This document shows positions 1 through 35,361 of a stretch of 35,361 nucleotides of DNA, piece by piece. Both the position numbers and the translations under genes were made by a program. The DNA lies in NCBI GenBank assembly GCA_946409645.1, contig CAMJXE010000024.1:1-35361 (forward strand), read 5' to 3'. The stretch comes from an uncultured Bacteroidales bacterium. GTDB lineage: Bacteria > Bacteroidota > Bacteroidia > Bacteroidales > WCHB1-69. A model generated the notes under the pieces. It did no database searches. It was not told where the DNA came from and was given only the letters and a program-made list of their open reading frames with translations. The first letter of the stretch is position 1. Every line of letters begins with the position of its first letter.

Positions 1-51
1 AATGGTATTGGGTTCCGTTTGGCGATGGATGCCGAAGGGGTTGAGCCGTGA
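1..51 (+). CDS. C-terminal end of a probable SUMF1/formylglycine-generating-enzyme-domain protein (partial)
   Basis: Frame 1 is open from the window edge for 16 codons and stops at TGA 49-51. The peptide ends NGIGFRLAMDAEGVEP. A G-F-R-L-A stretch close to the C-terminus is the usual last strand of SUMF1/FGE-sulfatase-modifying domains, which are common in Bacteroidota lipoproteins. Only the tail is visible, so the family is inferred from one short motif. No terminator is evident in the 100 nt before the next gene. Confidence 0.45.
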   Translation, partial: NGIGFRLAMDAEGVEP

Positions 52-153
52 GACAGGGACGATGCCGAATAGAAAAAATCACCATTCCACCCAATATTCT
101 CCCCATAAATCACGTTGTTACATATAGAAACCTATTCCAAAACCTTAACCGTT

Positions 154-1068
154 ATGAAAAAAACAGCCTTGACCATTCTTTTGCTCGCCGCAATATTTTC
201 TTTTATAGGTTGTTGCAACTCTCAAACGCATGCTGAAGAGATTGATGAGATTCGAATTATTGAACCAGTGGATACCCTCGCAAATATACCTATGACTATT
301 AAGTTTACATCCGTTTACATCCCTTGTACCGTTAATGGCAAAACCAAATTGTTTATTCTGGATCCTGAATGGAAACACAATTGCATAGAAAAGAGGTTTA
401 TATCAGAATTATACGACACTACAGGAACGTTGCGCACTTCATTTAAGGATGGATACTCTACTGTTTTAAGTATTCATACACTACAATACACCATCGGAAA
501 TCAAAATTTCATGCTGGATACGTCTCAGGTGATTTCGCACAACGACAGTGACTGGTACGGATATATTGGGAAACCATTATTCAACGAGAAGGTTGTTTGT
601 ATAAATTTTGACGAAAAAGAGATGTATATAACGAACAAAGTGCCTGACAGCATCCCTGGTTATATTCAAAAGGATTACATGGTTAATAAGAAAGGACATC
701 GTGTCATTACCGTAAATTTTCCAACATCTGAAGGTGATAAAAAATACAATTTGATTGTTGACTTTGGTGCCCCCACCTCTAATCTCGACAATGATTTAAA
801 AGAAATTATCACCATAAATGATAATAAGCCAAATCCTACTGATATTGCGCAAATGCTAATAACTTTTTGTAATAGTATTCGTAATCGGAACCAAACCCAT
901 TGGACAAATTCGCAAACCGGACAACCAGATGACCCCTATAAACGTTGGGGTTGTGATGGTTCAATTGGATTGGACATCATATCCCTCTATAATTGGATAA
1001 TCGACTATCGTAACGACAAAATCTACTACACACCAAACGAACATTACAAAAAAAAGACGAAGCAATGA
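154..1068 (+). CDS. Lipoprotein with aspartyl-protease-like motifs, function unknown
   Basis: 304 aa. The ATG at 154 is chosen over the upstream in-frame ATG at 115 because it begins a clean lipoprotein signal: MKK, a hydrophobic stretch, and a lipobox ending F-I-G-C with Cys20. Two hydrophobic-Asp motifs resemble the two lobes of a retropepsin/pepsin-like fold: FILDPE near residue 70 and LIVDFGAPTSN near residue 210. Only the second looks like the D-x-G active-site loop; the first lacks the glycine, so catalysis is doubtful. The gene overlaps the next one by four bases (ATGA), implying translational coupling. The next protein has the same general plan, so the two may be diverged relatives. 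It is much more AT-rich than its neighbour. Confidence 0.6.
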   Translation: MKKTALTILLLAAIFSFIGCCNSQTHAEEIDEIRIIEPVDTLANIPMTIKFTSVYIPCTVNGKTKLFILDPEWKHNCIEKRFISELYDTTGTLRTSFKDGYSTVLSIHTLQYTIGNQNFMLDTSQVISHNDSDWYGYIGKPLFNEKVVCINFDEKEMYITNKVPDSIPGYIQKDYMVNKKGHRVITVNFPTSEGDKKYNLIVDFGAPTSNLDNDLKEIITINDNKPNPTDIAQMLITFCNSIRNRNQTHWTNSQTGQPDDPYKRWGCDGSIGLDIISLYNWIIDYRNDKIYYTPNEHYKKKTKQ

Positions 1069-2012
1069 AAAAACACCTCATTTTCATCGGAATTTTAGGA
1101 AGTCTGCTGTCGTGCACCGGTCAACCGAGTGGCGGTGATGCCGACAGCCGTTCCGTTCAAAAATACCCCTACCGTTTCCATACCTTCACTCCGCATATCT
1201 ACGTGGATGCATTCCTGAACGACAGCTTGCCCGTCAAGTTGGTTTACGATTGCGCCGCTCCTTTCGTGTGGTTGGACAGCTCTTTTGTGGACGACCACTA
1301 CGGCTACGAGAGCAAGCAGACAATGGCTTTTGAGGGAATCGGCACGGAAGGACGTCAAGTGGTGAAAGCCTTCCAAGACTGGAATATCACGATTGCAGGA
1401 AAGCGAGAGGGGTTTCCGATTATTCCCGCACCCAATTTGCGAAATACGTTCAACGACAGCATCGAAGGGGTAATAGGGCTTGTGTTTATCAAAAAGCATG
1501 TATGGGCATTTGATTTTGGCACGCATTCCTTCGATATTCTGCCTTCTGTCCCTGATTCGGTGCGAAAAAACTGGCACGCCCTGAAACTGTTTTATCGGGA
1601 CAAGGACTATTATTTCGAGGCACCTGCCACGCTTTTTGTGACGGACAGCCTGAAAATTTCCGGAAAACTGTTATTCGACTCCGGGATGGGCACGGATCTT
1701 TGCCTTTTCGCGGATGTGGTGCGGAAATTGGATATTGGAAGTTTGGATATAGCCAAGGATTCAAGAACCACCCAAGGGGCTTCAGGTAGTAGCGCCAACG
1801 AAGTTTTTGACGCGAAACGTCTGGTGATGCCGAACTTTGTGGTGGATTCCGTGCATACGTGGGCGAATACGGACGCGTCCGGTCACGCCAGCAAGGCTCC
1901 CTCCAAGGATGTTATCGGCTATTTCGGTTTCGGGTTACTGCAACGCATGGGTGAAGTGGTGATTGATTTCCCGAATCAGGTGGTATATTTTAAGCCGAAG
2001 GGGGCGGAATGA
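1065..2012 (+). CDS. Lipoprotein of the bacterial retropepsin-like aspartyl protease type
   Basis: 315 aa with a lipoprotein signal peptide ending L-L-S-C (Cys17), so probably membrane-anchored outside the cytoplasm. Two hydrophobic-hydrophobic-D-x-[GA] motifs are visible: LVYDCAAPFVWLD in the N-terminal half and LLFDSGMGTDLCL in the second half. Each half also has a later hydrophobic-hydrophobic-G segment (GVIGLVF; DVIGYFGFGLL), the typical psi-loop arrangement of aspartyl proteases. The second motif is a good D-S-G; the first is D-C-A, so the true active site may use one or both. Substrate unknown. Its ATG overlaps the stop of the preceding lipoprotein by four bases. The coding sequence runs nearly to the 33-bp repeat array that follows. 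Confidence 0.6.
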   Translation: MKKHLIFIGILGSLLSCTGQPSGGDADSRSVQKYPYRFHTFTPHIYVDAFLNDSLPVKLVYDCAAPFVWLDSSFVDDHYGYESKQTMAFEGIGTEGRQVVKAFQDWNITIAGKREGFPIIPAPNLRNTFNDSIEGVIGLVFIKKHVWAFDFGTHSFDILPSVPDSVRKNWHALKLFYRDKDYYFEAPATLFVTDSLKISGKLLFDSGMGTDLCLFADVVRKLDIGSLDIAKDSRTTQGASGSSANEVFDAKRLVMPNFVVDSVHTWANTDASGHASKAPSKDVIGYFGFGLLQRMGEVVIDFPNQVVYFKPKGAE

Positions 2013-2037
2013 ATCCACTTTTTTGGAGCTGGTACAG

Positions 2038-2124
2038 TTCCTCTCGGTTTTGTCAGAAACAACGCGTTTATTCCTCTCGGTTTTGTCAAAAATAATATGT
2101 TTATTCCTCTCGGTTTTGTCAAAA
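2038..2124 (+). repeat. 33-bp direct tandem repeat, three copies, upstream of the ATPase gene
   Basis: The core TTCCTCTCGGTTTTGTCA starts at 2038, 2071 and 2104, an exact 33-bp period. Copies 1 and 2 run on through a similar A-rich then GTTTA tail. Copy 3 passes directly into the -7 box of the next gene (TATCTTTG at 2129). Exact 33-bp spacing is about three turns of B-DNA, which would put each copy on the same face of the helix. This suits operator or iteron-like sites, but no binding protein is known from the sequence. There are no spacers of a different kind, so this is not a CRISPR array. Confidence 0.85.
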
Positions 2125-2128
2125 TTTG

Positions 2129-2136
2129 TATCTTTG
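2129..2136 (+). promoter_or_regulatory. -7 box TATCTTTG for the DUF4143 ATPase gene
   Basis: TAtcTTTG followed by CGG matches the Bacteroidota primary-sigma -7 consensus TAnnTTTG. No TTTG lies at the ideal 19-nt spacing upstream; that interval is filled by the third 33-bp repeat, suggesting promoter use may depend on whatever binds the repeats. The predicted transcript starts about 25-30 nt before the ATG at 2169. Confidence 0.55.
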
Positions 2137-2168
2137 CGGCCTGAAAGGATGTAATAAAACATTTTGAA

Positions 2169-3563
2169 ATGTATATTGAAAGACAAATTGACACCTTGCT
2201 TTTGGAATGGAAAAACAGCAGTCGTCTCAAGCCGCTACTGCTTAGAGGTGCTCGCCAAGTGGGCAAATCATGGGCTGTGAAGCATCTGGGCGAAACGTTT
2301 GATTATTTTATTGAGGTGAACTTTGAAAAACGTCCCGACATGTTGGAGGTTTTTCAAAAAATCCACGAAGTACACGAGTTGACGGACACACTGAGCATGC
2401 TCTACAACACCCCTGTTGTGCCTGGAAAGACCTTGCTTTTCCTCGACGAAATCCAGAATTCAGTCGATGCCATCAAGAGCCTTTGGGCTTTCAAGGAGGA
2501 CTTTCCCGATCTTCATGTGGCTGCTGCCGGGTCGTTGCTGGAATTTGCCCTTAAAGACCTGCCTTCCTTCGGGGTGGGACGGATACGCTCGCTGTTTGTC
2601 TATCCCTTCTCGTTCGACGAGTTTCTTGTGGCTGAGGGTAAAACCGCTTGGGTGAAATCCAAGCAGAATGCAACCCCCGAAAAGCCCTTGCTTACTACAC
2701 TGTACAACGATCTTGTGCAACACTATCGTACTTTCTTAATGGTGGGTGGAATGCCTGCCAGTGTGGCCGCCTGGGTGACAACCCGCGATTACCGTCAATG
2801 TCAAACAGAGCTTGATGATATCCAGCTGACCTACTATGACGATTTTCCCAAGTATGCTAAGAAAGTTGACCCTACGCTGCTGCGTAATACGTTGCAGAGC
2901 GTCGTCATGCAGATTGGCACCAAGTTTACTTATAGTCGGGTGGAGGGTGGCTATCGTGCCGAAGAGGTGAAGAAAGCACTGTCGCTTTTGTGCGATGCGG
3001 GCATCGTAAAACGCGTCAGCCACACCGCTTCCAACGGCCTTCCGCTCGGTGCCGAGGTTAATGATAAATTTCGCAAATATATCTATCTCGACAGTGGTCT
3101 TTTGCTGCGCATTCTCGACATGGATTTGGGAGGCGCACGTCAACTCACAGAACTGATTCTTGCCGGCACTGCTGAAGATTTGGTGAACAAAGGTTGTCTG
3201 ACTGAGATGATGTTAGGTTGGGAACTGGTGAAATACAACAATCCCCGTTCTCAACACGAACTTTACTATTGGGAGAACACAGCCGAAGGAACACGCTCTG
3301 AGGTGGACTATATCATTGCCCGTGACCTGAGGGTGCTGCCTGTAGAATGCAAAGCAGGCGTAAGCGGTAAGATGAAGAGCCTGTACGAGTTTATGCGTCA
3401 GAAGCACCTGACCGATGCAGTCCGCTGTACTCTTGAGAATTTTTCAGCTATTGAACATTGCGACAAGAAAGATAACGATGTTGTGCGTCACGTTCAGATA
3501 CTCCCACTTTTTGCAGTGTCCAATTTGTATGACAAAATTGAAAGCATGGCCGATTTGAAATAG
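2169..3563 (+). CDS. AAA-type ATPase with C-terminal DUF4143 domain
   Basis: 464 aa. Walker A is GARQVGKS at residues 27-34 and Walker B is LLFLDEIQ near 89-96, typical of the AAA_14 ATPase domain. The second half holds the DUF4143 region: near the end, RSEVDYII followed by LPVECKAG forms an E-VD-x(n)-E-x-K pattern like the core of PD-(D/E)XK nucleases. Proteins of this build are abundant and scattered in Bacteroidota genomes, often as mobile single genes. Their job is not settled; links to DNA handling or to toxin-like or defence roles have been proposed. It stands alone, behind a tandem repeat array and its own promoter, with an ECF sigma gene 110 bp downstream. Full-length, no lesion seen. 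Confidence 0.85.
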   Translation: MYIERQIDTLLLEWKNSSRLKPLLLRGARQVGKSWAVKHLGETFDYFIEVNFEKRPDMLEVFQKIHEVHELTDTLSMLYNTPVVPGKTLLFLDEIQNSVDAIKSLWAFKEDFPDLHVAAAGSLLEFALKDLPSFGVGRIRSLFVYPFSFDEFLVAEGKTAWVKSKQNATPEKPLLTTLYNDLVQHYRTFLMVGGMPASVAAWVTTRDYRQCQTELDDIQLTYYDDFPKYAKKVDPTLLRNTLQSVVMQIGTKFTYSRVEGGYRAEEVKKALSLLCDAGIVKRVSHTASNGLPLGAEVNDKFRKYIYLDSGLLLRILDMDLGGARQLTELILAGTAEDLVNKGCLTEMMLGWELVKYNNPRSQHELYYWENTAEGTRSEVDYIIARDLRVLPVECKAGVSGKMKSLYEFMRQKHLTDAVRCTLENFSAIEHCDKKDNDVVRHVQILPLFAVSNLYDKIESMADLK

Positions 3564-3620
3564 GCCTGAGAGTGATTCCCCCGGATAAGGACTCGGAAAT
3601 CGAAAAAACACACAACCTCC

Positions 3621-3650
3621 TGTAAGGATTTTCGGGCGGTGTTGTCTAAC
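3621..3650 (+). promoter_or_regulatory. Candidate ECF-sigma-dependent promoter of module 1 (TGTAA-N18-GTCTAAC)
   Basis: TGTAA at 3621-3625 and TGTTGTCTAAC at 3640-3650 lie 24 nt before the sigma gene ATG. The same 11-mer and the same TGTAA, with one extra base of spacing, precede the sigma gene of module 2 (7218-7248). The surrounding intergenic DNA is otherwise different. TGTAA-like -35 and GTC-containing -10 elements are typical of promoters read by ECF sigma factors, which often control their own operon. Assignment as an autoregulatory promoter is inference. Confidence 0.45.
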
Positions 3651-3673
3651 GTCATAAAATCCCAAACGGTCAG

Positions 3674-4168
3674 ATGAAAAGTGCCAAAGAAAAGCAATTC
3701 GAGGAACTGGTGAAACAGTACAAGCGGACCATCTACTCCGTCTGTTACATGTTCTCCCGCGACAAGGAGGAAATCAACGACCTCTTTCAGGAAATTCTGG
3801 TCCGGCTGTGGCTGGGCTTCGACCAGTTCGAGCAACGCAGCAGCGTGAACACGTGGGTCTATCGTATTGCGCTCAACACCGCCATCAACAGCGACAAACG
3901 GGCGAAACGCCGTCCGCAAACAGTGCCGCTCAGCACTGACATCGACCCCTACGACCCGCAGGAGTCCTCGCTCGAACAGGTTCGACAGCTCTACGCGCTC
4001 ATCAACCAGCTGGATGTCATGGACCGCGGACTCGTGCTGCTGTGGTTGGAGGGCATCGGTTACGACGAAATTGCGGCCATTATGGGCATCACGGTTGCCA
4101 ATGTCGGCATAAAACTGCACCGTATCAAGGAAAAATTGGTTCAGAAATCAAAATCCGTCACCCATTAA
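3674..4168 (+). CDS. ECF-type RNA polymerase sigma-70 factor (module 1)
   Basis: 164 aa, the normal size for an ECF sigma factor. Region 2 is at about residues 9-75 (DLFQEILVRLW for core binding; WVYRIALNTAIN toward -10 recognition). Region 4 is at about 100-155, with the helix-turn-helix YDEIAAIMGITVANVGIKLH for -35 recognition. There is no C-terminal extension. It is followed 12 nt later by a multi-spanning membrane protein with a cytoplasmic coiled coil, which probably acts as its partner or anti-sigma. The pair is duplicated at 7280-8910. Start ATG 3674 follows a candidate ECF promoter. Confidence 0.88.
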   Translation: MKSAKEKQFEELVKQYKRTIYSVCYMFSRDKEEINDLFQEILVRLWLGFDQFEQRSSVNTWVYRIALNTAINSDKRAKRRPQTVPLSTDIDPYDPQESSLEQVRQLYALINQLDVMDRGLVLLWLEGIGYDEIAAIMGITVANVGIKLHRIKEKLVQKSKSVTH

Positions 4169-4180
4169 TTCTTTACCATT

Positions 4181-5164
4181 ATGACAACAGAAAATCAAAA
4201 CCAAGAAATGGAGCTGGATGACTTGAAGGTGCAGTATCAGTCGCTCCAGGAGAAGTTCAACCAGCAAGAGATCGTCAACAACGACCTGATTCACGAGATT
4301 ATACATACGAAAATTGGAGATTTCAAACACCGGAATGTGGTAATTATCTGTACATACGTGCTATTGATTTCTTCCGTTAGTTGGAGTTGGGCTTGTTTCC
4401 AACTACAACTTTCCTTTAGGATAATGTCCGTACTTCTATTTTTGTTTATCGGACTATTTGAGCTGCTTAGTAGTAGAAAAGTGTTGAAAATAAATACGGA
4501 AGATGCTGATGTTCAAACGCTTGTCCAAAAGATGAAGAACTTCCGGATCCGTTTCTCGTTAGTTTGGATTATCGGGGTGCTGGCCATGTGTCTATGGATG
4601 ATGTGGTATGTGGCGGAGGTGGACGCAAATCGGAAAATGGTCTATTTACAACCTTCATTCGCTATTGTGGCATTCTCTCTCGCTATATCCATCATGTTGA
4701 TAATAGGCAGCATAGATCGTCTTTCCAAGATAATCGATGAACTTTTGTCATTGACTTCGCAACTGAATGGCAGTGAAACCGAAGAAACGACCACCTATCG
4801 CCGTGGAGAAGCGTATTGGACAGGTGTTGTCCTGCTCGTGTTGAGTCTTGTGGGCCTCGTTTTCAAGCTGATGCACTGGCCGTTTGCAAACCTTATCTTC
4901 TTAGTGGCGTGCGCTTCGGGACTGGTGTTTGTGTTTCTTGCCAGCCGACACTTGGCGCGTGTGGTACCGGAAGAACGCCCCGTAATCCGAATTGCAGAGG
5001 TGGCGTGTCTGTTTCTTGTTGTCGATGCAGCATGCAAAATGTTCCATTGGCCTTTGCCGAAACACAACATCCTCGCGCTCACCTGCTTGTCGCTCCTCCT
5101 CACCGCCGTCCTCGTGTATTGGCTGAGGCAGCGGCGGGGGAAAAGACAGGGGGAGGAACAATAA
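4181..5164 (+). CDS. Polytopic membrane protein, probable partner of the ECF sigma (module 1), with GldL-like hairpins
   Basis: 327 aa. Residues 8-45 form a charged amphipathic coiled coil (LDDLKVQYQSLQEKFNQQEI) that closely matches the start of the module 2 protein. Four transmembrane segments follow (about 53-73, 82-98, 124-146, 160-178). The C-terminal half holds two helical hairpins, each with a K-x-x-H-W-P motif (KLMHWP near 228, KMFHWP near 286). This motif is typical of the membrane hairpin of the gliding/T9SS motor protein GldL and its relatives. An even number of segments would put both ends in the cytoplasm. By position it is a candidate anti-sigma or sensor, but it has no recognised zinc anti-sigma motif. 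A hairpin terminator lies just downstream. Confidence 0.65.
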   Translation: MTTENQNQEMELDDLKVQYQSLQEKFNQQEIVNNDLIHEIIHTKIGDFKHRNVVIICTYVLLISSVSWSWACFQLQLSFRIMSVLLFLFIGLFELLSSRKVLKINTEDADVQTLVQKMKNFRIRFSLVWIIGVLAMCLWMMWYVAEVDANRKMVYLQPSFAIVAFSLAISIMLIIGSIDRLSKIIDELLSLTSQLNGSETEETTTYRRGEAYWTGVVLLVLSLVGLVFKLMHWPFANLIFLVACASGLVFVFLASRHLARVVPEERPVIRIAEVACLFLVVDAACKMFHWPLPKHNILALTCLSLLLTAVLVYWLRQRRGKRQGEEQ

Positions 5165-5169
5165 CCCCC

Positions 5170-5191
5170 AATGACATGAATGTCATTTTTT
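5170..5191 (+). terminator. Hairpin terminator after ECF module 1
   Basis: AATGACA-TGAA-TGTCATT followed by five further T residues. The 7-bp stem and T run begin 6 nt after the membrane-protein stop, consistent with intrinsic termination. The stem is AT-rich, so termination may be partial. Confidence 0.6.
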
Positions 5192-5231
5192 CATGAGTAA
5201 TCCACGGAACGTAACAATATTGAAAAAAATG

Positions 5232-5239
5232 TATTTTTG
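5232..5239 (+). promoter_or_regulatory. -7 box TATTTTTG for the toxin-antitoxin pair
   Basis: TAttTTTG followed by C, 32 nt before the antitoxin ATG, matches the Bacteroidota -7 consensus. A clear TTTG at 19-nt spacing is absent. A short direct repeat follows it (AACATGTAAACATTTG). Confidence 0.5.
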
Positions 5240-5270
5240 CAATCTGTAAACATGTAAACATTTGTTCAGT

Positions 5271-5498
5271 ATGACAGCAATAGATTTAAGAGCAAGCATT
5301 AACGACGATTTAAGTTCAATGTCGTTGAATATGTTGGAGAAAGTGGCCGAATTTGTCAAGTCACTGACGGGGAAAAGTACGCGCGACCATAGCGTTTCCC
5401 CTTTAGTATCCAGCATGTTGACAGGTCATTCTGTGAATCTGTCAGACGAGGAACTTGATACTCTAAAGATGGAACACCTTAAAGAGAAGTACTTATGA
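5271..5498 (+). CDS. Probable antitoxin of a PIN-domain toxin-antitoxin pair
   Basis: 75 aa from ATG 5271. A TTG three codons upstream is in frame but less likely as a start. The N-terminal part (MTAIDLRASINDDLSSMSLN and onward) is helical and resembles the short N-terminal segment of many Bacteroidota type II antitoxins that precede RelE or PIN toxins. The C-terminal part is acidic and lysine-rich (SDEELDTLKMEHLKEKYL), fitting a toxin-wrapping tail. No classic DNA-binding fold is recognisable. Its stop overlaps the toxin start in ATGA (5495-5498), the usual translational coupling of such pairs. Confidence 0.65.
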   Translation: MTAIDLRASINDDLSSMSLNMLEKVAEFVKSLTGKSTRDHSVSPLVSSMLTGHSVNLSDEELDTLKMEHLKEKYL

Positions 5499-5905
5499 AA
5501 AGAGTGTTCATTGACACCAACATCCTGCTGGATTTGTTGCTTGAGCGTCAACCATGGGTGCATCAAGCTTCGGTTTTGTTCAGCATGGCCGACCGTAAAG
5601 AGTTGGATCTACTGTGTTGTTCGCTGTCGTTTTCCACTGCTGTTTATCTGATGCATCGTCTAAAATACAGTCGAAAAGAGATAATCACCAAGTTGACTAT
5701 CGCCAAATCCCTCTGTACGGTTACAACCGTTGATTCGTCTGTGATTGATCGCGTTTTGCAATCCGATTTTTCGGATTTGGAAGATGGTATGCAATATTAT
5801 TCAGCATTGGCGGCAAATGCGGAAATGATTGTTACTAGAAACGAGAAAGATTACGCTTTATCCAACATACCAGTTTTGTCTCCGACAGAATTTCTAAACG
5901 AATAG
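5495..5905 (+). CDS. PIN-domain (VapC-like) ribonuclease toxin
   Basis: 136 aa. Motif I MKRVFIDTNILLDLLLER gives the first catalytic aspartate (D7). An acidic cluster SDFSDLEDGMQYYSA is followed by IVTRNEKDY, which carries the last acidic motif, and a terminal VLSPTEFL as in many PIN toxins. PIN toxins cleave RNA with Mg2+ bound by these acidic residues. The gene overlaps the antitoxin by four bases. All expected acidic residues are present, so it appears intact. It may stabilise this otherwise unstable accessory region, which is inference. Confidence 0.82.
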   Translation: MKRVFIDTNILLDLLLERQPWVHQASVLFSMADRKELDLLCCSLSFSTAVYLMHRLKYSRKEIITKLTIAKSLCTVTTVDSSVIDRVLQSDFSDLEDGMQYYSALAANAEMIVTRNEKDYALSNIPVLSPTEFLNE

Positions 5906-6061
5906 TTTATTCTTCTTATTCTGTGTTAGTTGCGATGCAAAACTTCATCATCAAAATAACATCCTTGCTTCTGTTCCTGCTTTCAGGTGGCAGGGATTCT
6001 GTCGTGCCGTGTGGGGCACGAGGCGGAGGGTCTGTGACAGCGTCTCGGAGAAACGCAACCC

Positions 6062-6469
6062 CTATTTCCCCGTCGTGAAAGTGATTTCCATGTTCTTGCC
6101 GGCACTGTGCCCGTCCTTCGTGGGGAATTCGGTGCCCATGACAACGAACCCGTATTGGTGCGACGGTTCCAGGGAGAAAATCACCTCCAACGTCTTGTCG
6201 TTGCGCCAGGCATAGCTGATTCCCGTTTCGTTCTGGTATTGGCGAGCCAGCTGCACGACGGGATGGTCTTTGTATGGCCCGAAAACGGAATCGACCTCGT
6301 GCGCGTATTGCGGAACTCTGCAACGATTGTATTCTTCGGCACCGGACAATCGCCAGACCGTGGCCATCAGCTCCACACATTCGTCGAAGTGCGCCGGAAT
6401 CGGGCTCTGGGCGAAGGAGGTCAGCGCGGAGAGGACGGCGCAGAGGAGAACGGTTAATGCGTTTTTCAT
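6062..6469 (-). CDS. Short secreted protein, DUF4932-like N-terminal part
   Basis: 135 aa from the ATG at 6469 (MKNALTVLLCAVLSALTSFAQ, a signal peptide). The next segment, HFDECVELMATVWRLSGAEEYN and on to YKDHPVVQLARQ with GISY, resembles the start of DUF4932 proteins of Bacteroidota as I remember them. Those are normally several hundred residues long. Here the similarity fades after GISY and the frame stops at 6062. The sequence downstream to about 5910 holds no convincing continuation, so this may be a truncated or internally deleted remnant. A TATCTTTG box lies 25 nt upstream of the start. Confidence 0.5.
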   Translation of the reverse strand: MKNALTVLLCAVLSALTSFAQSPIPAHFDECVELMATVWRLSGAEEYNRCRVPQYAHEVDSVFGPYKDHPVVQLARQYQNETGISYAWRNDKTLEVIFSLEPSHQYGFVVMGTEFPTKDGHSAGKNMEITFTTGK

Positions 6470-6493
6470 ATCATCAAGGGTTGAATCTGGCTG

Positions 6494-6501
6494 CAAAGAT
6501 A
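6494..6501 (-). promoter_or_regulatory. -7 box TATCTTTG for the DUF4932-like gene
   Basis: On the minus strand TATCTTTG is followed by CAG, a consensus -7 element 25 nt before the ATG at 6469. It is close to, and divergent from, the promoter of the downstream lipoprotein gene. Confidence 0.55.
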
Positions 6502-6552
6502 GTCATTATATTCATTCAGAGTACTTGAATGGATTGTTGATTCCATTTTTTG

Positions 6553-6560
6553 TATTTTTG
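6553..6560 (+). promoter_or_regulatory. -7 box TATTTTTG for the lipocalin-like lipoprotein
   Basis: TAttTTTG followed by CGG, 55 nt before the ATG at 6615. TTG at 6534-6536 is 16 nt upstream of the TA, slightly short of the usual 19. Confidence 0.55.
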
Positions 6561-6614
6561 CGGCGTAAAATAAAGTATTTAATTCACGTTTTGCATGTTT
6601 GGAAAAACAGATAT

Positions 6615-7094
6615 ATGAAAAGAACGTCATTCATTTGTATGATGATACTCGGCATCATTGCCATGAGTGCCTGCAAACCCGGAAACGTGAAACCCGACTT
6701 CGAGAAACTGATTGTCGGCAAATGGGAGGTGAAGACCTGTTATCACTGGTATCACGACCTCACCGACGAAATTTGGTCCTCTGAAGAGTCGTACACCTTG
6801 CCCGACACCAACTATATCGGCTATGACTCCATCGAGTTCAATGCCGACAAAACCTCCCGTTGGCATAGAAGCGACCTTTATGTCCAACAAGGAATGTATG
6901 AGGACCCCTACGCAACATTCAACTGGCAAATTGTCGATGACACGTTGATTATCGCTTCCGAGTCGAAATATGCGATAAAAGAACTTAACAAAAACGATCT
7001 TGTCATCGAGGAATATGCCAACAACGGAGGTGAACAGTATGGCCATCACCACTGGGAGCAAATACACCGCTACGCCCTCAAACGCGCCCAATAG
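6615..7094 (+). CDS. Lipocalin-like lipoprotein
   Basis: 159 aa from ATG 6615; the frame is open further upstream, but only this ATG starts a signal peptide (MKRTSFICMMILGIIAMSAC, lipobox M-S-A-C, Cys20). The mature part begins LIVGKWEV, then shows alternating strands (IEFNADKTSRWH, ATFNWQIVDDTLIIAS, ELNKNDLVIEEY). This is the pattern of the small lipocalin-like beta barrels common among Bacteroidota lipoproteins, where G-K-W is the first-strand signature. Ligand unknown. It stands alone behind its own promoter, between the two sigma modules. Confidence 0.65.
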   Translation: MKRTSFICMMILGIIAMSACKPGNVKPDFEKLIVGKWEVKTCYHWYHDLTDEIWSSEESYTLPDTNYIGYDSIEFNADKTSRWHRSDLYVQQGMYEDPYATFNWQIVDDTLIIASESKYAIKELNKNDLVIEEYANNGGEQYGHHHWEQIHRYALKRAQ

Positions 7095-7099
7095 CTGAT

Positions 7100-7198
7100 T
7101 CAAAAACGGCCGCCGACCGTTACCCGCATCCGATATGTCATGTCTCCTGCGACGGTGGTGCCGTAGTCACCAAGATTACACACCTGTAGGTAGCTGTA
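7100..7198 (-). pseudogene. Possible remnant: C-terminal end of an outer-membrane beta-barrel protein
   Basis: Read on the minus strand, this stretch ends with LGDYGTTVAGDMTYRMRVTV, then GGRF and a TGA at 7102-7100. The alternating pattern and terminal phenylalanine are those of the last strand of outer-membrane barrels. Upstream the frame runs into a T-rich stretch and is lost. No start or body of the gene remains, so if real this is a deletion remnant. Evidence is about 33 codons only. Confidence 0.25.
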
Positions 7199-7217
7199 AC
7201 AAGAAAAAAAATCCCCA

Positions 7218-7248
7218 TGTAATAATTCCTGTTCTTTTGTTGTCTAAC
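7218..7248 (+). promoter_or_regulatory. Candidate ECF-sigma-dependent promoter of module 2 (TGTAA-N19-GTCTAAC)
   Basis: TGTAA at 7218-7222 and TGTTGTCTAAC at 7238-7248, 31 nt before the sigma gene ATG at 7280. It shares an 11-base identical block and the TGTAA element with the region before module 1 (3621-3650). It suggests both modules are read by the same or a similar ECF sigma factor. Confidence 0.45.
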
Positions 7249-7279
7249 TTGATGAACGTTGCAACGAAAGTAATGTATT

Positions 7280-7767
7280 ATGAACAACGACAAAGAATAT
7301 CAGTTTGAACAGTTGGTGCGGAGCACAAGCGGACCATCTACACGGTGTGCTACATGTTTTCGCACGACAAAGCTGAGGTGGACGACCTCTTCCAGGAGAT
7401 CCTCATCCGGCTTTGGAAAGGTTTCGACACCTACGAGGGCCGCAGCGACGCAAAGACATGGATCTACCGTGTATCGCTCAACACCGCTATCAACCAAGAC
7501 AAGAAGGAACGCCGGCGCATCGAAACGGTGCCGCTGACCGTCGATATCGACCCCTACGAGGCCGACGACCCTTCGACCCGTCAAATCCGCGAACTCTACG
7601 ACCGCATCTCGCGACTCGACCTCATTGACCGCAGCTTGATTCTGCTTTGGCTGGAAGGGGTCAGTTACGATGAAATCGGCGCCATCATCGGTATCACGCC
7701 CAACAATGTGGGTGTCAGGCTGATGCGCATCAAGGACAAACTGGTGAAAATGTCAACAAAAGAATGA
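7280..7767 (+). pseudogene. ECF-type sigma factor (module 2), frameshifted near its N-terminus
   Basis: The protein from about 7324 onward (HKRTIYTVCYMFSHDKAEVD and on) is a close paralogue of the module 1 sigma factor, with intact regions 2 and 4 (SYDEIGAIIGITPNNVGVRL). The ATG at 7280 begins the matching N-terminus (MNNDKEYQFEQLV) but in another frame. Aligning the DNA with module 1 shows CGG-AG-CAC where a full codon such as CAG is expected, so one base is missing at about 7322. In the downstream frame a TGA at 7306 blocks any ATG; only GTG 7345 could start a shortened protein lacking the first region 2 helix. Either a decayed duplicate or a sequencing error. Confidence 0.7.
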
Positions 7768-7779
7768 AAGGAGATCATC

Positions 7780-8514
7780 ATGGAAAATCAGAACAATAAT
7801 AATTTCTCCGAATTGGACCAACTGAAGGCCCAATACGAAACGCTGAAAGAGCAGTTCGACCAACAGGAAATCGTCAACGACCGGCTGATGAAGTCGTCCA
7901 TCAAGCATAGTGCCGATTTTTATGGGCGGTATAGACGGATGCAAATCATCCTTTATCCGTTAGCTGCCATAATCGGCATGTTGTGTATCCAATGCTTTCA
8001 AGGCAACCACCTTTCGTTGAGCCTGTTTTGGCTCACCTTCTGTTCGGTTTGCTTTGCCATTGAATTATGGTTGACGCGAAAACTGAAAAGCAAGGAGCTG
8101 GAAAACAACGATTTGCTCACCATGTCCCATCAAGCCCGAAATTTCAAGAAACTATTTTCTCTCTTCACGGCACTGAATTATTCCACAGCTTTTATCATTA
8201 TTTTCGGGGTGGTGATTGCCAGAATGGGTATAGATATAAATTTGCCGAATTTCGGTGCTGTGGTTTTGTCGTTTGTTGCGTTGCTCGCCTTTTTTGCACT
8301 CGTGGGCTTTTTTGAAATACGCTATAAGACAAAAGCTTGCGATGACATTATCCGGCAGATAGAGGCCGTTGAACCTGCAATGGACAAGAAAACGAATCTT
8401 GACAGACCTCAAAAGTGGTTCCATATCGCCATGATTGTCGTGTTTATAAGTCTCGATATTTGGGCTTGTCTGCTGGTGGCCAAATACATCAAAACACCTC
8501 CGGTGTGGCGTTAA
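7780..8514 (+). CDS. Polytopic membrane protein of ECF module 2 (probably prematurely stopped)
   Basis: 244 aa from ATG 7780, with a good ribosome site (AAAGGAG) 8 nt upstream. The N-terminal coiled coil (ELDQLKAQYETLKEQFDQQE, then IVNDRLM) matches the module 1 partner. About five transmembrane segments follow, the last at FHIAMIVVFISLDIWACLLV just before the stop. An odd number with a cytoplasmic N-terminus would place the C-terminus outside. The stop TAA at 8512-8514 is followed in the same frame by 131 more open codons encoding a SecDF-P1-head-like domain. A C-to-T change (CAA to TAA) would explain this, so the natural product was probably about 375 aa. Confidence 0.65.
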   Translation: MENQNNNNFSELDQLKAQYETLKEQFDQQEIVNDRLMKSSIKHSADFYGRYRRMQIILYPLAAIIGMLCIQCFQGNHLSLSLFWLTFCSVCFAIELWLTRKLKSKELENNDLLTMSHQARNFKKLFSLFTALNYSTAFIIIFGVVIARMGIDINLPNFGAVVLSFVALLAFFALVGFFEIRYKTKACDDIIRQIEAVEPAMDKKTNLDRPQKWFHIAMIVVFISLDIWACLLVAKYIKTPPVWR

Positions 8515-8910
8515 TCGAAGTATGTGCTGGAATATGAGCGGGGAACGGACAACTTTGTGACGGAAGAGAAGCTGGAAATTTGGGACGTGGATGCCGACAC
8601 GTTGGCCATCAATTCGGAAGTTTTGGGTGGCAAGCCTATGGTGCAACATGTGGAGGTGACGGTGCCAGGCAAGAAAAGTGACCCCGACATGGTGCAAATC
8701 AACGTGACGTTGACCCCTGAGGCGAGTCTGCAATGGTATCGATTCACCAGCGAGATAAAGGGCCACCATGCCGCACTTTACCTGAACGGCAACCAGATTC
8801 AGGACTGGGAAATCAAATCTGGAATAAGCACCGGAGGCTTCTTCATCATGAAGGAACGTTCATCGAAGGAGGAATTGGAGGCCTTCTGCGAGCAGTTGAT
8901 ACGGCAGTAA
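8515..8910 (+). pseudogene. Detached SecDF-P1-head-like C-terminal domain of the module 2 membrane protein
   Basis: The frame of the upstream gene continues after its TAA without interruption to a stop at 8910. The segment INVTLTPEASLQWYRFTSEI, then GHHAALYLNGNQIQDWEI and GISTGGFFIM, matches the P1 head subdomain of SecD/SecF-type proteins (strand, T-P-E-A, helix, A-x-x-L-N-G, G-G). Such heads sit outside the membrane, agreeing with the predicted topology of the upstream part. GTG 8524 could start it alone, but there is no ribosome site and no signal peptide, so a free version would be stranded in the cytoplasm. Best read as the cut-off end of one longer protein. Confidence 0.6.
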
Positions 8911-8931
8911 GCGATATGTCTTTTCCCCGTC

Positions 8932-8959
8932 GTAGAGACGCGATTAATCGCGTCTCTAC
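8932..8959. repeat. REP-like 28-bp palindrome, copy 1
   Basis: A perfect inverted repeat, each arm GTAGAGACGCGATT, with no loop. Identical copies are at 9346, 9608 and 9815, surrounding and inside a RAYT transposase gene, as expected for REP elements moved by that enzyme family. Confidence 0.9.
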
Positions 8960-8989
8960 CGAATATCGAAACAAATTATATATAATATT

Positions 8990-9020
8990 ATTGTTTGTTA
9001 AAATGATTTTTATATATTTG
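8990..9020 (+). promoter_or_regulatory. Promoter of the RAYT gene (ATTG-N19-TATATTTG)
   Basis: ATTG at 8990-8993, exactly 19 nt, then TAtaTTTG at 9013-9020 followed by CCG. This fits the Bacteroidota -33/-7 consensus well. The ATG at 9048 lies 27 nt downstream. Confidence 0.6.
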
Positions 9021-9047
9021 CCGCCGAATCATTAAAACAATAATGTT

Positions 9048-9611
9048 ATGGATAACAACCTTTTTCAGAGCAAGTATCGTATTCCGTCAGCAAGAGCAGA
9101 TTGGCATGACTACAAAAATGGCATGTATTTTACCACAATATGTACCAAAGATAGGGAATGTTATTTCGGTAATATAGCGAACGGAGAAATGCGTATGACA
9201 AAGATCGGATTATTTGCCCAAGAACAATTGCAGAATATCACAAACCATTATTCGTATGTAGAAGTCCCTTTATGGGTAGTAATGCCTAATCACATTCATT
9301 TGGTAGCAAGCATGCATAGTGATAATGTGCATGGACCCTCAGTTTGTAGAGACGCGATTAATCGCGTCTCTACAGTTGGTGGAATCACAGGCCTCAATAA
9401 CCCTATGCTTACAAATAGTTTGGGAGCAGTGATTCGAGGTTTTAAAGCGCGTGTCACCCATTTTGCCCGTGCCAATTTCATCCATTTTGCATGGCAACCT
9501 CGCTTTCATGATCGTATTATTCGTAACACTGATGAATTAAACCATATTGCTGAATATATTGTTACCAATGTGGCAAAATGGGAATTTGATAAATTTTATC
9601 AACCGTCGTAG
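9048..9611 (+). CDS. REP-associated tyrosine transposase (RAYT, IS200-like Y1 family)
   Basis: 187 aa. The HUH motif is in VVMPNHIHLV (H82 and H84), and the C-terminal block RFHDRIIRNTDELNHIAEYI holds the likely catalytic tyrosine Y170, followed by N-V-A-K-W. These are the RAYT hallmarks: single-strand DNA cleavage and joining at REP hairpins. Residues 100-109 (CRDAINRVST) are the in-frame translation of a complete REP palindrome (9346-9373), lying between the HUH motif and the C-terminal helices. The stop codon TAG (9609-9611) is itself part of another palindrome copy. The frame is open throughout, so it could be active. Confidence 0.88.
   Translation: MDNNLFQSKYRIPSARADWHDYKNGMYFTTICTKDRECYFGNIANGEMRMTKIGLFAQEQLQNITNHYSYVEVPLWVVMPNHIHLVASMHSDNVHGPSVCRDAINRVSTVGGITGLNNPMLTNSLGAVIRGFKARVTHFARANFIHFAWQPRFHDRIIRNTDELNHIAEYIVTNVAKWEFDKFYQPS
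9346..9373. repeat. REP-like 28-bp palindrome, copy 2, inside the RAYT coding sequence
   Basis: Identical to the copies at 8932, 9608 and 9815. It starts at the second base of codon 100 of the transposase and keeps the frame, adding C-R-D-A-I-N-R-V-S-T to the protein. Confidence 0.9.
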
Positions 9612-9635
9612 AGACGCGATTAATCGCGTCTCTAC
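9608..9635. repeat. REP-like 28-bp palindrome, copy 3, supplying the RAYT stop codon
   Basis: Same 28-bp palindrome. The second to fourth bases (TAG, 9609-9611) terminate the RAYT reading frame. The five bases before it (CCGTC) match the five bases before copy 1 exactly. Confidence 0.9.
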
Positions 9636-9778
9636 ATGGCCGCACTCCAAATGACCACCGTAATCGTCCATTTTTTAGACACTTCAGTCTCATTTTTAGA
9701 CACAGATTTTACACGGTTTCAACGCTATGACGTTGATGTTGAAATATTTCCTATTTTTGGCGCGGTTTTTGGAATGTA

Positions 9779-9820
9779 TTCCTTGAGCAGTCCCGGAGGG
9801 ACAAAACGTACGAGGTAGAG
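9779..9820. repeat. Second palindromic repeat family (AGCAG-hairpin), copy 1
   Basis: TTCCTTGAGCAG followed by the hairpin GTCCC-GGA-GGGAC and CAAAACGTACGAGGTAG. A related copy lies at 11284-11323. The stems differ by a paired change (T-A here, C-G there), so pairing is conserved. It abuts REP copy 4. Confidence 0.65.
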
Positions 9821-9842
9821 ACGCGATTAATCGCGTCTCTAC
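9815..9842. repeat. REP-like 28-bp palindrome, copy 4
   Basis: Identical to copies 1-3. It lies 54 bp before the start of the response regulator gene. Between copies 3 and 4, 179 bp hold no convincing gene. Confidence 0.9.
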
Positions 9843-9895
9843 AATAACCCCACACAAGGCGATAGCCGCAGTGTGGGGACGAAACACGAAAAAAA

Positions 9896-11221
9896 ATGAA
9901 CAATACCATCATCATAGTGGACGACAACCGCAACGTCCTCGCGGCGCTGAAACTGCTGCTGGAACGCGAGTTCCGGCAGGTGGTCGCGCTGCCGTCGCCC
10001 AACACCCTGCTGCGGCAGATCGAACAGTGCCGGCCCGACGTCGTGCTGCTCGACATGAACTTCTCCGCCGGACTCAACACCGGCAACGAGGGCCTCTTCT
10101 GGCTCCGCGAGATCAAAGCCCATCACCCGGACCTTCCCGTGGTACTCTTCACCGCCTACGCCGACATCGAGCTGGCGGTGGCGGGCATGAAGGAGGGCGC
10201 CGCCGACTTCGTGGTGAAGCCGTGGGATAACGACCGACTCATCGCGACACTCACCCGCGCCTGCACTCTCGAAAAGGGCACCTCGAAACGGAAATCGCAG
10301 GACGGAAGCGCCCTGTTCTGGAGCGAAAGTCCGGTGATGCAGGAACTGCGACTTATGGTGGAGAAAATCGCCCCGACGGATGCCGCCATCCTCATCACGG
10401 GCGAGAATGGAACGGGCAAAACATTGTTGACCAAAGAGATACATCGTTTGTCCACCCGTAATGACAAACCCTTCGTGACCGTCGATTTGGGCGCATTGGC
10501 GGAGACTCTCTTCGAGAGTGAGCTTTTCGGACACGTGAAGGGCGCCTTCACTGACGCGAAAAGCGACCGTGCAGGCAAGATCGAGGAGGCCGACGGCGGT
10601 ACCCTTTTCCTCGACGAGATCGGCAACCTCGCCTTCCCGCAGCAGGCCAAGCTGTTGACGGTCATCCAGCAGCGCACGGTCACGCGGGTGGGTAGCAACA
10701 AAGCCATCCCCGTCGATTTCCGGCTCGTCTGCGCCACCAACCAGAAACTCGGTGAAAAGGTTCTGCGCGGAGAGTTCCGCGAGGACCTCTACTACCGCGT
10801 CAACACCATCCATCTGGAAATCCCGCCCCTCCGCGACCGCCGCGAGGACATCCTGCCTTTCGCGGAGCGTTTCCTGACGGTTTTCGCCGAAAAGTACCAC
10901 AAGCCCACCCTCAGACTGAGACCCGAAGCCGCCCTCAAGCTGATGGGACACCCGTGGTACGGTAACATCCGCGAGCTGGAACATGCCGTGGAACACGCGG
11001 TCATCGTCAGTGACGGCACTGAGCTGCGGGAACAGGACTTCAAGCTCACGACCCCGATACAAAAGGATAACGTGCAGGAAGTCACCACCTTGGACGAGAT
11101 GGAGGCCGAGATGATCCGTAAGTGCATCGCAAAGTGCGCCGGCAACCTCACCGCCGTGGCCGCCACCCTCGGCATCACTCGGCAGACCCTCTATAACAAG
11201 ATGAAAAAATACGGAATTTAG
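9896..11221 (+). CDS. Sigma-54-dependent response regulator (NtrC family)
   Basis: 441 aa. Receiver domain at residues 1-120 with acidic D9/D10, phospho-acceptor D53 (VLLDMN), T86 and K108. The sigma-54 AAA+ domain spans about 140-370: Walker A GENGTGKT at 169-176, Walker B LFLDEI near 237-242. The sigma-54-contacting loop at 216-221 is GAFTDA instead of the classic GAFTGA, a variant I recall from other Bacteroidota regulators. A C-terminal Fis-type helix-turn-helix covers about 405-441 (NLTAVAATLGITRQTLYNKM). It should activate sigma-54 promoters when phosphorylated, presumably by the kinase encoded after the 8-bp repeat tract. The start follows an A-rich stretch. GC-rich relative to the flanking sequence. 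Confidence 0.93.
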   Translation: MNNTIIIVDDNRNVLAALKLLLEREFRQVVALPSPNTLLRQIEQCRPDVVLLDMNFSAGLNTGNEGLFWLREIKAHHPDLPVVLFTAYADIELAVAGMKEGAADFVVKPWDNDRLIATLTRACTLEKGTSKRKSQDGSALFWSESPVMQELRLMVEKIAPTDAAILITGENGTGKTLLTKEIHRLSTRNDKPFVTVDLGALAETLFESELFGHVKGAFTDAKSDRAGKIEEADGGTLFLDEIGNLAFPQQAKLLTVIQQRTVTRVGSNKAIPVDFRLVCATNQKLGEKVLRGEFREDLYYRVNTIHLEIPPLRDRREDILPFAERFLTVFAEKYHKPTLRLRPEAALKLMGHPWYGNIRELEHAVEHAVIVSDGTELREQDFKLTTPIQKDNVQEVTTLDEMEAEMIRKCIAKCAGNLTAVAATLGITRQTLYNKMKKYGI

Positions 11222-11246
11222 TGAGCAGTGATCAGTGAGCAGTGAT
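11221..11246 (+). repeat. 12-bp direct repeat GTGAGCAGTGAT, two copies
   Basis: Copies at 11221-11232 and 11235-11246 (14-bp period), starting on the last base of the response regulator stop codon. No function can be read from it; possibly the end of a longer dispersed repeat. Confidence 0.6.
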
Positions 11247-11283
11247 TAGATATAACGAAAGAGCCCCCATATATTGAAACTTC

Positions 11284-11323
11284 TTCCTTAAGCAGCCCCG
11301 GAGGGGCAAGAGCTCGGTAGGGG
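11284..11323. repeat. Second palindromic repeat family (AGCAG-hairpin), copy 2
   Basis: TTCCTTAAGCAG followed by GCCCC-GGA-GGGGC and CAAGAGCTCGGTAG, matching the copy at 9779 with a compensatory stem change. It sits between the response regulator stop and the 8-bp repeat tract. Confidence 0.65.
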
Positions 11324-11337
11324 CACGGATGAGGGAG

Positions 11338-11617
11338 ATGATGCGATGATACGATGATATGATGATGCGATGATACGATGATATGATGATGCGATGATAC
11401 GATGATGCGATGATGCGATGATGCGATGATGCGATGATGGGATGATGCGATGATACGATGATATGATGATGCGATGATGCGATGAAATGATGAAACGATG
11501 AAACGATGAGACGATGAAACGATGAGACGATGAAACGATGAGACGATGAGACGATGAGACGATGAAACGATGATGCGATGATGCGATGATGCGATGATAC
11601 GATGATGCAATGATACG
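11338..11617 (+). repeat. 8-bp tandem repeat ATGANNCG, 35 copies, ending at the kinase start codon
   Basis: 280 bp with an unbroken 8-bp period. Every unit begins ATGA. Positions 5-6 vary (TG, TA, AA, GA) and positions 7-8 are nearly always CG (exceptions: TG at units 3, 6, 16 and 19; GG at 13; CA at 34). A 24-bp higher-order pattern (TG, TA, TA variants) repeats at the left end; AA and GA variants fill units 19-29. Because 8 is not a multiple of 3, each ATG is closed by the TGA of the next unit within four codons (ATG-ANN-CGA-TGA) and each ATG overlaps a TGA of another frame. The next unit in phase is the kinase ATG at 11618, itself in an ATGA. The tract could vary in copy number by slippage. 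Confidence 0.95.
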
Positions 11618-12838
11618 ATGACGACGATAATCATAATAGGAATAGTAATCGCTTGGGGCCTCACCACATGGCTTCTCGTCCGGCGGAACCAGCGGATCAA
11701 CAACCGCATCAAGTTCCTGTCGGAGGCGGTAGCGGGCGGCGACTTCAGCTTCACCTTCCCGGAGGGCGACCCTCGGCGCAGCGACCGTGTGCTGGCCGCC
11801 TCGCTGAACCGCATCCGCGACATGCTCAGCCGCACCCGTCAGGAGACCATCGACAAGGAGCGCTACTACGCCCAACTCCTCGAGAACGTGCGCACCGGCA
11901 TCGTGGCGTATGACGAGCAGGGCTTCGTCACGCAGACCAACCGGGCGGCCGCGGAGCTTTTCGGATTGCCCGTGCTGACCCACATCCGCCAGCTTGACCG
12001 TGTCAGCAACGGACTGGCGGACGTGTTGTTACTGTCGGCGGCAGGCGACATCCGCACACTCACGCTCCACAACGGCGACAGCACCCGACAGCTCTCCCTG
12101 CAGGTCTCGCAAAGTCGTATCCGCGACCGCAATATCCGCATTATGGTCGTCAATGATATACACAACGAATTGGACAACAAAGAGATAGATTCATGGATTT
12201 CGCTCACCCGTGTACTCACTCACGAGATCATGAACTCCATGAGTCCGATTACCTCGCTGAGCGAAAGTCTGCGAGAGTTGGTGCCCGAAAGGGATTCAGA
12301 ACTCTACAAGGGTTTGGAAGTCATCCACTCCACGGGCAAGGGCATCGAAGGATTTGTGGAGTCGTATCGGCAGTTCACACACATCCCGACACCCGCACCG
12401 ACTCTGTTTTACGTGCGGGAGTTAGTGGCCCGTGCCGTGCAGTTAGTGCAGTCCGTGCTTGAGAATGCCCGCATCGACTTCCGTTGGTCGGTGGAGCCCG
12501 GTGACATGCTGCTGCACGCCGATGAGAACCTTGTCGGGCGCGTGCTCAACAACCTGCTGAAGAACGCTGTAGAGGCGATAGGAGAGGGGAGCGACGGCTG
12601 GGTGGATGTCCGAGCCTTCCTCAACGAGCGCGAAGATGTCGTCATCGAAGTCACCGATAGCGGCGACCTTATTCCGCCGGCGGTTGAGGAGCGCATCTTC
12701 ATCCCGTTCTTCACCACCAAGAAGGAGGGTTCAGGCATCGGTTTGAGCATTTCCCGCCAGATCATGCGGCTTTCGGGCGGCACCCTTACGCTGCGGACAC
12801 GCCCGAATACTACGTTCGTGATGACGTTTGGAAACTGA
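11618..12838 (+). CDS. Sensor histidine kinase partnered with the NtrC-type regulator
   Basis: 406 aa. One transmembrane segment at residues 3-21, a HAMP-like linker to about 80, a PAS-like domain at about 85-185 (GIVAYDEQGFVTQTN), and a dimerisation/phosphotransfer helix with H202 (RVLTHEIMNSMSPI). The HATPase domain has N315 in the N box (NNLLKNAVEA), DSGDLIPP as G1 and GSGIGLSISRQI as G2. No periplasmic sensor domain, so it probably senses from the cytoplasm through the PAS domain. The ATG at 11618 is the last in-phase unit of the 8-bp repeat and overlaps the TGA of the mini-frame ATG-ATA-CGA-TGA (11610-11621), so translation may depend on re-initiation. Confidence 0.9.
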   Translation: MTTIIIIGIVIAWGLTTWLLVRRNQRINNRIKFLSEAVAGGDFSFTFPEGDPRRSDRVLAASLNRIRDMLSRTRQETIDKERYYAQLLENVRTGIVAYDEQGFVTQTNRAAAELFGLPVLTHIRQLDRVSNGLADVLLLSAAGDIRTLTLHNGDSTRQLSLQVSQSRIRDRNIRIMVVNDIHNELDNKEIDSWISLTRVLTHEIMNSMSPITSLSESLRELVPERDSELYKGLEVIHSTGKGIEGFVESYRQFTHIPTPAPTLFYVRELVARAVQLVQSVLENARIDFRWSVEPGDMLLHADENLVGRVLNNLLKNAVEAIGEGSDGWVDVRAFLNEREDVVIEVTDSGDLIPPAVEERIFIPFFTTKKEGSGIGLSISRQIMRLSGGTLTLRTRPNTTFVMTFGN

Positions 12839-12846
12839 TTAGGAAT

Positions 12847-12879
12847 AAAAAAAGGGACTGCTCCAGATGGAACAGTCCC
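12847..12879 (-). terminator. Intrinsic terminator of the metalloprotease operon
   Basis: On the minus strand, GGGACTGTTCC-ATCT-GGAGCAGTCCC is followed by TTTTTTT. The stem (12854-12879) is near-perfect, with one mismatch. It lies 31 nt after the M16 stop and in the 72-bp gap to the convergent kinase gene; on the plus strand it lacks a T run. Confidence 0.85.
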
Positions 12880-12910
12880 GTCTCGTTATAATCCAATAGA
12901 TAAAAGCCAA

Positions 12911-15820
12911 TTAGTATCCAAAAATCTCTTCCAAAGTCAACGTTGTAACCTTCCCGTATTTCTCCAAACCCTTCAAATCAACTTCGTCCTTGTTGCCGAG
13001 AACGACGACCGCTCTCTTCTGACCTTTGATGTAGCTTCTGTTGAAATTGATGACATCCACCATGGTCATCTTTTGGATGGCATTGTAGTTGGTTCTGTCG
13101 AGCGGAGCTTTCAGCCCCATCTCCTCGCAGGTGAGATAGTAGTTGATGATGCTCATCTTACGGATGCGGTTGGTACGGTATTGCGAAATGAGCGCGGTTT
13201 TGGCAAGGTCGAAATTGAGTTGTGACACCGGCATCTCATCCAGCAGTTCAGTGAAGGCCTCCATAGCATCCATCAGTTTGTCGTTCTGCGTGCCGATGTG
13301 GGTCATGTTGTAGTTGAGTTTGCCTTTCTCGCTCGGCTCCACGTAGTAAGCCGCTGCAGAGTAAGCCAAAGAACGTTTCTCGCGGATCTCTTGGAAGACG
13401 ATGGAGTTCATGCTGCCACCGAAGTATTCGTTGTACATCTCGATTTGCGGGCTGAGTCCCCAGTTGGCGGGGATAGAGGTGGTGAGTTGACGGCACAGGG
13501 ACTGTTTGGCGTCGTAGTGGGCGAAATAGACCTTGTTGTCTTTCGTGGCCAAACGGTCATAGTCGGGTCCCATTTTGACGGGCTTCTTGGCTGGGTGCAC
13601 ACTGTGCTTGTCGGTGATGAGTGTCTGCAGGTCGTTGAGGCTCAGGTCGCCGTAATAGAGGATGCGTTGCGGCTGGGAGGTCATGGTCTTGATTTGGTTG
13701 ACGACATCCTGTGCCGTGATTTTCTGCACCTCTTCGTTGCTGACAAAGTACTTGCGTACATTGTCCTTGCCGTAGGAAGCGTAGCTCAGCATTCTTTGGA
13801 AGATGGTTTGTTGGCGAGATTTGGCGTCGTTGCGGGATTTCAGCACGTCGGCGATGGAATTACGGACGGATTCCTCGGAGATTTTCGGGTGGTTGAGGAT
13901 GTCCTCCACGATAGCCATGGCTTTCTCCATGTTTTCGCTCAGACCGGAGATACGGACAGTCGCGTATTTGCTGCCGAAGCCGATGCTGTAGTCGCAGGCA
14001 AGGTCGTACATCTGGCGGTTGATTTGGCTCAGCGTGCGGTTCTCGCTCTCTAACTGGTCGAGGAAGGAGTTGGTGATGCCGGCTTTCTTGTCATAATAGG
14101 AGCCATATTCGTAACGGAAGACGAGTTGGAAGCGGCCATTGTCGGTGTTATGCACATATAGGATCTCGTTGCCGTTGGCCTTGCCCTTCTTCATGTCTCT
14201 GTTGAAATCCACAAAAACGGGTTCGATGGGGTTCACCACCATTTTCTTGACCTCTTTGAGGAAACTGCTCTCCACATCGCGGTTCATCACCACTGGGGTG
14301 ATGGCTGGCTTATCGACTTTCTGAACATTGCGTTGTTCGCCCTGACGTTTATAAACCACTACATAGTTGTTTTTCTTGAAGATACGGTTGGCAAAGTCGA
14401 TGACATCTTCCTTGGTGACGTAGCTCATGTTTTCAGTTTCGTTAATCACATCTTGCCAGCTTTGGTGTGAAAGGTATGCGAAAGCCATCGCCATAGCACG
14501 GTTGGAGTTGCTTTCCAGACTGGTCATGTCTCTGAGTTTGCGGTTGTTGATAGCTGCGGTGAGCAAGTCCTCGTCCCAGTTGCCGGATTTCAAGATCTCG
14601 ATTTGTTTCAACAGCAGGTCTTTCAGCTGCTCCAAGGTTTGTCCCTCTTTGGGTCTGCCGTAAAGGCGGAAGTAGGAATAATCGTTGAGGTCGCTTACGC
14701 CGGAGGAGGCGGACAATGCCAGCTGCTTCTGGTTGATGTTCTCATCGATGATACCGCAAGAACCGTTCATCAAGACAGCGTCGGCCATCTCAGCGAGGAG
14801 CACATCGCGGGAACCAGTACCGGCATCGATGCGGTAGCCGATTTGCACGTTTTCGGGTTCCAAACCATAGACCTCCACTGTCTTCACCTCGCGGATGGGC
14901 TTCTCGTGTACGTAGGTGAAATCAGGGATGTATTTCGGTTGAATCTTTCCGAAATATTTGTCAATCAACTTGATAGCCTCTTCAGGATTGAAGTCGCCCG
15001 CCATGGCGATACAGTAGTTGTTGGGCACATAGTAGGTGTTGAAGTGCTTGTTGATGTTGGTCAGGGAAGGGTTTTTCAGGTGCTCGATGGTGCCGATGGT
15101 GGTCTGCGTGCCGTAAGGGTGGTTCGGGAACAGCGCTAAGTTCATCTGCTCGTATGCGGTGCGGCTGTCATTAGCCATGTTCATGTTCTTTTCCTCATAG
15201 ACGGCTTCCAGCTCCGTGTGGAACAAACGGAAGACGGGGTTGGCGAATCGCTCGCCCTCAATCATCAGCCAACGTTCCAGCTCGTTGCTCGGGATATCTT
15301 CCTGATAAACGGTCATGTCGTTGGAAGTGAAAGCGTTGGTACCTTGCGCACCAATCATTGACATCATCTTGTCGTACTCGTTCGGGATAGCATACTTGGA
15401 AGCCTCGTAAGAAACAGAGTCGATCTCATGATAGATTTGTTTACGCTTTTCGGGGTCGGTGGTGTGGTTATAGACCTCATACAGCGCTTCGATCTTTTTG
15501 AGTTGCTCCTGTTCCTTGGCCCAGTCCAAGGTGCCGAAATGGTTGGTGCCCTTGAACATCAGGTGCTCCAAATAGTGGGAGAGACCCGTGGATTCAGCGG
15601 GATCGTTCTTGCTTCCCACGCGCACGGCGATATAGGTCTGGATGCGCGGAACGTCTTTGTTTACAGACATGAACACCTGCAAACCGTTGTCCAGCGTGTA
15701 ATGGATGACCCCCATCGGGTCGTTTTGATAGGTCTCCTTGTGGTAATTCTGAGCATTGAGGCTGAAGGTCAGGAGACAGCAGACCAACAGCAGCAGAGTG
15801 GTAAATAAACTACGTTTCAT
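12911..15820 (-). CDS. M16-family zinc metallopeptidase (insulinase/pitrilysin type), secreted
   Basis: 969 aa from the ATG at 15820, which gives a signal peptide (MKRSLFTTLLLLVCCLLTFS then LNAQ); an earlier in-frame ATG would overlap the stop of the upstream gene. The inverted zinc motif HYLEH is at residues 82-86 with the distal glutamate in ELEAVYEEKN around residue 200. Two M16 halves are present, the second without the zinc motif, as is usual for full-length pitrilysin-like enzymes. It likely degrades peptides in the periplasm or outside. Its start is 5 nt from the stop of the M6-like protease gene, so the two are co-transcribed, with a strong terminator behind. Confidence 0.92.
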   Translation of the reverse strand: MKRSLFTTLLLLVCCLLTFSLNAQNYHKETYQNDPMGVIHYTLDNGLQVFMSVNKDVPRIQTYIAVRVGSKNDPAESTGLSHYLEHLMFKGTNHFGTLDWAKEQEQLKKIEALYEVYNHTTDPEKRKQIYHEIDSVSYEASKYAIPNEYDKMMSMIGAQGTNAFTSNDMTVYQEDIPSNELERWLMIEGERFANPVFRLFHTELEAVYEEKNMNMANDSRTAYEQMNLALFPNHPYGTQTTIGTIEHLKNPSLTNINKHFNTYYVPNNYCIAMAGDFNPEEAIKLIDKYFGKIQPKYIPDFTYVHEKPIREVKTVEVYGLEPENVQIGYRIDAGTGSRDVLLAEMADAVLMNGSCGIIDENINQKQLALSASSGVSDLNDYSYFRLYGRPKEGQTLEQLKDLLLKQIEILKSGNWDEDLLTAAINNRKLRDMTSLESNSNRAMAMAFAYLSHQSWQDVINETENMSYVTKEDVIDFANRIFKKNNYVVVYKRQGEQRNVQKVDKPAITPVVMNRDVESSFLKEVKKMVVNPIEPVFVDFNRDMKKGKANGNEILYVHNTDNGRFQLVFRYEYGSYYDKKAGITNSFLDQLESENRTLSQINRQMYDLACDYSIGFGSKYATVRISGLSENMEKAMAIVEDILNHPKISEESVRNSIADVLKSRNDAKSRQQTIFQRMLSYASYGKDNVRKYFVSNEEVQKITAQDVVNQIKTMTSQPQRILYYGDLSLNDLQTLITDKHSVHPAKKPVKMGPDYDRLATKDNKVYFAHYDAKQSLCRQLTTSIPANWGLSPQIEMYNEYFGGSMNSIVFQEIREKRSLAYSAAAYYVEPSEKGKLNYNMTHIGTQNDKLMDAMEAFTELLDEMPVSQLNFDLAKTALISQYRTNRIRKMSIINYYLTCEEMGLKAPLDRTNYNAIQKMTMVDVINFNRSYIKGQKRAVVVLGNKDEVDLKGLEKYGKVTTLTLEEIFGY

Positions 15821-15825
15821 AATCA

Positions 15826-17406
15826 TTATTTTTTGATGAATTTTTCTGTAAAACACTCATTATCAGTAAAAATCTTTACAATATACAAGCCTGGTTGGAG
15901 CGAAGAGACATTAACCTTGGAATCATCAGATGCTTCTGAAAGGATCATCTTGCCTAACAGATCATAAATCTCTATTCTATCTACCTCTTGTATGGAAAGA
16001 TTCAACTCGTTATTCACCGGATTCGGATAAATGTGGACACCCTTTCCTGAGTATTCGGGCACTCTGGTATCCAAAAAATGTACATCGAAGGATGCCTGGT
16101 CACCACTATAGGTGATATTGGTGATTTCGAAACTGGTTTCGGGCGTACCGTCAATGAGAAAAGGATAAGGGTTGGTGGTGGGACCAAAAGAATAGCGGTT
16201 GTTGTATCCAAATGCCGCTTCGTTGATGTTTCCGTTGATCGTGTCAATGTTGCTGTTTCGACGGAAAACCCAGTAGGTGTGCGGTTTCACAAAGAAGTCG
16301 AAATAACCGTTGCCTGAATCATACATGTCGTTAAGGTTAACATTGTCGTACCATCTGCCGATAATCACTCCGCTGTGTGGCACGTTGTCCATGAAATCGT
16401 CACAATTGCGGTACTCAAAGGTGAACCACTGATCCGGATCGATGGACGACCGGATGAAGTAGCAGTTGTTTTGGTCGGAGGAGGTGTTACTATTTAAAAC
16501 ATAGTGTCCGTCCTCCGTGATCTCGATGGGTTCGGCCACGATGCCCAAGAACTTGTATTTGATGATGGTGGAAATTTGTTGCAGATTGTTTTGCGCCATC
16601 TGGTCCCAAATTCCGACAGGTGCGACATTGCTGTAGTGGAAGTAATGGTAGTAATCGGGGATGCCGAGCGAGTGGCCCATCTCGTGTGAGAACACATTGG
16701 CGGTGAAATAGGGACCGGAATCGGCGAATTCGAAATTGTAGGCACACGGCGTTTTTCCATTAATGTTGAGCTGTGCGGCTTCGGGACCGAAAAAGTTCAT
16801 GTGCGGCCACAGGAGGTCATTCCAATTGCCGACATCACCTTTGATGATGAAGCTGATGTTGTCGATCATCCCGTCATTGTTGCCGTCCAAGTTGAGGCTG
16901 GTATCCACCAGATTAAGGGAATCCACATAGCGTATCACTCTGGCTAATAGTTCCGTTTCCCTGGGATTTGTGACGTCCATGGCCTGAGGCGGATAGCCTC
17001 CCGGGTTGGTCTGGCTGTAGGGCTGGTAGTAGGCCCGAGGCATAATATCTTGGTAGGAGATGATGGTGTTGTTTTGGATGTTGTTCGTGTAAACCGTGTG
17101 GTAATTGATTTTCCCATAGGTCGTTACGTTGTAGTAGTTATAGACAGAAATGTTGTAGGGGGTGGAGTCGTTGAACATCTGGTCGATGGGTTCCAGTGAC
17201 TGTGTGAATTCCGGGTCATCGGCAAAACGGATGAAAATGACGAGGTTGGTGAGCGTCATTTGTTCGTTCCGGTTTAAATGAATGCGGGGAGCGAATTTGT
17301 AATTTTTGGGCGGTCGCGGCGGCATCAGCGGTGGAATCGTGTCGGTAGGCGATGCAAAACCGAACAGAACTATGGTGTTGAGTAACAGGGCAAGAAGTTT
17401 TTTCAT
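15826..17406 (-). CDS. M6-like secreted zinc metalloprotease with T9SS sorting domain
   Basis: 526 aa. Signal peptide at the N-terminus (MKKLLALLLNTIVLFGFASP). The zinc site HEMGHSLGIPDYYHY at residues 241-255 is an HExxHxxGxxD motif typical of M6/immune-inhibitor-A-like peptidases. The last 75 residues form a type A T9SS C-terminal sorting domain (VHIYPNPVNNELNL, then IEIYDLLGKMIL, SLQPGLYIVKI and a basic end FTEKFIKK). The protein should therefore leave the cell through the type IX system and be attached to or shed from the surface. An Asp-rich LNLDGNNDGMIDN stretch at 181-193 may bind calcium. First gene of a two-gene operon with an M16 peptidase. Confidence 0.88.
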   Translation of the reverse strand: MKKLLALLLNTIVLFGFASPTDTIPPLMPPRPPKNYKFAPRIHLNRNEQMTLTNLVIFIRFADDPEFTQSLEPIDQMFNDSTPYNISVYNYYNVTTYGKINYHTVYTNNIQNNTIISYQDIMPRAYYQPYSQTNPGGYPPQAMDVTNPRETELLARVIRYVDSLNLVDTSLNLDGNNDGMIDNISFIIKGDVGNWNDLLWPHMNFFGPEAAQLNINGKTPCAYNFEFADSGPYFTANVFSHEMGHSLGIPDYYHYFHYSNVAPVGIWDQMAQNNLQQISTIIKYKFLGIVAEPIEITEDGHYVLNSNTSSDQNNCYFIRSSIDPDQWFTFEYRNCDDFMDNVPHSGVIIGRWYDNVNLNDMYDSGNGYFDFFVKPHTYWVFRRNSNIDTINGNINEAAFGYNNRYSFGPTTNPYPFLIDGTPETSFEITNITYSGDQASFDVHFLDTRVPEYSGKGVHIYPNPVNNELNLSIQEVDRIEIYDLLGKMILSEASDDSKVNVSSLQPGLYIVKIFTDNECFTEKFIKK

Positions 17407-17755
17407 ATTTATCTTTTAAGGTTAATTCGCTAAATAACATAAAAAAATGCAAAAATATACTTTTTGCAATATCAACCCTTTAATGTTGATAATTATTGAT
17501 ATTTAGCAGGAGATTTTTTATTTGGGCGAGCCGGCGCGGCTTTTAGGGGACGACGCTTCCAAGCGTCGCTCGCATATACAGATCTGCAACCGCTAACGCG
17601 GTTTGTGAGGATCTGAGCAGGCGCATCGGTGATCGTTACGACCACGTAAAGAATAAAACTCCATAAGGCGCAAAATACCGAAAGGTGGCATGTTGCGAAT
17701 GAAATTTTTACAACTTGTTGATGATGAGATGTTTTCGTTTGTGACACAATGCGTT
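17407..17755. other. 349-bp gap with two palindromic repeats and no convincing gene
   Basis: Contains the promoter of the M6-like protease, then the hairpin CGACGCTT-CC-AAGCGTCG (17551-17568) and the hairpin AACCGC-TAAC-GCGGTT (17588-17603), both REP-like and distinct from the 28-bp family at 8932. The short minus-strand reading frames here cross these palindromes and show no domain; I regard them as chance. The rest, to 17755, shows nothing recognisable. Confidence 0.6.
17450..17457 (-). promoter_or_regulatory. -7 box TATTTTTG for the metalloprotease operon
   Basis: Minus-strand TATTTTTG followed by CAT, 43 nt upstream of the ATG at 17406. A -33 box is not clear. Confidence 0.5.
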
Positions 17756-18340
17756 TTACAAAGAGAGGACAGGGCAGACATACCGATAAGGTAAGAGAGC
17801 ATCTTCTCCAGCATAATCCACACCGATGCGTGGGGTCACTTCGACTTGGTTGTCAGGTACTAACAGCCCGCGGTCTTCGATCCATAGCGTGTCTCCGAAG
17901 AGCGAAAGACCGTTGTCGGCGACGGTGAGTCCCAAGAGTTTGGACACTTTCCCAGGTCCGAAGCCGATGTCGGGGGTGATTTTGCGCTTGCGGGTGCGCT
18001 GCAGCATCATTTCCTCGCCGTGGGTGGGCACGATGCCGCGGATGAGCACCGCGTCGGGCACACCATCCATATTGGTGACGAAGTTAAGGAGATGGTGCAT
18101 CCCATAGCAGAGATACAGGTAGGCCACCCCGCCAGCGTGGTACATCATCTCGTTCCGACGGGTGCGTCGCCCTCCGAATGCGTGTGAAGCACGGTCGGTA
18201 GTGCCCTTGTAAGCCTCCACCTCGCAGATGATACCGCCGGTGAGTTGCCCGTCCACTTTGGTGAAAAGGTACTTGCCTAACAGGTCGCGCGCGATGCCGA
18301 GCACATCATCCCCAAGAAAGTATTCTTTCGTCAGTTTCAT
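17756..18340 (-). CDS. mpg: 3-methyladenine DNA glycosylase (AAG/MPG family)
   Basis: 194 aa, the normal length for bacterial AAG-type glycosylases. Characteristic segments: LARDLLGK-like IARDLLGKYL, the catalytic-glutamate motif ICEVEAYKG (E42), DRASHAFGGRRTRRNEMMY, AYLYLCYGMHHLLNFVT, AVLIRGI and the FGPGKVSKLLGL stretch. The enzyme flips out and excises alkylated purines in base-excision repair. Monocistronic, with a TATTTTTG box 20 nt upstream of the start. Confidence 0.95.
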   Translation of the reverse strand: MKLTKEYFLGDDVLGIARDLLGKYLFTKVDGQLTGGIICEVEAYKGTTDRASHAFGGRRTRRNEMMYHAGGVAYLYLCYGMHHLLNFVTNMDGVPDAVLIRGIVPTHGEEMMLQRTRKRKITPDIGFGPGKVSKLLGLTVADNGLSLFGDTLWIEDRGLLVPDNQVEVTPRIGVDYAGEDALLPYRYVCPVLSL

Positions 18341-18360
18341 TGTAGTTCTGGATTTGGCGG

Positions 18361-18368
18361 CAAAAATA
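18361..18368 (-). promoter_or_regulatory. -7 box TATTTTTG for mpg
   Basis: Minus-strand TATTTTTG followed by CCG, a consensus -7 element 20 nt before the ATG at 18340. Confidence 0.6.
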
Positions 18369-18401
18369 CGATTTTTGGTTAAAGGGTTAAAGGGTTAAGG
18401 C

Positions 18402-19100
18402 TTAGTTGAAGAGTAGGTAGGGTTTAAGTTTCTCGATGAGTTCCGGGTACGCGTGGGTGATCTGTCGCAGTTCTTCGAGGTCGCGGACGGAGCCGTTTTT
18501 TTCGCGGTGTTGTAGAATCAGCTTGGTCAGGTACGCGTCGATGTACGGATGCGACACTAATTCTTTGTAAGTGGCGGTGTTGGTGTTCAACTTCTTGATT
18601 TTATGTTTGTTAATATATAGATAGTCTTTTAGTCTGTTGGTGTCGATGTTCTGCATCACATAGACCTCCTGCAGCTGGGCATAGCAATAGAAGCCGCCGA
18701 GTTTTTCGCGGTATTCCACGAGTTTGGCGGCGCGTTTGCTCCCGAACTGCGGGACGGTGAGCAGGTCGTTGGTGTCGCAGCTGTTGAGATCGATTTTGAC
18801 AATGTCGTACATCGGTTTGCGTGCTTGTTTTTGAAGCGGCAGAAGGGTGTCTGAACGAATTTTGGGACGTTTGTGGTGGAATTGCGTCCGACTCTGTTGG
18901 CGCGCCTCCGACATCGAATCGGAAAGTCGTTGCTGTTCTTGGGCAAATTCCTGGAACAGCGTTTCATACTGGTGGACGTCGCAAGGCGGTTTACGACGGT
19001 TTTCATAGAAGAAATAGAAGATGTTGCTCGCCAGAATGACAGTGAGCAGAAACAGGGCAGCGGCCCATTCGCCTCGGGTAAAATGGAGTTTCGTTTTCAT
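18402..19100 (-). CDS. Membrane-anchored helix-hairpin-helix (ComEA-like) protein
   Basis: 232 aa. One N-terminal transmembrane segment (WAAALFLLTVILASNIFYFF, about residues 12-31), a charged linker, then two HhH-type repeats. The first is VKIDLNSCDTNDLLTVPQFG-S-K-R-A-A-K-L and the second KKLNTNTATYKELVSHPYID-A-Y-L-T-K-L-I-L. The I-D-L-N-x-x-D/A-x-x-x-L pattern is that of ComEA/competence-type HhH DNA-binding proteins. In Bacteroidota such proteins are widespread; a role in DNA uptake is possible but not shown. A TATCTTTG box precedes it. Confidence 0.8.
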   Translation of the reverse strand: MKTKLHFTRGEWAAALFLLTVILASNIFYFFYENRRKPPCDVHQYETLFQEFAQEQQRLSDSMSEARQQSRTQFHHKRPKIRSDTLLPLQKQARKPMYDIVKIDLNSCDTNDLLTVPQFGSKRAAKLVEYREKLGGFYCYAQLQEVYVMQNIDTNRLKDYLYINKHKIKKLNTNTATYKELVSHPYIDAYLTKLILQHREKNGSVRDLEELRQITHAYPELIEKLKPYLLFN

Positions 19101-19105
19101 AACTG

Positions 19106-19113
19106 CAAAGATA
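19106..19113 (-). promoter_or_regulatory. -7 box TATCTTTG for the HhH protein gene
   Basis: Minus-strand TATCTTTG followed by CAG, only 5 nt from the ATG at 19100, so the mRNA may be leaderless or nearly so. A TTG lies 21 nt upstream of the TA. Confidence 0.55.
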
Positions 19114-19360
19114 CAATCTAAGCTTTGGGGTTGTCAAGATGTTTGTGATAATTTTGTTAACATGTTGTTGTTTGTATCTTAAAATTCAGACGAAAGTCAA
19201 ATAACAGTGGCCAAAAGGAATATGCCACATGGGAAAAATAAAAACAAATTTTTGTTTATAAATAAATGTAAATAATTGGAATTTAATTATATAACGTTGG
19301 TTGTCCTGTGTTAAAGATTCAAAAAATGCAAATAAAGGAAGGTTTTTGCATAAAAAATTG
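19114..19360. other. AT-rich divergent intergenic region
   Basis: About 250 bp between the divergent HhH and coiled-coil genes. Very AT-rich, with no reading frame, palindrome or repeat that I can support beyond the flanking promoter boxes. Confidence 0.5.
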
Positions 19361-19368
19361 TATTTTTG
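19361..19368 (+). promoter_or_regulatory. -7 box TATTTTTG for the coiled-coil/zapA operon
   Basis: TAttTTTG followed by CAG, 21 nt before the ATG at 19390. TTTG at 19345-19348 is 12 nt upstream, too close for a standard -33. Confidence 0.6.
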
Positions 19369-19389
19369 CAGCGTTTTAAGAAAAACGGT

Positions 19390-19680
19390 ATGTCGTCTTT
19401 TGAAAGTTTATACCACCAAACGGAATTGAATGTTAGAGAGGCGGTTCGGCGTTTTTCCGAGCTGAAGTTGAAGTATGAATCGGCTCAACGCGAGAATGAA
19501 CGTTTGCGTTCCGAGCTGTCCGAAATGCGAAGTCGGCTCGATAAAACAGAGGAAAAGTTGAAATTGGTTGAACTAACGAGCACCATTATTGACAGGGAGG
19601 ATAAGACAGAACTAAAACGACAAATCAACGATTGGGTGCGGGAGATAGATAACAGTATCAAGCTTCTAAGTAGCAAGTAA
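19390..19680 (+). CDS. Small coiled-coil protein upstream of zapA
   Basis: 96 aa from ATG 19390; a longer frame begins at a non-ATG codon inside the promoter and is unlikely. Almost the whole protein is a charged coiled coil (residues about 8-65: ELKLKYESAQRENERLRSEL and on), then a short helical tail. It ends 2 nt before zapA. Position and build suggest a ZapB-like or other division-associated partner of ZapA, but that is inference; no domain is recognised. Confidence 0.7.
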   Translation: MSSFESLYHQTELNVREAVRRFSELKLKYESAQRENERLRSELSEMRSRLDKTEEKLKLVELTSTIIDREDKTELKRQINDWVREIDNSIKLLSSK

Positions 19681-19682
19681 CG

Positions 19683-19979
19683 ATGGGAGAGGATAGCAAA
19701 AAGGTGACCGTGACGATAGGGCAGAGACCGCTGACCGTCATCATCAAGAAGGAGTGGGAGCATTACTTTCTGGAAGCTGAAAAAGTAATCAATGACAGTT
19801 TTTTCGAGTTTGCGAAAAAATGGCAATATAAAGACCAGCAAGACCTTACGAACATGGTGCTGTTGGATTTTGTGGTGAAAGCATTGGGCGATAAGGAAAG
19901 GCTGAGGGAATACGACGAGGAGCTGGTTCCGATGATGGAATCACTCAAGCAGCTGACAGAGGAATTCCCCATTGATTAG
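19683..19979 (+). CDS. zapA: Cell division protein ZapA-like
   Basis: 98 aa. The N-terminal strand pair (KKVTVTIGQRPLTVIIKKEW) and the following helix EHYFLEAEKVINDSFFEFAK match the ZapA domain, which binds and bundles FtsZ filaments. The middle part, DLTNMVLLDFVVKALGDKER, is the long dimerisation helix. It follows the coiled-coil gene by 2 nt and precedes a 6S-RNA-like hairpin, the same order (zapA then 6S RNA gene) as in Escherichia coli. Confidence 0.88.
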   Translation: MGEDSKKVTVTIGQRPLTVIIKKEWEHYFLEAEKVINDSFFEFAKKWQYKDQQDLTNMVLLDFVVKALGDKERLREYDEELVPMMESLKQLTEEFPID

Positions 19980-19994
19980 ACGCTCTTTGACAGA

Positions 19995-20188
19995 AGAATC
20001 CCGCATAAGTTCAGATACGTTTGTTAAACTCAACAGAATTACAAACGAAGGGGACGCTTGTCTTGCCTAGAACAGGCCCGATCCGCATGGATGGCGATCA
20101 GCCCGGGGAAGCGCGAAGCAAAGACGGCACCTTCGACCATATCGAGTAGGAGTTTTTCGAAACCCTATGGAACTTATGCGGTTTTTTT
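19995..20188 (+). ncRNA. ssrS: 6S RNA candidate
   Basis: A long self-complementary stretch between zapA and rny. The closing stem CCGCATAAGTTC (20001-20012) pairs perfectly with GAACTTATGCGG (20170-20181), followed by T7 (20182-20188). Further in, ATA-GTTT-AAACTC pairs with GAGTTT-GAAAC-TAT. Two opposed unpaired stretches of about 14 nt follow (AACAGAATTACAAA and ACCATATCGAGTAG), then CGAAGG/CCTTCG and GTCTT/AAGAC close a structured head. A rod of about 190 nt with a large central bubble and an intrinsic terminator is the 6S RNA architecture, which mimics an open promoter and binds RNA polymerase. Downstream-of-zapA placement supports it. The 5' end is approximate. Confidence 0.75.
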
Positions 20189-20246
20189 ATGCCCTCCCGT
20201 TGCCCGTTGTACGGACAACTTAAATTCACATATATATAAAACGTTT

Positions 20247-21788
20247 ATGACAATATTAGGAATGATTATAGGCATTTTGGTGGGCGTGGGCATTGGCCTG
20301 GCTCTGGCCTATACACTGTTGAAAAACCAACTGACGAAAGCAGGGCGCGAAGCCCTCAAGAAAGCCGAAGAAGACGGCGAGCTCATTAAAAAAGAGAAGA
20401 TTCTGCAAGCAAAGGAGAAATTCCTGCAACTGAAGGCTGAGCACGAGAAATCCTGCAACGAGAGAAACCAGCAAATCTCTTCCGCAGAGAACCGCATCAA
20501 GCAAAAAGAGAACACCCTCAGCCAGAAAATGGAGGAACTCAACCGCAAGAACAACGAAAACGCTGCCCAAAAGGAGAATCTAAACAAACAGATGGCCGCA
20601 GTGGCGCAAAAACAAAAAGAACTGGAAGAGCAGATTTCCTCCCAGAAAACAAAACTGGAGTCTATCGCTGAAATGACCTCCGAACAAGCTAAACAACAGC
20701 TGATTACACTGATGCAGGACGAAGCCAAGGCCGACGCACTCGTGATGATCAAGGAGATTGTTGATGAAGCTAAACATACCGCTAATCTTGAAGCCAAAAA
20801 AGTGGTTGTCAATGCTTTACAACGCACTGGCGTGGAATCCGCTATCGAGAACACCGTCTCTGTCTTCACCATCGAGAACGACGAAATCAAGGGGCGCATC
20901 ATCGGCCGTGAAGGCCGTAACATCCGTACCCTTGAGAACCTCACCGGTGTGGATGTGGTCATCGATGACTCCCCCGACACTATCTTGCTCTCCAGCTTCG
21001 ACCCTGTGCGCCGCGAAATCGCACGCCTGTCGTTGCAGAAGTTGGTCTCTGACGGCCGTATTCACCCCGCCCGTATCGAAGAGGTGGTTGCCAAGACGAA
21101 AAAACAGATCGAACAGGAGATTGCAGAGTTGGGTAAACGTACTTGTATCGATTTGGGTATCAATAATATGCATCACGAGCTGATGCGTCTTGTCGGTAAG
21201 ATGAAATACCGCTCATCCTACGGTCAGAACCTGCTTCAACACGCCAAGGAGGTGGCCAATCTGAGTGCCGCCATGGCCGCTGAACTGGGCATCAACCCGA
21301 AACTCGCCCGTCGCGCGGGTCTGTTGCACGACATCGGCAAAGTGCCGGACACCGAGCCCGAACTGCCTCACGCACTGTTCGGCGCACGATTGGCGGAACA
21401 GTACAAAGAACGTGCTGAAATCGTGAATGCCATCGGATCTCACCACGACGAGATGGAGATGAAAACCCTCATTGCGCCTATCGTGCAAGTGTGCGACGCT
21501 ATCTCGGGCGCCCGTCCAGGTGCTCGTCGCGAGGTGGTTGAAGCCTATATGAAACGTCTGAATGACCTTGAGAATCTGGCACTTACTTATCCCGGCGTGG
21601 TCAAGACATACGCTATCCAAGCAGGTCGTGAGCTGCGCGTCATTGTGGGCGCCGAGAAGGTTACCGACCAAGAAGCTGACCAAATCTCTCTCGATCTGTC
21701 CAAGAAGATTCAAAACGAAATGACCTATCCCGGCCAGATCAAGATTACGGTCATCCGTGAGACCCGTGCCGTGAATTACGCCCGATAA
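20247..21788 (+). CDS. rny: Ribonuclease Y
   Basis: 513 aa from ATG 20247; the frame is open further upstream but crosses the 6S-like RNA and its terminator. N-terminal transmembrane segment ([20 protein letters not shown]), a long coiled coil at about 35-180, a KH domain with [20 protein letters not shown], and an HD domain with GLLHDIGKV and the SHHDEMEM segment. This is the standard RNase Y layout, a membrane-bound endonuclease that starts mRNA decay. It leads an apparent operon with a DivIC/FtsB protein (3-nt gap) and aroQ. Confidence 0.95.
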
Positions 21789-21791
21789 ACG

Positions 21792-22100
21792 ATGAACGAA
21801 GACCGTCCGAAATCCAGAAGCCGATTCAGGTTCTTCACAATATTATATATTGTGACGTTCCTGTTTTTTGTAATCTATTTCTTCTTTCTTTCTGATCATA
21901 ATCTGAAGACTCACAGGGATTTAAATAGAAAAATCACCAATTTGGAGAATAAGATCACTAATACGAAGAATCAAGTGGGCAATGTTTATACCTATGAACA
22001 GCTAATTGAGGATTCCGTGCTGCTGGAGAAATACGGTCGCGAACAACTGAACATGCACCGTCCTGAGGAGGATGTTTTTGTGATTCTCTATGAAAAATAG
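21792..22100 (+). CDS. FtsB/DivIC-family septum formation protein
   Basis: 102 aa. Basic N-terminus, one transmembrane segment (TILYIVTFLFFVIYFFFLSD, about 16-35), a short periplasmic coiled coil (RDLNRKITNLENKITNTKNQ) and the conserved end LLEKYGREQLNMHRPEEDVF. That final motif (hydrophobic-E-x-x-A/G-R-E-x-L/Y, then E-D-V-F) is diagnostic of the septum initiator family, which joins FtsL and FtsQ in the divisome. It overlaps or abuts aroQ. Confidence 0.85.
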   Translation: MNEDRPKSRSRFRFFTILYIVTFLFFVIYFFFLSDHNLKTHRDLNRKITNLENKITNTKNQVGNVYTYEQLIEDSVLLEKYGREQLNMHRPEEDVFVILYEK

Positions 22101-22116
22101 CGAGGCGTATATCCGG

Positions 22117-22560
22117 ATGTTGATTGTCAATGGCGTGAACCTCAGTTGTTTAGGTACGCGAGAGGTGAATGTTTATGGCAATCTCTCTTTCAATGAGTAT
22201 CTGACCGAGCTGCGCGGTCGTTATCCGCAAGTGGAAATCGAATTCTTCCAGTCAGACGACGAGGGAGCGTTGGCAGAAACCATCACATCGGCACGGAATT
22301 TGCATGGCATCGTTCTCAATGCAGGAGCCTACACGCACACCTCCATTGTGTTGGCCGATGCAGTGAGAGCTGCGAAATGCCCAGTCTTGGAGGTGCATAT
22401 AAGCAACCTCTTCGGGCGAGAGAACTACCGCAGAAACAGCGTGTTGTCTTCCGCCTGTGTTGGCTTCATCAGTGGATTTGGGCTTCAAAGCTATGACTTG
22501 GCGATCGAAGCAATCCTTATGAAATATTCAGATGCGAAGATTAAACTTCATCAGATTTGA
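22117..22560 (+). CDS. aroQ: Type II 3-dehydroquinate dehydratase
   Basis: 147 aa from ATG 22117, which starts directly at the first strand (MLIVNGVNL) as family members do; ATG 22090 would add nine residues and overlap the preceding gene. Active-site features: R and Y in REVNVYG, the NAGAYTHTSI block, HISN (EVHISNLFGRE) and the following arginine. The first signature reads NGVNLSCLG instead of the usual NGPNLNLLG, an unusual change near the active site. It dehydrates 3-dehydroquinate in the shikimate pathway. Confidence 0.9.
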   Translation: MLIVNGVNLSCLGTREVNVYGNLSFNEYLTELRGRYPQVEIEFFQSDDEGALAETITSARNLHGIVLNAGAYTHTSIVLADAVRAAKCPVLEVHISNLFGRENYRRNSVLSSACVGFISGFGLQSYDLAIEAILMKYSDAKIKLHQI

Positions 22561-22612
22561 AGGGTCAAGGATATGATTTTGAACATTGAACAAGATTTAT
22601 AATAACAAGATT

Positions 22613-23083
22613 ATGAAAAAAGTATTCAGTTTATTGATGGTTTTGGCCTTTGTGATGGCCGGTATGGCTCAGGGCGATGGCTCAGCTGCCGCCCAACCGA
22701 AAAAGAACAAGAAAGTGAAAACCCCTGAAATCACCTTCGAGACTTTAGTGCACGACTATGGCCAGATCAACCAGGGTGAAAACGGTGAATGCGAATTCGT
22801 GTTCAAGAACACCGGGAAAGCCGAACTGATTCTCACCAACTGCCGTTCCAGCTGTGGCTGCACGGTGCCTTCATGGCCGAAAGACCCCATCGCTCCGGGC
22901 AAGAAAGCTTCCATCAAGGTGAAGTACAATACCCAGCGTGTTGGTCAGATCAACAAGACCATCACGGTGGAATCCAATGCTGTAAACGACCGTGTGGTGT
23001 TGAAAATCACGGGCAATGTGAATCCGAAACCTACGGAGGCCGCTCCTGATAACAACAGTGGCGCTCCACGGGCAAATGATTAA
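22613..23083 (+). CDS. DUF1573 secreted protein, copy A
   Basis: 156 aa from ATG 22613, which begins a signal peptide (MKKVFSLLMVLAFVMAGMAQ). The mature part has the DUF1573 pattern: HDYGQINQGENGECEFVFKN, the cysteine motif NCRSSCGCTVPSWPK, GKKASIKVKYNT and a final strand ITVESNAVNDRVVLKITGN. These are Ig-like beta-sandwich proteins of Bacteroidota envelopes with unknown ligands. A proline/asparagine-rich tail follows. A second copy is 19 nt downstream. Confidence 0.85.
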   Translation: MKKVFSLLMVLAFVMAGMAQGDGSAAAQPKKNKKVKTPEITFETLVHDYGQINQGENGECEFVFKNTGKAELILTNCRSSCGCTVPSWPKDPIAPGKKASIKVKYNTQRVGQINKTITVESNAVNDRVVLKITGNVNPKPTEAAPDNNSGAPRAND

Positions 23084-23102
23084 TTTTCAAAAACTTGTAA
23101 CG

Positions 23103-23501
23103 ATGAAAAAGTTAGTAGCTTTCGTTTGTATGCTTTGTATGGGCTTTGGCGTGGCATTGCAGGCGCAGACCACCAAAACCACTTACACGGGCACGGGCGC
23201 GGAAATCGAATTCGAGAAAAAAACGGTTGATTTCGGGACTTTGAAAGTCGGAGATGTGAAGGTGGTGACCATCACCTACAAGAACATCGGTAAGAAACCG
23301 CTGATTTTAGACGATGTGATTTCCTCTTGCGACTGCACGGAGGTGGAGTGGTCGAAGGCTCCGGTGATGCCTGGTAAGACTGGCACCATCAAGGCGACAT
23401 ACACGGCCAAGAATGTCGGACTAATCAGCAAGCGTTTGACAGTATTGTCGAATGCGAACACCGACAGAGTGATATTGCAATTGAAGGGAGAGGTGAAGTA
23501 G
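23103..23501 (+). CDS. DUF1573 secreted protein, copy B
   Basis: 132 aa from ATG 23103, which opens a signal peptide ending ALQAQ. Same fold as copy A: VDFGTLKVGDVKVVTITYKN, SSCDCTEVEWSKAPVMPGKT and RLTVLSNANTDRVILQLKGE. The cysteine motif is S-S-C-D-C-T instead of S-S-C-G-C-T. Tandem duplicates in one operon, diverged well beyond recent duplication. The stop is 16 nt before tmRNA. Confidence 0.85.
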   Translation: MKKLVAFVCMLCMGFGVALQAQTTKTTYTGTGAEIEFEKKTVDFGTLKVGDVKVVTITYKNIGKKPLILDDVISSCDCTEVEWSKAPVMPGKTGTIKATYTAKNVGLISKRLTVLSNANTDRVILQLKGEVK

Positions 23502-23516
23502 CCTCTCTTTTTCCCC

Positions 23517-23906
23517 GGGGCCGTCTGGTTTTGACAGCAAGTTCGGGGGTATGTAAGCAGGTCGGAATTTGTGGGCTGATTCCGTTAAAAATTAACCCTC
23601 GATGCCAAATAAATGGCGAAACTTCTTATGCAATCGCAGCGTAACCGTTGCGGTTCCCGCCGCGCGGACAAGGTCCGTAGCCGCGGGTGCTCCCCCGGAA
23701 GTTCTTCGGCTCAACGTCCGGTCCGGAGTATCATAAAAGGGCTGATAGCTGAGGCCGCGCTTCGAGGCTGAGGCGAAACTTTAGAAGATAAGCGACGCTT
23801 AGGTCCGTCCCGTACCATGCCGCCGCCGACAATCAAACGGAGACTAAACTTGTAGAAAGCATACTTGCGGCGTGTTTGGACGGGGGTTCGACTCCCCCCG
23901 GCTCCA
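23517..23906 (+). ncRNA. ssrA: tmRNA (trans-translation RNA)
   Basis: Acceptor stem GGGGCCG (23517-23523) pairs with CGGCTCC (23899-23905), discriminator A at 23906. The 5' end continues TCTGGTTTTGACAGC, the hallmark tmRNA start, and the 3' end has the T arm GGACGGGGGTTCGACTCCCC. The CCA end is not encoded (CTT follows). The tag frame runs from GGC 23615 to TAA 23642-23644 and encodes GETSYAIAA. It rescues stalled ribosomes and marks the product for ClpXP, whose genes are in this window at 26540-28537. A terminator follows. Confidence 0.95.
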
Positions 23907-23921
23907 CTTGGAAAACGACAA

Positions 23922-23945
23922 CCCCGATGCATTTCGGGGTTTTTT
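23922..23945 (+). terminator. Intrinsic terminator of tmRNA
   Basis: CCCCGA-TGCATT-TCGGGG followed by TTTTTT, starting 16 nt after the mature tmRNA 3' end. Confidence 0.9.
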
Positions 23946-23989
23946 ATTGTCTTTTTGCGGGAAATTGCGGGCCGTATCAGAGAAAAACG

Positions 23990-23997
23990 TATTTTTG
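23990..23997 (+). promoter_or_regulatory. -7 box TATTTTTG for the TPR-like gene
   Basis: TAttTTTG followed by CCG, 19 nt before the ATG at 24017. TTG at 23965-23967 is 22 nt upstream of the TA. Confidence 0.6.
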
Positions 23998-24016
23998 CCG
24001 CGCTAAATGTTTTCAA

Positions 24017-24628
24017 ATGGAGAAAATTTACTTTACCGATTTTGTCGCAGTGGATGTGGATTTGGCGCATGAGAAGTTGCGGGAGTGGCAACGCAAATAT
24101 CCCGCTTCTCCGTTGCTGAACATGTTCTGCCTGCGGGAGGATCGTCTCAAAGGTCAGAATCGCCAGCGTGTCAAAATGCTGCTCACGTTGACCGACAAAC
24201 AGCGTTTCGATACCCTGCAGTTGGAAACGGCACCGGTGGTGGAGATGCGTGACAAACCACAACTTAACTTCGTGGAAACCAAGCCTCAACAAAGCTCGAC
24301 ACTCAACCCTATTTTTGTGAAACACCCAGCTCCGGATCATGAAAACCGTCAGGTATTGATTGATCAACTGATTGAAAAATTCTCCAAAGATGCTCCTAAA
24401 ATCATCTACTCCCCGGATGTCCACGATGCAAATGCCGACTATGGAGTTAAGAGTTCAATTGAGGACCAAAGTATTGTAAGTGTTTCGTTGGCAAATATTT
24501 ACGCTGAACAAGGTTACTATGACAGGGCTATTCAGATGTTTGAAATATTGAAGTTGCATTTTCCCGAAAAAAATAGTATCTTTGCCGCCCGAATTGAGGA
24601 GCTGAAAAAAATGATGGCGGAAGGTTGA
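24017..24628 (+). CDS. Conserved hypothetical protein with a C-terminal TPR-like motif
   Basis: 203 aa from ATG 24017; an apparent upstream extension would run through the tmRNA terminator. The N-terminal half has LAHEKLREWQRKYPASPLLN and a hydrophilic middle. The C-terminal part SVSLANIYAEQGYYDRAIQM followed by FEILKLHFPEKN is one good tetratricopeptide repeat. In Bacteroidota such proteins sit upstream of secG, as here; the function is unknown, and an assembly or secretion-related scaffold is only a guess. Confidence 0.75.
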   Translation: MEKIYFTDFVAVDVDLAHEKLREWQRKYPASPLLNMFCLREDRLKGQNRQRVKMLLTLTDKQRFDTLQLETAPVVEMRDKPQLNFVETKPQQSSTLNPIFVKHPAPDHENRQVLIDQLIEKFSKDAPKIIYSPDVHDANADYGVKSSIEDQSIVSVSLANIYAEQGYYDRAIQMFEILKLHFPEKNSIFAARIEELKKMMAEG

Positions 24629-24710
24629 TTTTGGCATTGTTTTTGCTGCTTTATCAGTCCGAATGTTGAAATAATAAATCGTTAAATCATAAACTAAAAA
24701 GTAAAAGAAG

Positions 24711-25001
24711 ATGTTTACATTGTGTGTAGTATTAATCATTTTGGCAAGTATCGTATTGGCATTTGTCGTCCTGATCCAAAACTCTAAGGGTGGCGGCCTG
24801 GCTTCCAATTTTGCCTCTTCCAACCAAGTGATGGGTGTGCGCAAAACCGCCGACGTGCTCGAAAAGACCACTTGGGGCCTCGCCGCAGGCATCATGTTGC
24901 TCTGCTTCGTGTGCGCTTTCATGTCGAAGAGCGAATACAACAGCATTCACGGCACCTCCAACACCCAAGTTGAGCAAACCACCGATGCTGCTGAAGAATA
25001 A
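24711..25001 (+). CDS. secG: Protein translocase subunit SecG
   Basis: 96 aa. Two transmembrane helices (LCVVLIILASIVLAFVVLIQ and TTWGLAAGIMLLCFVCAFMS) joined by the SecG loop NSKGGGLASNFASSNQVMGV, then a soluble acidic tail. The loop with G-G-G-L-A and Q-V-M-G-V-R-K-T-A-D is the diagnostic part. SecG binds SecYE and aids SecA-driven export. A hairpin terminator separates it from tig. Confidence 0.93.
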   Translation: MFTLCVVLIILASIVLAFVVLIQNSKGGGLASNFASSNQVMGVRKTADVLEKTTWGLAAGIMLLCFVCAFMSKSEYNSIHGTSNTQVEQTTDAAEE

Positions 25002-25030
25002 TCGATAGAATATTTGAAAGGTTAAACATG

Positions 25031-25060
25031 CAATGCCCGCTGGCGTTGTGTGTTTTTTTT
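25031..25060 (+). terminator. Intrinsic terminator between secG and tig
   Basis: CAATGCC-CGCT-GGCGTTG (one G-T pair) followed by TGTG and a run of eight T. 29 nt after the secG stop. Confidence 0.8.
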
Positions 25061-25085
25061 GTTTGTAATATAAAATACTGATTAA

Positions 25086-26537
25086 ATGAATATTAAGCAC
25101 GAAAATGTTCCCGGCCAAGTGCAGGAACTCGTTATTGAAATCCAAAAGGAAGACTACGCAGAAAGTGTAGATAAAGCGTTGAAAAAACAACGTCGTGAGG
25201 TAGCCGTTCCTGGCTTCCGCAAAGGCAACGCCCCCATGGGCATCGTTCAAAAGATGTACGGTAAGAACATCCTCGTAATGGAAATCGACCGTCTTGTTAA
25301 CGAACAGATTGACAAGTATTTCAAAGATAACGATGTGAAGTATATCTTCGAACCTATGCCCGTTGAAGGCAAGTCACAAGTGGATTTCGATAATCCCGAT
25401 AACTTCACCTTCACGTACGAATATGCACTTCGTCCCGAGGTGAAAATCGACTATAAGGCTATGCCTGCCATCACTGATTTCACCGTTGTGCCGAGCAAAG
25501 AGGAAATCACCAACTATATTGATCAGCTTCGTGAGCGTCACGGTAAATATGTCACCCCTGACACCATCGAGAAAAACGACAGCATTTCAGCGGATTACGG
25601 CGGAGAGAAGGAGGCTTTCTTCTTCATCAGAGACCTGAAAGAAGACGCTCAGAAGGCTCTTGTCGGGAAAAAAGTGGATGAGAAAGTGACTCTCGCTATG
25701 CGTCAGGCTTTCAGTTCTGATCCTTTCTTCGCTCGTGCTTTCGACCTCAAAGTGGAAGACCTCAAGGAAGACGATCCTTATACCTATGAGCTGACTATCA
25801 AGCGCATCGGTCGCATCGAGCCCGCTGAGTTGAATGAAGAATTCTTCAAAGTGGCTTATCCTAACGGTGATGTCACCAATGAAAAACAACTCAAAGAAGA
25901 TGCCAAGAACGTGTTGGCAGCGCAGTACAAACCTGATACAGAACGTCTTTTCATGAATAAGGCCATCGAAACCCTGTTGGATAATGTGACCGTGGAGTTA
26001 CCCGATGATTTCATGAAACGCTACATCAAGGCGGTGCAGAAGGATATGAAGGACGAGGATTTGGAGAAGCAATTCGACCAGTACAAACGTTCTTTCCAAT
26101 GGCAGATTTTAGAGAACAACATCGTGGAAGGTGAGGACGTGAACGTCACTCGTGCCGATGTTGAGAACTATTTCCGCGATTACTTCATCAAGAGTTATTT
26201 CGGCAACTTCAACCCCGAAAGCGTTAAGGATCAGGTGGATAAAATCGTGGCAGATGCCATGAAGAATCAGGAATACGTGAAGAACGCGTACGATATGCTC
26301 TACGACAAGAAATTAGTGGAGGTGTTGCGCAAGAAGATGAATATCGACCACAAAGAGGGCGATTTCAAGGCTTTTGTGAATGAAATTTCACCTAAGGAAG
26401 AAAAAACCGCTGAAGAGAAGCCGAAAAAAACTACCAAGCGCAAAGCGGCTGCTAAGGAGGAAGAGCCGGCGACGGAAGTCCCCGCAGAGGAGAAACCCAA
26501 GAAAACGCGCGCTAAATCCACTAAAAAAACCGAGTAA
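25086..26537 (+). CDS. tig: Trigger factor (ribosome-associated chaperone)
   Basis: 483 aa. The N-terminal ribosome-binding domain contains [20 protein letters not shown], which includes the trigger-factor signature G-F-R-x-G-x-x-P. The PPIase region (about 155-245) is shortened and lacks clear FKBP active-site residues, as I recall for Bacteroidota homologues. The C-terminal helical chaperone domain follows. The last 50 residues are a lysine/glutamate/proline-rich low-complexity tail ([20 protein letters not shown] and on). Encoded directly before clpP with a 2-nt gap, the classic tig-clpP-clpX order. Confidence 0.93.
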
Positions 26538-26539
26538 TT

Positions 26540-27214
26540 ATGAGAGACGAATTCAGAAATTATGCGCTTAAACAGCATGGTATCAGCAGTCTGAAGATGG
26601 ACCGCTACACCTCACTGGCGCGCAATTATATCACCCCGTACATCATTGAGGAGCGCCCGATGAATATTACCCAGCTGGACGTTTTCTCCCGCCTGATGAA
26701 GGACAGAATCATCTTCATGGGTGTGCCCATCGACGATGATGTGGCCAATATAATCCAAGCACAGTTGCTCTTCCTCGAGTCTCAGGATTCAGAACGTGAC
26801 ATACAGATCTACATCAACAGTCCTGGCGGCATGGTATATGCCGGGTTGGGTATCTACGATACGATGCAGTATCTGAAACCCGATGTGTCCACGATTTGCA
26901 CGGGCATGGCTGCTTCAATGGCTGCTGTGCTGATGTGCGCCGGTGCCAAAGGCAAGCGTTTCGCACTCCCGCATTCCCGCGTGATGATTCACCAACCGAT
27001 GGGCGGTGCGCAAGGTCAGGCTTCCGACATTGAAATCGAGGCCCGTGAGATACAGAAAATCAAGAAAGAACTCTATGAAATCATCGCTTACCACTCCGGT
27101 AAAGATTATGACCAGGTGTGGAAGGACAGCGACCGCGACTATTGGATGACGGCTGCCGAGGCGAAAGAGTACGGTATGATTGACCAGGTTTTAGGGCGTG
27201 ATCAACGCAAATAA
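26540..27214 (+). CDS. clpP: ATP-dependent Clp protease proteolytic subunit ClpP
   Basis: 224 aa. Catalytic serine S126 in [10 protein letters not shown], histidine H151 in [11 protein letters not shown], and aspartate in [36 protein letters not shown] is the oxyanion-loop region. It forms the two-ring proteolytic chamber served by ClpX. Full length with an N-terminal extension of about 40 residues that may be removed on maturation. It follows tig by 2 nt. Confidence 0.96.
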
Positions 27215-27241
27215 CCGAGTTTTATTCAATGGAAAATGAAA

Positions 27242-27275
27242 CAACCGGCCTCCGGAAATGTCCGGGCGCCGGTTG
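27242..27275 (+). promoter_or_regulatory. Strong hairpin in the clpP-clpX intergenic region
   Basis: CAACCGGC (27242-27249) pairs with GCCGGTTG (27268-27275), and inside it CCGGA pairs with TCCGG around AATG. The whole lies between the clpP stop and the clpX ATG (27293). There is no T run after it (TTGTTATAAA), so it is more likely an attenuator, mRNA-processing or stability element than a plain terminator. Confidence 0.6.
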
Positions 27276-27292
27276 TTGTTATAAAGTGCAAT

Positions 27293-28537
27293 ATGGCGAA
27301 AAAAAATAATCAAATCAATAGAACGTGTAGCTTTTGTGGACTTGAAATCCCGAAGGATCAGTTTATTATTGGCGGATTTGATGGGATGATTTGTAGTGAC
27401 TGCCTTCAAGCCGCGATGGACATCTACCATCAACATGAGGTGGAGACCCAGAGGAATGTTATTTCCAATATGAAGCTGAAACTGCTGAAGCCCAAGGAGA
27501 TAAAAGAGCGTTTGGACGACTATGTCATTGGACAAGAGGAGGCCAAGAAGGTGCTCTCTGTGGCAGTGTATAACCACTATAAGCGGTTGATGCAATCTCA
27601 AGACAATTCTGATCCCGATGTGGATATTGAAAAGAGCAACGTGTTGCTGATAGGCGAGACAGGTACAGGTAAAACATTGTTAGCTAAAACGATAGCGACG
27701 TTATTGGATGTGCCGTTTTGTATTGCGGATGCTACCGTCTTTACGCAGGCGGGCTATGTAGGGGAGGATGTGGAGAGCATCCTTTCACGTCTGTTGCAGG
27801 CTGCCGACTACGATGTAGCACGTGCGGAACGCGGTATTGTCTTCATCGACGAAATCGACAAAATCGCCCGCAAAGGTTCTGAGAATCCTTCGATTACGCG
27901 TGATGTGTCAGGAGAAGGTGTGCAGCAGTCGTTGCTAAAGTTACTGGAAGGGTCTATTGTGAACGTACCGCCACAAGGTGGTCGAAAGCACCCCGAGCAG
28001 GAGTTTATTCATGTCAACACGCGCCATATTCTGTTCATCGGAAGCGGAGCATTCAATAACCTGTCAAACATCATCTGCGACCGCATGAACACACATGCCA
28101 TTGGTTATAACACCAAGAACATCAATTTCAACCCACAGGAGGCGCTTAAATACGTCAGTGCGCAGGATGTCAAGGAGTTCGGATTGATTCCCGAGCTGTG
28201 CGGCCGTTTCCCTGTCATCACCTCGCTCCACGCATTGGACAGTACGGCGTTGAAGCGCATCCTCACGGAGCCGAAGAACGCTTTGGTGAAACAGTACATC
28301 GCGTTGTTCAAGATGGACGGCATCACGTTGACTTTCACGGAAGAGAGTTTGGACTACATCGTCGAGAAGGCGGTGGCGTTGCAGTTGGGTGCGCGCGGTT
28401 TGCGTGCTATTGTTGAGAAAATCATGACCGACGCGATGTTTGAGTTCCCGAGTCTCAGCAAAAAGAAAATCGTGGTCGATAAGTCATACGCGCAGGAAAA
28501 GTTCGAGAGTTCGATTTTTTCTTTTAAGGACAAATGA
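27293..28537 (+). CDS. clpX: ATP-dependent Clp protease ATPase subunit ClpX
   Basis: 414 aa from ATG 27293; the frame continues upstream through the hairpin, but the ClpX N-terminus starts here. N-terminal C4 zinc finger (CSFCGLEI with CSDCLQ), Walker A GETGTGKT, Walker [10 protein letters not shown], and ClpP-contact loop region with N-N-L-S-N-I-I. It unfolds tagged substrates, including tmRNA-tagged ones, and feeds ClpP. Third gene of tig-clpP-clpX. Confidence 0.96.
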
Positions 28538-28597
28538 TGAGTTAGCAGTTACAACAATTTGCTGTTTCTAATTGTAGAGGTACAAAACTTTTGAAAG

Positions 28598-28635
28598 CAA
28601 CACACAACTGTTGTCTCCGAGGTGAAGGTGTGTTG
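28598..28635 (-). terminator. Hairpin downstream of the 11-residue-repeat protein gene
   Basis: Arms CAACACAC (28598-28605) and GTGTGTTG (28628-28635) with an inner region that can pair partly. On the minus strand it begins on the base after the stop codon and is followed by CTTTCAAAAGTTTTG. The T run is weak, so it may act as a stability element. It could also serve convergent clpX transcription, since the gene pair is convergent. Confidence 0.45.
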
Positions 28636-28983
28636 TTATGGGACACCCGGGAAGGAGTTCACCAATTTAATGTCGAAATCGGCAAAGGAGTTTACGTATT
28701 GGATTGTGAAATCAGGAAATGATTCCACGAACATCCATTCGCCGCAATGATCTGGGAATGAATTGACCACCTTGACGTTAAGGTCAGGAAATGACTCGAC
28801 CACTCGCACTTTGAAATCTGCGAAACTGTTAACCACCTTAACTTTCCCATGCAGAGGGACCCCTTTGTAAGTGCAGGAGTCTTTGTTAATTGGATTAGTG
28901 CTAACAATAATGCTGTCGGGCACATCAGCGTGGAGATGCGAGACGAACATTGTGAACGCCAAAAATATGATAAAACGTTTCAT
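28636..28983 (-). CDS. Small secreted protein made of 11-residue repeats
   Basis: 115 aa from the ATG at 28983, which gives a signal peptide (MKRFIIFLAFTMFVSHLHAD). From residue 48 to the end the chain is six repeats of about 11 residues: VKVVNSFADFK, VRVVESFPDLN, VKVVNSFPDHCGE (two residues longer), WMFVESFPDFT, IQYVNSFADFD, IKLVNSFPGVP. The core is x-[VI]-x-[VL]-V-[NE]-S-F-[PA]-D-[FL]. The regular alternation suggests a small beta solenoid or propeller-like sheet. A Cys in the central repeat and another at residue 37 could form a disulfide. Function unknown; DUF6150-type proteins have a similar repeat style. Confidence 0.7.
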   Translation of the reverse strand: MKRFIIFLAFTMFVSHLHADVPDSIIVSTNPINKDSCTYKGVPLHGKVKVVNSFADFKVRVVESFPDLNVKVVNSFPDHCGEWMFVESFPDFTIQYVNSFADFDIKLVNSFPGVP

Positions 28984-29141
28984 ACGATTTGGGTATAAAA
29001 TATCTATATCGTTTTCTCGATCCACAAAAATACACTTTTTATACGTATCACATCAACGTTTGGAAATAATTCACAACATCTCCAATTGTGCCGTTGTTTT
29101 GGGATTTTCTGTCTTCAATGTGTTAATCTTTGACATCCCGC

Positions 29142-29172
29142 ATTGGGACAATTGATTTTTTTTGCATCTTTG
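29142..29172 (+). promoter_or_regulatory. Promoter of the GH29 gene (ATTG-N19-CATCTTTG)
   Basis: ATTG at 29142-29145, then 19 nt, then CATCTTTG at 29165-29172 followed by CAC. It departs from TAnnTTTG only at the first base. The ATG is 20 nt downstream. Confidence 0.55.
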
Positions 29173-29192
29173 CACCAAAATTCAGAGCTGGT

Positions 29193-30704
29193 ATGAAAAA
29201 ATGCTGTTTGATTCTGTTGATTTTATTGGTGGGGATTGCTTTGCAGGCGCAGAAGTTTGCCCCTCAACCCAAACCTGCCGCTCCGCCGAAGCCGTACGGT
29301 CCTGTGCCGACCGACGCGCAGGTGGCCTGGCAACGCATGGAGATGAATATGTTCTGTCATTTCGGACCGAATACCTTCACTGGACTGGAGTGGGGAGAGG
29401 GTACCGAGACCGTGGATGTCTTCAATCCGACCGCTCTCGACTGCAATCAGTGGGTGGCAGTGGCGAAGAATGCTGGATTTCAGGGTATTATCATCACTGC
29501 TAAGCATCACGACGGCTTTTGTCTGTGGCCCAACCCCGTGAGCACGCATACCGTGCGCGAGAGTGCGTGGCGCAACGGAAAGGGCGATGTGCTGAAGGAA
29601 CTGTCAAAGGCGTGCAAACAGGGCGGTGTGAAGTTCGGCATCTACATCTCCCCGTGGGACCGCAACGCGCCCACCTATGGTACGGATGCCTACAACAAGG
29701 TGTTCCTCAAGACGTTGCGGAACGCACATACAAACTACGGACCTATCTTCGAGCAATGGTTTGACGGGGCCAACGGTGAGGGTCCGAACGGCAAGAAGCA
29801 GGTCTATGACTGGAAGAAGTTCAATGGGCAGACGAAGAAGTTGCAGCCCAATGCAGTGATTTTCAGTGATGTGGGGCCGGGGTGCCGGTGGGTTGGCAAC
29901 GAAGAGGGAAAATGCGGGCGCACTTGCTGGTCGCGCCTCGATGTGGAGGGCTTCGGCCCGGGTGCCGACGCCCCTTCGCAGGACACGCTCAACGCGGGCA
30001 ACTACAACGGGGCGTGCTGGATTCCCGCCGAGACGGACGTCTCCATCCGGCCGGGCTGGTTCTGGCGCGAGAGCGAGCACCCGAAGAGCGTGCAGGAGCT
30101 GCTGAAAATCTACTACAATAGCGTGGGTCGCAACTCGTTACTACTGCTCAACGTGCCGCCTGATAACCACGGCCTCATCCCCGCCGAGGACTCTCTTCGC
30201 CTTATGGAGTTCCGCGCCGCGTTAGACAGCATTTTCGCGCATGATTTGGCAAAAAAAGCACGGTTTATCACTGTGTCGGATTATCGTACTAATGAAAAGT
30301 GTCCCCGATTTACTTTTTGGAATTATGTTTTAAGCAGTTTCTCACCTCGTCAATATGATGGATATTGGCTTATTGACCAAGATTACAGTTCATACTGGGC
30401 CACAAGCGACACCGCGACCACCGCTTGGGTGCAATTCGTGTTCGACGAGCCGCAGACCTTCAACCGCGTGATGCTGCAAGAATATATCCCTCTGGGCCAG
30501 CGCGTGGAAAAATTCCATATTGAGGTGGAGGACGAGAACGGCAATTGGCGCACCATCGCCGAGGAGACCACCATCGGTTACAAGCGGATTGTGCTCACGG
30601 AGACGGTCACCACGGAAAAGGTGAGGATAGTCATCGACCAAAGCCGCGCCTGCATCGTGTTGAACAGGGTGGGATTGTTTATGGACCGGATCTTTTCAGA
30701 ATAA
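29193..30704 (+). CDS. GH29 alpha-L-fucosidase with C-terminal F5/8 type C (discoidin) domain, secreted
   Basis: 503 aa from ATG 29193, which opens a signal peptide (MKKCCLILLILLVGIALQAQ). Catalytic domain at about 40-345: ITAKHHDGFCLWPN with the paired histidines, FGIYISPWD, and EQWFDGANG with the nucleophile D191. The general acid is not assigned; E or D after W-F-x-G in this subfamily varies. Residues about 370-500 form a carbohydrate-binding F5/8C-type beta sandwich (WVQFVFDEPQTFNRVMLQEY and on). It removes fucose from host or plant glycans. No susC/susD pair is adjacent, so it is not in a classic utilisation locus here. Confidence 0.9.
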   Translation: MKKCCLILLILLVGIALQAQKFAPQPKPAAPPKPYGPVPTDAQVAWQRMEMNMFCHFGPNTFTGLEWGEGTETVDVFNPTALDCNQWVAVAKNAGFQGIIITAKHHDGFCLWPNPVSTHTVRESAWRNGKGDVLKELSKACKQGGVKFGIYISPWDRNAPTYGTDAYNKVFLKTLRNAHTNYGPIFEQWFDGANGEGPNGKKQVYDWKKFNGQTKKLQPNAVIFSDVGPGCRWVGNEEGKCGRTCWSRLDVEGFGPGADAPSQDTLNAGNYNGACWIPAETDVSIRPGWFWRESEHPKSVQELLKIYYNSVGRNSLLLLNVPPDNHGLIPAEDSLRLMEFRAALDSIFAHDLAKKARFITVSDYRTNEKCPRFTFWNYVLSSFSPRQYDGYWLIDQDYSSYWATSDTATTAWVQFVFDEPQTFNRVMLQEYIPLGQRVEKFHIEVEDENGNWRTIAEETTIGYKRIVLTETVTTEKVRIVIDQSRACIVLNRVGLFMDRIFSE

Positions 30705-30747
30705 ACCAAAAGGCAGGACAGGCGTCTAATCATACGGATGAAAATTG

Positions 30748-30755
30748 TATTTTTG
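30748..30755 (+). promoter_or_regulatory. -7 box TATTTTTG for the secreted protein at 30783
   Basis: TAttTTTG followed by CGA, 27 nt before the ATG. No TTTG at the 19-nt position. Confidence 0.55.
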
Positions 30756-30782
30756 CGACCTTTTTGAACGGAAATCAGTATT

Positions 30783-31334
30783 ATGAAGAAGATATTATTG
30801 ACTGGAATATTTTGTATTGTGTTGGTATTCAGCTATGCACAAACGCAACCGATGAAGTTTTTGGGTGTTGGGATGAACAGTACGATGTCCACGTTTGTTT
30901 CGAAAATGAAGGGCAAGGGTTTTGTGGAGGATGTCAATCACACGAAACCGAACTACACAGTGATGAAGGGTACTTTTGCGGGCGAACGCGTGAAAATCGA
31001 AATTCGTTCTGCGGCGAAAACCCACCTTGTCTATAGCGTCAACGTCTTCTTTAACATGAGCACGCAGTTCACTTACCCCGATTTGCAGAGCCGTTTAAGC
31101 GGCAAATACGGGGAAATTTCGCAGGAGGTCAATAAAATCAAGGAGGAACCCATATACGTGAAATACACTACCGATTATTCCAAATGGCAGACCGACACGG
31201 ATACCGTTACACAGGCATGTAATTTTATCATACTCTCGAAGTGCAGCTATCACAGCACTTCACCGTTTGTTATCACATACATAGATGGGAAAAACTCCAA
31301 AGTGGAGACATTGGAAGTTAATTCGGATTTTTAG
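30783..31334 (+). CDS. Secreted protein of unknown function
   Basis: 183 aa with a signal peptide (MKKILLTGIFCIVLVFSYAQ). The mature chain starts MKFLGVGMNSTMSTFVSKMK, a pattern seen in Bacteroidota proteins of unknown role where a short helix follows F-x-G-x-x-x. It continues with mixed strands and one Cys pair (C near residues 143 and 151). No enzyme motif is visible. The stop codon overlaps the stop of the convergent oxidoreductase gene by two bases. Confidence 0.7.
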   Translation: MKKILLTGIFCIVLVFSYAQTQPMKFLGVGMNSTMSTFVSKMKGKGFVEDVNHTKPNYTVMKGTFAGERVKIEIRSAAKTHLVYSVNVFFNMSTQFTYPDLQSRLSGKYGEISQEVNKIKEEPIYVKYTTDYSKWQTDTDTVTQACNFIILSKCSYHSTSPFVITYIDGKNSKVETLEVNSDF

Positions 31335-32800
31335 TGGGCTTGATTGAGCAGGTCTTTGCCGCAAATGGCATTACAGGTCATCATTGATGTCATGGCAACA
31401 CCCAGCATACCGTGCAGCATCAAGTTTTGTCCGGCTTGAAAGAGGTTTTCAAAAGGTGTGGTGGGGGAGAGTACAGTGCCAATCAGATTGTCGTAGGTTT
31501 TGCGGATTCCGTAGGCGGAACCGTGCCAAGTGCCCGTGTAGTCGCGGTAAGTAAGTGGCGTGCTTGTCCAATAGTTGGTTATATTTCCTTCTAAATCAGG
31601 AATATAACGTTTTGCAAAAGCAATGCACTCTTCCGCTTTTTTCTGTTTGAAAGCTTTATATGCTTCGGGACGATGTCCTAAGGCGCTTTCTTCCCATTCG
31701 CTCACTGCGTCCCAGGACATAGCGACCAGCAGGTCGATGTTGGTGGCGAAATGTCCCTCTTTGGGTACATTGTAATTGATGAGCATGTTCTTAACGGGGT
31801 CGTTCTTCCCACAAGGGGTGTTCCATACATCGTCGGATTCAATGATGCTGATGCTCCGGTTTAGATAGGGGATGGTGTTGGGTCGCAGTTCCAGTTGTAC
31901 CGTGAACATGCCCACGGTGTTTTCCAGTCGTTGGATGCGTCGGCGGAAAATACCGCGCATTTGTTTGCATTCGGGGGTATATTGGATAGTCAGGTTGGGA
32001 TGTATGGTGGTGATGAACAGGTCGGCGTGGTATTCTGAGCCGTCGGAGCAGCGCACGCCCTTGATTCTGCCGTCTTCTCCAATTTCGAGCTGTTCCACAG
32101 CCTTGCGGGTCAGCAATTCGCCACCAGCAGCCTGAAGATTCTCCACCAGTCGGTTGATTAAGGTTTCGCCGCCGCCTTTTAGCCGGTAGGAACCTTGGGT
32201 GAACGAGTTGATGGATTGGAGGAACGAATAGAGCGGCAGTTTGTCGGTCAGTTCAGTGGTCAGGCATTGTCCACAGAGCAGGTTGCGCACCACTGGGCTG
32301 GAGAAATTTGCCTCCAAGTAGGCTTTGGCGGAGACTCCCATCAAAACGTTTTCAAAGACATTGTGATTAGGAAGGACAGAATCGTAGATACGGCCGTTGA
32401 TGTTCTTCATCAAGGAAACCAACTTCTTGAGAGCCGCTTTTTCGGAGGGGAAGTCGGCTGCGATGCCATCCACAAAATGTTGGAAACCCCGATTCAGGAA
32501 GTGGGTGTGCCCAAGGGTGTGAATCTCAAGGAATTGGTCGTCAAGGAGTTGCCAGGGAAGGTCTTCCAAAGCAAAGTAGGAGACTAAGGGATGGAGCACT
32601 TCTCCTTTGCCGATGCCGCCCACATAGTGGAAGCCAGTGTCATACATCTGGCCGTGGCGACGGAACGATTGGAATGCGCCGCCAGGAATCGGGCATTTTT
32701 CCAGCACGGTCACCTTTTTGCCTTCTTTTGCAAGTGCAATACCGCAGGTTAACCCGCCGAAGCCGCCGCCGATCACTATCGCATCTCTCTTTTCCGTCAT
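31331..32800 (-). CDS. FAD-dependent oxidoreductase of the phytoene desaturase/retinol saturase type
   Basis: 489 aa. Dinucleotide-binding motif VIGGGFGGLTCGIALAKEGK with the following glutamate in VTVLEKCPIPGGAF, then DTGFHYVGG. The C-terminal FAD-binding segment is NLFQAGQNLMLHGMLGVAMT. This layout is shared by carotenoid desaturases and the retinol 13,14-saturase branch, which oxidise or reduce conjugated chains. As last gene of an operon with ketosynthase, acyl carrier protein and dehydratases, it probably acts on a polyene or unsaturated acyl chain. It starts 3 nt after the stop of the preceding hotdog gene. Confidence 0.85.
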   Translation of the reverse strand: MTEKRDAIVIGGGFGGLTCGIALAKEGKKVTVLEKCPIPGGAFQSFRRHGQMYDTGFHYVGGIGKGEVLHPLVSYFALEDLPWQLLDDQFLEIHTLGHTHFLNRGFQHFVDGIAADFPSEKAALKKLVSLMKNINGRIYDSVLPNHNVFENVLMGVSAKAYLEANFSSPVVRNLLCGQCLTTELTDKLPLYSFLQSINSFTQGSYRLKGGGETLINRLVENLQAAGGELLTRKAVEQLEIGEDGRIKGVRCSDGSEYHADLFITTIHPNLTIQYTPECKQMRGIFRRRIQRLENTVGMFTVQLELRPNTIPYLNRSISIIESDDVWNTPCGKNDPVKNMLINYNVPKEGHFATNIDLLVAMSWDAVSEWEESALGHRPEAYKAFKQKKAEECIAFAKRYIPDLEGNITNYWTSTPLTYRDYTGTWHGSAYGIRKTYDNLIGTVLSPTTPFENLFQAGQNLMLHGMLGVAMTSMMTCNAICGKDLLNQAH

Positions 32801-32803
32801 GAT

Positions 32804-33157
32804 TTATCGCATTTCCGCATCCAATAGCAACCTGATGTCGTCAGGGTTGTCAGCGTGGGACAAGGTGGCTTTTATGGAGAGGGAGTCCCCGTTGTTTGTG
32901 ATTTGCCGATGTAGCCGAAGCGAGTCGCCCGGTCGGATCAGAGCGACGTATCTACAGGTCTTGATGGCAGAATAATGCAGAGGGCGACGGATGTCGCGAC
33001 TCACGCACTCGCGAATCATTCGCAGGGTGAGCACGCCGGGAGTGATGGGATTCCCGGGGAAATGCCCTTGATAGACGGGGTGGTTCTCATTCATTTTCAA
33101 CAATATGGAGTGCTCATCCGTCTCCAGAATGTCATATAATTTACTGTTCTGAGCCAT
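32804..33157 (-). CDS. FabZ/FabA-like hotdog protein, probable 3-hydroxyacyl-ACP dehydratase
   Basis: 117 aa. The motif NHPVYQGHFPGNPITPGV at residues 25-42 is the FabZ/FabA active-site strand and helix start, with catalytic H32. The partner glutamate/aspartate of FabZ is less clear (L-R-M-I-R-E follows). It is a compact, single-hotdog form as found in polyketide-like and aryl polyene clusters. 21 nt after the second hotdog gene; 3 nt before the oxidoreductase. Confidence 0.78.
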   Translation of the reverse strand: MAQNSKLYDILETDEHSILLKMNENHPVYQGHFPGNPITPGVLTLRMIRECVSRDIRRPLHYSAIKTCRYVALIRPGDSLRLHRQITNNGDSLSIKATLSHADNPDDIRLLLDAEMR

Positions 33158-33178
33158 TTTTTTTGCTATCCTGAAGGG

Positions 33179-33607
33179 TTAATTCGCCAATTTCATGCGG
33201 CAAGTCAAAATAGTTTGCCCATTGACAGCGGTTTGGGCCGACACTAAAGTAATATTACCCACCTGAGACATGATGGTCAGGTGGGTAATCAATGTGTCAC
33301 CGGCAGCGGGCATCAGTCCGCTTACCGTACAACGTTTAATGTCGCCGATATAGCCCATGTTGACATCTTCGCCGGCCAATTTGCGGATATGACCCACATA
33401 AGCCGCGGCTGTTTGGGCGATATGCTCCAATATGCCCTCTTCCGCCAGCAATCCAGACTCTTCCAGGAACATGTTGTCGCTGGAGATAGTCAAGGTGGAT
33501 TGGCAATTTTGCTCGTTTTCGCAAGTGAAACCGTCCACCATCAAAATGGGCGGTCGCTGAGGGATGAGGCTTGTGATGTCGTTTGTTTTATAAGCGGGTA
33601 TAGACAT
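33179..33607 (-). CDS. Hotdog-fold protein, dehydratase-like (ApeP-type)
   Basis: 142 aa. Opens with DITSLIPQRPPILMVDGFTC, the L-I-P-Q-R-P-P motif of the hotdog dehydratase-like proteins (FabA/FabZ relatives) found in aryl polyene clusters, and continues GILEHIAQTAAAYVGHIRKL with the E-H-x-A-Q helix. It overlaps the acyl carrier protein gene by 20 nt, so the two are translationally coupled. Probably a dehydratase or an accessory to one. Confidence 0.75.
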   Translation of the reverse strand: MSIPAYKTNDITSLIPQRPPILMVDGFTCENEQNCQSTLTISSDNMFLEESGLLAEEGILEHIAQTAAAYVGHIRKLAGEDVNMGYIGDIKRCTVSGLMPAAGDTLITHLTIMSQVGNITLVSAQTAVNGQTILTCRMKLAN

Positions 33608-33827
33608 AGTCGTACAGGTCAGCGAAAGTTTTCAGAGAAGGAAGGTCGGGAGTTTTAATCTCCACACCGAACTCCTCGTTTACTAACCCAACCATATCGA
33701 CAAGGCTCAGGCTGTCAAGATGCATGGTCTCTTTGATGTTTGCCTCGGGTTGAATGGCTTCTTGTTCCACTTCAAACTCGTCAGCGAGGATGGACACCAT
33801 TTTTTTGATCATTTCTTCTTTTTCCAT
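33588..33827 (-). CDS. Acyl carrier protein
   Basis: 79 aa, standard ACP size. Phosphopantetheine serine S39 in the motif HLDSLSLVDMV, with acidic helices around it (EEMIKKMVSILADEFEVEQE). It carries the growing acyl chain between ketosynthase and dehydratases of this operon. Different enough from a housekeeping ACP to be a dedicated carrier. The stop region overlaps the next gene. Confidence 0.9.
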   Translation of the reverse strand: MEKEEMIKKMVSILADEFEVEQEAIQPEANIKETMHLDSLSLVDMVGLVNEEFGVEIKTPDLPSLKTFADLYDYVYTRL

Positions 33828-33862
33828 AGGATTCTTTTTTGAAAAATATTATACTTTTTGAA

Positions 33863-35098
33863 TTATTTAATATCTTTGATGATTAAAGTGGAATTCGTGC
33901 CACCGAAACCGAAGCTGTTCGACAAGAAAATGTCGAAGTTGTAATTGTCGATGCGTTTTGCGGGGATGTTGAGTTTGCCTGTATCTTCGTCTCCGTGTTC
34001 GAAGTTGAGGTTCGGGGCGATGAAGTGGTTTTTCATCATGAGTATGGAGTAGATGACCTCGCTGGAGCCTGCCATCCACATTTCGTGACCGGTCTGGCCT
34101 TTGGTGGAGGTGACGGGCGGCATGTTGTCGCCGAAAACGGAGTAGATGGCCTTGGACTCGTTGGTGTCGCCGACAGAAGTGGAAGTTGCGTGGGCGTTGA
34201 TGTAGCCGATCTGTTCTTTGGTGACTCCGCTTTGCTCCAAAGCCATGAGGAGGGCTTTGCGCGGTCCGTCCACGTTGGGGGAGGAGATATGGTCACCGTT
34301 GGAGGAGAATCCGTATCCTAACACTTCCGCGATGATGGGGGCGCCGCGTTTCACTGCGGATTCATAGCTTTCGATGATGACCGTGGCTGCGCCGCCGCCG
34401 GGAACCAGTCCGTCGCGCCCTGCGTCGAAGGGCCTGGAGGCCTTTTCGGGTTCGTTTTCGCGCTTTGAGAAAGCACCGATGCCGTCGAAGCTGCCGATAG
34501 AGAAGGGGTTGACTTCTTGTGCGCCGCCACAGACGATGCAGTCTTGCAAGCCCCACTTGATGAGCAGCGAGCCGAGGCCGATGGCGTGGGAGCCGCTGGC
34601 ACAAGCCGCGCTCACCGTCATGTTGATGCCTTTCAGTTTGAACAGACAACCGAGGTTCATTGTCACCGTGGAATTCATAGATTGGAAGATGGCGCCAGAA
34701 CCTACTAAACGGGTGTTTTTCTTCTCGCGCATGGTATCGACGCTCTTCACCACGGCATCTGCGCTGCTGTCGTTACCATAGAGCAGGCCCACATCGTGAT
34801 GTTCCAGATAGTCCGCATCCATTTTGGCCATTTTGAGGGCATCTACTGTGGCCATATAGGCGTATTGTGCCTCTTCTGGCATGAATACGCGGTGTGCACG
34901 GTCCACAATGCCTTTCAGATTCGGCATCTGCACAGCGGCGGTGAGACCTGATTCGAAGCCCATTTCCTTACGGGCAGGGTCGAACACGATGCCCGATTTC
35001 CCATGAAACAAAGACTCTTTCACTTCATCCAAAGAGGTACCGATGCATGACCAAATGCCCATGCCCGTAATCACCACTCTTCTGTTGTTGTTGTTCAT
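33863..35098 (-). CDS. Beta-ketoacyl-ACP synthase (FabF-like)
   Basis: 411 aa, full-length. Catalytic triad: C166 in SAACASGSH, H303 in NAHATSTSVGD, H338 in TKGQTGHEM, all intact. Decarboxylating condensation of acyl and malonyl units. Only one ketosynthase is visible, and no chain-length-factor partner is in the window; it may lie beyond the edge. Head of a minus-strand operon with ACP, two dehydratase-like proteins and an FAD enzyme, behind a consensus promoter. Confidence 0.93.
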   Translation of the reverse strand: MNNNNRRVVITGMGIWSCIGTSLDEVKESLFHGKSGIVFDPARKEMGFESGLTAAVQMPNLKGIVDRAHRVFMPEEAQYAYMATVDALKMAKMDADYLEHHDVGLLYGNDSSADAVVKSVDTMREKKNTRLVGSGAIFQSMNSTVTMNLGCLFKLKGINMTVSAACASGSHAIGLGSLLIKWGLQDCIVCGGAQEVNPFSIGSFDGIGAFSKRENEPEKASRPFDAGRDGLVPGGGAATVIIESYESAVKRGAPIIAEVLGYGFSSNGDHISSPNVDGPRKALLMALEQSGVTKEQIGYINAHATSTSVGDTNESKAIYSVFGDNMPPVTSTKGQTGHEMWMAGSSEVIYSILMMKNHFIAPNLNFEHGDEDTGKLNIPAKRIDNYNFDIFLSNSFGFGGTNSTLIIKDIK

Positions 35099-35184
35099 AT
35101 ATATTGATTATTAATAAATTACAAATGTTAAAATTCCTTAAAAAATCGAAAAACAATATTCTTCATACCTAATTTTTCGAGCGG

Positions 35185-35215
35185 CAAAAATACAATTTTT
35201 GAGCATATTTCCAAA
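35185..35215 (-). promoter_or_regulatory. Promoter of the ketosynthase operon (TTTG-N19-TATTTTTG)
   Basis: On the minus strand TTTG (35215-35212), exactly 19 nt, then TATTTTTG (35192-35185) followed by CCG. This is a full match to the Bacteroidota primary promoter, the best in the window. It implies a 5' leader of about 80 nt before the ATG at 35098. Confidence 0.75.
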
Positions 35216-35361
35216 TACTTTTTTGGATTGTGCCGGAAGTCAATAAAATAAGGGGAAAGGACAAGAAATGACAGTTTGTAATGCAGAAGCCGAGATGTCT
35301 TATAGGGTGATTTTTGGAAGATTTTGAGAGTTTTAGCAGCAGAATCGATAGAAAAGGAAGA
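35216..35361. other. Upstream edge, no gene seen
   Basis: About 145 bp of AT-rich sequence at the window end. No reading frame, repeat or RNA that I can support; with the promoter and leader it makes a 263-bp gap before the edge. Confidence 0.5.

Follow-up and report, generated by a model that had tools for sequence, protein, structure and literature searches.

The octamer tract between an NtrC-type regulator gene and its kinase gene in an uncultured Bacteroidales genome is probably one copy of a dispersed repeat, (ATGANNCG)n, that is tolerated at gene borders by virtue of its own TGA and ATG codons. The repeat would have spread and expanded in the intergenic DNA of one ruminant-gut genus of Bacteroidales, mostly at the 3' ends of genes, growing up to the coding borders, where its TGA codons in three frames would end any gene running into the array and its last in-register ATG would serve any gene running out of it. 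Since the unit gives entering genes a TGA and leaving genes an ATG, it would be tolerated in the sense direction at both borders, and such tolerance would account for sense orientation at stops and starts, the lack of strand preference elsewhere, the convergent cases and a kinase start within the last unit. At the kinase locus, the array would have been gained in a single clade, downstream of older repeats (heptads and an element that we call E) lying in the spacer that parts the regulator and kinase genes, and the kinase start would thereby have come to lie within the last unit. In most relatives outside the genus the two genes overlap or abut.

The tract and its reading frames

The window, by which we mean the whole stretch of 35,361 nucleotides analysed here, carries the tract on its + strand at positions 11338..11617, as 35 contiguous 8-bp units (280 bp) with consensus ATGANNCG. 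The ATGA core is present in all 35 units and the full consensus in 29 of them, and Tandem Repeats Finder reports an array at 11337-11621 (period 8, 35.6 copies, score 346) that is far above chance. The number of units in the window is a draft-assembly figure that may be wrong, because several such octamer arrays end contigs and the kinase array of one related genome (G005) is split over two. The kinase ATG, at 11618, is the next in-register unit after the tract, and the last mini-frame, ATG ATA CGA TGA (11610..11621, + strand), has its TGA overlapped by that ATG. The original prediction had described a 35-unit tract of period 8 ending in register at the kinase, as well as this overlap, and both descriptions agree with what is found.

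On the sense strand the tract contains TGA-type stops in all three frames (14, 14 and 11 stops), and on its antisense strand the three frames contain none. There are 54 ATGs in the tract, all of which reach an in-frame TGA. This TGA is the third or fourth codon in 50 cases and the fifth in the remaining 4, so that the proposal of a TGA within four codons of every ATG applies to the former and not to the latter; the companion proposal, that every ATG overlaps a TGA as ATGA, is contradicted by 15 ATGs that read ATGC or ATGG, the other 39 lying within ATGA. The RNA of 11338-11637 is predicted to be unstructured (z +1.56), and no Rfam family matches the tract at gathering thresholds. The sole Rfam match in the window is a tmRNA gene at 23517-23909 (RF00023, 123 bits).

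A dispersed octamer family

A single short tandem unit recurs at many intergenic places of the genome to which the window belongs (G000), where two exact units match 98 times and the reversed pattern 3 times. A stretch of four exact units is present in 11 of the 40 genus genomes and in 3 of 393 from the order, both counts including the window's own genome; the other two genomes of the order belong to one genus of another family. The near named relatives of the kinase come from Bacteroidales assemblies, several of them labelled sheep rumen, goat abomasum or yak abomasum, which points to a ruminant-gut origin for the window and its genus. A search of the open-access literature found no title on this octamer, which is weak evidence of absence.

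The placement of the family was analysed in a partial sample of 89 arrays of at least 3 units from five genomes (20 in G000, 21 in G020, 20 in G009, 19 in G005 and 9 in G006), which make up 65 loci after merging arrays with homologous neighbours; gene limits were taken from a simple codon-based gene caller. Every place with a two-unit match was sampled in the window's own genome. For G020, which has 227 matches, the sample covers the 20 places represented in the 100 that were listed, together with the kinase locus. For G009, G005 and G006 it covers the places among the four-unit matches listed, less contig 193 of G006, and G005 has at least these; G013 and other genomes lie outside it. Places with fewer than 3 units at a stricter threshold were dropped (L126, L132, L135 and one place in L120 of the own genome, and the decayed kinase tract L153 of G020). 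Over the 689 units, the ATGA core is conserved at 99% at each position and the two NN positions are variable.

Placement and orientation at gene borders

Arrays of the sample are found predominantly at gene ends. In 51 of the 89 arrays, and 40 of the 65 loci, a sense array begins between -25 and +10 nt from the stop codon of a same-strand upstream gene, and the antisense mirror of this arrangement is seen at a single locus (40 vs 1, p about 4e-11 if loci are independent). Offsets of -4 (14 arrays), -12 (4) and -20 (10), which place the gene's end in unit one, two or three, account for 28 of these 51 arrays, and all the genes concerned end by TGA, bar one at L155 that ends by TAA in an imperfect unit; a further 2 arrays overlap the gene by 5-6 nt and 21 begin 1-10 nt past the stop. 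Counted by locus, 23 of the 40 have the stop within the array and 17 have the array after the stop. These 17 loci are a counterpoint to tolerance. Because the array's own TGA is not needed there, and the antisense mirror is nonetheless found only once, a pure tolerance filter fails for them unless those arrays once supplied the stop.

At the opposite border, a downstream same-strand start lies between -25 and +10 nt from the array end in 6 loci when called starts are used, and in 11 loci (13 arrays) when any in-frame ATG is allowed, with an antisense mirror of 1 either way. An excess of sense arrays at starts is as expected, since the repeat supplies the ATG. Arrays that bridge a stop and a called start are found at L124, L149, L161 and L171, and a further three (L131, L163 and L181) would be added with the earliest in-frame ATG as the start, for up to seven in total.

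Sixty-one loci have both neighbours and, taking the first array of each, they divide into 43 codirectional sense, 7 codirectional antisense, 7 convergent and 4 divergent. The strand bias of the codirectional loci (43 vs 7, p about 2e-7) goes together with proximity to the stop: the median distance in the 43 sense loci is 2 nt to the stop and 61 nt to the called start, and 33 of them are stop-adjacent, against 16.6 under uniform placement. Once these 33 are removed, 10 sense loci stand against 7 antisense (p 0.63) and there is no strand preference. In the convergent loci, the array is nearer the stop of its sense gene in 7 of 7 (p 0.016). We infer that this placement reflects tolerance and not a selected function. 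It is also hard to reconcile with the kinase-specific leader device that the original prediction put forward, given that 40 of the 65 sampled loci are at gene ends, 6-11 at starts and 7 between convergent genes. For the TAACTGA repeats of other bacteria, the parts of PMC4679880 drawn on here likewise propose that the positions open to forward repeats depend on their stop content.

Two further sources of the strand rule were considered and rejected. Seeding from the coding strand is one, because the coding DNA of G020 contains 68 seed octamers in sense and 58 in antisense and thus shows no excess of coding-strand seeds. The other is a general strand-biased composition of gene flanks: 60-nt post-stop flanks without arrays have a G/C skew of 0.0, compared with 0.243 in those with arrays.

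Arrays also reach into coding ends and rewrite them, as is seen in two genes whose ends are array-coded (L242 was left out of the comparison). LigA, the DNA ligase, ends in TMIR before its TGA, in array-like code, in G020, G013, G005 and G009, and has different ends in the eleven other LigA sequences compared. The second gene ends in TMNDETMRR, in array code, in G020, G005, G006 and G013, with a variant end in G009; in its plain form it stops right after TGG ACG ATG (G002, G011 and G049) or TGG ACT ATG (G012), and the array continues from the ACGATG that is already present in the plain end of the first three species. The G049 genome contains two DNA ligase genes that differ in kind (L232 and L242, at 93% and 75% to the query), and its assembly is perhaps mixed.

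The regulator-kinase junction

The regulator gene (9896..11221, + strand, stop codon TAG) encodes an NtrC-type response regulator with receiver, sigma-54 activation and Fis-type HTH domains (Pfam Response_reg, Sigma54_activat, AAA_lid_14 and HTH_8). The kinase gene (11618..12838, + strand) has Pfam PAS and HATPase_c domains, a start equivalent to that of its relatives and, as judged by eye, an N-terminal membrane segment. The predicted identity of the two neighbours is therefore upheld for the regulator and, through PAS and HATPase_c, for the kinase, although a HisKA match is not listed for the latter at E 0.001. Their stop and start neither overlap nor abut, being 396 nt apart, and the 116 nt between the regulator stop and the first octamer unit are filled by other repeats. 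The first of these, a heptad repeat of AGTGAGC/AGTGATC at 11220..11246 (+ strand, Tandem Repeats Finder), starts inside the regulator stop codon, and heptad-like repeats are seen by eye at the matching place after the regulator in relatives. The second is the dispersed intergenic element E, GAAACTTCTTCCTTAAGCAGCCCC...GGGGCAAGAGCTCGGTAGGGG, at 11277..11323 (+ strand, limits by eye), and E-like sequence is also visible by eye at the regulator-kinase junction of relatives. The core of element E has 20 copies in the window's own genome, 19 of which share strand with their 5' neighbour, and three copies lie in a row at one site (L219-L221); by eye, clear octamer arrays come after 5 of the copies, the window copy included. 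Element E (11277-11323 in the window; L208-L227) looks hairpin-like by eye, and other hairpins or octamers often come next to it.

The TAnnTTTG motif is a Bacteroidetes-type box. It is absent from the + strand of 11201-11700, as compared to 18 occurrences on the + strand of the whole window, and hence the kinase may be expressed by read-through from the regulator.

Five species (G000, G020, G013, G005 and G019), whose kinases are 93-100% identical, carry an array at the kinase start. In all five the tract ends at the same in-register kinase ATG, while its span ranges from about 290 nt in G000 to about 40 nt in G019. This bears out the expectation that the kinase start would stay intact upon gain or loss of units. 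With regard to phase variation, tract length differs between species and a change in unit number would not break the kinase frame. Six species of the same genus (G017, G016, G007, G023, G011 and G002) hold the kinase without an array at its start, G002 having a few octamers far upstream, and this again argues against a device specific to the kinase. Degenerate units, or relics, persist at the junction of G012. In G003, whose kinase is only 53% identical, the array is absent and regulator and kinase share an ATGA overlap of 4 nt. The array species fall on one side of a tree branch (support 82/89, 80% of bootstrap trees), which suggests, with moderate support, that they form one clade.

Among the 12 species of the genus with regulator and kinase on one contig, the gap between regulator stop and kinase ATG is 145-396 nt in 11, G003 being the exception. 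Outside the genus, 58 of 80 named loci were examined, leaving out the 22 weakest (L097-L118), and a regulator match lies upstream of the kinase in 51 of the 58, not always adjacent to it. In 40 of these 51 loci an in-frame kinase start codon (36 ATG and 4 GTG, counted as codons present and not as starts proven used) falls between -15 and +10 nt from the regulator stop, the commonest offset being -11 (22 loci), and the remaining 11 have no start in that range. Given that 40 of 51 loci outside the genus overlap or abut and that most of the genus has a spacer, the pair probably overlapped or abutted in the ancestor, and the genus would seem to have mostly split it with repeats, the heptads and element E presumably preceding the octamer array. 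The idea that the array descends from an ATGA overlap between the two genes was also considered, and is unsupported: six same-genus species have gaps of 145-282 nt and neither an overlap nor a start array.

Alternative explanations

Of the alternatives to tolerance, the one that survives best is a re-initiation staircase, in which overlapping TGA and ATG codons, in steps of 8 nt, hand ribosomes on to the kinase ATG and the number of units tunes the kinase. Stop/start steps of -8 to +6 nt do link to the kinase ATG all 55 of the 55 ATGs in the 290 nt upstream of it in G000, 20 of 22 in G020, 25 of 25 in G013 and 13 of 13 in G005 (88 nt upstream), and the tract RNA is predicted to be unstructured. 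Such a chain, however, is an automatic property of the unit; it links 6 of 11 upstream ATGs in G019 and 5 of 11 in G012, and under strict -4 overlaps through the nearest in-frame ATG it shrinks to 1-4 steps before the kinase. The frequent overlap or abutment of regulator and kinase outside the genus (40 of 51 loci) would suit a coupled pair, as would the other arrays that bridge a stop and a start, four to seven of which join a gene's stop to the next start just as a functional relay would and are in this respect a counterpoint to tolerance. On the whole, the arrays do not follow this pattern, with 40 of 65 loci anchored at stops, 6-11 touching starts and 7 convergent, the last counting against re-initiation because there is no downstream gene at which to re-initiate. 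Distance is a further obstacle, since a relay would depend on the overlaps, and with the first unit 116 nt past the regulator stop it would still be cut off from the regulator. In the portions of PMC10666635 consulted, the final 15 nt of the upstream gene are enough for termination-reinitiation in E. coli and re-initiation across 73 nt is mentioned from work cited there, but the same portions report little or no coupling at 22-23 nt in Haloferax and, at 38 nt in E. coli, a loss of 80-90% for two gene pairs and of all coupling for a third. Any loss per step would, moreover, compound over 35 steps. We thus regard the staircase as unlikely.

A broader version, in which chains of minimal frames would relay terminating ribosomes over repeat-opened spacers between once-overlapping genes, feeding the kinase and making unit number a rheostat, appears less likely still. 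A special role in kinase tuning is nevertheless possible.

Selected fail-safe termination, with arrays kept as extra stops in all frames for clean termination, would agree with the sense orientation at stops, with the position of all 7 convergent arrays nearer the stop of the sense gene and with the 17 loci in which the array follows the stop. It is decidedly improbable, however, given that some heptad families of the same genus follow stops without providing a stop in sense (GGTTATG and TTGGCTA), that 20-35 units are unneeded for the purpose and that the window tract lies 116 nt from the regulator stop. A eubacterial study (PMC6764699) is also said, by its title, to have found no evidence for selection of fail-safe 3' stops.

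The tract could conversely act as an upstream-AUG decoy, its futile short frames catching initiating ribosomes and keeping kinase output low, which we deem very improbable. The 19 ATGs in the 120 nt before the kinase do stand out: over 169 genes of G020 the median is 2 and the highest count 7. In line with a decoy, Bacteroidetes are described, in the sections of PMC6847099 used here, as lacking Shine-Dalgarno sequences and as depleted in AUG near starts. The same sections give A as the favoured base at -3; of the 35 ATGs preceded by a unit, 15 have G there, and the kinase ATG has A. That A is nonetheless found at -3 of the kinase ATG in 5 of 5 array species, which counts against a decoy, and most arrays elsewhere lie away from starts. 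Finally, a repeated protein-binding site, at the DNA or RNA level, is most improbable, for although it would fit the near-invariance of the ATGA core beside the variable NN positions and a binding role is proposed for TAACTGA repeats (PMC4679880, in the part available), the core would also stay conserved through homogenisation of the arrays and through the unit definition by which arrays were found, and there is no strand preference away from stops.

Known repeat systems and the wider repeat load

The octamer family has a close parallel in the TAACTGA heptamers of Beggiatoaceae, cyanobacteria and some Bacteroidetes. As set out in the passages of PMC4679880 relied on here, these are also dispersed and intergenic, with a period not divisible by 3, stop codons in every forward frame, an open reverse strand and a patchy spread, and they form long arrays in several Bacteroidetes and cyanobacteria. 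The window tract shares with them the closure of all frames on one strand and the openness of the other. Its unit, however, is the octamer ATGANNCG, with an ATGA core that carries start codons too, making it a variant of the kind that stands outside the TAACTGA family. The octamer is also located mostly at gene ends, whereas TAACTGA in the BOGUAY genome is found mostly just upstream of the start (PMC4679880). The GGGAATC heptamers of Xanthomonas, to go by the part of PMC4692102 at hand, resemble the octamer in being intergenic and nearer the 5' gene (an average of 28 nt, vs 160 nt to the next gene), in being rarer between divergent genes and in the inverted pairs reported for them, and differ from it in being of G-quadruplex type, in having similar strand shares relative to genes and in containing no ATGA. 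Gene pairs coupled by termination-reinitiation at an ATGA overlap have the same stop/start as each unit, but the pairs described in the consulted parts of PMC6728339 and PMC10666635 are single overlaps of two genes, as opposed to a chain of minimal frames over 280 nt.

The STRR heptamers of cyanobacteria are families of intergenic 7-bp tandem repeats, and are hence likewise intergenic tandem families, though of a different unit and length.

Octamer arrays are a minority form within a larger load of repeats. Of 200 tandem arrays in 400 kb of G020 sequence that was not selected for arrays, 146 lie outside called genes, and 90 of these 146 have period 7 or 14. Lag-7 identity in G020 is 0.366 after stops and 0.355 before starts, as compared to 0.247 in coding DNA. 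The two halves of G020 intergenic regions share a complementary 8-mer in 60 of 169 cases, against 30.3 (sd 4.5) when halves are re-paired, and a direct 8-mer in 45, against 28.1 (sd 4.6).

The locus thus offers a natural series of 0 to 35 start/stop units before one kinase, complemented by four to seven stop-to-start bridges, in which to ask whether ribosomes that do not rely on Shine-Dalgarno sequences can advance through rounds of termination and re-initiation, and what selects a start that has 54 AUGs ahead of it. A leader with 19 AUGs in 120 nt is odd, whichever way it acts. More generally, the family provides a case of repeat expansion that reaches and rewrites gene ends, and of repeats filling the spacer between genes which, in most relatives beyond the genus, overlap or abut.

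Several repeats of other kinds were noted along the way. The 400 kb of G020 (L188-L207) contain many heptad arrays of differing sequence between genes, and gene flanks with arrays are, in the sense direction, G-rich past the stop (skew 0.243) and C-rich ahead of the start (-0.223). Within the window, a 33-bp tandem repeat of 2.6 copies is located in intergenic DNA at 2038-2124, and a second octamer repeat, GGTTAAAG x 2.8, lies at 18377-18398 between two minus-strand genes.
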